Assembly: GCA_019055375.1 (NCBI GenBank)
Contig: JAHQIW010005159.1
Location: 1-64,000, forward strand
Length of the DNA: 64,000 nt
Reading direction: 5' to 3'
DNA from: Parelaphostrongylus tenuis
Lineage: Eukaryota; Nematoda; Chromadorea; Rhabditida; Metastrongylidae
Every line of letters begins with the position of its first letter. The stretch's first letter is position 1. The notes below the pieces were generated by a model. It searched no databases. It saw only the letters and a list, made by a program, of their open reading frames with translations, and was not told the origin of the DNA. Of this stretch, positions 1-64,000 are shown piece after piece. The position numbers and the translations under genes were made by a program.

Positions 1-3000
1 CCCCCCAGCCCCCCTACTGTTTTTGAATACAGGCAAAACGAATGTCTCTGCCTATCAAAAATCATATCCTGTGATGTTCTCTCTAGAACATTTCTCGATT
101 TTTACCAAAAGGAAGTATCCGACTTAAATCAAAGGAAGGTTTTTCACAGCAATTGCGATACCTAGCGAAGATGTTAGTAAGTTTGGTTAACGCGTGTTAG
201 GAGTTATGCGTATATTGCACAGCACCTTTACTAATTTCCAGTCTAGAGACTGAGATCCATCTGTGCAGCACGGAAAATCCGATACCTAAATGATTCTTCT
301 ATGCCGTCGTCGAACATGTTTAATTTAGGTAAATTCCTGAGATAAACTAACAGTGATAATTCTTCAGGATCTCTCGAGAATCAAGTTAACGCTTATTGTT
401 CTAACGTTTGCCTCTATAAAAGTGTCTCTAACACAAAATTTCTAGTGGATTATAGACGGACTTTATATAAAGTTGACACAAGATGTTGTAATACCCCCAT
501 AGCTATCACAAAAACGCTGGCCGGTTTTACTTCATAGCTAGGTTCCATCCATCATTGAATTCCGTATGATTGCGCTTCACTAGTTACCTTGCTGCTCAGT
601 TGTACGTTGCAAGGTCTATTGGTGTAAAGATGTAAGTTGATAGAGTTACTGCACACTCTGTTTCGCATCCTTCCTTAATCATGTAATCTCACTCCATTTC
701 AGTCGTGAGGGGTCGTGAAATCTTTGGCCCTCATCTCTGCAGCTCGTTCGAAACGAAAAGAGTTATTGTAGCTCGTGTGATCGCTATACTTAACACAAGT
801 CCATTGGAAGGTTCTGCAAATGTCGTCAAGTAACTAGGTCAATTAAACAGGTCACATATCAACGACGACATATCGGTCCGTTTCACTTAGCACCACCACC
901 GACAGCTGCAACGGATCACTTCAACCGTAAAGTCGCCTAATAAACACAGCACTGCCACAATGGTACGTCACACTGTCACCATCTCCATCACTCAGTTATA
1001 CTGTTTCTTCGCTGAATTGCTCATTACAGACACACCCGTCGTCTACTGTTTCTGCTCGCACATAAATTTTTTCCATTCGCCATTCCGCTTATGTTGCTGA
1101 ATTGGATCTCCTATTCTTGAGCTGAATTGTCCCTAAGGTACTGCCAAATTGAAGCAAATGGCAAATAGCGTATCACCGGTTTTTGACGTTATCGGGCATA
1201 CATGGTGCCAGCGTGAAAACAGCTCCACCGTCTCTTACCCCAGACTTAGTCGTTGGACTGCGTGCCAACTTCCTTTTCATTGCACAACCGCCCGCGCAAG
1301 TTGTACTATAACTCTAGCTGAGGATATTTGCAAAGAACAAAGTAGTATTGTAGTACGGCGACTACTCGGCCGAAGGAGTATGGGAGTTGTCGCCCAACGC
1401 TGATTGGATTACGCCCCCAGCCGTGTGTTCCGTAGTATTCAACCTTTGTTCTATCATTACTCGTCTCTTTTTCATTACCCGTTACTCTCGAATGTTCCTG
1501 CATTTTCCACCTAGTCTGTTTTCTCTTTCGATAGTTTGAATTTTCTTTTGATGTACCCTTTCACTCCTCTCCGCTTCAATGACAGCTTTCTTTTCTGCGC
1601 ATTTACTTATCCATATCTTAACTCAGCTCAATCATATTGCGCTCTAGTCATTCTTAGCTCCTTTCAATGATCACTCAGTTCTCTATGATCGTTATTTTTT
1701 CTTTCGCATTCACTTTACTATCAGGCATATCACCTGCACTATTTTAAGGGATAGCCACAATTAGATAATATACACAATAACTGCTTTAAGATATCAGCAT
1801 ACCTTGAAGAAGCAGAGGTAGCTTATTGACCGTTGCGGTCCACTCTTTCTGGGGCTCAGTAGGCACCTCACGTTACAGAATTCGTTGGTATTCTCAACAA
1901 CTCTTGGGGTTAATTTTGGGCTGTACCATTCTGACCGTCGCGCTGTCGCCTTCTTTCCACAATTTTTTTTGTTTTGTATTTTCGAAGTCGGGTTATCACA
2001 CCAAAAGGGCTCTATGGTATGTCTGCAGACATGTATTTATAGGTATCAGGGATTCAGACGAAAACACCTTGGATACGGCCGTAGGGCTATCGCTTCGTCA
2101 TCTAAATGAAAGAGCGTAGCTACCAGCACACAGTAATGTCCACACCCTGGAAAGCGGCAGCGCACAGGAAAAAAATTTGAAGACTTCAACTAGCTCAAGA
2201 GGACTTCAACAATACTTTAATTGCAGTTTCATCTTTTCGGAGAAACCAGATTCCTAGTGTTATGCGTCAGCATAATCCGGTCCTTATATAGTATAATGTA
2301 CATTGTCACGTGGTTAATCGTTGTTGATAAGTGATTATTTTCTAAATAGTATAATGTTGGAACAATTCCAAGACGATGTCTCTTAACCGGATGCTCAACC
2401 AATTACTGTTGTTTTAACATCATTTAGAGAAAAACACGCAGTGCTCTAAAACATCTATATTCACAGATTGGACCGGTTCGGCAGTTTGCCTTATTCAGAG
2501 CCTGGTAAGGTGTCAAATTTTCGGCAATTCACAATACGGCCCAAACACCTCACCAATACCTTAGAAAAAACACCAGACCTAGAGTCACAGAGTTAGCATC
2601 AAGCACATAATCAACTCTCAAACATCTCAACCGCTTTGTTATATGTGTTACCACCGAAATGTTCAACCTTTGACCTTCGTGTTACCACAGTGGGGGCAAA
2701 ATACACAGGCCATAGGAATCAAAACATCACCAATAGGCCTCGTAGACGGCACCTCGACAGCCACTCAAATGTAACATGTCCTACCCACCGTAGACTGACT
2801 AAAATCCCGTGGGATAACAAAAAGGTCATACATCACATGCATCAGGTATCATAGCGCGGCAATGGACGGTCAGGAGATTCATCGACACAGACCGTAACTT
2901 TAAGAGACAGTATTTCGACGCAACGCATACGATGATGTTGTTGTTCACTGCGCACAAGGATGGTGACGGCGATATTCAAAATCTCAACTCGTCGTGATTC

Positions 3001-6000
3001 TGTGCCTCTATGCTACGGTCCTCTCAGCGTGGGTGTTTTGTCGTATTAAGAACGCTTTTGTAAGTAGGGATCCTTTTCTCATGCGGGCATAGAGCGTATC
3101 ACTTACCCGGTTCGCCACACAAATATATTTATCGCATACACGCTTGTGCAAGAGATTTAGGTAGAGCTGTACCTACCCGCTCGTGCGCAAATCACCGTCT
3201 CTGCCCGTTACGGTAACATATTTCTACAATCGTTCATTAGACCAGAGGACGGTCATATAAAAGCGGTTATGCGAACTTAGTTGGCTGGCGTTTCAGATGT
3301 CATTCGAGATGTGAATGTACATGTCAATATAGCAGGCCACCGATTTGCTCTTAAACCCACTTCGCCTCTCGCTCCAACCCACACAAGCGTTTTATTAGCG
3401 GTATCTAATCCCATTTGAAACATGAACGGGAGGTAATGCAACGGGACTTTTCCTTTCATGCGAATTTGATCGTCTCGGATGGCGCACTATTTCCTCTGAA
3501 ACCGTAAGCCGAGGGCGCTGACAACATTCTATAGCCATTAGAAGTGGCTGTCATCCCGAGGCCATTTTTCACGGATTCTGCTACTCCTGCGACTCCCCCA
3601 GCTAGCAATACGCGGCTGCTCGCTTCTGAAACATCCCCCGTCACAATTGGTCATTTACTCGCGCCTTTTCGTATGTGGAGGGCAATATGAGAAGGAGATA
3701 GTGAAACCAGGCTATTTTTTACATACTTGGGTCTTCCCACGGTACGCGACTTTGTGCTGTTAGCCTGCTCTCTGCTTTTAAGCTTATTTGCCACGTTCCA
3801 CAAGAAAGGACAGCCAATGATCGTGTTTGGTATCTCCACGGGTTAAAGCTCTATATAACTCTGCACTGGTTCACTTTACAACAATCCTTAAAGTACGTAT
3901 AAAGAAATATCTAGCTCCCTCTTGAGACAGATGGACACCGCAGAATATAGCCAAACAGTCACTATATACCTTCAGTACAGAGTCAAGATTGGCCGGGAGA
4001 ATCCATACACTGAGTTGCTCATACCACACTTTCGACACATTAGAAGGCAATACGGTAGGTCTAGGCGACAGGTCGAGCGCCCCATATGCCCAGCCCATTT
4101 GATTTATGCGAAATACTTCCCCGGACCACTCTGAAGACTTTGAACAGTTCAGGCCACTACTTTGCTAACAGGACACTATGAAATGACTTCAATCGAAAGC
4201 CATACATTTTTAAATGTGCTGCCATATTGCAAAGCCACACATGAGCTTATGGATCACAACACCAGGGAGCATGAGTAAAAACTTCGCTATGAAGCACTTT
4301 GGATTATACACCAATCAACTATGAACAGAATGGAGGATGAGAACTGTCGTTATCCACACGTGATTTTTAGTCAGTATATAAGACTGTTATTTTGACACTG
4401 GGTAAGGTGACCACTATAGTAAACTAGCCATGTGATCTCCTCTCGAGAAAAACGCGTTAGAGCACCATTTCTACCATGCTATATATCACTAGGAGAACAT
4501 AACAATCTCAGTTGGAAACACACTAAAATCAAAAAAGCGATAACCCTTTGCCGTGAGGGATGTTGGAGACGTTGAAATTTTACTTGCTGTGATGAGGCCT
4601 CATGAAATCGGAAAGGTCTGCAGTGGGATTTATATCTAAAGAGTCTTGGAGGTGATGTATCGTGATGGTCCTATAACTGGCAGTGGCAGGGAGCCATGAG
4701 GAATTTGACCTTTGCGACAGGACTAACTGAAAGAACAGTTCAGAACCAGCCGAACGCCTATAAGACGCGGTGAGATTAAGAGATACACCACTGTAAACAC
4801 TCCTGTTTTGCTTATAGAAAGAACAAGGAACAGCTCAGTAATAACTCAAATAACAAAAGTATTTGAAACTGCACACAAGAAACTAACAATCGACAACTAG
4901 GGCCACAAATGTGCAATACATCACGTCACACGTTCAATGACCACTTCACGCTTCCAAAATGAAAACGAGGCATTACTATGAAATTAGGAACTATATATTA
5001 ATGCCAATAACCCAGTAATATAACCTCTGACTGTGGAGACAGTGATAGATACATCCGTTGCTTCGGACTTGTTGACCAGCGGTTGATGCTCGCCCACTAT
5101 CTCGTAGCCACCAGCTACTTGCTGTTACTTTGTTCTTATTTGGTTATATTGAGCTAGAATTCCGTCCCAGCAAAGCACACCCAAGTGCGTTGAATAGTGC
5201 CACGATAGTTCTCAACAAACTGCGAACCCGTCGCATAGAATTTATAATCAATGATTATTACATTTGGCCTTCATGGCGCTTAAATTTAATCGTAATTTGT
5301 ATATAATTCTTCAGCCATAAATGAAAGATCGCACGATTTTTCGACCACTCATGTCGATAAGGAAATATATTTGACCCTTACGACTTAAGAAATGTTGCAA
5401 CCTCACTACACTAGGAAATACATATCGAAAAAATCATAGTACACGCGAACAAATGACACAGTACACGAAAACTTTCATAAGTAATCCGCTGGATGACAAT
5501 ACCAATTGGTGAGAGCGAAGAAAGGCTGAGCTCTTGTGCAATTATTAGAAGTTAATTCGCCGCTAGTGTCTATATATAACAGAACTGATAACCTCGACTT
5601 CTTAAAATACCGCGTATAAGTGTTTGATTACTTATGATGTACTTTAGACAATCAGGGACATTAAACTGCAATTCTTGCATGGGCGAAATCTTGAACGTGA
5701 ATTCTAAAAGCACGGCCGACATAAGAGAGAGGACGAAAAACCAGTGATCGAGGGAGAATCTGGTTCTGATATGCTCACGGTACTGTATCGGAGTATAACG
5801 GGACTGCTCACTCTGCATGTGATTGCGTCAATCCACAGTATGCACTAGCAAATCAAATCGCGCAATACCGCCCTATATCATTCTGACCGGATGGTAAGGT
5901 GTCGCGATAGGCAAGCAATGAAGTAATATGTGGTGATGATAATAGATTTGCATAACAACAATGCATGCTATGCCGACAATCGTTAATTCGGATAGGCACA

Positions 6001-6170
6001 AAACTTCGAATCTAGCTAGGACAGGCAATCGAACCCATGCGTCTCACTGTTTTCCGTGAGAAATTCCGGGCAAGCGCGTAGTTATCTCGCTTGCATCACT
6101 CGGTTCCGAGCGCATCACTGTTTCCTTGCCTTTTCACATCTTTCCACGATACACATTGTCGATCTGCTGA
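1..6170. other. No recognisable gene
   Basis: I find no coding region, RNA gene or transposon that I can support. Open frames here are short (under about 100 codons), lack recognisable motifs and are not flanked by a coherent splice pattern. The sequence is probably intergenic or deep intronic. Confidence 0.5.
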
Positions 6171-6182
6171 GGGGGGGGGGGG
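6171..6182. repeat. Poly-G run
   Basis: Twelve consecutive G residues on the + strand. It is a mononucleotide tract where length is easily miscalled in assembly. Confidence 0.9.
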
Positions 6183-9100
6183 CAATCACCGATCAACGAG
6201 CCTCGGCCTGGTAGTTCGTCATCAAAGCCAGTTGAGCTCTCAGCTAATGAATCATGAGTAATCCAGAAAGAACTGCATCAAAATTTTTCGCTTTCTTCGG
6301 TGATCAGCATGCACTTTGGCCTCACAGAGCATGTTTGTCCAGATTGTTAATCGTCCACCTACACATAAGATCTTCCCAAACACCACTTCCGTGCCGAAAA
6401 CTGTGCCGTGTATGCATTGCGGAGGATTCACTTCAGTTGTATGGAGCTCGATTTAGAAGCGAAAAAAGTCGTTCTGAGCAAAAATTTATTACATTGGTGC
6501 TTTCTCAAGCTGGCGCAAGTCTTAGATTGTAGTCATTGCACTGTCTTGGCAGAGTCAAGATGACACTTGTACTGGCGTCGTATCTCTAAAGACAGCCGAT
6601 ATATCATCGTTCATTGGACGATCATACACACTAGAAAGCAGAAACTATACGAAAACACGCAAAAAAACCGTCGTAAGAATACAGAACAAGTAAAGTGAAG
6701 CTGGCCAATAAACTTTGCCCTATTTAATTAAATATTTCCTATTGTAATTCAATTTCGTAGCATTTGTTTATGGATTGAACTGCTATGAGATTGTTGTTTT
6801 AGCCGAATAAACACCTTTTGTCTCGGGACCATATAGATGTCAATTTTCCTTATAATGGTACCTTTACATTGAAAATGGGAATCTAAAAAGGTTAGAAGCT
6901 AGAGAGCTCATAAATTCACCTGCATTGGACCTAATTGTAATAATTTAATGTAAGGCTCATCGGAAACATTTCATAGGAACATAATATCTTGTTTGACTAG
7001 CGGCAAGATCAGCGAAAAAGTTCAGTTTTGGATCTTGCTTTTTTCAGTTTTTCTGGAGATAGCCTGCGCTTTTCTACGCAACTAGTTTACTGGGAATTTT
7101 TCACCAGACGCAGCTTTTTCACTAGACTTTTAGTAGTTATGCCATAGCTTGAGAAACGGCAAAATAATATTGCGCTTGCTTCCTGAAAAAGGTCTTCTTA
7201 GTACGCTGTAGCAGCTCAACTACACTATGTTTCATTTCTGAATTATTTTGCCCATTTTAGCGCTTTTATAGGTATTTGAAATGAGAAAATTCAGATTTTG
7301 TGGGTGCATAATTATCACAAAAAGTAGGGTATCACTGAAAAGACTTATATGCTGATATTTTCGCTATAAAGAGTGTTTGTGTCTATTAACAAGCCACATT
7401 TTCAGATTAAACGATAGTCCTTGAGATAAGAAATGGTGGAGTTTTTAGTAGAGAAGTAAGAGTAAAAGAGAACAGTGCATCATCATTGTGTGGAGCAGAT
7501 TCTTAGGAAAGTAGCACATTCGTGACCCAAATTTCTATATGCTCACTGATCGTCGTAATCTTCTCCTCCTGAATATTCAGTCAACCACAACATTTTAAGC
7601 AGCCAATATCGCTCAACGAGGAACTCTAAAAAATCAGTACAGGCTTTAGCAATTTATCTCTTCTTGCATAAAATCTATACTTCTGACATGTAATTATCGA
7701 GTGAGTGCGTCCTAAATTAATCTATGTGTAAAAAATTATTATTTGCCAACAGTGATGTAACGAAGTAACTGAATCACATACCTATAGCAAACATCTCTTG
7801 ACCCAAATATCTCTATGGCAGTTTGCGCACTAAAGTTTCCGATGAGCAGAATTGAACACAATTTGAACAAAGATAGTTTCTTAGATTAGCTGCATCTCTT
7901 ACCTACCCTGTCTTGCGATTTCGAACATATGCAGCATTTTCATGCTTTAAGCAACTTTCTATAACATTAGTAAACGTCTAGATCTTGGTGGAACTGAGTC
8001 TTTGTTCCATCTACACCTTCGAAAATACCACGGAAAAGCAAGCAACATATGATCATCACAAATTTATACCTCGGTTTGAAAATTCGTACTCTAAACGGGT
8101 GTTTACAAGCTCACACCAGTAACTGCGAGTCAAACCTGAGCACGTCGTGAGCGCACTCATTTGAAGGCATTGGTTTATATCTTCACCACTTTAAAGGTGG
8201 TGTTTTTCGCATTTGGCATTCCTCTGCTCGTCATAAGTTTCGGCACGTCTAACTCCCAAAATTGGTCATGCATAATTTGTGGAAGACCACTGGCTCTTTG
8301 TATGTGAGTATTATTTTTCCTTAATCATGTTCCCATTGTTCATTGATAGGTAGGGTTTTGGGTTCCCGTACTTCTTTGAGCATTAGCCGACTATCCTATT
8401 TTTTAAACCATTTTGTTCGTTGTCTGAGTTGCCATTACCACAACTGCGATGAGTGCATAATTCCATGGTGCCATCGACTTCGTCAAAAACCCCTCTTTGT
8501 CACTCTTTGCTGACAGGCCATCGAGAAAGGATTTGAAGGTTTTGATTATGGATGCATAAGAAAGGTTAAAGCATTTCCACTAGATTAGAAGCATTCGATA
8601 ATTTGAATTTCGGCAATTAGTGTACTAATGTGGTTTTTGAATAAAAAAAATTGTTGGGCGTTGCTTCAGCGGAAAAAATGTCTCAAACTCGGTGTAGGAT
8701 AAGTTTAAAGCTTCCCATTTTGAGTTCATCGGCCATTATGATAGCTTTAGAATTAGTTTTTTCCGCTGCAAAGCTCTCTATAGGGTGCTGCAAGACAAAA
8801 AAAAACGTTTTATACCCTTTCCTTTGCACATAAGTGACATACATGCATCAGAAACGTATGAACATATAGCGACAGTCGCGTTGCGTTAGAATATTAAGAT
8901 AATGTGAATATTTTTTTTTACGGACAGAAGAGAAATTTCGAATAACGAAAACCCCGCTCCATTGATGGCACTGCGGGCAGTGATTCACTTGCCGCGCGAA
9001 AGGAGGCTACTTTTGTTGTTTATTTAAACAAACATCCCTCTGTTCTGAAAGAAAAAAAACAGCTTTAACAAGACATCAAAGTGCCTTTCAAGAAAAACCC

Positions 9101-10380
9101 AAAAGTCGATTTGCCGGTTGATAATGAGCCAGAAAAATTTAGGGTCACTGTATTGGGAGGCATGACTCTTCCTGAAAACGCGAGCTCTATTAGAACTGAT
9201 TCGGAGCTTCTCATCCGTGCAGCCCATTTCTAAAGAAACGTTGCGGGATCGCGTGCAATCTGCACCAACTTCAAGTTTTTACCTCGTACGTTTCTCAGAC
9301 AACAAGAACCCAACGATGAAGTTGATTTTATTTCGCAAATTTTCAACCGACACTCTCAAATCGCTCATTCACTATTCGTCGTAAGAAACTAAGACCCAAT
9401 CTCACAGCCACACAAAAATGTGGTTTACGTAAGGTCCGAGAACTAATAAGATCTGAGACTACCAGACTATCAGTTAGTGGTAAAGGCGGGAGAGTTTGTT
9501 GTAATCCCTCTCGGGTGGATGTCAGTATAACGGAAAAACATCTAGAAGACAGTTCCCTGTACTGCTCATCGTCTGTGAAGGAATTTCGAAGTCAATACCG
9601 AAAATTCAAATACGGATTGGGCCCAATTGGCAAGAGCAGCAGGCTTAAAGCCACTCATCATTACACAGCTCAAAATTGGCCAACCATCATGTCCCGTCCT
9701 ATATCTACTCATAAAGACTCACCAGTTAACTTCCAATGAAGGCGAAATGCGAGTGAGACATAAATTTCTTTCTGGATGATACAGGGTTATTAGGTCTGTT
9801 TTAAACAACCGGCTATGTTCAGTTGTAAGTAGAGATTTATGCTTTCGAAGAATCACAAGTAATTCTGTGAAAATTGTCTGTTCAGTGTATGAGAGCTCAA
9901 AATTTGTCACTGCTTAACATACAAATACCAATATTTCTTTCACGCTTAAGCATCTTCCACTGGATAAAGGTTTCATTCAGATTTTCAATAACCATTCAAG
10001 AGCGAAAATCTCATAAATCTTAGTGATAAGCTTGATTTTAGAGAAAGACGTTTTAATGTGCTGTTACAACTAAAAGCTCATTAAGTTTCGTACTCAACGT
10101 CATGCCACTAGCGCAACGCAATTCACATGTGGCTTCCGGTGCGCGCCTAGTGTGAAGCTCAATGTTCTTTTAGCTGTAACAAGGAGCTAAGAAGTCTTCC
10201 ACAATAACCAAACATATTCTCAAAATTTTCAAGTTAAATTTGCCGAGATTTGTGTTGTCGAAGATCTGCTGGATTTTTTGAAGATGGCGTTGCTCATCGA
10301 ATAATGCTCAAGTGTTAAATAACATTTTCTTTTCCCTGTTACATGTAATACAGAGACCTCTCATAAGATGAAGTACACCT
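6183..10380. other. No recognisable gene; some old repeat traces
   Basis: No gene is supported. Around 7000-7190 there are traces of the dispersed R1 repeat seen better elsewhere (an ACTAG...TAGTAGTTATG...ATAGCTTGAG stretch in reverse orientation). The rest shows nothing I recognise. Confidence 0.4.
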
Positions 10381-10539
10381 TTCAATTTTTCGAGATATAA
10401 GCTATCGAATAACTACTAAAATGTCCAGAAAGAGAGAAAAATACGTTTTCTTTTGGAATATGGGTGCTGACAGGGGAGTAACGCATCGGGCGCATTAATG
10501 GACGCGCTCATCCTACACTCACTCGAGCTATATCTCAGA

Positions 10540-11210
10540 AATACCTCCACATAAACCTCGATTGAAGATCCTTTGTTGTGAAAGATGTGTTTTTCAAGCT
10601 ACGTTGTCTGAAGACAGGCGATAAAAATGCTGAGAAATTTTTGAAGTTTGATTTTGTACAAGGATGTGGTATTATAGCTGAAAAAATGAAGGATTTCGAG
10701 AGGAATAGTAACTTTTTGTATGAAGGAGTTTTCGTAGAAGGTTCATTTAAGATATTCCATTTTTTATGTAATGATAAGACACCTCTGAGCTATGAACTTC
10801 ACCTGTAATTCCAATAATCTATGACACCCGAGCGGCGGGGTAGCATTTTAGACGTAAAATGTGATCTTTTCATTCTTACGGCGTTATATGGCAATCTTTC
10901 AGAAACCAGTCTTATTATCAGAATTTTCAGATATGGGTTATCTAATGGATATTAAAACTTTAGTGAAAAACCATATAGCGGCCCCAGCCGGGCAAAAGAA
11001 AAAAAAATTGAGTGTAGAAATTAATTCTCTTTTTTGCTGTTATAACGTAATGAAAAGCTTTTTTCTTAAGATAAGCAGGGTTTTGGAGTTGCAGAGACTT
11101 AAGCTTTCTAATAATTACCAAATGTCTAAGAGAAAACTTTTCTGCAGCGAGAAAGGCCTTCAAACAATGGTGCACCTGAGCTGTACACGTCGTCCCTTAG
11201 GGGTTAATCT
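10540..11210 (+). repeat. Dispersed repeat G, copy 1 (about 0.65 kb)
   Basis: This stretch aligns along nearly its whole length with the reverse complement of 23995-24610. Shared landmarks in order are AAATACCTCCAC, GCTGAAAAAATGAAG, CGATAAGA.ACCTCT, CGGGGTA.CATTTTA, GAAAGGCCTTCAAACA and the terminal CCCTTAGGGTTAA-like block. The open frames inside (10578-10808 and 10861-11268) are not conserved between the copies, so I do not call genes. The family is of unknown class, and parts resemble the short R1 repeats. Confidence 0.7.
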
Positions 11211-11349
11211 CCTACATAAGTGTGAGACCAGCCTGGTACCGGGTTACCGACCACAGAGGGATGGATAACTTGGTGAGCCATGAGCGCGAGATTGAACCAT
11301 CGACAGTGTGTGCGCGCAGAGCGCTTCTAACCACAGCGCCACATGTTGT
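11170..11349 (-). mobile_element. tRNA-derived SINE, family S1
   Basis: On the minus strand an A-box-like GGCGCTGTGGTTAGAA (11325-11340) is followed by a B-box-like GATGGTTCAATC (11290-11302), then the S1 body block CGCGCTCATGGCTCACCAAG and the GGTACCAG.C.GGTCTCACACTT block. The same order is found at 61155-61450. The head is related to a tRNA gene promoter, but no intact cloverleaf is present. Confidence 0.7.
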
Positions 11350-11560
11350 CTGAAGGTATTGATCGCCTTCGATTTGAGGAGCGGGCGAGTTCAACTGCCG
11401 TGAGAAGCCGACGAAAAATTGCACAAATTCCACATGCGCAGTCGGAAAAAGGAACCCCGATGGCCGCGCGTGACTCACCCAAATCCGAGACAATCGGCCC
11501 GATGGCCCCCCTCTTTGTTGATGTAAGAGCTTTTTTTCCATAATTATTTCGATTCTACGG
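11350..11560. other. GC-rich unassigned segment
   Basis: This segment is more GC-rich than its surroundings and is open on both strands (+ 11343-11543; the minus frame runs into the SINE). A GTAAGA donor-like motif follows GTTGAT near 11520 on the + strand. I do not recognise the peptides and find no acceptor that makes a clear exon, so it stays unassigned. Confidence 0.25.
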
Positions 11561-11869
11561 TGAGGTCTTTGATTGAGGTCAAATTTTTTTGAGCAGTATT
11601 CAGTCAAAAATGGATAATGAGTCTATGCATTCGACGTTGTTATCCATTTTGATTTTCTTCCAGTTAAACGAGAGGAAGTGAAAGGACAAGTGAAGTCCTA
11701 CCATTAAGGCGTGGGCACAACCCTCTACCCCCAGCTGCTGCGGGCTAAAGACGGCTGATCATCCGCAGTTTCTCTCCATGCTTAAAACCGTGCTGCTGTA
11801 GCACTGATGTAAACTTCCTCATTCAACGAATAAAATCAACGATAGTTGATCACTCTAAGGAAAGGTATA

Positions 11870-12165
11870 ATATGATAAAAATACCAGCCAGCGAGCAATC
11901 GAGTGCGAAAGCACTCTGTGTAAGGTGAAAATCTCGCTTGATGTAGAGTCTAAAACGTTTGTCTTCGATAACTCTCTGTAAGGGAGCAGAGCTTCCGAGA
12001 GAACTGACTTCAAAACTATCGAAAGACGGCGGGTTCTGCCCGACTGACGAGTCTGTAAAGACGAAACACGTGTTTCGGGCTGTACAAGGGCCCTTACCAG
12101 ACCACATGACAAGTTGGCTCACATAATAATGAAAGGTTTTATTGAAATTTGAGCGTGGTCTTAAT
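11870..12165 (+). repeat. Ribozyme repeat family C, copy C1
   Basis: Single unit of a dispersed repeat also present at 18690-19360, 30425-30560 and 61915-62520. Shared blocks in order are ACCAGCCA.CGAGCAATCGAG, CACTCTGTGT, a hammerhead core, CGGGCT.TA.AAG, CAGACCACATGACA and GAGCGTGGTCTT. It has no conserved protein-coding frame; minus-strand open frames across it (11850-12230) are chance. Confidence 0.75.
12038..12080 (+). ncRNA. Hammerhead ribozyme, type I, minimal stem III (family C)
   Basis: Every core element is visible. Stem I pairs GCCCGA (12038-12043) with UCGGGC (12075-12080), 6 of 6. The core is CUGACGA (12044-12050). Stem II is GUCU-GUAA-AGAC, perfectly paired with a GNRA loop (12051-12062). 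GAAA follows at 12063-12066. Stem III is two pairs (AC with GU) around the loop ACGU. The cleavage triplet is GUU, so H17 is U and cleavage is expected between 12074 and 12075. Hammerheads tolerate any base at position 7, so C48 is acceptable. Activity is inferred, not shown. Confidence 0.85.
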
Positions 12166-12339
12166 AAAGCACTTGAAGGAAAGGTATCAACGATAGTTCT
12201 ATTTTTATATGACATTGTTTTCTTTTTCACTTGTCATTTACGGTGGGCGTTGGAATCCGTACTGTTAACAGAACTTAGAGAATTAGTGGGCACTGTATAT
12301 TCAATTCAAGCGCCATATATGTACAGTTAGAATCACCCG

Positions 12340-12481
12340 TGTCACCTCTCGCCCCGTTGATCGTCGAGTGACTCGAGCGTGTACCAGCAACACTTCCATT
12401 TTTCCCTGTCTCGTGCAAGAGTAGCCCAGTCGGTCCTCCTCGCTCTAGGGATTCGCAGAGCATCATATCTTCCTTCAACAA
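12340..12481 (-). mobile_element. 3' tail of an RTE non-LTR retrotransposon
   Basis: On the minus strand this encodes the same C-terminal residues as the large RTE copy at 25305-27423 (RYDALRIPRARR, then LARDREKWK and LESLDDQ) and then a stop followed by GGTGACACGGGTGAT, matching the TGATAC-type tail. Similarity stops abruptly at the GGAAG.AAGATATG block, so it is a severely 5'-truncated insertion of about 140 bp, typical of incomplete target-primed reverse transcription. Confidence 0.85.
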
Positions 12482-12570
12482 TTGGATTACACCGAATAAT
12501 TAGAATAGAAATGTAATATCGATCATTTGATGTAATCCACTGATTAATGTTGTTAGTGTGTTTTGAGCTC

Positions 12571-12593
12571 AATAATAATAATAATAATAATAA
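12571..12593. repeat. (AAT)n microsatellite
   Basis: Seven and a half tandem AAT units, just upstream (in the element's sense) of the RTE tail. Confidence 0.95.
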
Positions 12594-12599
12594 ACTATA

Positions 12600-13675
12600 A
12601 TAAATAGATACCGCAATCTGTTATGATTCTATGAGCGGTTCTTCTGAAATGAATGTTAACTGCTTGTTCACTTCTTCTTTATTCTTATTCATTTTCATTT
12701 CTTATTTTCTTTACCCTTATTCATTTTTATTCACTTCTTCTTTATTCGATATTCTATGTGCATGCATGTACTAAGAATAAAACGTGTTGTATATAGTAGG
12801 TGTAGGAATGGAGACCACTGAAAAAAATTCGTTCCGACGACTATATGTTTCTGCTTGCTCATTTTGACCATGTCATTTGTATTTAGATCAGCTTTCTATG
12901 CTACGCCTATCGTAAGTACTGCGTGAAAGTCATAGTGCACAAGAGTAGATGTGTTATGTCGAATTTTCTTCAATTTGTAAATTCGCATAAATTTGAATGT
13001 TCGACTTAAACAAAATTCCTGGCTTACATGAGGCAGGTAGAAAATATTTTCTGTGTTTAACGTCATTTACAAAATGTTATGAACTCGGATCACAATCAGG
13101 CAATCGCCTTTTCCAGAGAGAAAAAGTAAAAATTTTGACCACGGAAAACATTTTCTACGTACCTCACGAATAGAAATGCCGGCTACTCCTTATGTGTTGA
13201 ACGAGACAAGTGAAAAATCGATTTCGTTCGTTGAACAGAAACTATTCATTGGATTGCCAGTAATTCTTGGAAATCTTAATTACCAGGCTTAAGCCTCACG
13301 TGGCTGGATATTGAAAAGATTGGATTTTATAACGCTTTAAATTTCAAAGAAATTTATGTTTCACACTCTCCACACGCTTTCATTTTTTCACAAATATAGT
13401 TCGCTGGAAGCACGAAAACATATCTATCTCTAAAGGAACTTTCGTAAAATGTAACTGATCGTTTTACCTGGACTTCCCTTGAAAGAGGAGGAAAAATTTC
13501 CAATTGAATTACAAACTGCATCCCACATATCCAACGGCCAAGCCATCGATCAATTGGCCTCGCCCCCACCTCACCTCGACCCCATGGACTAACCGATAAA
13601 TAAGCTTACCGGCAAAGTAAAACTCTATCTTATTTTCTTGTTAACGATATTTCCAGAAAATAACCATTCGTTGGA
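12600..13675. other. No recognisable gene
   Basis: AT-rich sequence with pyrimidine-rich TTCTTTATTC-type direct repeats at about 12675-12745. No coding or RNA feature is supported. Confidence 0.5.
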
Positions 13676-13679
13676 ATCT

Positions 13680-14060
13680 TTGAGACTTACGCATCTAATA
13701 ATCGTATAAAGAAAGTGTTCTGTCCGGTGAGGTGTAAAGCACAAATATTTCCTTTTTCCTACAGCGCTAGCAAAAGATTCTCTTCAAAAAGCAAACACAT
13801 TTTTGAGTTCTACGAAACTTGTGCTATCGAATGAGTACTAGCACTCTAAAGAAGGAGTTCTGTCCAGCGAAATACAAGCGAGATAAAAATACGTGATCTT
13901 GTGAAACATATTATGCTTTGGATTTTACGGCGTTATAAAAGAATGTTTTCAGAAACCATATGCATAGCGTTGTAGCAAAAGATTAAAGCTTTCGAATGGT
14001 TACTAACACTCCTATGAAAAGTTCCTGTCTAGCAAAAGGGAGTGGGTTTCATTTGAGGCC
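13680..14060 (+). repeat. R1 dispersed repeat, tandem-like units
   Basis: Three diverged units spaced by roughly 145-165 bp. Each carries a CTATCGAATG.GTACTA-like block, ACTC..AAGAA.GAGTTC, CTGTCCAGCGAAA and GCGTTATAAAAG..TTTTC. The same blocks recur at 31000-31680, 40850-41790 and 55500-58300. There is no coding capacity and no clear terminal repeat; the class is unknown. Confidence 0.6.
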
Positions 14061-14069
14061 GTCCAACAT

Positions 14070-15765
14070 ATAAGTTCCGCCGAATTCATGAATTCATGAA
14101 AAAGTCGTTCTTTTTTTGAAATATTTTCGATCATTTAATTCAATTAACACAATGAAAATACTCCGCTCAAAATTACAAATTAAGCTCAATACAATTTTCT
14201 GAATTGGAGGGACGGAATCATTGTAGTAGACAACCTTTATTTCGTATGCATTCAATATCGAGCTATTTGCGTTATGTGTGAGGTGGTTTGCCCGTATAGA
14301 AGTGATGCTCAGCAGTGCTATTTCTGCTCAATGCAACACTGCCGGCTATAGAAGACAATGTAATCCTTTCGAGACGGCAATAAAGCGCGCAGTGCTATTC
14401 GTAAAGCAGCGCACGGTTTCCGTTATTTAATGAGGTTTTTTTGCCTCTTTGAAAGAATTTTTGGTTTCCTGTTTTACTTTGATATATCATAATTATATTC
14501 ACAAGCACATATGATCTCGGAGCATCTATAGCTATTTCGTACTGTCTTTGGCATTAAAATACAGTTAACTGTAATACGTTTTACAAAGATACAACGGCTT
14601 AAACTTTCAATTTTTGGTAGTATCCATTACATACAATACTCAGAAGTCGTCACAACGATTAAAAATTGAGAAACAGTGATTAATTGGTCAAAAATGAACA
14701 TGCCTACTGCATGCGTTACCAGTTCATCGACAAATCTCAGTATTTGAATTATAAGTGTAGAGGAATTGGGGACTTAGATAGTATCACAGAACACATTTCA
14801 TCCAACCTTTTATGGGTATTCGTTGATTATACATCCACTCGTACTCTACTTCAGACATTGTTCGGCGTTGCAACCTTTGCCACTAATTATTCACTCTAAT
14901 TTTGCGTGTTCCACGTAGTTTTTGATCGTACTTGAGACGTTATCGTATAGTTTCCTCGACTTCCAACCTCCTAAAATAACTTCGATGTGACCACGTATGT
15001 GACGATTGTGACCGTCCGCCACGAAACTACAGAACTGGTCCAGTCAACAGCTTACAATAGGTATCCTCCTTCACTTTTACCGTCGCGATACCTAGACATT
15101 GCTTATTTCTACGAATTATTATACTTCACATAAACCAATAGGAGCCAAGTACTTTCGCGCTACGAAGGATTTTGTCAGAAGAGACAGGCATTTAAGGGCA
15201 ATTAGTAAGTCTACTGCAAATTTCTTATTCGTTCAATCCATTCGGAATTCACTGGCTGCGGAGGTGCTTTTTAGAATTGGTCAACTGCTGTTTGCTTTGA
15301 TCAAAAGTCAGTTTGAGCTTTTCACGCTTCGGAGAACAGAAAAACTACGAAATTCAACCAGTATTGCACTGGCTTCCAATGTGATTTAGAAAACACTAAA
15401 TATGGGGGTTTGCGAGGAAGGTGAAGAACGGAGTTTCTCTTTCTACTGGGGAGACATTCATTCCTACACGAATCTAGCCCCTTAGTCGCCGCGATTGGTA
15501 CGGAGGGCACGTGAACTGTTTCCTTATCCCGTGATGGGCTGTGAGTGTTGCAGGAATTCTGTACACTCGTTTCATGAGGATACCGCTCTGGTGATACCAA
15601 TTTTTCTCTGTCTGAGCTTTTTATGTATCTTATGTATGATTGATTCATTGAGCCTTGTGTTAGTGACGCGAATATTTATATTACGCAGACAATTAAGGAA
15701 AAAGGGGAGATTCGTGGGCTGTTTGAAACGCCTCGCCTTTTCAGTTAAAGATATGGCTACTCTTC
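14070..15765. other. No recognisable gene
   Basis: No supported gene. Minus-strand frames at 15322-15775 lie immediately 3' of the BEL remnant and could be its decayed pol continuation, but I see no reverse-transcriptase motif (no YXDD-type box). Confidence 0.4.
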
Positions 15766-16070
15766 GGTGTGTCACTCTGCTTTGCTTTTGCCGTGGGCGA
15801 GGTATTGCGATTTCCTTAGTTTTCGATTAGGTTGTGGCCTTGTGTGTCTCTTCCTTGACTTTGGTCTCTTTCTTGATTTTCTTCTTTGCACCACTTTAGT
15901 GGTGCAGGTGTGTGCAGTATCATCAGTTGATTCGGGACGTTGAACAAGAGCAGTATTGATCAGCCCTTCTAGAGTAAAACAACGCTTCCATTTGGCTAAG
16001 TCGTCGTTTTCGTTATGCACTGTTTCTTCTTCTCGCTCACATTGGTTGAGATCTTAACAGGCTCTGAATT

Positions 16071-16304
16071 TCAGTCTCGCTCAAATGTGACCCTTTGAGT
16101 TTGCCCATGTGTAGGTATCCAAAGGTTGTACGAAGGAGAAAGAGACCTAATAGTAAATGGTGTAAGGATTGTCTTTTTCGTCGCCCATAATTGATCGCAT
16201 CCGAGAAGTATGGAGGTTTGAATGAACCGTGAATTTTTCTTTATGCCGATTATGATATCGTTTTCACGTATGAATTTTGAGTCTTCAGGACTAATACTGG
16301 GCAT
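16071..16304 (-). pseudogene. BEL/Pao protease-to-RT linker remnant
   Basis: The frame contains ILLGCDQLW, a hallmark just downstream of the aspartic protease in BEL/Pao polyproteins. Upstream on the same strand (about 16400-16620) the +1/+2 frames give VLNPRTK, then FLDSSANIS (catalytic Asp codon near 16510-16520), FVDETLAEEF and LTLAPS, which fit a retropepsin of this group with DSSA in place of the usual DSGA. Stops and a frameshift separate the pieces. Further along, 15960-16010 gives DLAKWKRCFTLEG, matching the segment that precedes BEL reverse transcriptase. Confidence 0.7.
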
Positions 16305-16739
16305 TTAGATTGGTCTTGATATATTCTGTGGGTGTACAAAGCGAGGGGAAATCTAATACCATTCTCGTCTCAAGCGTCTACCAAGATCTTTTTTGATCAA
16401 TGTTCTTGCACAGTATCGACGCCGAAGGTGCTAAAGTTAACTTAACTTCCTCTGTTACTTGTGAATCAAATTCTTCTGCAAGTGTCTCGTCGACAAAGGA
16501 ATATTGGCGCTGGAATCCAAGAAGATCTGCACCTCTTATGAGCGCTTTGTCCGTGGATTTAGCACCGTGATCTGTCCTGCGGACAGCAATGCTGAGCGTC
16601 CTTTAGTCGGTTTTGGTGATGCCATATCATGGATTAAGGTTTGATGACTCATTCTGTTTCTATTGGTCGTGTGGATGGTGCCTTTTCGTTGAGGTCCGTC
16701 ATCTTTTTTGGACTTTATACTACTTTAAGGGCTTTGATT

Positions 16740-16910
16740 AGGCGCGGCAGAAAGGCAGCATGACGTGTGGCGATGTTTCTAGCATTTGCGGCAGGCGCTG
16801 CGCTGTGCTATGCTTTGGAGATACGCATATGTGACATCGCTTGTTGTCCTTAAGCTATTGATATCTATCGTGCGGCGTTTTGTAGCAAATACAATAGAGG
16901 GGATTATGAA
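16740..16910 (-). pseudogene. BEL gag zinc-knuckle remnant
   Basis: The minus-strand translation yields a YC.CYKTPHDRYQ-like stretch followed after a stop by LKDNKRCHICVSPKHSTAQ. This fits the CX2C...H...C zinc knuckles at the C-terminus of BEL gag. It is broken by an in-frame stop and loses some cysteines. Confidence 0.55.
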
Positions 16911-17024
16911 TGGCTCTACAGTACATGCAAGGGGGTTTGAGTAATTATGACCTTGACTGTTGGCTGCTACTTTGGCTATAACGTGGAGAGGGTGGATCAG
17001 ATTTGCTGAGTGTTATATACCGCG

Positions 17025-18000
17025 TTAGTATTTCTCATTGGAGATTGTCTCCTTTAAGGATTGTGGAAACGCCTGCATGGTAAAGGATGAACCTGCTGTC
17101 GTTCTACTAGCCAATACTTTCCTTTGCGTTTCGGGTGGAAGTTTGGCCAATACTTTGATATGCACATATTGATTGTTGGTATGCTCTCCCTTTTGAGCTA
17201 ACTGGAATAGTATCGCCTGCATTTTTTCGAACAGTAGCTCTTGCTAATTTATAGCGTTTGAGCTAAGGGAAATTCTAGTCAATTTTTGAAGCAGCTGCGC
17301 GATGAGGTCTTCTTGGTTGAATATTTGGCGGTGAGAGCATGAGTGGCTTTTTGATAGGTACCGCTGCTGATTTGGGACTTTTTAATGGCCTGAAGAGGTT
17401 CTCCCTTTGAAAGGTAATCAAATAGTTGAGCTTTTGAAGGTCTGAGACATTCTGTGAATGTATGTTTATGTTGTATAGTTCCCAAAAATTGCCTCATTTT
17501 CAGATGTCACCATTAAACGTTGGGATAGTTATCGTGAGAAGCTTCATTCTTTCAATGATGGGTGTTTCGGTGTTATCATCTTTTTTGATTGGCAATTGGG
17601 AGGTCCGTGAACGCTCCTCTTGCTGCCGTGATGAGTCTATTTGGGCTACTAAGATATTGGTATACTCAAAAGAGTCGTTCAAGAGTTGTTGAGAATGGGT
17701 CAACGTGTTCCCATAATTGTGTTCAGCATTATCTGGGTGAGGATATACTTCCCCTAGCTTGTCAAGGAAGATATCTAGGGCTTTTTGCGCGTTATTCCTT
17801 ATCTTCTCAACTATAGATAATGCAGCTTCACTTTGGAGCCTTGCGCTAGTGAAGTCTTCCACTGTTGTGGAATTCTGGATTTGTAATTGGTCTTGCTTAA
17901 GTTTTATAAGTGCATTTTCTCGTTCAAGTACAAGTGCACAAGTTACGAGCTGCTCTGTGGCTTTTGTGTACCAAATTTTTGTGAGAAAGAACAAGACCAT
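17025..18000 (-). pseudogene. BEL/Pao gag pseudogene
   Basis: The frame 18000-17500 (166 codons) is a helical, coiled-coil-like N-terminal gag region ending in ITIPTFNGDI, the motif that opens the BEL capsid (DUF1759-like) domain. A stop then interrupts it. The domain resumes in another frame at 17497-17279 (FLGTIQ...DYLSKGEPLQAI...SSGTYQKA) and in a third piece at 17222-17025 (ILFQLAQKGEH, LAKLPPETQRKV, FTMQAFPQSLKETISNE). Together these cover most of a BEL gag in correct order, separated by a stop and frameshifts. A peptide cannot be produced as one chain. Confidence 0.8.
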
Positions 18001-18150
18001 GTCTATAATGTGCTCTTGTATGATTTAAGTGGATATTTGAAATGAAGAATATGAAAGTCAAATAACCACTAAAATGAAATTTAGAAACAGTAACTTGGTA
18101 CCTGTGTCCTTTAATTGCAAGTTTCGTCTGCGACTCGTATTCGAACATAG

Positions 18151-18165
18151 CCGGCCAGTGCACCA
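18151..18165 (-). other. tRNA primer-binding site of the BEL element
   Basis: On the minus strand TGGTGCACTGGCCGG lies two bases after the LTR end. It begins with the TGG that complements a tRNA CCA end and closely resembles the complement of a tRNA-Gly 3' terminus (one mismatch against TGGTGCATTGGCCGG, from memory). The position directly after the LTR supports the call. Confidence 0.7.
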
Positions 18166-18167
18166 AA

Positions 18168-18529
18168 TGTGATGAAGGTTCAGTGGTCTTGTTGTTTTGA
18201 TCTGCTGCTTACTTGTGTCTTGCAACGGGCAAGAGCACAAAGTTCAAATCCTTTATATGGATTATATATCAAACAACCTATAATATACATGCATTACTAC
18301 AATATTAATATAATAGTAATATATAAATGATTGCGACATATCGTTATGTGAACATATGCCTATGTCAGTATGAGTGACCGATTGATGCGAAGTGTCGTCA
18401 TCTGACGATAGTAGAAGTGTTATTATGACTGACGGTCTTATTGTAACTTTAGATGTTATTGTGACTGTCGGAGCATGACTAGGCGGCGAAGTCCGTTTGG
18501 GTTGCTATGCTCGCCCCGGAATAACAACA
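18168..18529 (-). repeat. 5' LTR of the BEL element (about 362 bp)
   Basis: Read on the minus strand it starts TGTTGTTATTCCGGGGC and ends TTCATCACA, so it has the TG...CA termini of an LTR and is followed by the primer-binding site. It contains a TATATAATCCATATAAAGG stretch near 18258-18280 suitable as a core promoter. I could not find a matching 3' LTR in the window, so the edges rest on the TG/CA termini and the binding-site spacing. Confidence 0.65.
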
Positions 18530-18806
18530 ATCCAACGGTGGGATCCAGTGGGTGAATATCTAATGTGATAGCAGTGGGGTCACTACTGATTGTATATGGT
18601 CAGAATCCCTTAACCGCGATGGTGGAGCCGAGCATTGCCTAAATGAGTTCGCTCCTCCACGAAAGCGCTGTGTTCCGCTCACAATTCTTTTGAGTTCCTT
18701 TCGTTTCGAATGTTTTCTTAAGACCACAGCTCAAAATTCAATATGCCTTGCAATCATTTTTGAGCCAGGCATGTCAGTGGTCTGTCAAACAGGGCTGACT
18801 TTTAGA

Positions 18807-18849
18807 GCCCGATACACGTGTTTCGATCTTGCGATCTCGTCAGTAGGGC
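18807..18849 (-). ncRNA. Hammerhead ribozyme, type I (family C, copy C2a)
   Basis: On the minus strand: stem I GCCCUA (18849-18844) with UCGGGC (18812-18807), one mismatch; core CUGACGA (18843-18837); stem II GAUC-GCAA-GAUC fully paired with a GNRA loop (18836-18825); GAAA (18824-18821); stem III AC-ACGU-GU; cleavage triplet GUA. All catalytic-core bases are intact, so this copy is a good candidate for activity. Confidence 0.85.
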
Positions 18850-19256
18850 AGTTACCCTTTCTCGTCTTTTGCTAATCTCTGTGGGTGCTCCAGTCCCCAC
18901 ACTAAGAGTTAGCAACGACGAACGCTTTACACTCTATGTCCAGTGAAAAACTCACCATCGTGGAAAACTCACGTGTATCGGGCTCTATAAGTCAGCCCTG
19001 TTTGACAGACCACTGATATGCGTGAATCAGAAATGATTGCAAAGCATATTATATTTTGAGCTGTGGTCTTCAGAAAACACTCGAAACGAAGGTTATGATA
19101 TATTGAATATACTAGCCACGAGCAATCGAGTGTACAACACTCTGTGTTTGGTGAGTTTTTCACTGGACATAGAGTGTAAAGCGTTCGTTTTCGCTAACTC
19201 TTAGTGTAGGGACTGGAGCACTCACAGAGATTAGCAAAAGACGAGAAAGGATAACT

Positions 19257-19299
19257 GCCCGAGTGACGAGATCGCAAGATTGAAACGCGTGTATCGGGC
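19257..19299 (+). ncRNA. Hammerhead ribozyme copy with C3 lesion (family C, C2b)
   Basis: Stem I GCCCGA/UCGGGC (19257-19262 with 19294-19299) is perfect. Stem II GAUC-GCAA-GAUU pairs with one G-U. GAAA, stem III AC-GCGU-GU and the GUA triplet are intact. The core reads GUGACGA instead of CUGACGA, changing C3, which pairs with the catalytic G8; self-cleavage should be lost or very weak. Confidence 0.75.
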
Positions 19300-19364
19300 T
19301 CTATAAGTCAGCCCTGTTTGACAGATCACTGACATGGGTGGCTCAAAAATGCAAGGCATATCTA

Positions 19365-20445
19365 TTTAGTTCATTCAACAATTTTATGAACACGACCTTG
19401 TGATAACATTAAGATACACGACAACAAAACTGTGTGAAGAGAGCAATAATTGATCGATTACGATTTAGGTGAGGTGGTCCGGATGATGCCACACGACCGT
19501 TCGGATGATGGCCGGCGATCGAACTGATTGTTTAAGTTAGTGGCAGCTGGGTGCCGTCCTCGCCACTCGGACCACCTTCTGTCTAAGGTCCTCGAACCTC
19601 TGCGATACCACTTGCTCTCTAAGGTTATAGACCATCAGCGTTGCCTAGATTATCATGTAATTTCCGAAAAGATAGCAAAGCTCCCTTGGAAGATTTGCTA
19701 TAATGTGGAGCCTTAATCAGAGCTAATGAATAGATTTGCCTCAACATAAGAGTTATGTAAGAAGCTTCGAGAAGTGTGTTTTTATTAGAATAGAATTTAT
19801 TTTAAAGGTCTTCTTTGCTCAAGAAAGAACTTTTTCTAAACCATTTTGAGGAAAAGAGAAAATATTGCAGGTGTCACGTATCCGGGATCAACAAGATCAC
19901 GAGTCTCTCCTAGAAGGAGATACTGATAGGATGTGGTCGATATGGCAAGGTTGTCGCGACAACTTTCGCCTTAAACAGACGTCCTGTAAGTAAACTTGAA
20001 TGTGTGTTTATAGAACTCGAACCTCATCTTTTCTCTTAATGTGATGGATTGTTATAAAATCAGAAATGTGAAAGAAGCAGAAACAGGATTACCGCTAGTA
20101 TATTACGTCTTCTACTGCTAGTAATTTAAGCTCTTCTCATAAGTCTTGGCATTAGACCAATAAACATTGGATTTATTAACCAGAAGTAACCACAGTTGTT
20201 CAGCAGCTCAACGAAAATAATATTATGTTTCACTCTTAGCTTGTTTTGTTTGCGCGGCTGAGATCTGTGCCTGGTTTTCCAGTCGATTTATGGCACTCGT
20301 TTGATAGTTTGAAGCTTGACAATTTTGACGCTGCCAGTAGCTTTGAGAAAATCCACACAAAGCGCTGTAAGAGTAAAAAGAAGACATATTGCACTCAAAG
20401 TAAATATTTCGATGCTTGAACTTTTCAGTGGATTTATTCATGAAG
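19365..20445. other. No recognisable gene
   Basis: No supported gene. At 19470-19620 there are partly repeated GGACCACC/TCTAAGGT blocks but no RNA or coding call can be made. Confidence 0.4.
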
Positions 20446-20454
20446 CAAATATAA

Positions 20455-20536
20455 TCTGTGAGAATGTTTAAAGCCTTACCATGGTTGTTACGTCAGAGCC
20501 ATACGCGTTTCGGAGGTATTCCCCTCACACTGATCC
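20455..20536 (-). repeat. Foldback repeat family E, copy Eb
   Basis: Shares TGTGAGAATG...AAGCCTTACC, GGTTGTTACGTC and GCCA.ACGCGTTTCGGAGGTA with 20692-20790 and with the reverse complement of 20785-20898. On the minus strand 20536-20496 has a decayed hammerhead-like arrangement (GGAUCA, GUGUGAG, CCUCC, GAAAC, UGGCUC) with a damaged core. Confidence 0.6.
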
Positions 20537-20691
20537 CTATTTTATAGTAGGGATGGGGAGGCGTATGTGGTTGTAGCGCAACATACAGGGATATTGTGTT
20601 ATCACACTTTTTCACCGGTGGATTGTGCTGGTAGATATAAATTGATCCACCTCATCGACTGTTTTTTGACCTCGTTAAGACATTCGGTATA

Positions 20692-20898
20692 TTCTGTAAG
20701 AATGACTGAAGCCTTACCGAGGTTGTTACGTCGAAGCCACACGCGTTTCAGAGGTATTGCCTTCCTCATCGTGTGGGGGGCGCGGGTCACTGATGAGGGG
20801 GCGATTTCGAAGCCACGCAATTAGAGAGGCGACACCTCCGAAACGCGTGTGGCTCTGATGTAACTACCTCGATAAGGCTTCATACATTCTTACAGATT
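20692..20898. repeat. Foldback repeat family E, inverted pair
   Basis: Left arm 20692-20760 and right arm about 20833-20898 are inverted repeats (CTGTAAGAATG, GAAGCCTTA.CGAGGT, GCCACACGCGTTTC). On the + strand 20784-20855 offers GGGUCA, an intact CUGAUGA, a long stem II region ending CCUCC, GAAA and UGGCUC; GGGUCA and UGGCUC pair over six positions with two G-U. The part between GAAA and stem I is too short for a normal stem III, so ribozyme status is doubtful. Confidence 0.6.
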
Positions 20899-21430
20899 AT
20901 ATTTAATGTTTATGGCGAGGTTAAAAAGCAGTCGATGACATGGTAATATAAAACAAATTAAAAAGCTAATGTGTATACGTTCAAAAATTATTTTCTGCAA
21001 TTCTTTAGGGAATCAAACTTTCGAAATACACTATTAGTCTTGAAATGTTGAGAGTCGTCCGATTATACATTGTATTCACCGCGCGGTAATTTTTGACAAA
21101 CTATTCGTTCCTCAAACATCATTACTTTCTTTACAGATAAGAATTATAAGTGCTGCAAAAGCATATGGATGCGTAAATTTTGCGTTCTCAAAGTATAAGA
21201 ATCATAGAATTCTCTCAAAACGAAAAAATTCCATATTGAAATGACGGAACTAGCACACTGTTTTTGTGACTCGCGATTGTGCTGCAAAAAGTGATTTCAA
21301 CTGCTGTCTGTAATTATTAACCCGTTTGGAACAGCAGTAGGAATCGCTGAACGCAGCGCGGAATTGTGAAGCGTAGCCCAGTTTTCGGATCTTTTCTAGA
21401 ATATACCGCATTTCTAACGTCATCTTCTGC

Positions 21431-21540
21431 CATAGTAATCAGGAAATGCTGTTGTCAAATGTTTTATTCTTACTATCTGAACGTATAAGTCAAAATCAAT
21501 ATCAATTAGGCTATGTTCTCCGGCGACATGAGCATCGCCA
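21431..21540. repeat. Merlin left terminal inverted repeat
   Basis: Inverted match to the right end of the element, with scattered mismatches only. It reads into the inverted transposase piece at 21540-21629. Confidence 0.7.
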
Positions 21541-21629
21541 TCGGTTTCTCTGCACACTCCATCAAACACCCACTGCTGGGGAAGGACACGGCCGACGTGA
21601 TTCTTGCGCTTAGAGAACAAAAGTAACAA
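21540..21629 (-). pseudogene. Inverted Merlin transposase fragment
   Basis: The minus-strand frame reads FSKRKNHVGRVLPQQWVF and GVCRETDGD, the block around the second catalytic region of IS1016-type DDE transposases (typically RRK..RGR..PQQWVFGG.CRETG). It passes directly into the terminal repeat, meaning that the C-terminal half of the gene has been deleted in this arm. Confidence 0.75.
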
Positions 21630-21631
21630 CG

Positions 21632-22470
21632 TGCTGCTATTAGATTTTCTGGGCAGAATCCGAGACGAAGAAACCGCTTTCGCTTTCCTGCAGAGCTATG
21701 GATGGCGCATAACTCGAGAATTTGCGCCAGTGGCAGCGAGATGAAAGCAAGCTTTGGAGAGATTCCCCGTTGGCGCTGCAACAAGAGCAAATCTCGTACG
21801 TACAAGGGACTCAGGATGGGCAAATTCTTTCGAAACTCTAACATTAAGTTTCGCTTGGCGGTCACCTTCTTCTATCTGTAGGCAAACGAGAAGACTGCCG
21901 TTGAGTTCTGTCACACCTCACTGGGCTCGCCGGATAGACCGTGGTCGATCGGTCCAACTTCATGAGAGACATTTGCGCGGATAGCGTCATCAAGCATGGA
22001 TCGGTCGTCGTCAGTGGCGAAAGGCTGACTGTGAAAATTGACGAGTCCTTGTTCTCTAGGCGCAAGAACCTTGTCGGCCGTATCCTTCCCCAGCAGTGGG
22101 TGTTTGGTAGAGTGTGCAGAGTAACCGGAAAGTGTTCTTGGAAAAGGTTCCTGATCCTACGACTCAGACGCTTCCGAAGGTCATCAATAGCCGCATCGCC
22201 CTTGAGCGACCATCATATCGGACAGTGAGAAGGCGTACAGTTTGACTCAGAACTAGGAGGACAAGGATTATGAGCATTTCCGCGTCAACCTTCGCCACCA
22301 TTTCGTCGACCCAGAGACCGATGCCCATACTCAGACGATCGAAAGTATATGAAATCAAACCAAACGACGCAACAAGCGGCAGTGTGGGACGAGCCGCACT
22401 CTCCTCGACACCTGTCTGGCAGAATTTGCTTGGCGACGCATGTAAGGTCGCGATCCATTTTAAGCACTTC
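21632..22470 (+). pseudogene. Merlin (IS1016-like) transposase pseudogene
   Basis: Pieces of one transposase appear in order in different frames: LLLDFLGRIRDEETAFAFL (near 21635-21690), a KFRLAVTFFYL region (about 21845-21880), VVDRSNFMRDIC and VKIDESLFSRRKN (21941-22070), VGRILPQQWVFG (22070-22110), then after frameshifts DYEHFRVNLRHHFVDPET and HTQTIES (about 22265-22345) and LLDTCLAEFAWRRM (about 22400-22445). The DES and TIES positions fit DDE catalytic acidic residues. At least two in-frame stops and several frameshifts make it non-functional. Substrate DNA would be the element's own terminal repeats. Confidence 0.8.
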
Positions 22471-22479
22471 CCCAAAACA

Positions 22480-22590
22480 TGGCAATGTCATGCCGTCGGA
22501 GAACAAAGCCTAAATGACATTGATTTTGACTTATACGTTCGGATAGTAAGAATAAAGGCACTTGACAACAGCATTACCTGATTTCCATAG
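22480..22590. repeat. Merlin right terminal inverted repeat
   Basis: Inverse complement of 21431-21540, ending around CTGATTTCCATAG. Confidence 0.7.
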
Positions 22591-22599
22591 TAAAATATG

Positions 22600-23265
22600 A
22601 TGTTTTAAATACGGTAGGGTTTTAGAAGAGATCCCAGTTTTCGTTCTCAAATCAAAAGTTCTTCTTCTCCTTTTTACAATATTTACTTGGTTTCTCGTCA
22701 TCCTTCAATACGTCACCGTTCACTCTACAAGGATATATTCTTTTGTAGCATGTGAAGCACTCACATGTGAAGGAAAACGCTGGTCTACTATGCAATGAGA
22801 CTGTTATAGGCATTCAGTCGATTGTGATAGTTTACTCAGGATACTACGACATGAGTCTCCAAGACGTATTTTTCGCGATGTATTGTAATTGTAGCAACGA
22901 ATCTGTAAAACCGTTGCTACTTCTCTAGACAATGGCAGAAGGATCCCACGGACGAATTCTCAAAACTCTAACGCGGCAGCAACTTTGAGAGTCGCGGTCT
23001 CGGTCAGTTCCAAACTTGTTACTCCGTGAGCGGTCGCTTTGTCATCTTGTGCTTCGATGCTTTGACTTCATCTTGATTGTTTTCTCTTGTTCTTATCATT
23101 TTGTGCACGCTACGATGCTTAACACATTGTGAGAAGAGCTCACGATGACGGAGATGGGCCACCTCCAAATGGCTTCTGTTTGGCCCTCCACAGGGAGACG
23201 CGTTTCAGTCGCACACACATATACTCGACCTAATCATGCCAACATGTTATCACCCACCAATTCTC
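22600..23265. other. No recognisable gene
   Basis: No coding or RNA feature that I can support. Confidence 0.45.
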
Positions 23266-23346
23266 ACCTGTTTCGCCCGGGGCAAGCATATTCGCATCCC
23301 GGGGTCAGCCGCCTAGTCAAGCCTCGCAGTTCAACGTTCAATATAT

Positions 23347-23438
23347 TGATTCGTATTCGACAGTCTCAGTCAACATGAATCATCATGACGGCTTATTGAT
23401 CTGTGCGAAGGTAATATTAGACTGTCGAATACAAATCG
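23347..23438. repeat. 20-bp inverted repeat (hairpin)
   Basis: Arms 23347-23366 and 23419-23438 are complementary with about one mismatch (core TATTCGACAGTCT / AGACTGTCGAATA), separated by 52 bp inside the putative LTR. Confidence 0.7.
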
Positions 23439-23458
23439 ATGTTATGTTGCCATGATAA

Positions 23459-23524
23459 TGATGTATATTTATATATGTGTATATATATATTTAATTATAT
23501 ATGCATACATATATATATATTTCA
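23459..23524. repeat. AT/TATA low-complexity tract
   Basis: Mostly alternating TA and TATG units. Confidence 0.9.
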
Positions 23525-23994
23525 GTTTGTTGTTAATGGCAGCTATGTTGTTGTTTGTATTGAGTATATCGTTGCTCATAGACTGATTATATCATCACAT
23601 TGTTGTCTTCATATTCATTACAATAAACTAATCCTTGTTCGTGTCTAAGCTCACTACAGGCCAATTGTGGCAATCAAATCATTATGTTGATCGGGTGCGA
23701 AGTCCACACTTTTTCAGAGGAAGGACGATTGGGGACACTCAACAGAAAGGCTCCACGAATAGGTGCACAGCCTGTATCTCCTGTTCCACATTAAAAGTGA
23801 TCGCAGCGACTGAAAATCGGTAAACAATGAATAAGTGGTCAGAAATTATGTCACTAACTGCATGCAAACTCAGTTATCAATAGAACCAGATATTTTTGGA
23901 TTACTAGTGTGCTTCAAAAGTTGGGACCTACATAGAATTGAATAACATTTTCTTCTATCCTTCTGATGTGTTATCATTCACTTACACTTTACTT

Positions 23995-24610
23995 TAACCC
24001 TAAGGGACCACGTGTATTAAAATGATACACGAATGTTTGGAGGCCTTCACTGAAAAAAAGTTTTTTTTTCAGACCTGTGGTTTATTACGGCGTAGCAGTG
24101 AAAGCAAAATTATGTTTCACACTCGATTTGCTTCACCTGTTCGTCAGAGGCTTCGATATGGCTTTTTATTATAGCTTCATTAGCCACTAGATAGCACAGC
24201 TCGAGAATTTTGTTGACGTAATTGGCTCTTTTTTTGAAGGTTATCATAGAGCGTTGTAACAGTGAAAAGCAGATTACATTTTATGCCTAAAATGTTACCC
24301 CGCTGCTTGGACGTCATAGGGAATTTATTGGCAATTATAGATAAATTTTATACGTTAGAGGTATCTTATCGTTGCACAAAGAATGAATTACCGCGGATGA
24401 ACTTTTTATAAAAGCTCTTTTTCGAAATAAGGAGCGACTTTTTTTTCGAAATTCTTCATTTTTTCAGCGGTAATATCACATTGTTGTAAAAAAAAACTTT
24501 CAACCCTTATTGTCATTTGTATCGCCTTTCTTGTAGGAGCGTAGTTTGAAAATACATCTTCTACAGTTGAACATCTGCAAGAGAGGTCTACGTGGAGGTA
24601 TTTGTCCGAG
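23995..24610 (-). repeat. Dispersed repeat G, copy 2
   Basis: Reverse-complement counterpart of 10540-11210. The two copies align end to end, both stopping at the CCCTAAGGG-type block, which suggests that the block is a real terminus of the element. No protein frame is shared. Confidence 0.7.
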
Positions 24611-24614
24611 CGCT

Positions 24615-25289
24615 GTATTTTATTTTCTAAATGGCTTTTGTATTTTGTTGTAATAGTAAAAACAAGATATTATTTCACTCAAGCCGCTGTTTCTGAACAC
24701 GAGACTTTATTCAGATAGTAAGCAACCGATCGACGGGAGAAATCTAAACAATTTCAGTGATGTGCTTGGCTTTCAAAAAGGACTTTTTATTGCGTTGTTA
24801 CTTCTGAAAGAATAGTGGGTGGTGCGCGCTCGCGCTGTGTCGATCGCAGCATGTATGGTCATTTTTGGCAAAATACTTATTGTTCTTTGATTTCTATTCA
24901 CCATAATAACTCTTGGGTTTTCCATTGGCCTAGGGAAGATCAAAACTAAAAATTTTTACTGTTATCTCCTTTTTACAATGCAATACAACTGATGGAATGC
25001 CAAATCCAGTGTTATTGCGTAATAAACCAGTATTCTTCTCTACACAAGATACATATATCTGAGCTAAAAACACATGAGCGAATGGAGAAAATCTTGTTCT
25101 ATCAAGGTAATGCAAGAATTCAAAAATCTTTGTGCAACGGAGAAAACTTCCATTAAACAACGCAATTGCGCAGTTCGCTTAGCGCATCAATTTCTTAAGC
25201 TGTTCCTCTGAGAATAAACATTGTTCGCCCTTTCAACCTTTGCCAATGGACATGCTCACGGAATTTGCATGTTCCATATTTCTTTAGTC
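24615..25289. other. No recognisable gene
   Basis: Old repeat traces continue to about 24800 (GTTGT.A.AGTAAAAAC). The rest up to the RTE insertion shows nothing I recognise. Confidence 0.4.
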
Positions 25290-25304
25290 ATACCTTTCTA
25301 TTTG
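25290..25304. repeat. Target-site duplication, 5' copy
   Basis: ATACCTTTCTATTTG, identical to 27424-27438, directly before the RTE insertion. Confidence 0.9.
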
Positions 25305-25308
25305 CGGC

Positions 25309-25338
25309 TTTAGCGGCTTTCAGCCTAAAGCCGCTAAA
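25309..25338. repeat. 12-bp perfect foldback at the RTE 5' junction
   Basis: TTTAGCGGCTTT (25309-25320) and AAAGCCGCTAAA (25327-25338) are perfectly complementary with the 6-base loop CAGCCT. The right arm is element sequence (AAK codons of the linker), so the left arm is an inverted duplicate added at the truncated end. Confidence 0.85.
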
Positions 25339-27415
25339 TTCAAACAACGAAGTCCCAGAACTACCATAAACTGGGATGTATTCAAATCATTAGTCGGCTC
25401 TTGGGAAGATACCGTTGTCGACAACAACGACGAAGAATACGATCGACTCGTTGAATATCTTCACGTTGGCGCTAAAAAAGCCGAAAGTTCTAAGGTCACG
25501 AAGAGACGCTTGTCTCCGCAGACACTCGAGCTGATACGTCAACGTGGAATCGCACGAGCCGCAGGCAACCGAAACCTTACGTCCGAACTTGCGAAACGAT
25601 TCAGAGAAGCGATAAAAGAAGACCTTAAAGAGAGAAGAGCAGCAGTTATGGCAGAAGCTGCAGAAGCTGGGAAGAGCATTCGCAAAGCCCAGCGAGGCTT
25701 CGCCAACTATAAGACCAAGATGATTGCACTCCGATACCCTGACGGGACACTTACAGCTTCCAGAAGGGCTACGGAGAAAATCATCCACCAGTACTACTCG
25801 GATCTCTTCGCTAGCCATGTTCTCTTACCGTCATATAAATTGAAAGAGGACGAATATGTCGTTCCACCGGTCCTTCCTTCCGAAATCCGACATGCTATAT
25901 CGTCGGTGAAAAACAGAACAACACCCGGTCCAGACAGGATTAGACCAGAACACCTGAAGAACCTGCCGCCAGTTCTCATCAACACCCTGGCTCGGCTCTT
26001 CACTCGCTACCTGTCAGAATGCAAGGTCCCTATTCAATGGAAAACCAGCAAGACCGTATTGTTGTTCAAAAAGGGAGAGCTTCACGACATAGGCAATTAT
26101 CGCCCAATCTGCTTGCTGTCCGTTGTTTATAAACTCTTTACTCGAGTCATCCTGAACAGGATTGACAGAACACTGGACGAAGGACAGCCATGCGAACAAG
26201 CAGGGTTCAGAAAAGGATTTAGTACCATGGACCACATCCACACGATCACAAGACTCATTGAAGTTTCGCGAGAGTACAAACAACCACTCTGTCTCACTTT
26301 CATCGATCTGAAAAAAGCCTTTGATTCAGTGGAAACAGAAGCGGTTATAGAGGCTCTGGATAACCAGGGCGTCCCTACTCGGTACATAATGATCCTTCGT
26401 GAGCTTTATAAAGATTTCACGACCAGAATATCTCCATTCTACAACAATATCACAATTGACGTAAGAAGAGAGGTTCGACAAGGCGATACAATATCGCCAA
26501 AACTATTCACTGCCACCCTACAAAACGTCATGCGAACATTAGAATGGGACGAAATGGGAGTGAAAATTGACGGTCGACAATTAAACCATCTTCGCTTTGC
26601 TGACGATATCGTTCTCATAACACCAAACATCAGCCAAGCGGAACGAATGTTGACTGATTTCGATAACGCCTGTGGAAAGATCGGTCTTCAACTGAATCTA
26701 ACGAAAACAATGTTCATGAGGAACGGATGGGTTTCTAATGCCCCATTCACGCTCAACGGAACGACAATTTCCGAATGCTCCAGTTACATCTATCTAGGTC
26801 GTGAAATCAACATGATGAACGACCTAGCCCCAGAGTTGAGCAGGAGGAAACGAGCGGCTTGGGGAACGTTTAAGAGCATCGAAGATGTAGTGAAGGACTG
26901 AGAACATCCGACTCCATGCCCACCTTTACGACTCGACAATTATCCCTGCCCTAACGTATGCAGCAGAAACCTGGTCGCTACGTAAGCAGGATGAAAGATC
27001 ACTTGCCGTTATCGAACGCGCAGTCGAAAGGTCGATGCTAGGAGTGTCTCGTATTTCGCAAATGAGACAAAGGATCCGAACTTCCGACCTACGTCAACGA
27101 TCGAAAATCAGAGACGCCGTTCTACACGCCAGGATATCGAAAATAAGGTGGGCCGGACACGTGATGCGCTTCAACGACAACCGATGGACGAGAGCCGTTA
27201 CCGACTGGATTCCTCGGGACGTCAAGCGCTCTAAAGGAAGACCACTGACCCGTTGGTCCGATTTCTTCACGAAAGCGATGGAAGAAAGATATGATGCTCA
27301 GCGAATTCCTAGAGCAAGGAGGACCCACTGGGCTACTCTTGCACGCGATAGGGAAAAATGGAAGAGTTGCTGGTACCCGCTCGAGTCACTCGACGATCAA
27401 CGGGACGACAGGTGA
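25327..27415 (+). pseudogene. RTE reverse transcriptase (C-terminal two-thirds of the polyprotein), frameshifted
   Basis: The frame is open from the junction to 26901, with the first Met at 25510. Visible reverse-transcriptase landmarks are TPGPDRIRPEHLK (about 25920-25960), NYRPICLLSVVYKLF (about 26095-26140), the first catalytic Asp in FIDLKKAFDSV (about 26299-26331), RQGDTISP (about 26476-26500) and the catalytic FADD at 26596-26607. After EDVVK a net +1 shift puts TGA at 26899-26901. The sequence then continues in the next frame through AETWSLRKQDERSLAVIE and the 27035-27415 frame, which carries GRPLTRWSDFF and ends LESLDDQRDDR. So one indel separates an otherwise long reading frame. The enzyme would copy its own RNA at a nicked target; here it cannot be made whole. 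Confidence 0.95.
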
Positions 27416-27423
27416 TACAGGTG

Positions 27424-27438
27424 ATACCTTTCTATTTG
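27424..27438. repeat. Target-site duplication, 3' copy
   Basis: ATACCTTTCTATTTG, identical to 25290-25304, directly after the GGTG of the RTE tail. Confidence 0.9.
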
Positions 27439-27834
27439 AGTGTTCTATGAGACCATGTTTAATTTTTGGCTTCCAAGCGAACCATATATCGTACGCCGAT
27501 CGCCGCGGCACGCCGGAAAGATTTTGAGTCAGTGCGCGTTCTGATCCTCCCCTTCATCATAATGATGAATGGAACATCACAGAAGGGGCTCGTAAGGCTA
27601 TCAAATTGTCATCCACTTAAATACAGCGTCGCATGTAAGGGCAGATATCAACGTGAAGCCAAACGACTAACACAGTTTAGATCTGATAATACTTCATGCC
27701 TGTCGTCTCATCTTTAGCACATGCTTTTCGGTTCAACGGAGCCCTTACATAATCTTAAACTGCATGCCTGGTGATTAGACCGCCTGACACTGCAGCGAGA
27801 GTCGATTGCTCGATGGCTGGTATACGAAAGACAT

Positions 27835-27882
27835 GTGCTACTGATGAGACTTGACAAGAAAGCCGGCATGTACTTCCAGCAA
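27835..27882 (+). ncRNA. Degenerate hammerhead (family D)
   Basis: GUGCUA, an intact CUGAUGA and a GACUU...AAGCC stem II are followed by GGCA instead of GAAA, UUC instead of GUC and CAGCAA instead of UAGCAC. Two essential elements are lost, so it is a fossil copy. Confidence 0.6.
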
Positions 27883-28099
27883 TGAGTGCCATATTAGACT
27901 CATGAAAGACTTGAATGATGTTATCAAATGATGTTCTTTCAAGCGAGTTCTCAAAGATCAGTCGAGAAGAAAGGTATTGCTATAATTATTTTTACCAGCT
28001 ACCGACTGTTACTGCAATGTGAACTCTTCACCGAATGTGCAGTGCATAATATTTGCGCCGATTCATTTATATGTAAGGGTTAGCTTGAACCGAAAAAAG

Positions 28100-28149
28100 A
28101 GTACTACTGATGAGGCTTAACGTGGAAGACGAAATGTAGGTCTAGTACT
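28100..28149 (+). ncRNA. Hammerhead ribozyme, type I, minimal stem III (family D)
   Basis: Stem I AGUACUA (28100-28106) pairs perfectly with UAGUACU (28143-28149). The core is CUGAUGA (28107-28113). Stem II GGCUU (28114-28118) pairs with AAGAC (28126-28130) with one mismatch. GAAA lies at 28131-28134. Stem III is A-U plus U-G closing the loop GUAG. The cleavage triplet is GUC (28140-28142). Compared with sister copies (GUGCUA/UAGCAC), stem I changed on both sides yet stays paired, which is what selection on or recent function of the fold would leave. Confidence 0.8.
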
Positions 28150-28189
28150 ATATATGCCATATCAAATCTCATGAAAGGTTCGATCTATA

Positions 28190-29590
28190 AAAGCTCATAA
28201 GCATTCTCGCGCTGGCCAACATTTCCTACACTTTTCATGATCACTATTTTCTATAAGAAGAATACTAAACACAATGAAAATATTTTGTGTCATGAAACGT
28301 TTCCTATCCAGAAATCCTTCATCGTCGATATTGACCGGTTTTGAAGGCTAGCACAGTACCCACATTGATTCCAGATTTCTACATACTCATATCTTCTTCT
28401 AAGTTGATTATATTTCGAGCTATGGAGGATGAAATTAGCATAACTTCACCGTTTATTTACCTCTCGCCGTAAATAGTGAGACGAATTGAAAATAAATGAA
28501 CGAAAGTCAGACCTGGAGTTTGCTGCTGAATTGGATTAAAATATCATGTGCTTTTCATTAGTGTGATTGCATATTGCCCATCGTCTGCCCGCAATGAGGT
28601 TTCTGCTACGTGATAAACCGCATCACTTATAACTCCTGCGGCTTTGCTCTATTTTCCACCTTTTCGGTGCGTGACTGTATATCACGAACATTGACCAAAT
28701 AGGACTCATAGTACGGATTTCTGATTAGGTTCTTCTTGGTCTATTACGGAGACATCAAAACGGGATAGACATCCTCGACGTCGACAGAATGCCATAGAGG
28801 TGCCTATAGTGATCATTTGTGTAGCAATGTCATTGGAGTGATTGGACCGTTGGTGCTGAGAGCGCCGAGTCGCCGCCGAGGTGCGGCTTGTACCGCGTTA
28901 GTCGAGGGCACTCACCATGCACAAAGACTTCTAGTTAGCCATGCACGACTCGCCTCCGAGGGAATACACCCAACTCCGTATTCAAACAAGCTTATGTACA
29001 TATGTCCATGGCCTTCAACTACGACAATCCACTGAATGCTCTTCTCGGTGTAATCTTCACGGGGCATGTATTGTAAAGAATTTGCGCTCTCACCTGCCTG
29101 ACATCAAGCTCTACGACCACTGACGACGATATTCGCGAATTTCGAAAATGATGACTCTACGGTGGAGCTGACGGTCTTCACGTGTTTCCATTAGTCTTGC
29201 TGCGGTAGTTCAACTTTTGCTCTTTTCTTGTCTCTCAAAGCCGATATTTTGATCCTTTGACTAGGAACTTATTTCTCCGTTGTTTTACCAGGTCATTACC
29301 ATCTCTTTTCGAAATTCTTAGCCACGTCATTTGAGGAGACAGGCGGCTCCTTGTCTGTTGCTCTTTCATTCCCATTGCGTGCTCATTCTTCGTCTATCCT
29401 GACGTATTGTGGCCCCACACAATCGGTCGTTGTTATACCAAACTATCGTTACTTTTGAACATATTTGCTGAGTTCTTAACTTCTCGTCAAAGCAGAAAAT
29501 ATTGTTCCCTATTAAGTAATCGCCACATAACCTCGCTATATAATTGAACATATATTGTTTTGATATTAATATTGTGACATTTGTTCTTGC
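28190..29590. other. No recognisable gene
   Basis: Includes a GC-rich patch at about 28840-28990 with overlapping short open frames whose peptides I do not recognise. No RNA or transposon call. Confidence 0.4.
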
Positions 29591-29592
29591 AG

Positions 29593-29706
29593 ATTTTCGT
29601 TTGATCGGATCTCATCAACCATTTCCTGGACTAGTCACTGTTCCATATATGGATGAATCAATAATCAACCTACGTGCTCGCGCAAGAACATCGGACAACA
29701 GATATA
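29593..29706 (+). CDS. Candidate internal exon, function unknown
   Basis: A 114-bp stretch lies between a strong acceptor (TTGTTCTTGCAG) and a strong donor (GTAAGTC) and is open in the frame that gives FRLIGSHQPFPGLVTVPYMD followed by ESIINLRARARTSDNRY. Both ends split a codon after its first base (phase 1/1), so its inclusion would keep the frame. Codon use looks more protein-like than in flanking DNA. I do not recognise the family. A possible continuation is at 30059 after GTCCGTCTTCAG, whose frame gives a short hydrophobic C-terminus (NGILLVVLIVFLGFL) and a stop, but that is weaker. Confidence 0.4.
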
Positions 29707-29854
29707 GTAAGTCCCTCGCGGTTGACTTTCGCCGACCCACGGCGTGTCTGGGTCCACCTCCCTCGCCCCGTCCCCTGCAATTACGCTTGTTCTTTTGTTT
29801 TTGCTACAATATGCTCGAATCACTGGCACATCATATCACGCCATAAGTCATATA

Positions 29855-30045
29855 GTATTAATATTCAACCATCTGCAATTTATAACAATAGTTCTCAACA
29901 ATTTACATCTCAGCAATAATAGTATAAAAAATTACATTACTAGTAATATTACTATTAATATAATTAATATTAATAGCATTCCTATTAATAGTAATATTAT
30001 TCATATTGATATTGATGACATTGTTATCAAATACTTACTTAGATA
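29855..30045. repeat. AT-rich tract dense in AATATTA-type palindromes
   Basis: Runs of TAATATTACTATTAATATAATT and related words, with many short self-complementary segments; a second such tract lies at 30330-30410. Low-complexity sequence, no gene. Confidence 0.7.
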
Positions 30046-30424
30046 ATTTGATGGTCCGTCTTCAGTAGTTGTGCGGATCCCAGCACATATTCCCAATGGT
30101 ATATTGCTGGTCGTGCTTATAGTATTCCTTGGTTTCCTGACATAACCTTTGCAAGGGCTTTTTCAGTTCTTCATGATGTCGTTTCCAAGGAATGGGTTTC
30201 GCGGACGGATCCTCGCTCGGGCTTCCTACTACTTGATTCGGAGCTGGTGTTAGGCCGAATCAAAAGCAGAGGTTGGAAAGAAAATCAACCGATCGCTCAC
30301 GATTTATGTAGATTACATCTACATTATTATAGACAATAATATCAATGATAATAATATCAATTATACTAATATTGATGAGCATATAAACGTTGATACTAAT
30401 ATCAATGACTAAATGAACAGTGTT

Positions 30425-30560
30425 CCACAATCGATTGCTCCTGACTGGTATTTGTGAAATATCATACCTTTCGTTTCTAGTGTTTTCTCAAGACCACGTA
30501 CAATTTTCACCATGCCTAATAAAACGCTTTTGAGTCATGCATGTGGTCTGTTATGTTGTT
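30425..30560 (-). repeat. Ribozyme repeat family C, partial copy C3
   Basis: Matches the minus orientation of family C: CGATTGCTC..GACTGGTAT, CCTTTCGTTTCTAGTGTTTTCTCAAGACCA, then CATGTGGTCTGTTATG. The stretch where the hammerhead should follow is not recognisable. Confidence 0.6.
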
Positions 30561-30619
30561 GAACTGAACAAGTCGTCGTGGCCTCTTTGTGTGTCACGCT
30601 TAATCTTGGTGATACAATT

Positions 30620-32435
30620 TGGTGAGCGAGGTGTTTTTATGGGGTTCTTACATTCAGTTGGTATTCAAAGGTATTGAGATTTCAGAGATTGGTTGTTTAT
30701 AAAAAAAGGCCTTCATGATCGTTTCCATTTGGTTACTCACAGAATCACTTCCAGACGAGATCGTTTGAAGGTGAGCCGCTATTCTTGGAGTGATTGTCCA
30801 GCGCAGACTGTGGCACAGAAGAGCAGGAACGCCCCGAATCGACACTGTGGCACTCACCCATTAAGAGTCAACGAATGACAACCAATCTCACTAGCTGGAC
30901 AGGGATTTTCTGTAAGAGAGCCAACCATTCGAATGCTTAGATTTCTGGGTAGAGTCTTATGTGGCCGGTTCTCATATAGTCTTTTTCTTTGACGTTGTCA
31001 CAGAAGGAAATTCGTTGCGTTCCAGATGCGCATATTTCCCATCGGACAGGGCTCTTTTTTTGGACTGTTAGTAGTCATTTGATAGCGTGATAGTTGCTGA
31101 TTCCAATGCTGTGCTCATTTTCTGGAAAGACCGCTTTCCTGCAAAGCAACAGAGAAAATGAGTTGAATTTACGTACGCAAGCAAAAGGGTATTTGGCCAA
31201 TTCAAGTGTCAAAGAGTGAGCCGCGTGAACTGCTGACACGATACTTCTCTACACGTTCATGTGCCCAAAAATCGATGATCATTGCGTCAGCGCATGTGGC
31301 GCCTTAGCCAGCGGCACGTGATTTGGCTGAACAAGCCCTCGGTCGCGTATGTGAATTCAACTTATTTTCCCTGCTGTGTTGCAGAAAAACGGTCTTTTCA
31401 GAAAATAAACGCAGCGTTGAAATCAGCAACGATTATGCTATCGAATGATTAGTGACACTCAAAAGAAAGAGCACTGTATGGCGAGAAATATGCGCGTCTG
31501 AGACATAGGTTTGTATAGATTTTACAGTGTTATAAAAGGGTCTTTTTAAAAATTGGCAACGTGGAACTGTATCCAGAAATCTAGGATCTGAAATGATTAC
31601 TAACACTGTCATAAAAAGTTCCCATCAAGCGAATGAGATCGATTCTTATTTCTCGCCTTATAATGGTCAAGTACCTACACTATTTATTGCATCCAAACGT
31701 TTCTCGTTCTCTATGATAAGATGATATGTCAATAAGGATATTCGCTGGTAGTGAACTGGTTAGCGCGGATTCATCAAAGTGTTTTTAAATACTTTGATTC
31801 GTTTTTTTCGTCATGAATTGGCAAATGATTACGTTTCAAAATTCTGATGAGACAGTTTTTCTGGTCTAGGTAAAACTTTATAATTACAGCTTATGGGCTG
31901 CAGATTGACTATTTTGAAGTGGTTTATTTTTGTGGGCAGAATTTTGTGTCTTCCTTTTGTGATTAATCTATAGTCTCTAAAATCTAGGTGCGAAACCTCA
32001 GCTGGTCCAGGTCAAACCCTTTTGAACAATTTACCATTTCATTATTTACAACAGATATCGTCATCAATAGGAACAAAAGAACCAAAGAAATTTTGTGAAG
32101 GTGCTTGCATTAGTCAATTTACCGACTGCATTCCGAAAAAAAATTTCTGCACCAAAACTGGCCTTCGATCAATGACTGATTTTTCCAGTGTGAGTTTGTC
32201 GTCATCGTATCAAAGTAAACCTTACGGTAACCTCTACCGTCAGTAAAGATGACTTTATAAGAATTAACGAAGAAATTAACGGAAATTTTCTAAATGGCCG
32301 CTTTTTAGCAGTGAGGTAATGTTATAACCATATCCCCAATAATGCTGAGTGCATCATCTCACAGCACCAGTTGAGAGACTACGGCTTTGTATGAATGCCA
32401 GAGTGGAGCAAATTTTGGTTTTCAAGGTCACACGG
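30620..32435. repeat. R1 repeat traces, otherwise no gene
   Basis: R1 blocks are visible at about 30980-31130 (reverse) and 31420-31650 (forward: GCTATCGAATGATTAGTGACACTC, GCGAGAAATATGCGC, then GAAATGATTACTAACACTG). The remainder holds no feature I can support. Confidence 0.5.
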
Positions 32436-32439
32436 GATT

Positions 32440-32690
32440 CATATGATACGACAGTATCATGGAGTATGTGATGCAGGATTTAGAGGTTTCGTGCCATACA
32501 CGTTATCGATACTTCGATCTCGTGCCCAAGGTTCACCAAACCTACTACTCTGGGACCAGTGCATTGGGATCAGACTTGTCTATGAGGATAGAACCCATCA
32601 TTTGATACATCGTTAGGCCACCGCGATTAGTGTGAAGGCCAGTTTACATTCCCAAGACCAACTATCGATCAACATCACCATTCTACAATC
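32440..32690 (+). mobile_element. Degenerate S1 SINE
   Basis: Eroded head (ACTTCGATCTCGTGCCCAAG), then GGTTCACCAAACCT, TGGGACCAG, CAGACTTGTCTATGAGGATA and AGGCCACCGCGATTAGTGTG, which follow the order of the S1 body at 61155-61450. Confidence 0.6.
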
Positions 32691-33204
32691 ATATCTTGTT
32701 TTTTGTTTATATGCCAAAAGCGAGTTTGCTACAATACGATTCGTTCGATAGGCTAACGCATAGTTTTGCCTTTCTCAGAGCATAGAAAGAACAGGTTGCT
32801 CACAACCCAATCAGCCAGGCACCTGTTTGAGCCGCTTTGTGCAAAAAAAAAACAATTTTCCGACATTTCCACGGTTTCCTTATGAGAAGAGTGTGATGGG
32901 AGTGGAAGATTAAAGTGGTGAGTATGTTGGAAGGTTATTTTGTGCATATTGCAATTGAAGTTTAGGTTTGGTGAGATTTTCTGTTGAAGCAATGAAAGTG
33001 TCTGGCTAACTAATCTGTGAGCAACCTGATCTGTTCATGACGCTACGTTTGTTTAGTACTTCCTAGTAAGTTGCTAATGTTGAGAGTTGTCGCTGTCGCT
33101 TCAATACTCATTTTGGACTCACGTTCTAAAAGCGTAATGGCTTTGCATCGAACAACATTCTTCCCGTATTCTAAAAGAAATATAAAGTGTGCAAACGCCA
33201 GAAT

Positions 33205-33335
33205 AAACGCCGATAATGCAAGTGGTTGAGTACGACCCCTCTCCCCGGGATGGGGTCAAGTGCAAGTTCGAGTTCCGCCTGTACTCAAAATTCTGCACAT
33301 CACTTAACATCATGGGGTACAACTCTAACATCATA
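33205..33335 (+). mobile_element. tRNA-like SINE, family S2
   Basis: The tRNA-like head (AATGCAAGTGGTTGAGTACG...GCAAGTTCGAGTTCCGCCTG) is followed by the S2 body word TTCTGCACATCACTTAACATC. The same order is found at 51915-52040. Confidence 0.65.
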
Positions 33336-33339
33336 CCAC

Positions 33340-35475
33340 CGGTAAAAAGCAGTTAAGTAGAAAGAGTTCTTGTCGATCACATAAAACGCCATTACCAACA
33401 AGCGAGAAATGCGCATTGATGTGATTCATAACATGAACACATATATCTACGAGTTTAATCCAATATTAAACGAAAATTTCAACAATGCATAAATCGCCAT
33501 CAAATTTTCAGCAACAAAATATTTTAGCGCAATCTACAGATTTTGCCGAAAGCACATTTGATATTTATACGAGCATCAGCAGTGACATTGCAGAAGTCGA
33601 TAGTGATTCTTATCATTATTCGAGTCGGATTACGTCAGTTTTCAACGGAAATAAACGAGACAGCTTGAACAGCAGATAAGCTGCTTTTCAATATCAAGCT
33701 GATAGAGATTTAGAACTGGAAATCTATGACAAATTTGTGAAAACATTTTATTTTGTCTTTACAATCAATATCAAATCATTTTGAGAACCTTTTGTTTACC
33801 TCACTATCTTTTATAATTCATAAAGCCTTCGTTTTACTTAAAAAAAAACTTCATTTTGTTCCTCAAAGCGGAGTATACACTTATCGGATTAGTCAGTCAT
33901 AATCTCACCAAAGCTCTCTTTTGCCACTGTTTGGAAGGAGATAAGCACGGAGAAAGGAAGACCGATAATTTAGTGTCTTTTGAGTTATTGTCAAAATACA
34001 TAAGTATAAGAGCGGTGTTTCGCATCATCCGAACACGCTCTCCATTTGACTAACATCTTGCAAACTTTACAAAATTTATCTCCTGTTCTAACTTAACTTA
34101 TAACTTTCCATATTTGAAAGGCTAGCGAACACTGTGCATGAAAAGGGATTTGCCAATTTATAAGTACAATTCCTCTATGGAAGTGAAAGTTTTCAACAAT
34201 CGTGCAGTGTTCAAGCGAAAAGTTCAGCTTTTCATAGTGGTTCATCACCTTGTCGGATGAATGAGTGTTTGATATATGTCGCTATTTAACATCACGCGCA
34301 TCACTAGCCAGTCACACTAAGCGGCTTTGATCATAATGAAGGCGCGAGAATTTTCTTGTTCATTTACTCACAAGGCCCAGCTCGAGAGGAAGGGTTTTCT
34401 AGCCTGGGGCGAAGACCAGCAAGTGTCTGTATGTAAATTGAACGCATATTTAACCACTGCACTTCACGCTCATATTTGTAAATTGCAAAGACCCTATTGT
34501 ACTAGTGATACTTCATTAGTTTTTTTGTAGAGTGCTTCACGAAAGGATGATGCTTAAATGATACATTGAAGAAATGAGGTCAAAGGTAGGGTATTCACCA
34601 TTGTGGATTAGTCAACTAAGTCATTTTTCATACATCAATTGAAACCATAAAATATCACTGAAAAGATTTAATGCGAATAGTGTTATTCAGTCGCCTATTT
34701 ATGCATCATACGCTTGTGTGGTAAGTGCGGAAGTTGAACAATGGCAGTTATAAGCAAGTGAACTCAGTTGGAATGTGCTTGCTCACTCCCACCATTTTGA
34801 GTTATGGCAAAATCAATTTTTATTCTGAATGTGTCTTCGCTACGATTCTACATTTATAGTTTCTAATTCTGTTATTTCGAACCAACACATCTTTTGTCAA
34901 CTTTTTCCTACTTATTTCGATTTCCATCAATGATATATCAAGTTCACTAAATTGTTTTGTAAAAGCGTGAAACTCCAATATTATTTCATATCCTAATGAA
35001 TTATGTATTTACGCGTACACTGCAATATTTGAATGACTTGTCTTTACGAAAATTGCGACTAGCTCTACTTTAGTTCACACTTGACTGGCAATATGCTGAT
35101 TTTAAAGATTTTCTTCTAACAGGTGCTCAAAAAAAGCCATGCTAGGACTTGTTAGTTATATACTCTTCGCTAAACTTCCGGTGGAAATCATCTAGTCGTT
35201 CTTAGCGGAAGTCTGCTGAATGAAATCCAGTCTACATCGTAGTTCAACAGAGGAATGTTAGGAACAAATTGAATGATATCTAAACCACATTTAAGAAATT
35301 CTTATGTATTCTTGCTCGGACTCTAAACTGAAATAACATCAAGAAGAAAAGAACTGTTGTCGTAAACAAGAAAAATTGATTCAAACAAATTTTTTTTCTT
35401 TGAAGTAACTCCCATGACCGACTATCAATTAATCTCGGCATCGATTGAATACCTTCTTAATTTTCTTATTCAGCA
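33340..35475. other. No recognisable gene
   Basis: Short open frames at 33485-33679 and 34327-34530 have no recognisable motif or convincing splice sites. The block CCGACTATCAATTAATCTCGG at about 35417 recurs at 49233, showing an old dispersed repeat. Confidence 0.4.
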
Positions 35476-35479
35476 AGTG

Positions 35480-35590
35480 CGAGGTTGTTTGCAAAACTTC
35501 CGCTTCAGGCGGGACTCGAACTCACATCTCACTATCCGGGAGCGCGTTCACTAATCCGCTGCACTGCTGGCGCCCATTTTGCACGCCGAG
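35480..35590 (-). mobile_element. tRNA-like SINE, family S2
   Basis: On the minus strand: CAGTGCAGCGGATTAGTGAACG (A-box-like), ATGTGAGTTCGAGTCCCGCC (B-box-like), then AAGTTTTGCAAAC. It sits inside the repeat that starts near 35415. Confidence 0.7.
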
Positions 35591-35599
35591 TCACCACAA

Positions 35600-36490
35600 A
35601 CTGATTCAGTTCTTACTTATTTTATGATATTTGAAGAAATTTTGAAAACTATCTCTCCATTCTGTTCAATAGTTGAAACAATGATTTTCATCTAATTTGC
35701 CCGTGCTTTTCAAGATTGCAACACAGTCTCAGTGTGCACCGCGTTCATATAGTGCTCATAAGGTGGTGATCTGAGGTCCTTTACAGTACGCTCATAACTA
35801 TTAGTTCCAGAATGCTGTTTGTCATGAATATGTCTGGTATGAGAGTTATAGTGATGAATTCACCTTTTTACAAATTCACATCAATTTCTTTATATATTGG
35901 TTAATGCACAAGTAGCTGCGCTTGAAAACTGGTTTGGAATCGCAGTTACTTGTGCAATTTGCTTCATATTGGCGAACAAGCACAGAATCATGTGTTCTTT
36001 TGCGACATTTAGTGCAATGTGAAGAGCAGCAGCTTTGACAATCAATTTTCTCTAAACTTCTGATGACTCTCTATGACCGGCCAGAGCGCCCTTCATCATC
36101 ATGGTTTTCGTATCCCTTTTCAAAAAAATCTCGTACCTCTTACTACTGCACTATACGATCGTTCGCAGTTCCTGGATCGAATACGTTTTTCTGATTTTGC
36201 TAGTTGTTTTTGCTGCTATACGATATATCTCAAGGTCAACTAAGAAGATCGTCAAAATTTGTTCCTTATCTTGCGTCCTTTTCATCAAAATAAACACGAA
36301 ATAAGCAGCAAGTAAAACTCATTAACAGAAAAGCATAAAAAGAGAATTGTGCATCAAAACTTGTACGGCACAGTTACATTTATTTAGGAGTATTCTCAAA
36401 TATAAAACATCAAATTTCAACAATGCATATTGTAATCACGCTTGCACCAACTTAGTGTTATAGTTACTCTGGCAATGTATTCTCTGAATA
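35600..36490. other. No recognisable gene
   Basis: A hydrophobic 67-codon frame at 36101-36304 resembles membrane segments but has no recognisable family or splice context. Confidence 0.35.
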
Positions 36491-36551
36491 ATTTCTTTAA
36501 CAGAGTATTCTCCTCCCCCATCCGACATAGAAAATATCTATCTTCTCATTT

Positions 36552-36743
36552 ATGAGAAATCAAAAATTTTTGATATTCACTTTACCTGTGTTGTTCTTAC
36601 CTGTCTACGGCATTGCTCTCAATCGTTCTGATTCGAGGAATGTGAGTGGACAGCTGGGTGTGTGGAGAGATAGTTCAATGAGCAAGGTTTTGCCGCTAGA
36701 ACATGTATTAGAGTCAGATAATTGGATCTATACGAGCCTTCAG
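36552..36743 (+). CDS. Candidate first exon of a secreted protein
   Basis: A TTTCTTTAACAG acceptor at 36493-36504, suitable for spliced-leader addition, precedes a 47-base leader and the ATG at 36552. The 64-codon frame opens with a good signal-peptide shape (charged MRNQK, then hydrophobic FLIFTLPVLFLPVYG) and runs through a polar segment ending WIYTSLQ. A CAG|GTATTA donor follows at 36743/36744. I could not find the next exon, nor do I recognise the protein; a neuropeptide or other short secreted precursor would fit the shape but this is inference. Confidence 0.35.
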
Positions 36744-36918
36744 GTATTAGATGTAAAGCAAAGATCAGAAGTTACAGAAATCAACTTCGTTCGGCGGTAA
36801 AGGTTTGACGTCTGCAATTGCACTTTTTTTCAAATTTCCTAACTGGAAGTACGAAAGTCTATTGAAGGTCGCAAGAAAAGGAAGATAGGAATGGAAAAGT
36901 TAGGAAGACGAAGGTACG

Positions 36919-37016
36919 CAAAAAGAAAGAAAAGAAGAAAAAAGACGAAAGAGAGAGAGAAAGAGAGAAAGAGAAAGAGAGAGGAAGATGAAGAGAGCAA
37001 AAGAGAAGGAAAATGA
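36919..37016. repeat. Polypurine GA-rich tract
   Basis: About 95 bases with almost only A and G on the + strand, including GAGAGAGAGAAAGAGAGAAA. Simple sequence; may form unusual DNA structure. Confidence 0.9.
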
Positions 37017-37019
37017 ATG

Positions 37020-39385
37020 GTTAATAGTCGTTATCGAACATTGAAGCAAGAATTCGCTCTGACGATCTCGTACATTTTTCACGGTTTTCAAATCACAGCA
37101 CTTTCGATAATAAAGTTTGACTATTTATAGACCGGTTACTGTGCACTGAAGCAGTATTTTCGTTTGTTAAACCCTTGGCAAATCAAATTCTTTGCATTAA
37201 ACTAGAATATTTTGATAGCTTTTTCAGTTTTAATACTATTCAAAATGTCCCCGATAGTTCAGGACATTTGATTTTATTGCATACTCTTGTCATATTGAGC
37301 AAGTTGCTTGCGTCACTACTTCCCTACTAGGCCATAACACATATATTAATGCAATATTCTCGAACAAAACTGTTACTGCTCATTGTCATAAATAAGGCGA
37401 CGGAGTATCTACTAGAAGTCAAGAATTTCATCGTTTGAAATATAAACCATCGCTTGATCTCCAGTGCTATCTTTGAATTGAACTACGCTTACTGCTTCTC
37501 GGGTCTCATGGCAACGCGCATTACCAGTATGCTGTTTAATCATAATGGCTGCTCGTAGACAACGACGGCTTCAATATTCAGCACTTCTACGAGCGAATTA
37601 GCCGAACTCATACTCTGTTCGGCACTTATTCACATTTCGATTCAGCAGAATAAAAGCGAACTTTTGTTTATGCGCGTAATTTGTATCCTCTTAAGCGAGA
37701 AACTAACGTGATAATAACGCTCATAAACGTTTTCTGTCCATATTTCCTTCTCGATTCACTTTTTCCTTTTTCCATCTCTATCAGTAATTTCCGTCATATG
37801 ACTTATACAGTAAACATTCAAAGGTCAGATTTGATTGCTACCATAATCAGCCACATAATCTCATTTTCTTGTTGATCGAACTCATAAGTTATTATCTTCG
37901 TTATAATCGCCTTCATAGCGTAACTGTTCAGTTGCTTTTTGAGTGAGGTTAGTCTACAATTTTATCCTTAATTTGGCTTTGTTGAAGAATGGAAATAAAA
38001 ATTATTTTCTCCTCATAGATTCATTCTTGGAAAATAAAATTGCTCTATAAACAACTTCACAAATTTCTACAAAAACCAACACTTTTTTCTACACCTTGCT
38101 AAAATTTACATGAAGTGTCTGGAATGAACTAGGTTATTATCTCTGCGTTTTTTATAGTTTACAAATTTACAGTTCGCACAACCCGTCATCGCAACCTACT
38201 GCGCGAATCTCCGCGCTTCTTACATCCGACTCATTCCCATTCGGCTGCTCTTTGAAAACTTCATAATTTTTATGAATGCCGTAGAATGTTAGTCAAGCCG
38301 TTTCTACTTGCGATCTTGAAGGCAGCCGAGCTAAAGCTCTCCCAAAGGCGTTCGTTGTTTGACTGCAAGAATGTATCGGAAGGCAATCTCAAACAGCTTC
38401 TAATCACCTCTTTCTGACACACCGCAGCACTGAAAAAAAACACCACTTCGCTCTCTGTGTTTTTACTTTTGTACTGAAGCAGCCACATATACGCGAAATG
38501 ATTATTATATAATATCATTCACTGATTTTTTTAGCATATTGAACAAGGATTGAAAAATTCTTTCTATTTTCTTCATAACGTTATATTCTTAAAGTATCTA
38601 TGTAGGAAATTAATGGTTTCATGTTTACTGCGTGCCAACCACTGCACTGATTAAATTCTTACTCTGCAATCCCTCTTTTGTGATATGACTTGTCGATGTT
38701 GTCAGCAATCCACCATCGACGGGTTTTGGCTGGTAAGAACATATCGACACTAAACACAGTTAGGAGATGCCTATCCGATTTACGTAGCTCAGACCTCTGA
38801 AAACATTCCAATTTCGAGGTTAAGAAACATTTACATGGCGAAAAAAATGGGCTGGTAACCTAAAAAAAAAGGCTAGAGATGGAAAAGAACAGTGGAGAGA
38901 AATCCAGTACATTGCAAGCGTCCTCCTGTGCGACATTCTATATGATGGTCGTACGTGTGCGTGTGCTAATGCCAACTATCTAAATCTAGATTGCAATGAG
39001 TTTAGGATTGGGGAATGGACCTCGCGTACGTCGCCTGCTCTGAACAGAGTGCCAACCTAGACGTCAGTTGCGTGAGAGAAACGCATGAAGATTATGGTGG
39101 AGCTTGCACTGCCAGTGAAGACGTGCCATACAGAAGGGTGCCCAGATAAACCCAGTTAAGCTAGAAACTACTGTTGTTCTTCCGCTCTCATAGCGCAGTG
39201 TTATGATGTTATAGTCGCATATTCAAGAATATTGAGTTACATTGCAAAATTTGTAACCTCAAAGTAGTTAATCGACCACTTTTTAGCCTTACCAAAAGCG
39301 CGTGCTGATCACTATCAAGGCCTTTGCTCTACTGTTATTCTTTCTGCCGTGTAAGGGCGAAGGTAGATGGAGTGATATCCGAGCA
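37020..39385. other. No recognisable gene
   Basis: No supported feature. A minus-strand frame ending at 38270 follows an acceptor-like TTTTTTTTCAG (38429) but has no recognisable content. Confidence 0.4.
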
Positions 39386-39389
39386 GACT

Positions 39390-39500
39390 CTTCGGTATTG
39401 TAGTGGTTAACACGCGCCTCCGGTGAGGCTGGACTGCGAGTTCAACTCCCTCCTCAGATTCAGACTTTTTGTGTATCACTCATCATTCTTAGGTGTATAA
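39390..39500 (+). mobile_element. tRNA-like SINE, family S2
   Basis: TTGTAGTGGTTAACACGCG (A-box-like), TGCGAGTTCAACTCCC (B-box-like), then CTCAGATTC and TTTTTGTGTATCACTCATC in the S2 order. The anticodon arm cannot fold properly, so it is not a tRNA gene. Confidence 0.6.
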
Positions 39501-40019
39501 TTGTAGCAGTCAAATTGTTCAAGCCTTTGTGGGCGATAAGTGCGAAAGAATTAATTGAATGCAAGTGTTGGATTAGCGTCGTGTAAAAAATTTAATAACT
39601 GCTCAGGTGAGATGAATATTAGATAAACCTTAAAAATTGAAATTTTTTTTTCAAGCATTGTTCTTTGTGGTAAATAATGTCATTGATACATGGTGATATG
39701 ATGTTCGTACAGCATACGAAGTCACAGTATAGATTTTGCTCCACATCCTGTGATAGTATCTTCGCTTTCAAAGTATTTCACGCTGAACTCTATGATTTGT
39801 TAGAAGTGGTAGGCAAATACTGTCCAAGAATCCCTCTGCACAAAAAGATTACAAAGCGTATGTTGCACATACTAGGATAGAGGTGCTTAGAAAAACAAAC
39901 AAGGTCCTTGATAGAGCCCCGCATCTTGCGCTAATCAAGTTCCTCATCTCTTCTAAATCAGGAAACTTACACCATACATAGTCAAGGGGATGAAAAACTA
40001 ACCTGATAATTGGTAGGCT

Positions 40020-40110
40020 TCCGTAAGTGATTGCGCAGCCCAGACTGATCTCAATCACCTCTGCGATCCTGCAAACTGATAGGAATGCATAGTGCATCCC
40101 TCCAGTGTCG
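40020..40110 (+). mobile_element. S1 SINE 3' fragment
   Basis: GATTGCGCAGCCCAGA, ATCTCAATCACCTC and GAATGCATAGTGCATCCCT follow the order of the last third of S1 at 61355-61430. Confidence 0.5.
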
Positions 40111-40114
40111 ACCG

Positions 40115-40845
40115 TTATCGAATGTGTCATTCTTCTCAATGAAGATGGATGGAGCGGACTTTGTCAATGAAAATGTAATTTGCATTAAACCTGGTATGCA
40201 TAAATAACTATTGCATAAAGCAAGGTTGGTTCTAGATGCATCATAACTAAGGTGAAAATCGTAGATTTACTGAAAACTGATTAAGACAGTCAAGATTGAA
40301 TTCCACATGGCTAGAAAAACGAATTATTGAGGCTTGTACTGCGTTTGTTCGACAAATCTGAACAGGTACAGATGCAGGGACTTTTGCAGATATTAGATGA
40401 CCTTAAGAAACTCGTGATGACGCTCTCTTATTTGTAGAATGAAATCATCTATTGGAACCATCTATACTTAGAAAAGTAGCGCACTGAGAGGTTGTCAGGA
40501 AATTGACAAAGTGCACTAGAAATGGCAAGTCTATGACGAAAATTTTCATCCTGGATGATTAATGCTGGTGTGCGGTAACCTTGGGCTACACATTTAAAAA
40601 ACACTACTGTCAATTTGAATTGAGAGACATTTCTGTGCTTTATTCGACTATTTCATGATGCATCACGCTAATAAAATGTCTTTTCTTTCATCATTTTAGT
40701 CATCATTTTTGAGCAAATTGAGTAAATGTTTTAGGAAATTCATCAATTTTACAGGCCTAAAACATTTTTGAATGCTTTAAAAAGTTTGAAAATGAATATT
40801 TGACCCCAATCTCTGGACAAGAATTTTTCATAGAAGTGTTTTTAA
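40115..40845. other. No recognisable gene
   Basis: Nothing I can support. Confidence 0.4.
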
Positions 40846-40849
40846 TTAT

Positions 40850-41790
40850 TCGATAGCTCAAATTTCTGGCTAGAGTCATTTGTGACCGCTTTTTGAAAAA
40901 GTCTCTTTATAGCGCTCTGACATCCAGAATAAAATTATGCTTTACATGACCAGGCGTTTTTCCTGATCTCGCTTATATTTCGTTGCACAAAACTTCTCCC
41001 TTAGACTGCTAGTACTCTTTTGATAGCACAGATCCCGAAGAACCCAAAAATGCGTTCGCTAATTGGGAAAGCTCTTTTGATAGCGCTGAAGAACAAAGAA
41101 AAGGAACTAATCTCTATTATCTGCTCTAGCAATCGAACGAATTAGTAATCTTCTTGACAGAAGCTCAAAATGAAAAAAAGTTCTTAAGCTATTATTTTCT
41201 TTTTCTTAGTATCATATTATTAACACGTCGAGGTTTACGAAAAGTCGCTCTTTTAAGAAAGAAAGATTTGTGCTTTACACTTTGCCGGACAGTTCTCTTT
41301 CTTTAGACTATTAGTAATCAATCGCCAGCGTTAGTATAAATGATTCCAACGCTGTACTTTTAAAAGAAACCTTTGAAGAGGAAAATAAGATCTAGTTTTA
41401 CATAATCAGCGAGCTTCTTTGCTGGCTAAACTACGCGTTAGGAGACGCGGTGATCGATTGATGGGCTAAAGTGTTAGGCATGTAAGCTGCAACTGTTAAT
41501 CAAATGAGAATTTTTCTCCGCTTTGGAAGCTCCAAATTCCTCTACTCGTTGATATGCTTTTCTTCTTCCAGCCAATTTCAAGCGTGATAAAAATGAAGGA
41601 ACGTGAACGGTGTAAAACATATTTTTATTTTAAATTTTATATCGTTATGAAAGGGTGTTTTGAATAATAGCTATATAAGGCTTTAGCCAGAGATCTAAGC
41701 TTTCGAACTATTACTAACACTCTAATAAAAAGTTCTTATGCAGCAAATGTAGTTAAATATAATTTTTCGCCATCTAACAAAAAAGAACCT
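40850..41790. repeat. R1 dispersed repeat cluster
   Basis: At least four R1 units in mixed orientation: reverse blocks with TTAGACTGCTAGTACTCTTTTGATAGC (split by mismatches) at about 41000 and 41300, and forward CGAACTATTACTAACACTC near 41700, with GCGCTCTGACA and CGTTATGAAAGGG blocks between. Confidence 0.55.
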
Positions 41791-41799
41791 TGTAGTGTT

Positions 41800-43170
41800 C
41801 TTTCTAGTCGATAATGTAGCTCATAATTCAGTTTATCAATATCAAAGGATGCAATGAACTGGAAAATGCTCATGTTAGGAAGTTAAATGTGAGAGAATTA
41901 AAAACTTCCGTTTAATATGCATATATGAATTTTAAAGAGTAGGAACGCAGTTATAGCGACGTTGATCGTTACGAGCATGATGCTGTTACTATCTTCGGAC
42001 TCACCAAGTACTCATCCATCCAGGTTTGGGAAATTAAGGTTACTTTTTGCCCAATAACACCTCACTTCCTGCAAGTGAAATGGGGTACGCTGTAATACGG
42101 CTGTCCAGGACTTCATAATCCTGAAAATCGTCTCAAGAAACGTTAGTGCAACTTTGAAGAAGAAATGCCAATTTCGTGCATGTTTTGAAAAAGGACAGTT
42201 CCCAGGATTGTACAGTTCTTCATACGGAGATAAGTGAAGGTCGGACTTTCGATTTATTCCAAGACGAATCGAGTCAAACAGCTTTCTACCTTGTTCATAA
42301 AAAAGATGTCATACATCAAGCATCATCGCACATGATATGTCCAAAAATCGTTGTAGACGGTGAATGTGAGGAGGGCAATTGAGTACAAGAAGCAATAGGA
42401 TTCGCAGCGTCGATGTGAAAGGGATCATGCAATAAAAAATAAGTGAATGAGCAAACAAGGGTTCAATGGGTTTATTTGTTTACTTACTTATTCGTCTCGC
42501 ATTATTTCTTCTGTTTTTGACGACCACGTTTGTATTGCAAAAAGTATCGTTATATAGTGCTCTATAAAACTTCATCTTTCTTTTTGACTTCAGCGCGGCT
42601 CCAGTTAATTCGCTTACTTTCATTCCTGTATGATGAGCATGTTGTGTACACGTAAAATGTTTGCAAATAACTGCATTCGGCCCGACAGCTCAATATATCT
42701 GTGTTTCGAAAGAACAGAACTCATTATGTAACTGTGTCGAGCGGCTATTACAATGAAGGCCTAAATTTTCACTTGCTCAAAAGATTTCACCAGTATTACA
42801 CATCGTACGGATTATATAAATAGACACGCTATCAAGGCAATAATGTGGCACAAATGATAGCAATGGTAAAGTTGACAGAGTTGGCAGACAGAGTCAGCTT
42901 GGTATAAGCACTTATCTCGTTTGTGTCTAAACTTACGCAGCACGTTCTCGTTCTAGTGAAAAATCCATTTGCTCCTGTAAATGCCAATGGTTCAAAAGAT
43001 TGACGCGATCTTTGTTATTTATCAAAAATTTATCACTGTTTCGGGAATATTTCTAAATTTTGTCTTCGTATCAAAGTTGCAGAAGGGACTCTGTCTTATC
43101 GTTCTATGAATACAAACTTTTTGTCTCACATTGCCAAATAAACGCGCTACGATTTTCAAGCGGCGGGCTA
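41800..43170. other. No recognised gene; one open stretch
   Basis: An open frame of 69 codons starts with GTG at 42176 and ends at 42382; a stop lies just upstream in frame. The peptide (TVLHTEISEGRTFDLFQ...) looks protein-like but I do not recognise it and there are no clear splice sites. The rest shows nothing. Confidence 0.3.
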
Positions 43171-43179
43171 ACTATTCTG

Positions 43180-43400
43180 AGTGCGAAACATAATCTTCTT
43201 CTCGCTGTAACAGCGCTTTATGTGACTTTTCGAAAATAGTCTCAACACTAAAATCATCGAGACTTGAGCTGTCGAATGGCTGCCGATAATCTAGCGGAAA
43301 GCCATTCACAGACCGCAAGCGAACACTCAAAGCAATCTTAGAAAAATACTCTTTCCAGTGAGAAAGGCCTCCAAAAATCGTGAATCCATGCAAAAACTCC
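43180..43400 (-). repeat. R1 dispersed repeat unit
   Basis: Carries GAGCTGTCGAATGGCTGCCGA, TCTAGCGGAAAGCC and GAAAGGCCTCCAAAAAT, matching R1/G blocks. The 73-codon minus frame across it is therefore not a gene. Confidence 0.5.
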
Positions 43401-43619
43401 GTCCCGAAAAGCTAACCACACTTGTGTCTTAGAGCACCTTTGACCGCGACGCTGCAAGAGCTTTATGAATAATTTTTTCAAAAATCCTTAATGTATTGTG
43501 CGATATGAAAAATCAAGGAAGACATCAAAATTTCAGTTGCAGGGCAGGAGGTAACTTCATTTCCAAAGTGTTAATATGTTGTGGATAGAAGACAGTGCAG
43601 AGTGAGGCTCTCACTCTAC

Positions 43620-43790
43620 AGGCAGTGTATTTCGGCATCGATTCCTTTTTATATAGAAGTTATACTCCTCTACAAAGGACTAGCTGAACCGAAAGGCATC
43701 GTGCTACTGATGAGTGTAGAAGCCGAAAAGCACGTTTAGCACTATAAGTGCCATATCAGATCTCATGAAAGGTTCTAAATATGTTATTGG
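43620..43790 (+). repeat. Ribozyme repeat family D, single unit
   Basis: Shares GCTGAACCGAAA, GTGCTACTGATGAG, TAGCACTATAAGTGCCATAT and CTCATGAAAGGTTC with 28085-28180. Confidence 0.7.
43701..43742 (+). ncRNA. Degraded hammerhead (family D)
   Basis: Stem I GUGCUA/UAGCAC is perfect, CUGAUGA and GAAA are intact and the triplet is GUU. However stem II has lost its 5' strand (only G-C closing remains) and the second stem III pair is A-G. Probably inactive. Confidence 0.65.
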
Positions 43791-43799
43791 ACTATATTG

Positions 43800-44670
43800 T
43801 TTCAAGAAAGGCCTCAATAAACAGTCAAATATAAATATATAAATTTTCAAATATTTTTTTCGATTTTAAGGGTTGTGATTTGGATTTCGTTTAAGAATAC
43901 TAACTTGTGCATTAAAGCCTTCTCCGATATATCTTTTTGCCCTCCACGCCCTAGTGGAGTGCTTTGTTTGACATCATTTCTTCCACTAGGTACTTCGTCG
44001 CACAGTGTTTCAGCCGTATCGCAAATGTATTCGTATCTGCATGCTTCACATGAAATTCGACAATGCCAAAGCTGATGCAGTCGATTTCTAAGCCTTTAGG
44101 ACAAGTTAGTAGCTTTGCGTGGCTTACACTGCTTATTCTGGAAAACGATGAATTAGTTTCACTTCACCGCTCCAAGATTTTAACTGCAGAGGAATCCATC
44201 CTCCCATTTCGAATGCTAAGGAGCCTTTCCAGAGAGAATGCGGCATGAATTTTCCGTGGGCTGCCTATGCCTTTAACTGCTGCCATTTCCACTTGCCGTA
44301 TGATTAGTTAGTCTAACCTTCTGATTTATCGATAGTCTTAGTTTATATAAACGAGATAGACATTGACTCCTTACAGCGGTCGATTCATCGGTATGATCGG
44401 CTTCTTCTTAGGTTCAATGATTACAGTTGGGTTCACAGCAGCTCGCATTAAATATATGAACCTTTCATGGCATTTAATGAAGTGAAATTCCACGCGAATC
44501 CACTTTGTCAAACCAACAATCAAGTTAAGATTATAACTTCACTTCTATTTGCTTATCTAGCGCGTGTGGTAGGACAGGGAAAGCAAAAGTTTTACGATGG
44601 CGATAAATGGACTTATTTGACGACTAGTTACAGCGGACATTATTAAAAACAGGCGATGCAACTGTTTTAT
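43800..44670. other. No recognised gene
   Basis: Open frames exist on both strands at 43875-44248 without recognisable motifs. I make no call. Confidence 0.35.
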
Positions 44671-44678
44671 GACTATAC

Positions 44679-44877
44679 CTCTACGAAGTACTTCTACTAC
44701 GATATAGTACTTCCACGAAGGCAATTGCGACAAGAAACACTCAATAGCAATTAGCGAAATGCAGAATATTTTGGAAGGCATCATAAATGCATTTGGAGAA
44801 TGTTCTATTGAAAAAGACGCATCGGACCAAAAGTCCTTCGAGCTCTCACTGCCCATACTTTCGACGATACTGTAGAA
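44679..44877 (-). CDS. Candidate internal exon, function unknown
   Basis: On the minus strand a strong acceptor (TTTTCCTCTCACAG) ends at 44878 and is followed by an open frame FYSIVESMGSESSKDFWSDA and further residues to LPSWKYYIVVEVLRR, with a possible GTATAG donor at 44678. The 199-base stretch is open throughout. I do not recognise the family and cannot place neighbouring exons, so this rests on splice-site shape and frame only. Confidence 0.3.
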
Positions 44878-44879
44878 CT

Positions 44880-47800
44880 GTGAGAGGAAAACACGTTATC
44901 ACGTTGAATAACTTTTAGAAGAAATCGAAGTATGGACAGAGTAGGCATTCAACAATTTGAGGAGTTTTTTTTTAACTTATGGGAGCGTCGTTTCCTATTG
45001 ATCATTGTTCTGATCCTCATAAATATTTGCCTATTCTGATTTTAACTACCAAATGTCGTGCTTGTACAGTTTTTAGAGGTCGACGGTTTGTTGTGTGTGA
45101 ACGTTACGCCGTCTTGAACATATCCTGTCGTCGACAAAGAGCAAGGCAGTATTCTGGCTGGAGTTCAGGTATCTTCTTTAGCGACTACTTCCTAAGACGG
45201 ATCTCCAGAGACAGTGAACATCGATTGCTTGAGCAGTGAAGAGCGTGAACTTGAGAGAAAGTGCACAAAGTAGCTCTATTTTTCTTTTGGTATTCAAGAC
45301 CTCTTACTGGGAATATTTGTTCATGTAAACTTCTCAAAATTTTTTTTTGACTAGCGGCTTTACGATAGCCCGCGAAAAATTGATAGAAGAGTTATGCTCA
45401 CATCTGTGTACACCAAGTTTTGCAAATATATAGTGACGTCAGATCGGTACTGAATACTTCATGATTTCTCGTACCCTAGCATAACGTCGCCTTATCCATT
45501 TTTCTGTTCTCATCAAAGAATAAGGTTTTCAGTGACAGCACTTTGCGTAAAATTTTCCAGTTATCTCTTATCTTTGGAATCATATTGATCTTAATCGCTC
45601 GAATCACTAATTAGGGGCCAACATCGATGACTACTGCAATGTTTTCCACAGTGTTATCGTCTTCGTTAGCGACCCCTTCGTTTCACTGTTTACCAGAAAG
45701 CAAGAGCAGAATTTTCTAGTCCTTGTCGCCACACACAACAAAAACTTTTGATCAAAATATTTAGTAATCTACTATTCCTTCCAATTGCTAAGAATAGTAT
45801 TACAACATTCTGAAAAGATTTGACTGTTTTTGTATGAAACGCACAAAACCTTCTGGTAAGTAAGGAGGAAAGGGTAAAAGAGAGGATGGGAAAGCGGGAG
45901 TGGAAGAGCATGTCTGTTGGAAGCACATGAGTGGATTAAAAAGGTTCAGACGTACTGTTGGTACTCTTCAGAATTATCTACGTGTGATTACGTTGAAGTT
46001 ATCTGAAGTGGTGGGAACTACATGATCTATAGAAAGTCGCCTCGGGGGCAACCTCATGAATGCAAACACGAAAGGTACATAAAATTAATGCTACTAATCG
46101 CTGAGAAAGGTTGCAGCGATGCACGGAGTTTGTTGTGAAATGTATTAGAGGGCACCGTTGCCGAGTGTTCATAATGTTTGTCGCGGCATGAGTGGGGGTG
46201 AATCGCACCCCAAACACTCTACAGCAGTCAACAACGAGCATCTATGCAACAACTCAGCCAGGCTATCCTCTAATTTACTATTCTGCAACATTTATGAAAA
46301 AGACAGAAAATGCTATAAGTACTAGAATCCGCACACTGAAAAAAAACATTGTGAGGCCGGATAATAAAGATTCAAAACTACAGTGTATTGATAATAAAAG
46401 GCGAAGGCCAATAGAATGATAGAATAAGGTTTGTTCTACAATTCCGTGAAAATTTCATTTTGTGGAGTACTCAGATAAAAGAATAACTTTTCGAAAAATC
46501 ACCGATGAAGTAGCTTTGCATACAGCGTGCAATACCATTTCTGCCAAAGTATTCGTTTTCTTATGATTTCCAGTCACTATAATGACTTTTGTGCATAATG
46601 TGGAAAGAAAAGATATCAAAATTAAATGACTTCTGTCGTAATACTCTATTCAGTAGTACAGAATAAGTCCAGTAAGAATTCGAAACATGTCTTTTACGCA
46701 AGCACTTTGTTTTCCTCTTAGGAAATGCGTGGTTTCACAAAAAACGATGGCGTTGTTACTACTATAAGTAACCCTATTGAAGTCCCTTCTATCAAATTCT
46801 GCCATTTACTGGCAATTAAACCCTCTTCATTGACGTGGAAATCATAAATACAAAACCACAACATTGTCAATGAGTCGCGCCCCGCCCACTTGACGATCGT
46901 ATCGCCTGCCATGCGAAATGTTAATGCGGAAGACAAAAGGGTGAACCCTTTTCACGACCAACCAATCACAGAGTGGCTGGTCATCGCATCCAAATCAGTA
47001 ATAACTCAGTAATTAGTAGTCAGCTCTAAAGTGATTAACTAATTTCTTGAAAATGTCGTTCTATTCTTCGATCCACGAAATGTAAAAGGAATTTGAAGAA
47101 TTAGAGAAGCTTTGGAAAAATGGCTATAAGAAGCGAATTGAAAAGATAAACCGCTTGCAAAAAGTGCACGAACACTCGCGAAAAGTTCAATAGAATTGTT
47201 AAATTGTCAGTCTCGCGAAATCGTTAACGAATAGCTGCATAGCAACGCAATTACATTATAGATAAGTGAGCTCTGTATGGATTATTACTCAGAGCTCTTT
47301 ATATCAGATTGTTGAATATTTACCTACACTACTTTCAGCCCTATGCAATATGAGCATTTCAAGCGATTTATCTCCTCAAGGTCATCATTTGTTTTGGCCT
47401 CCATATCCAATTTAGCTACGAACTTTGATAGCTAATGAGAAAAGAGAGGTGTCACCATGACCTTTGAAGTTGGCTTATCTCCATTGTTTCTTGAAGAAAG
47501 TTTTCCACCATAATTTTCTGCCTAGTATTGCTACCGTTATGGCATTATTTCATCAAGCAAATCTCGGCTAAGCTGAAGTAGTGAAACTTGTTTTTCTGTG
47601 ATAAATTTGAGGCGCGTGAGATTTAGTTTGTCTGAATAAGATGAAGTACGTTTCAACGATCAAATCGAGAATAAGTACCAATTGTTCGCAGTGTTCGTTG
47701 GATTATTACCCATCGAAAATTTGGCGATTCTATAGCCATGAAATTTGACTATATTATCGATGAGAACGTCTTGGAATGGAAAATGGGCTCTTCTCAAAAT

Positions 47801-48290
47801 TTTTTGAGAACTTTCACTCACAACTTCAAAAAAGTCTGTAGCTTGGTGAAGGAGATTATTTGTACTTGAAACGAAAAAATAAAGCTTTCGTTGAACAATC
47901 CTTAAGGCGTGCGTCATGCATTCGTCTCGAAGTTTTACTTTTGCTTGGGGCGATTAATGCATACCTAGCTTTTACAATTACTCGCGCTGCCCTACCGATG
48001 TGTCAAGTCAGTGTATCAAGTAAGTATCAAGCCAACACGTCAGCCAACGAAGTGTATTGCTGTTTCTGCTAACCGTCAACACTCACTAACCACGCGTCGG
48101 CTAAACAGTATAGCTGTTTAAAATCTACATATATTAGATTTCCCGTCATCGCGTTTTTTTCTTTTGTTAATCAAATGCTTTCCACTTTGAAATGTCGTTT
48201 TCTGCACTTTTCAATGCTTAGTGGAATATAAGGTTTGGAAAAGTTGTCACTTTTTTGCAATCAACTAAGTGAATTTTTTCAGTATCTGCG
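44880..48290. other. No recognisable gene
   Basis: Short frames only, including minus 45690-45926, 46718-46936 and 47660-47917, none with recognisable motifs. Confidence 0.4.
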
Positions 48291-48294
48291 TAGA

Positions 48295-48585
48295 ACGCGC
48301 GCTGGGCGTAGTGGTTTGAAGTGCTCTACACACGTGGTCAGTTTATCGGTGCTCGATTGTTCGATCCCACACTCAAGGCTCACTAGGCCTTCCAACCCTC
48401 CGGTGTTGGTGTCTTTAAAATGATACCAGAGTTATCTAAGAGGATAGCACTACTGAAATGATAGATTGGTAGCCAACCGCAGGCCATTATAACGGCCAGC
48501 TATGCATTCACTCACTTCAAACGATGCTATAGAGACGAATTCATGGCGCAATACCTCGGAATCAATCAACGCCAAAAGCTTTTAA
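48295..48585 (+). mobile_element. tRNA-derived SINE, family S1
   Basis: GGGCGTAGTGGTTTGAAG (A-box-like), GATTGTTCGATCCC (B-box-like), then AAGGCTCACTAGGCCTTCCA, CCTCCGGTGTTGG, GATACCAGA, GGCCAGCTATGCATTCACTC and ATCAACGCCAAAAGCTTTT. This is close to full length compared with 61155-61450. Confidence 0.75.
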
Positions 48586-48589
48586 AGCT

Positions 48590-50145
48590 TCATTTTAAAT
48601 ACATAACTTAGGCACAAGTAGCGTAGGCTAAAGGTGTCTTGCAATACGCATATGATCTTTGCTTCAATCTTGCTACGAGGAATAACCAAGCCATTCATTC
48701 GTACAACCTCGCTAAAGTGGCACTACCTTTGTCTAGGATTATGACTACATTGACTTTGTAAGTCAACACACAGTAATGATCTATTGAATCTGCATTTCAT
48801 CTCTACGATGCTATAAATGGCATACAGCATGGTGCATCTATGGTTAGCAATTCAGTGAAAACATTTCATCCTTTTTCCTATATGGAAGCAATCACACATT
48901 CCGTTTACATAATGTACAAACCCGTCTTGACGGTACTGTACTCTTGAATGTCAAACAAAAATATCGATAGCAAGATATAGAAACAACGCTGCCCAAATTG
49001 ACAGCGACTTTGACATTTCTATCAAGAAGCTCAGCTTAGAGTGAATCAGTTGAAGGAATCGCTATCTTTTTGCAAGAAGTTCACTCCCACGCTAATGAGC
49101 TTCTTTTCGATTGACATAAGTTGAAATCTTCCTCCTGGGCTAGTAAAACTCAAAAATAATTCTGATCACGTATGATTTGATTGGAAATTATGCTGCACCT
49201 GCCGGCCATGTTTTCTAGTTTGTAATAAATATCAGACCGACTATCTATTAACCTCGGCATAATTTGAATATATGAATATTTTCTTCTCTTTAGCCTTTCC
49301 GAGCTGTTATTGATATTCAAAAATATTCATACTTTCTATGTTTGTAGCCACTTTATCTAATATTCTATCGCAGCTTGTAGGAGACTACATTATTCCAAAG
49401 AACAAATGGAATTCACACGTTTTTCGCCAATTTATCACAGTGAACTTTTAGACTTTTGCAGGTTTTGTAATTATTTTGATGAACGATTTGGCTAAAACGG
49501 ATCTCTTTTAAATATAGATCATTGTGCTCCTCGAAAAAGCTGCAATCTCAATAACTAAAAATTTCGCGTAAAACTTTTCACGACAAGTTTAAAGAAAAGT
49601 TAATGTCCCAGAGAGCAGCAATTGAAACGATTTGTGACAAAGGCTGAACTTATTTGATGAGAGCCATCAGTCATCATTGCTCAGTTTGCTCCATTTGTGT
49701 CAAAAACTGTTACTTGGTTTAACTATTATACGGAATGGAAGGTTGAGTGAACTTAACCACATGATTTTGCAAATAAGGAAGACAACAAGAGCTTATGGTA
49801 TTCAATACATATCCAGAGAAATAACTTCCACAAATTGATACGGACCGATAAACATCTAAAGGCACCACAACGCCATTTCAGAGAAAACCCTAGTACGGAA
49901 ATACCATGTCACCAAAGAGTGCGACATAAACATTTGACATGTTTTCTAGAAAGAAGAATGATGCAAGAAAAAACAAATTAGGACAGAAATTTCTTTCCAT
50001 ATTTCTTTGAAAAACAAATAGGATAAGTTTCTTATTCCTTTTACCTCTTTGTCTCTCTGTATTTGCCTCTTTCTCTCCATCTTGCACTTCCTCTGCTTCC
50101 TCATCAGAGCACGAGTTTCACCCTCTGTGATCACACGGTAAAGTG
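48590..50145. other. No recognisable gene
   Basis: The block at 49233-49310 is homologous to 35417-35490 (an old dispersed repeat). Nothing else is supported. Confidence 0.4.
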
Positions 50146-50149
50146 CGGA

Positions 50150-50345
50150 TTAGCGCGGCGCGCAGTGGGGAGAACTGCTCTGCAGCACACACGTCGTCGT
50201 GCGGTCATGGGTTCGACTCCGCGTCTCAAGTTCATTGAGCCTTCCATCCTTTCGCATCTGGCGAATTGGTATCAGGCCTGTGTGAGAGAATAAGGGTACT
50301 AACTTGGCGCTTCGATAGTCCACCGGAACCGCTTGTATAAGCCAA
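50150..50345 (+). mobile_element. tRNA-derived SINE, family S1
   Basis: GCGCGCAGTGGGGAGAAC and CATGGGTTCGACTCCGCG form the promoter-like head, followed by AAGTTCATTGAGCCTTCCAT, GAATTGGTATCAG and TGTGTGAGAGAATAAGGGTA. The 3' third is diverged. Confidence 0.65.
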
Positions 50346-50349
50346 ATAT

Positions 50350-51910
50350 CTCAATCACCTTTGTAGATGTTTACTGGAGTCGACAACATATTAAGCATCC
50401 TTCAGGTACTGATCAATACCGGAAGTTTTATCTTTTTTCATTTGCTCTATAATATCTCTGCACGATATTTTGACAGCTAGATTACTGCGATGATATTGAC
50501 TGATTTCAAATCTCATAAATTAAAACACTTTCTTAAATCCCTTTCATGATAATTAGACATAAATGTCTGGCTAACGATCAAACGTTCCACCGGTATTCAA
50601 ATCACATTCCTTCTCTTAAAAATGCACTTTAACACGGAAATGGGGAAAAAGATTGGAATGGTTACTTGGTAAAATATGCTTTATCTATGTGATGTAATTT
50701 ATCACTGACTCAAAACAACGAGTACATGCTAAATTGTTCGAAATCGTTATTTCAGATTTCACTTCAGTCTACAGGCTACACCATAATCCATCGAAACGAC
50801 CTAAAAATATATAAATTATCTATGAATGCAATTACTTTGACACTAATAACAGCTGGTGAGACGATCAAATGAATGACAAGAGTCGTCTAACTACTTATTT
50901 TCTCTGAAATCAATAGTTGTCTGAGAGAAAAATGCTCCTGCTATTTTTTCTTTCTTTCCTGCATTGTGCAATACTATGTGTATAAAAGCTTTTACTTCTC
51001 GACAGAATTTATTCCAGTCTTTCTGCAGTTGTACGAGTCTCGAGACGTCGCAATCATGAAATCAGTTCGGTTTTTTTGCTGTCATGTTCACATCGTTTAG
51101 TAACGTCCGAAATCAGTAAAATCACAGAAGAGACATAGGTATCGTTACGGTAAGAGGTACAAAATATACTCCGAGGTACTGCATAGTTACGAATAATTAG
51201 CATCTCTTGCATCGCGTGTGACAAAAATATAGCGTAGGCGTTGATTAGTACACGCTCCGCGACCGCTGAGCATGTGATCACTACCGTTGACTCTAAACAC
51301 CGATTAGTGTGCGTTCCACATCCATTTTCTATACTCTAACATTTCAACAGATCTGTGGAATTAGTGGCACGTTGAAACTACAATGGATCAACTCAATGAC
51401 GAGAAAATGCGTTCGTACTCGGCTAGAATTCTGCACAATTCTTGCTATTCTAATTATGGCATACGGTACAGAGCCAAATTCTTAAGCCGTTCAAAATCAG
51501 ATTCTTTTTTCTTTGGTTCCTAAAAGTCCAGAATTTGATATAAATGGTCACAGTGCTTGTCAGGCTTATTGAGTGTATAAAGAAGACGTCATTTTTTTTG
51601 AGCAAATTTTTCCACACTCCACTTGTCTTATTACTATTTATGGGACAAATTTATAGGGCAATATAATGCTTTTACTTCGCCAACTTTTTACTCGATGTTA
51701 AACGATTGGTTGATTGATTTCATGTCTATCGATGCGTCCAAACTGCGCGAGTTCATATATTAGCTTTAGCACTCATTGGCACCTTAAGACAGTATTTCGC
51801 CCTCTATAATAAATATTGTTCATAGATATGATTATTCCACTTCTTAACCCTCAGCACTGAGTACACATGTGCAAAACTTTTTCGTGTAGAATATAAAGAG
51901 TGATGGCAAA
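50350..51910. other. No recognisable gene
   Basis: Nothing I can support. Confidence 0.4.
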
Positions 51911-51914
51911 ACAG

Positions 51915-52060
51915 GCGTTAGTAGTGCAGCGGGTTAGAGCACACGCCCCGGAGGGAGATGTGGGTTTGAATGCCGCCTGAGGCTAAAGTTTTGCACATCA
52001 CTTTACATCATTGGATATGTCTAGAACATCAAACCAGCGTCAAAAGCGAGCAAATAAAAG
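51915..52060 (+). mobile_element. tRNA-like SINE, family S2
   Basis: TAGTGCAGCGGGTTAGAGCA (A-box-like), ATGTGGGTTTGAATGCCGCC (B-box-like), then AGTTTTGCACATCACTTTAC and a tail matching that of 33205-33335 (ATCATTGGATATG...AACATCAAACCAG). It is the clearest S2 copy. Confidence 0.75.
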
Positions 52061-52064
52061 GATT

Positions 52065-52675
52065 TCTGCTAAACTGAAATATATTTTGCGGGATTCCGGC
52101 GTTTATTATTGCTTTCGTCACCATGCACCTGCTACAAAGGTGGATTCTTATATAGGTTCAACTTCTAATTGCGGACTTTGTCCTTTTTATAAATATCGTT
52201 AAATGCTTGTCGATTTCATCCTCTAGGGAGTTTTGAAATACTTCTGCTAGAGCGTAGAGCGTGCAAGGATCTTCATCAAAGTTGGTGGGCTGATCCCTCT
52301 GACCGGTGTTTTTCGGCCTATGTCCATTTTCGTTCATAATTTATGATGTACTTGGCACAACAATTGATCAAGTTTCCGTGTCACAAAGACGTTCGTCATT
52401 GATTAATCAAATCATGCTAATCAGGGATGTTGTAGCTCTTAATTTACTTTGTTGATTTATTGGTCAGCGTTTCTCAGTCAATAATTTTGTAAGCATTCAC
52501 AATGATGATCATTCCATATGATTTCAAATATGAAAAAGTGGATGGCTCCACCAAATTGAATCTGGTATAAACTAAAGCTTGGATGTGTCTCAGTACCTAT
52601 CGTTTTCTTTCTAGCATAAAAAAATGAATGTATTAATACCTTTCAGTCGATTATTTTGAGACCTCCCCAAAAAAT
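52065..52675. other. No recognisable gene
   Basis: Nothing I can support. Confidence 0.4.
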
Positions 52676-52733
52676 TCAGTATAGTCTGATAGAATATTTT
52701 AAGTCTTTCATGAGGTCTGTTATGGCACTTCCA

Positions 52734-52780
52734 GTGTTAGACGTACGTTTCGGCTTTCTAGCAAACCTTATCAGTAGTAC
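52734..52780 (-). ncRNA. Hammerhead with G8 lesion (family D, left arm)
   Basis: On the minus strand stem II GGUUU/AAGCC pairs (one G-U) around GCUAGA, then GAAA, stem III AC-GUAC-GU with textbook pairing, the GUC triplet, and stem I GUACUA/UAACAC with two mismatches. The core reads CUGAUAA, changing G8, the general-acid nucleotide, to A. This copy best preserves the ancestral stem III but should not cleave. Confidence 0.75.
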
Positions 52781-52813
52781 ATGTCATTCGGCTGCTCACT
52801 CCTAGAACGGCAT

Positions 52814-52860
52814 GTGATACTGATGAGGGTTGCTAGAAAGCCGAAACATACTTCTAGCAC
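52814..52860 (+). ncRNA. Hammerhead copy (family D, right arm)
   Basis: CUGAUGA (52820-52826) and GAAA (52843-52846) are intact. Stem I GUGAUA/UAGCAC has one mismatch, stem II GGGUU/AAGCC one mismatch, and stem III is weakened because the triplet is UUC rather than GUC (C-U at the second pair). Activity is uncertain. Confidence 0.7.
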
Positions 52861-53459
52861 TAGATTTTCTGCAATAAGCCTCTGCATATCTTAAAGCATC
52901 CTATCAGACTATTACATGTATTCTTGACTAATTATTTGATTGCTCAATGTTTCAACATCTTCGTATTTATCACAGCCTAAATGATCAATGTCGATGTTTT
53001 ACAGTCGTGGTTCAAGCTCGCGATATAGGTCTCCGTTGTTGTTTCATGAAATTTTATCAATAAAGGCATACATTGTTTCTTTCTCCATACCGAGGCGAAT
53101 TGAGAATCGAACACAAAATTCCTACATGGAATATTGTCCCTTGTTCTGCAGAGCCTATTTACGATCACATCTTACAGTTCAATCAAAAAATTAAATGAAA
53201 TAAATCTTTGTCACTCAAAATAAACTCAGAAGGAGATCACGGCTCTTTGCCCCATTTGATCCTTATTCACCGAGCAATTGCTTGCCGAAGTTCCTCCACT
53301 TTCAATCCAAATTCTATGTAAAGCCTTGATTTACTTTCTCATTTTAGTCTTAACGAATGAGTACAATGTGTAGTATGACTAAAGGAATGCTGAATTAGGA
53401 GCAAAACTTCGAACCTGAGGTATTTATGTCATGGGCTCAAACGGCCACTAGGCATTCAG

Positions 53460-53590
53460 CATCCTCATGATATAGCACAGCGATTAGTGATAAGATGCAC
53501 GAGAAAGCAAAGTGACACGAAGTCACTACTTCGATCCCCTGCTCCAGCACTCTCTTACACTCAATCAGCGAATGCCTTAGGGAAGGTCTT
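53460..53590 (+). mobile_element. Degenerate S1-like SINE head
   Basis: ATAGCACAGCGATTAGTGAT and GAAGTCACTACTTCGATCCC resemble S1 A- and B-boxes in the right order; the body is too diverged to be sure. Confidence 0.4.
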
Positions 53591-53594
53591 AGCT

Positions 53595-54515
53595 TGGCCC
53601 ATCTTCAGGAGTACAAAATTTATCGTTTTAAGCGGCATTCAAAGAAGACAAAATTTCCAGGCAACAAGCGAAGCAACATGTTATATGGTCAGAGGCTTTT
53701 GTGTAGGCGAGAATGCGAGAAAACGAATCGAATGAAAGAAGTGCTGATATCCACACAATAAATTGTGGTGACGCATCTGTAAAATGAGCCAAAAATGTAA
53801 CATATCATTTTCCAAAAAAAGCTGCGACAGATAAGAGGCGGTTTGAGTACCGAGAAAATTATAGTAAATAAAATCACCGTTTTCCACCATAGCAATAAAT
53901 AAGTGACAGTTTAGTCTATCAAGCACCTAGTTCCAAATTATCCCATATCTTAGCATTCTTATGGTTATAGTCCTAGCACGGATCGATGAGAGATCTGCTC
54001 AAATAACTTCCATCGTTAGAGTTATGAAAACTTGTCCACCTCGATCATTTTCGCCTTCATAAATCTTGTTCAGACGCAGCAACCATCATCAACTGTTTCG
54101 CTACAAAAATGTCTAATTTTCTTTTGGTTAAATTTTTGAGTTGAGCATAGGTTAACATTAGAACAAGACATCCAACTTAATATGCTGAGAGCGAATTCAG
54201 TGTCTTAAATCGATGCGCAAAAATTGGCGGAATGGTTGCGAAAAAAAATGGAACTATATGCGAAAGTTTGAGAGACACCGGCATCACGCAACAAAATTTC
54301 TTCAGAAAATAAAGTGCTCAATTAAATCTACACAAAATGTTCTCAGTGTAAAATACCAGACGTTAATCATCTCCCTGTAGAGCTTTATTTGCTCTGATAA
54401 ATTGTTAAGTAACGATTTCAAGTTAGTACTTCTTCATGCTTTCCTATTCCTCCGTCATCTACTCAATCAGTCTCAAAATGCTACGATTTCAAATAGAACA
54501 ATTGTCTGCGATATT
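53595..54515. other. No recognisable gene upstream of amt
   Basis: Expected to hold the promoter of the amt gene; I see no specific element that I could name. Confidence 0.4.
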
Positions 54516-54520
54516 CTCCT

Positions 54521-54534
54521 CTTCTACTTTTCAG
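54521..54534 (+). promoter_or_regulatory. Probable trans-splice acceptor of the amt gene
   Basis: CTTCTACTTTTCAG lies 42 bases before the first in-frame ATG. With no in-frame coding upstream it is best read as a spliced-leader acceptor, as in many nematode genes. Two short out-of-frame upstream ATGs (54547, 54561) lie between it and the start. Confidence 0.5.
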
Positions 54535-54576
54535 GTAATAAATAAGATGTTGCTAATTGAATGGCTTCATTACTAA

Positions 54577-54628
54577 ATGAACAAAGCCATGACGCATGAC
54601 TTCAACACATCTGCGATGCAAATCGTTC
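54577..54628 (+). CDS. amt: amt exon 1
   Basis: Short N-terminal exon (17 codons plus one base) ending at a GTGAGT donor. The peptide MNKAMTHDFNTSAMQIV is not conserved, as expected for the family's extracellular N-terminus, so this exon rests on splice sites and phase. The following intron is only 80 bases. Confidence 0.65.
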
Positions 54629-57600
54629 GTGAGTCCAATATTTCGGTTATCGACCGGCATGCCAGTCAGTAGATCAGTTTTGAAGTCGATAATGTGAGCC
54701 GTTTCCAGAAATCCATCATTATGCGGCACATCTGAATGTAACTGAAGTTGATAAACTTTATCAAGATGATGCTGTATGGATTGTTACAAGCAGTTTCATC
54801 ATATTCACTATGCATTCAGGTTTTGCTATCTATTATTTGAAAAAAAAAAACAACTGGTTATAAGATGTGACGATCAGAAAACAATAATGACTACTTTTTG
54901 GGCGCCAGATCATATTATAATTCATATTTTTGTCATGTTTATACGCCTAATAAAACGCTTAACGACCCCACTGAAAGTCTGCGCCATCAGCCTGAACACA
55001 GTTCTACCATCTTTTGAGCAACAAATTAAAACCGCTTTATGCAAAATTTTCTGAGCTTTCTTTTGATACAGAATTTGTCCATACTTGCCCCACTGTGGCC
55101 GCTCAACAAAGCCTTTATCGCAATTTGCTACTTTACGGGTACGAATTGAGACGCAGTGCACAGACCGCCTTCGAGAACATCAACAGTGGAAAGGCTCGAG
55201 TATTTGTGTCCAGGAAAGCAGCGTTTCCTTTCTTTGTTGAGTTTCGTGGCTGCAACATCAATTTGAAGGGCCAGCTGAGCTTCGATTGCCCACGCAAAGT
55301 TCGTCGCGAGATTGTTATCAAAGCAACTGAGGAGGATCTGACACTGAACGCCAAGGAGCTAGCCACCAATCTTGGCTGTGGTCATGCGACAATCAGCAAA
55401 ATATGAAGGCTACAGGCAAGAAGTAAAAGAAGGGTCAGTGGATTCCACACGAGCTAACTCAAGCTCTTGTGCCAAAACTCATGAGAAGAGCTAATAATAT
55501 TGCGTTTCACACACGTCGCGCGCTATCACTCATATTACTTGTAGGAGAGAGCTCTTTCTTCGGACTACGAGCAATCGTTCGATGGCGTAATCTCGTCGAA
55601 CAGAAAATGTATTTGTCCTTTGAAAACATACTCACAACGCTGTAACAAGGGAACTATGTCGTTTTACACTCGCGCATTTTTCGTTCAACAGAGCTCTTTC
55701 CTTGCACTGGTAGTGATCGTTCGATAGGGAAAATTTCGGGAATTCCAATGCTCTGCTTTGTTATACATAGACCACTTTTTTGTACCGTTTTACGGAATAT
55801 AAAATTGAGCTCCAGACACGCTGCCGATTGATTGTCGCTAGCGAGCATAAACGACGGATCGACCGCTCACTCGGTTGCTCTGCTTACTCACATGTGACGT
55901 GCGACTTTTGTTGCTGAATTTGGTGAATTTTTGTGCTGGTTCGGAAGAATCATGCACAAATAATATGACTCTGATACTCCAAGATTTCCTCTTCATGTAT
56001 ATGCTTTTCGAGCATGGAGATGGGCTGTTTAAGCATAAGCTGCTTAGACTTGAGTCTTAAGTCTATCAGCGGCTTTTATTTGACGATGTAAAGCGAAAGG
56101 GAAAAGTTCAGGCCCGCAAAACGTTAGAATAATATTTTTTGATTAAAATACAATGAGTCTAAAAAGCTTTAAGAAACGGAGGAGAAATTTCCAAACGATT
56201 AACTAAAATGCGCGCAATAACGCGCGACACGTGTGAAGCCTATTTTATTTTTCTCTGCTATAGCGCTGTAAGAAGACCTTTTCGAAGAACAAAGACACTT
56301 TTAGAATCCTTGAAGTATCTGGCTATTGATAAAAGTCGAGAGAAAAAATTCTGTCTTGCGAGAAATATGCTCTATAACGCGTGACCCGTGTAAAACATTA
56401 TTTATTCCGACATTTTTCTGCTATCCGTACCCTGTTCCGCCCCATTGAAATAACGTATTCTTTGACCGTTTCAAAGTTCGAGTAGTCATTTCATAGTTGA
56501 AGTTAAGAAATTATGAATGAACTATTGTATTTTCAAGAAAGAAAAAAGGCAAAAATAATAATTTTTTTCTCATTTAGACATTCCTTACTGAGGAAAGCTT
56601 TTTATTTAGAGTTTCGGTGACCAATCGGCAGATGAAATTCTGAAAATTTCAGTGATATTTCAGTTTTCAAAGCAGACTTTTTAGCGCGCTGTAATAGTCA
56701 GAAAAAAATTGGGTTTTGCAAAACTAGATTATTTCCTTTATCCATACCCGAATTCGACCCCTAGAAAAAACGTATTTTTTAGCCGTTTTTGATGCTCAAG
56801 CAGCCATCTGGTAGCTCAAATCAAAAGAATTCTAAAAGTAAATCTTGTTTTTCAAATAGTTTTAGCATAGTGCTGAGACAGAAAAAGTAAAACTTCTATT
56901 CTTCATCTAAAACTTCTCATTGAATGAAGGAATTTTTTAGACTCTCCATATTTCTTCGATAGAACAAATCTCAAGGACTCCAACTTCTTTAGTTTTTTCT
57001 AGGAATCTTTAGTTTTTAAAACGAACTTTCTAGCAAGTAACAGTCAAATAACTTGAACTTCTCACTCGGCGCCCAGGGTGTGCCTTAAGCAAAGCGACTT
57101 CTTCAAAAAATGCTTGTAATATCGCTAAAAGTCTGTAGACCTAACCTAAGTTCTATTCAGTGGCGTTTCTTGTACAGACATTCGGTTTGAACACACCATG
57201 TTTTTGTAGGAACATGACTGCGTCTTTCTGTACTTGATAAAGCCTAAAAGCTCATATGAGAGGAAGCTCGATGAAACCTATCAGAGAACGTTCGAAAGGC
57301 AATCGATGTGCAGTGAATTGACGTCGCTTGTTGCAAAATCCTCCTTATATACGGATGAAAGAGTGTTGGCTTGGCGTCAATACGGCAAAATATTACCTAC
57401 GTACCTCCAAAGCGTGGTGGCTTGAAGCTGACGTTGCGTTGGGCAAAACCTAACATTCTTTTGGCTGCTATAGCTCGATAAAATGTCCTTTTGACAAACC
57501 ATTGAAAGTCTAAAGGAAAAAGTTGGTTCAACGAAAAATATTTCATGTGTTACAAAATTTCAATTTTGCTCTTGTGGCGCAATAGTGCTGCCATATCAAA

Positions 57601-60600
57601 AACAGTGTGCACCATTAAAATCCTTTAGACTTGATCTATTGAACATTTATACAACTTAGAAAAAAGCAGAAGTCGTGTCTTTCTCATGGAATCGATAGAG
57701 GCTGGGGAAATAGAAGTGATCCCGTTCTCCGAAACCCAATCTACTTTTCAGTGATATAGAGCACCAAGAAACGTTTTCAAAACCAAAGGAATTATTGGAA
57801 TTCTTGATTATATCTATCGATCGTTTGTAAAAGCACTAAAGCAAAAGCTTTGGTCAGCGAGAAATGCCTGAATGAGAAACAAAGTTTTACTCGCTCTTTT
57901 AGCGCAATACTAAAGCCTTATTAGAAATGGGGTGCGCCATTCAAATTCTTTTGACCTAAGCTAACGAATGACCACTCAAGCTTTGTAAACGATAGGAAAA
58001 TGTGTTTTTTCCAAAGGGTTTGAACAGGGCACGGGTTACGGAAAAGCACCTATAGTTTAAGTGGCTCAGAACTGTTGAAAATCTTTTCAAAACGCGCAAA
58101 AATTTGGAAATGTTTACTAAGCAAAGAACAAATTTCCAAATCAACAGCGAATATGCGCGATGTAACGCTCACTGTGTGCATGTATGAAACTCAATTTATA
58201 CTACTACAGCTCAATAATAAGGCCATTCTAAACGCCAGATAGATTTTCGAAGTTTCTGAGATTCAAGTTCTCGAATTAAGACTAAAAGTCTGATGGTAAA
58301 TTTTTGTCCAGTATAGGACGTCTCCATTAATGATTGAATACTGAGAACGAAAAACTAGAAAAATATCTATCATTGGAGTGACTGCCTAATGTTTCATAGC
58401 CTATTTTGATTTAATAGCCAGTTTTGACTCCAAAGAACCACAGAATTCACACAGTACATTGACACTGCAATCATGCCTATAGACACGTTACAGTAATCTT
58501 CGGTTCGAGCCCTTTGGAATCTTTGAATTTTGTTCTGAAAATTGATTTAAGTCCGAAATTAGTGTCTATAGATCCAGTTTTAAGCTCCGTATTCAACAAA
58601 TGCTACTCCGTATTCTTTCAAATCTGGAAAAAATCAATTTTGCTTAAATTGTTTTTGATTGAATTTCTACGACTGTTCAGAGTTTTCCTAGTTTTGAAAA
58701 ATTTCACAGATTATTGTGTATATATGTATCCCACTGAACTTTTATGTAATATTTATTATTTGAAAAATGATTGAATTCCTTGGTGGCGGATTGATGGGCG
58801 TTCCAAATTTGATCAACGGTTAGATATTTACGCAAGACTGGCCTCAAAAAAAAAAACCATTTTTTTCGTTCAACCAACAGAACAGGCGATTCACACCTAT
58901 GCATTTTTGGTTTTCTCAGAATTTCATGGTTTTCGAGTTATGCTGATCATCATGAGGCATTTTAAGGAAAATTCAAATAATATCGATCCTTTTGCTGTCT
59001 ATTAAATTATATTGTTGATTCTCCCATTGCAGTCAATAGGAAAAGTATCGTTCATTCCTTTCATTGGCTACGTAGAATTTTTTCTTGGGGTTCTCAAAGG
59101 TTTTCGTCGGAATTTGGCGATTCCTGATATGTGAATGTCGAACACTGCCTGAAATTAACTGGCCATGGTATACGTGTGAGATTGGCCTCTAGCTATGTCG
59201 AATTGAAGGAATTATAAGAATAATCTTGATAGTGGGGAATAAATATGTCATGGCGTGAAGAACAATTTTAGCTTTGTAGACGAACTGATGAGCGATATCG
59301 CCTAATGTTGTAAAGAAAGTGACAAGCGATTTGTTTTTATATTAACGCTTGACACTAAGTGTATGTCTATCCCGCACTTCAGATTCTAAAAAGCGTTGTC
59401 GTGGCAACTTGCGGCTATTATATGAGTATTGTAGGTATGCTCAAAGAGAAAAAATACTGCCTTACTTGCGCAGAAGCGATGCAAGAGATTTGTAAAAACA
59501 AAGGGTGGTGATATTCTAATGTTACTCAATGAAGCCTTGAGAGGGATGTCATTAACGAAACGAGGGTCCTTTGATTGGAAAGATATCGATCCTGTAGGAC
59601 ACAAAGCGTTGCAAACAATTGTAACAGAAAGGCGAGAGAAAAGGAGGAAAAGTTGAAATGCAGATTTAACTTTTTGGGATAACCTGTCGTCGTGCATTTG
59701 TTCAGGAGATAGTTCGAAGGACAAATGACATCTGCTGTTTTCTCTCCATAAGATGTCGTGCACACAAGGTTGAACGCGGCATGAGAAAAACCATGTAATA
59801 GAATTTACGAAGAGGCTGCTAAAACATCGAGTCATTTTTGAGTGGCAGTCCTTGTAAAGGCTACTGCTCACAAATATCGATTCTTATCAACAACTAATGA
59901 ACTAACTGCGCATTTGTGGTTAAGGTATGAAAATTCCAAATATCGTGGAAGTTCGACAGAAATTTGAAGCAGACGGCAAGTTTCAAGAAAGCGTCTTGTG
60001 AATCTTACACTTTCAAGTACGCAATGAAGTGCTTCACTTAATGTAGCGACTTTTGGCTGAACATTGTTAGTCAATAAAGAAAACAATCGCCTTGTTAACA
60101 CTTTGTCTAATATATCAAAAAAGAGCGAGATAATGACAGCCACTAAAATGTGCCTGCATCGCCGACTCGCGGCAAACTTCCTCCAGTGTCTAGACGGAAT
60201 AATTAGTGCATCTGTCAGGGCAATAATAAATCTCATTTGTGCTTTCTACACTAACCCCTTTGTTGACCAAAATCACCTGCCTTATGTATAAGCTCAGAAG
60301 ACTTATTATCTCATTCCAACGCGGCATTTCCTCCTGAAATTCCATCATAGAAGGCTTGTACGAAACACGGTTTGGTCGGAATTATTTTCGATGACGAATG
60401 GAGCTTACTGGAGAGCTCTCAATAATCCCAACGATAACCGAAGATATTGGGCCTCATGATTAATTTACTTCATATATATATTGCTTCATAAGGCAGGAGG
60501 CATAACTCTAGAAAAGTTATGAGGCATGAGAGACCTTAAACATTTCTAGTTGACCATAACCTAGGGCAGTTGGAAAATTTCCCAAAATTTAAGATGAGGC

Positions 60601-63111
60601 CAACATTGTGGTCTACAAGAAAGTCTACCGCAAAAATGTTTTAAAGGTAACATTTCAAGTAATTAGATTTGGTAATAGGCTCTGGAAGAAAGCGACTTGA
60701 TATAATTTATTTTCAAGTCACTGGCAACTCCTAGTCTGCCCCTACGAAGTTGACTGCGTTACCCTTACTTCTTTGTGTTGAGGTCTACAGAGTGTTAGGC
60801 CTGACCAATTCTTTCAAAGTAAATGGAATATCCCCTTAAAATTTCTACTTTCATTTGAAGGGTTTGGTTTGCTTGAGTCTGGCAGTGTTTCTGCTAAGGA
60901 CGAAGTGAACATAATGGTGAAGAACGTAGTGGACGTGGTATTCGGTGGTCTCTCCTATTGGAGCCTTGGGTACGGTCTCAGCTACGGTGATTTTGAGCCG
61001 TTTCGCAACAGTTTCATTGGATTCGGGCGCTTCTTTTACGATCCAACAAGGTGAGCATTGTCAATTCACAGCATGTGATTTGTGCACTTTGAAATTGTTA
61101 CACATTCTCGATAGTGCTTCTTATCCATTATTTTTTTGCAGTATTACATTTGATAGAGCGCATGTGGCGCAGTGGTTAGAGGTGCCCTGCGTCGCACACG
61201 AGGTCAATGGTTCGATCTCGCGCTCATGGCTCACCAAGCCATCCATCCCTCCGGGGTCGGTAAATTGGTACCAGACAGGTCTCACACTTGTCTGGGAGGA
61301 TAAGCAGCACTGACTCGATTCAGCGGGAGGCCACCGCGATTCATTGTAAAGGCCAGATATGCATTCAATCACCTCAAACGAAGTTAAAATTGAAGTCGAA
61401 TGCATGGCGCATCCCTCAGGGATTGATCAACGCCGAGAGCTTTATCCTTTTATTACATTTGATGAACATGGAATATCATTACATCAGCAAGGAAATGTTA
61501 GAACCGAGTCTGTATTTAGTTGAGGAGTTGCCCACCAGAATTGGCGACTCCTCTTTTCGCGAGATCGAACCATCGACCTTATGTGCGACTCAAGACACCT
61601 CCAACCACTGCGTCACATGCATTCCTAGCTCCTATATGTATATACATAAGTTAAACGCACTGAAATGAGAGTATTCTCGTTCGTAGCGTGGACCATCCGA
61701 CATAACCTTTTGAAGACCAACGTTGATAGTCAGGCGGATAGCGCCGCTTGGGCTCAAGCGGCTTTGCATGCCTCTGCATGCATGTCTGGCTGTTTGCCTT
61801 CTTTGCCACAAGACGCGACACCGCCATCACGGTAGCTGAGTGAGATTTGACATCGTGCGGTAGGCATCAAAGTGTTCTCATGGTCCATAACTAGTTAGTG
61901 ATACAGATCTCGCTATTATTTTTTGAGCCAACATGTCATGTGCTCTGCTAAATGGGCTGACTTATACAATCCGATACACGTGTTTCAATCATGACAGTCT
62001 CATCAGTCGAACGGTACCCTTTCGTCTTTTGCCAATCTTCTCGGGTGCTCAATCCCTATACCAAGAGTAGGCGACGACGAACATTTTACACCGTTCATTA
62101 AGTCAAATTATCACATGTTGGCTCAAATAATAATTATGTGATATGTTGAAATTTGAGCGTGGTCTGTAGAAAGCACTCGAAACGAAAAGTATGATATACT
62201 AACGATACCAGCCAAGAGCAATCAAAGATTGTGCAACACTGTGCGTTCACTGATAATTTCGTTTGACATACAGTGTGATACAGTGTAAAATTTTCGTCCT
62301 CGTCTACTCTTAGTATAAAGGACTGAGCGCCCGAGAAGATTTGCAAAAGACGAATGGTAACTGACCGACTGTGAGACCGTCAAGTTCGAAACATGCGTGT
62401 CGGGATCTGTAAGTCACCCCATTTAACAGACCATATGACATGTTGGCTCGAATAATAGTGGCGAGATATGTTGAAATTTGAGCGTGGTCTTCAGAAAACA
62501 GTCGAAACGAAAGCTAACGATACACCGGTGCGACCCCGCATCGTACCCACCAAACCCATTTCTCCGGTGTCGAGAAATCTATACTAAAGTGTATAGAATG
62601 AGGTCAACTCTTCCAGTCCACGAAATATTGCCTTAATACGACTCTTCAACGATTCCTTTGAAATTTCGATTGGTATAGCATTTGAAGATATTGGTCACAA
62701 AAAAATTCTCAAGCAATACCGAACAATCCGGCAAGGTTGGTGGTTGACAGCTAACATAGAGATGTTGAGTAATGAGTGGTGACGCGAATGTACCTCGATG
62801 GTGTAGTGGTAGCACACGTCCCCGTTACGGATGGGACGCGAGTTCGACTCTCTTCTGAGGTCGTAATTTTGCTCACCGCTCAATTCTCTAAGGGATATAT
62901 GAAACATCATAACACTTCGAAAAGTGCAGTAAAATATTAGAAATCTGTAATACTGACATTTATTTAGTAACTCTGTAGCACTGATTAAAAAAATCACCAA
63001 GTGACTTGTATCATTACAGAGATGTGAGCACAGTGAACGAAGAAGGGTGGGCGTATGCAGGATTTCTTTTCCAGCTTAGTTTAGCAACAACAGCGTCTAC
63101 AATTGTGTCTG
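54577..63111 (+). CDS. amt: Ammonium transporter (Amt/Mep/Rh family), 5' part of the gene
   Basis: Amt proteins are trimeric membrane channels that move ammonium/ammonia across the plasma membrane. Four exons give 148 residues, roughly the first third of a usual 450-500-residue protein; the rest lies beyond the window. Residues 37-62 form the first membrane segment (DDAVWIV...FGLLESG), 69-97 contain NVVDVVFGGLSYW and the GYG motif, 104-117 NSFIGFGRFFYDPT, and 127-148 the next membrane segment ending ATTASTIVS. These are family hallmarks. All splice phases agree: exon 1 ends after one base, exon 2 fills two and ends after one, exon 3 fills two and ends after two, exon 4 fills one. The ATG at 54577 was chosen because a stop precedes it in frame; 54589 is an alternative. 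The twin-histidine pore lies downstream and cannot be checked. Confidence 0.9.
54709..54819 (+). CDS. amt: amt exon 2
   Basis: Starts after GTTTCCAG and ends before GTTTTGC. Encodes TEVDKLYQDDAVWIVTSS and FIIFTMHS, the first membrane segment of Amt proteins. Phase 1 at both ends. Confidence 0.9.
55095..55480 (+). pseudogene. mariner transposase remnant, N-terminal half
   Basis: The frame reads YRNLLLYGYELRRSAQTAFE, then FVSRKAAF, KATEEDLTLNAKELAT and GCGHATISKI, the paired helix-turn-helix DNA-binding region of mariner transposases. The usual start ATG is GTG here (55095). A TGA at 55404-55406 and a frame change follow, after which GQWIPHELTQA gives the WIPHEL linker diagnostic of mariner. 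The catalytic D,D(34)D domain is absent; R1 repeat sequence replaces it. The 5' leader (about 54975-55095) is homologous to 63470-63572 of the second copy. Confidence 0.85.
55500..58300. repeat. R1 dispersed repeat array
   Basis: Many diverged R1 units spaced by about 150-200 bp: GCACTGGTAGTGATCGTTCGATAG (split by mismatches) near 55710, AACGCGCGACACGTGTGAAGC (56228) and AACGCGTGACCCGTGTAAAAC (56375), AATATGCGCGATGTAACGCTC (58149), and GCGCTGTAA blocks between. The units are 3' of the mariner fragment. No coding capacity. Confidence 0.55.
60861..61050 (+). CDS. amt: amt exon 3
   Basis: Starts after TTTCATTTGAAG and ends before GTGAGC. Encodes FGLLESGSVSAKDEVNIM, VVDVVFGGLSYWSLGYG and FIGFGRFFYDPT, unmistakable Amt sequence. 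Confidence 0.95.
61142..61154. repeat. SINE S1 target-site duplication, 5' copy
   Basis: TATTACATTTGAT, identical to 61451-61463. Confidence 0.85.
61155..61450 (+). mobile_element. Full-length tRNA-derived SINE S1 (reference copy)
   Basis: Flanked by a perfect 13-bp duplication, which fixes its ends. The head has TGTGGCGCAGTGGTTAGAGG (A box, 61163-61182) and CAATGGTTCGATCTCG (B box, 61205-61220), the internal promoter of RNA polymerase III, but lacks a complete cloverleaf. The body holds CATGGCTCACCAAGCCATCC, CCTCCGGGGTCGG, TTGGTACCAGACAGG, GAGGCCACCGCGATTC and GAATGCATGGCGCATCCCTC. The tail is GAGCTTTATCCTTTT. Its mobilising partner is unknown; the RTE family is one possibility. Confidence 0.85.
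61451..61463. repeat. SINE S1 target-site duplication, 3' copy
   Basis: TATTACATTTGAT, identical to 61142-61154. Confidence 0.85.
61540..61630 (-). mobile_element. S1-type SINE head
   Basis: On the minus strand ATGTGACGCAGTGGTTGGAGG and GTCGATGGTTCGATCTCGCG match the S1 promoter region; the downstream body differs or is deleted. Confidence 0.65.
61969..62012 (-). ncRNA. Hammerhead ribozyme copy (family C, C4a)
   Basis: On the minus strand stem I GUUCGA/UCGGAU pairs over six positions with two G-U; CUGAUGA, GAAA, stem III AC-ACGU-GU and triplet GUA are intact. Stem II (GACU...GAUU) is weakened. Stem I has changed on both strands yet remains paired relative to GCCCGA/UCGGGC. Confidence 0.7.
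62363..62405 (+). ncRNA. Degenerate hammerhead (family C, C4b)
   Basis: The layout is recognisable (GACCGA, CUGUGAG, GAAAC, AUGC, GUG, UCGGGA) but A6 is deleted from the core and H17 has become G, so it cannot cleave. Confidence 0.6.
62795..62905 (+). mobile_element. tRNA-like SINE, family S2
   Basis: GATGGTGTAGTGGTAGCACA, CGCGAGTTCGACTCTC and CTGAGGTCGTAATTTTGCTC give the S2 order. Acceptor-like arms (ACCTCGA / TCTGAGGT) partly pair, but the T arm has only three good pairs and the anticodon loop is ten bases, so I do not call a tRNA. Confidence 0.6.
63020..63111 (+). CDS. amt: amt exon 4
   Basis: Starts after TATCATTACAG and ends before GTTAGT. Encodes DVSTVNEEGWAYAGFLFQLS and LATTASTIVS. 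The last base begins a Gly codon completed by an exon outside the window. Confidence 0.9.
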
Positions 63112-63410
63112 GTTAGTTGATATCGATGAACTTGCATTGAAAAAAGTTTAGGCAAATATTGTTTAAGATTTTCTATCGTCATTTTCCAATGTTCTGCGCC
63201 AGAGCTATTCATACTATGGAAAAAAACCGATTAAAACTACGCTTAACAGAGTTATATATATATGATATATTCGAAGAAATAATAAGAATGATTAGAAACA
63301 TGAAGATTAGGTGGGCCTCATCTCCAAAGTAAAAGGTAGGTAGACAATGAAATGATTATGAGAAATCTTTCTCTTTAAAATATGACATGATCATATATAT
63401 TACGTCTTTT

Positions 63411-64000
63411 CATGGGTTTTGGAGCTAGAGCAATAAGCACTAGATTTATTAGCCAGAAGTTCATAAAAAATCTCAACAACACTACTCAAAGTATGCGACA
63501 TCAGCTTGAACAATTCCTGCCATGTCTCAGACAAAAAATCAGTACCGCTAATTTGTCCACACTTACCGCATCATGGCCGATCAGAAGCCTATCGCAATTT
63601 ACTGTTTTGCGTGTACGAATTGGGATGTGATGCACAGACCGCCTTTGAGAACATCAGTCGTGCAAAAGCTTATGGATTTGTGTCCAGGCGCACAACTTGT
63701 CGGTTCCTTGTGCGTTTCGCGTTAGCAACCCCGAACTGAAGAATCAGCTGCGCTCCAAACGTCCACACAAAGTTGATTTTTTTGGGATCGGACCAGGCCG
63801 ATTCACTGAGACTAGCTGCCAGCTGGGGAGACGATCAACGCCAAGAGCTACTGTGAGCACTTGGATCGTTGCAATCGGACCCTGCCACGTCGATGTCGCC
63901 GCAGTGTCATCCTGCTTCAAGGAAACGCGAGACTGCATGTCGCCAAATTGACAAAGAGGAAGTTGACCGAACTAGGGTGGGAATTGTTGAATCATGCTAC
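63411..64000 (+). pseudogene. mariner transposase pseudogene, running off the window
   Basis: A candidate ATG at 63573 is followed by a 4-base deletion relative to the 55095 copy, so the conserved frame YRNLLFCVYELGCDAQTAFE and FVSRRTT is out of phase with it. The linker and the first catalytic Asp region are deleted. The sequence then resumes at about 63831 in frame with TINAKSYCEHLDR and GNARLHVAKLTKRKLTELGW. In that motif the usual catalytic DNARPH is GNARLH, so the second Asp is lost too. Non-functional. It lies in the amt intron after exon 4. Confidence 0.85.

Follow-up and report, generated by a model that had tools for sequence, protein, structure and literature searches.

The window, by which we mean the whole stretch of 64,000 nt of Parelaphostrongylus tenuis DNA that was analysed, carries at 11848–12185 on the plus strand a retrozyme-like element of 338 nt, C1 (locus L039 of the genome sample described below), which consists of one arm only, its 3′ end being of type B. 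The element is flanked by a target-site duplication, ATCAACGATAGTT, the left copy of which (11835–11847) is identical at 13 of 13 positions to the right copy (12186–12198). C1 comprises one monomer of 319 nt plus about 19 nt that are read twice (self-repeat 11851–11868/12170–12187), and on the monomer map (positions prefixed m) it runs from m96 to m113, or 337 nt. A circular fold places a predicted hairpin, H1 (m25–87), at 12099–12161 on the plus strand, and the apical loop of H1 (m60–63, about 12134–12137) coincides with start site A of other copies.

At 12038–12080 on the plus strand C1 contains a type I hammerhead ribozyme motif (Rfam RF00163), and the layout ascribed to it in the initial annotation is present in every part. 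Stem I is GCCCGA/UCGGGC with six of six positions paired (12038–12043 with 12075–12080), the core is made up of CUGACGA (12044–12050) and GAAA (12063–12066), stem II is GUCU/AGAC with a GUAA loop (12051–12062), and helix III with the GUU site (12067–12074) is ACAC/GUGU, effectively two pairs closed by ACGU. The features of RF00163, namely the conserved core CUGANGA, GAAA and UH together with three stems, were thus all found, and cleavage would be expected between 12074 and 12075. The covariance-model check proposed earlier gave an Rfam Hammerhead_1 score of 33.5 bits (E value 1.6e-4 for a search of 64 kb with 4227 families), but this score lies 0.5 bit below the curated gathering score of 34. 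Judged by its sequence, 12038–12080 is a genuine type I hammerhead motif. A loose hammerhead text pattern was discarded as evidence; it gave 24 matches against 11.6 expected, and 4 of 100 shuffles reached 24.

Two further elements in the window (18.7–19.4 kb and 61.9–62.5 kb) are inverted pairs, a point absent from the initial annotation, and in both a minus arm is followed head-to-head by a plus arm. C2 (18697–19361) has its minus arm at 18697–18956, with the outer end at m110 (site B), and its plus arm at 18970–19356, with the outer end at m62 (site A); in C5 (61903–62516) the outer end of the minus arm (61915–62114) is at m56 (site A) and that of the plus arm (62110–62516) at m112 (site B). 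No convincing target duplication was found for C2 or C5. It had been claimed that four further hammerheads keep the layout of the first, and this holds with one stem I mismatch for the C2 minus arm (18807–18849, minus strand; Rfam 25.5 bits) but not for the other three: the C2 plus arm (19257–19299, plus strand) has a decayed hammerhead with GUGACGA (C3 to G) that would be expected to be inactive, the hammerhead of the C5 minus arm (61969–62012, minus strand) is decayed with a weak stem II, and that of the C5 plus arm (62363–62405, plus strand) is broken, with the core CUGUGAG. Rfam reports none of these three as a hammerhead up to an E value of 10. Of the paired changes in stem I claimed among the window copies, our reading found some in 61969 only. 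Because two cores are dead, one stem II is weak and one stem I is mismatched, the five window copies represent, as far as their letters tell, a family in decay of which one member is nearly intact, and this is less than had been claimed.

The minus arms of C2 (at 18956) and C5 (at 62114) begin at the same monomer position, m169–170, and a C-family fragment without hammerhead, C3 (30405–30584, minus strand, by blastn; 30419–30509 maps to m69–m160), ends at 30419 near that position, at m160, inside a predicted hairpin. From the predicted fold, the m160–170 region is possibly a site at which the RNA breaks or pauses. An Rfam match to MIR8007 over C5 (35.4 bits, threshold 195) was rejected, as it reflects just the inverted repeat itself, and a tRNA match of 37.4 bits lies shortly beyond C5 (62792–62862).

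The window also contains relics of Penelope-like elements (PLEs), the candidate helper class. A PLE reverse transcriptase relic lies at 9117–9749 on the plus strand (tblastn with the ORF of the PLE L081, E 1e-18); this was the only match of the PLE ORF in the window, and there was none inside the window C elements. A pLTR relic lies at 2361–2666 on the minus strand (blastn, 77 %, E 2e-46), two more, minus then plus, lie at 32648–33037, and further PLE relics are found at 35396–35485 and 49234–49329. An RTE-type reverse transcriptase occupies 25288–26901; the ten best relatives of its stretch 25288–26898 are 75–80 % identical, and nine of them are named as Ancylostoma, Necator or Haemonchus, in keeping with a strongylid-like nematode.

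Hammerhead repeats of families C and S

The genome searched was the assembly to which the window belongs (481.5 Mb, 5105 contigs). Two repeat families of similar layout were distinguished, family C with a monomer of 319 nt (44 % G+C, for C1) and family S with a monomer of 284 nt (44 %), and monomer G+C content ranges from 0.41 to 0.44. Searching with RF00163 gave at least 31 matches, 20 of them above the gathering threshold, from the best 74 of 119811 first-look candidates scored, and all the matches listed map to family S. With C1 as query there were at least 41 matches including C1 itself, from the best 40 of 4296 first-look candidates scored, the others being 89–94 % identical in the main match. 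The sample consists of 75 classified copies, 45 of family C (39 loci, C1 included) and 30 of family S (29 loci). The C loci are the best matches to C1, and as this 338 nt query ends at site B, their choice favours long arms that end at B; subfamilies like C2 and C5 are under-sampled in the C set; the S set was chosen by Rfam hammerhead score, and both the S set and the A ends are free of the C1-query bias. Rows were dropped for L068 (the same element as L061), L072 (a near copy of L070), L012 (a near copy of L011) and clusters with fewer than 100 aligned bases, and 13 clusters under 80 % identity were retained.

The hammerhead is spanned by 74 arms of family C (39 loci), in 51 of which the core is intact, 36 of these having six stem I pairs. 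In family S there are 52 such arms, 36 with an intact core, including 29 with six stem I pairs. The proposal of a type I hammerhead within an interspersed nematode repeat is thus supported by relatives throughout the genome. The cleavage-site triplet, GUU in C1, is most commonly GUA in family C, where the commonest hammerhead sequence (12 of 74) carries GUA. Stem I is GCCCGA/UCGGGC in family C and GUGCUA/UAGCAC in family S, that is, the families differ by paired changes. In a set of 97 distinct hammerheads drawn from both families, pairing is found in 528 of 582 stem I cells, whereas 1000 shuffles gave 429 on average and 458 at most; this covariation is mostly the difference between C and S and is measured against shuffles that ignore relatedness. 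The covarying stem changes for which the initial annotation had looked to genomic copies do therefore occur, mostly between families. A MAFFT alignment was abandoned for this purpose because it misplaced stem I columns, and stem I was therefore counted from the sequence ends. Sm-alpha is a Schistosoma repeat with a type I hammerhead, and the core in family S resembles that of the schistosome ribozyme.

By reading of circular single-monomer folds, hairpins H1 to H4 are predicted to precede the hammerhead in both C and S. With 60 shuffles each, the z score of the fold was −4.0 for S, −2.3 for C1 and −5.3 for C2, and at −0.5 the C5 monomer folds no better than shuffles; hammerhead stem I is absent from the circular minimum-energy folds of both S and C1. 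At one locus, L023, four S hammerheads stand in tandem with a spacing of 284–285. This S array (L023, 1940–4056) appears to be inserted in a PLE reverse transcriptase gene, pieces of which flank it.

Paired arms, end sites and target duplications

Head-to-head pairs account for 52 of the 75 clusters; 22 have one orientation, one is plus–minus–plus and none is tail-to-tail. The two outer ends of a palindrome lie at differing sites, one at A and one at B, in 29 of 30 cases in family C and 20 of 22 in family S (49/52 in all, the exceptions being L049, L010 and L038), and the window palindromes C2 (m110/m62) and C5 (m56/m112) also follow this rule. In family C, A ends fall at m37–79 (median 62) and B ends at m103–127 (median 117), and in family S at m18–58 (median 42) and m74–100 (median 94), these intervals having been defined after inspection of the ends; the median offset between A and B is 56 nt in C and 52 nt in S. 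Apical loops are predicted at m60–63 and m114–125 in C1 and at m36–42 and m87–115 in S. For family C, 20 A ends and 28 B ends, out of 29 each, are no more than 6 nt from a predicted loop; for family S the counts are 13 and 17, out of 20 each.

The inner junctions are scattered along the monomer, with a gap or overlap of no more than 12 nt in 45 of 53. Arms exceed one monomer in 11 of 44 cases in family S and in 7 of 31 A-arms in family C, as well as in 28 of 31 C B-arms, a figure favoured by the choice of loci. Because S arms and C A-arms outrun one monomer, some templates were circular or multimeric. The ribozyme cut is no more than 8 nt away from 10 of 106 inner ends, against 5.6 expected, a weak excess at most; insertions would therefore not require cleavage, and uncut multimers would serve. 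The two arms of an S insertion have a median identity of 92.7 % against 83.0 % between insertions, and exceed the between-insertion median in 14 of 16 cases; for C the figures are 92.4 % against 91.0 %, and 14 of 19. The common minus-arm start of C2 and C5 had suggested that a master palindrome is copied as a unit, which we rejected because the inner junctions scatter.

Target duplications scoring at least 10 flank 36 of 73 elements, compared with 47 of 5242 mismatched flank pairs; the flank test used 73 of the 75 clusters, two being too close to the locus edge. Among palindromes such duplications were found for 20 of 29 in family C and 9 of 22 in family S, and among the remaining elements for 2 of 14 in family C and for 5 of 8 S singles. 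The duplications are 10–20 bp long, with 31 of the 36 at 10–15 bp. Of 72 duplication edges, 24 have the motif RTT directly outside (11 ATT, 13 GTT), compared with one to nine at eighteen other offsets; the motif was first noticed in these data and then tested on them.

Penelope-like elements and a proposed route of insertion

Searching the genome for the GIY-YIG domain (PF01541) gave at least 150 matches, all above the cut-off, from the best 150 of 1723 candidates. Among the matches listed, 22 pairs of neighbours lie within 6 kb, of which 20 are head-to-head, one is minus–minus, one is plus–plus and none is tail-to-tail. One head-to-head PLE, L080 (1599–6849), has a frame of 893 aa and arms of 2159 bp that are 99.8 % identical, so that it is probably a recent insertion; its right arm is 46 nt longer, and a 12 bp duplication, AGAGAGTATTGA, was read by eye. 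In L081 an open frame of 902 aa lies between direct repeats of 320 bp, with a 14 bp duplication also read by eye, and the ORFs of both elements bear RVT_1 and GIY-YIG. Each 320 bp repeat of L081 shows a hammerhead-like text pattern (CUGAAGA, GAAAC, GUC); neither L080 nor L081 has a hammerhead match in Rfam up to an E value of 10, the 'minimal hammerhead' there being a text pattern. Comparison of the ends of L080 and L081 with the retrozymes gave no sequence link beyond chance-level matches and, as the two share no clear sequence, the link between PLEs and retrozymes rests on their scars. PLE relatives were found among proteins of Necator, Ancylostoma, Haemonchus and Caenorhabditis nigoni. The RTE of the window has 96 further copies with 99 % amino-acid identity among the matches listed, and is therefore a young expansion. 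Among the 97 listed RTE copies there is not one pair closer than 6 kb, which is a weak control because the best 97 of 30253 candidates were scored, compared with 150 of 1723 for GIY-YIG.

We have high confidence that the repeat is a retrozyme and, arguing from the shared scars, good confidence that a PLE is the helper; taken together, it is quite probable that the repeat is a retrozyme of a nematode and that it moves through PLE-type priming on the two DNA strands. We hypothesize that the element is non-autonomous, with an RNA unit of roughly 319 nt in family C that includes the type I hammerhead. By analogy with other animals, multimeric transcripts would cut themselves at the hammerhead into monomers, which would become circles and serve as template. 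A Penelope-like reverse transcriptase/GIY-YIG endonuclease would then take the RNA as template, and the PLE RNP would make a staggered cut of both DNA strands at RTT, mostly 10–15 bp apart. Each freed DNA 3′ end would prime reverse transcription at a separate place on the RNA, near the H1 loop (A) for one end and near the H2 loop (B) for the other, and from the predicted folds we infer that these loops may act as docking sites. The two cDNAs, some of which would pass round more than one monomer, would be joined where they meet, the outcome being a head-to-head double copy with a variable junction and a target duplication. In a more specific version, on which our opinion is almost evenly divided, one circle with two docking loops, A and B, would be engaged by a dimeric Penelope-type RNP, with one DNA end each, and the two cDNAs would chase each other round the circle. 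If this were true, head-to-head insertion would be no accident but the normal PLE-type product, and retrozymes would be parasites with an obligate dependence on PLEs.

Inverted arms flanked by duplications are also what a foldback or MITE-type DNA transposon would leave, the arms being its terminal inverted repeats, the movement transposase cut-and-paste and the hammerhead a passenger. The termini are, however, unequal, A differing from B by about 52–56 nt, instead of identical inverted repeats, and because of these unequal ends we regard such a transposon as extremely improbable; in addition, the inner junctions scatter, some arms exceed one monomer, the duplication length varies between 10 and 20 bp, and duplications also flank some copies of a single orientation, among them C1. 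Palindromes could otherwise be formed by self-priming of the cDNA on an antisense template instead of priming on two strands, which, in the partial text of PMC3846280, its authors favour for the head-to-head PLE copies of Adineta vaga. Self-priming would not account for the 49 of 52 palindromes that combine an A end with a B end, and it accords poorly with outer ends that both lie at start sites and beside the RTT cut and with junctions that vary, with the small gap or overlap seen in 45 of 53, so that we hold this reading to be rather unlikely.

Twin priming by LINEs yields 5′ inversions, and the youth and abundance of RTE in this genome, with its 96 further copies, would favour RTE or another LINE as helper, the inversions then being ordinary twin priming. 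For LINE-1 such inversion is a minority outcome, and to our knowledge LINE inversions are generally so and never copy the same RNA region twice; moreover, none of the 97 listed RTE copies, a thin sample, is paired within 6 kb, and the RTT cut and the A/B ends match a PLE, which makes a LINE helper distinctly unlikely. The hammerhead might also be a chance or relic motif without a role in what is an ordinary SINE, and it is true that two of the five window copies are core-dead and that a need for the cut is not evident from the insertions. Against this, the core survives in 51 of the 74 arms of family C and in 36 of the 52 of family S, and stem I has been preserved through paired changes between the families; we consider a motif without a role very improbable.

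Two-strand priming by a PLE therefore seems to us the better account, and PLEs may be the movers of such ribozyme repeats in animals. According to the accessible part of a review (PMC7761336), metazoan retrozymes have no motif that reveals their autonomous mover and PLEs are likely candidates, and LINEs or PLEs are named as the movers in an extract of another review, PMC11722881; the later steps of PLE-type insertion are unvalidated (PMC11167929). With ends that pair A to B, cuts at RTT and a scar that resident PLEs share, the guess of a PLE mover becomes a claim that can be tested, and the copies of C and S are a record, in large number, of how PLE-type insertion works. In the literature examined, part of it as extracts, no report of nematode retrozymes was found, and no priority is claimed. 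Among the titles and abstract openings surveyed there was no retrozyme with inverted arms.

Relation to known systems

The initial annotation had named retrozymes as a related class, and the repeat fits that class by monomer length, G+C content, helix III and target duplications. C1 (319 nt) and S (284 nt) combine a unit within 150–450 nt and a low G+C content with a type I hammerhead; direct tandem copies are present in L023 and in long arms, C1 itself having none, and insertions are dispersed with target duplications, as counted above for 36 of 73 elements. The metazoan non-LTR retrozymes of Cervera & de la Peña (2020; PMC7229834), described as direct tandem repeats in the portion of that paper available, share with the present elements a type I hammerhead that has a tetraloop and a helix III of two pairs, a unit in the range 170–400 nt, low G+C content (0.41–0.44 here), duplications of more than 4 bp, tandem arrays (L023 here) and the presence of PLEs in the genome. 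They differ in that most copies of our sample are inverted pairs, the arms standing head-to-head and ending preferentially at two sites, and the words 'inverted' and 'nematod' are absent from the available text of PMC7229834. The Schistosoma W elements are likewise type I hammerhead repeats of a worm parasite, with a likely target duplication at one W, but are presented without paired A/B ends in the excerpt of PMC8490949. In the 5′ inversion of LINE-1 by twin priming, too, two DNA ends prime on one RNA and give an inverted structure, whereas the arms of C and S often both copy the same region.

The C and S elements contain no ORF with reverse transcriptase and GIY-YIG and are therefore not PLEs themselves, yet they resemble PLEs, in the available parts of PMC3846280 and in PMC11167929, in head-to-head repeats, cutting at ATT, an internal start in a stem–loop and the extension of both strands. 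Head-to-head terminal arms, as in pLTRs, a tail at one end and a short duplication occur in C and S and likewise in the PLE L080. The Penelope elements of Adineta vaga have an inverted pLTR at one end, duplications of 8–10 bp and an optional tail of 31 bp, as given in the extract of PMC3846280; the duplications measure 12 bp in L080 and 14 bp in L081, and the one-end tail, for which 30–40 bp is cited in PMC11167929, is 46 nt in L080. That tail is the stretch separating two start sites (PMC11167929), and in C and S the corresponding distance from A to B is 52–56 nt, unlike in PLEs. The Poseidon PAc protein, whose cuts fall at ATT on either strand, extends both strands and starts internally in a stem–loop; its starts are not homologous to the cut DNA (PMC11167929). 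Whereas PAc shows no difference in start between the strands, the two ends of C and S insertions nearly always differ, so that A and B are paired more strongly than one would expect from PAc, and the geometry of the RNP on a small circle may be the cause.
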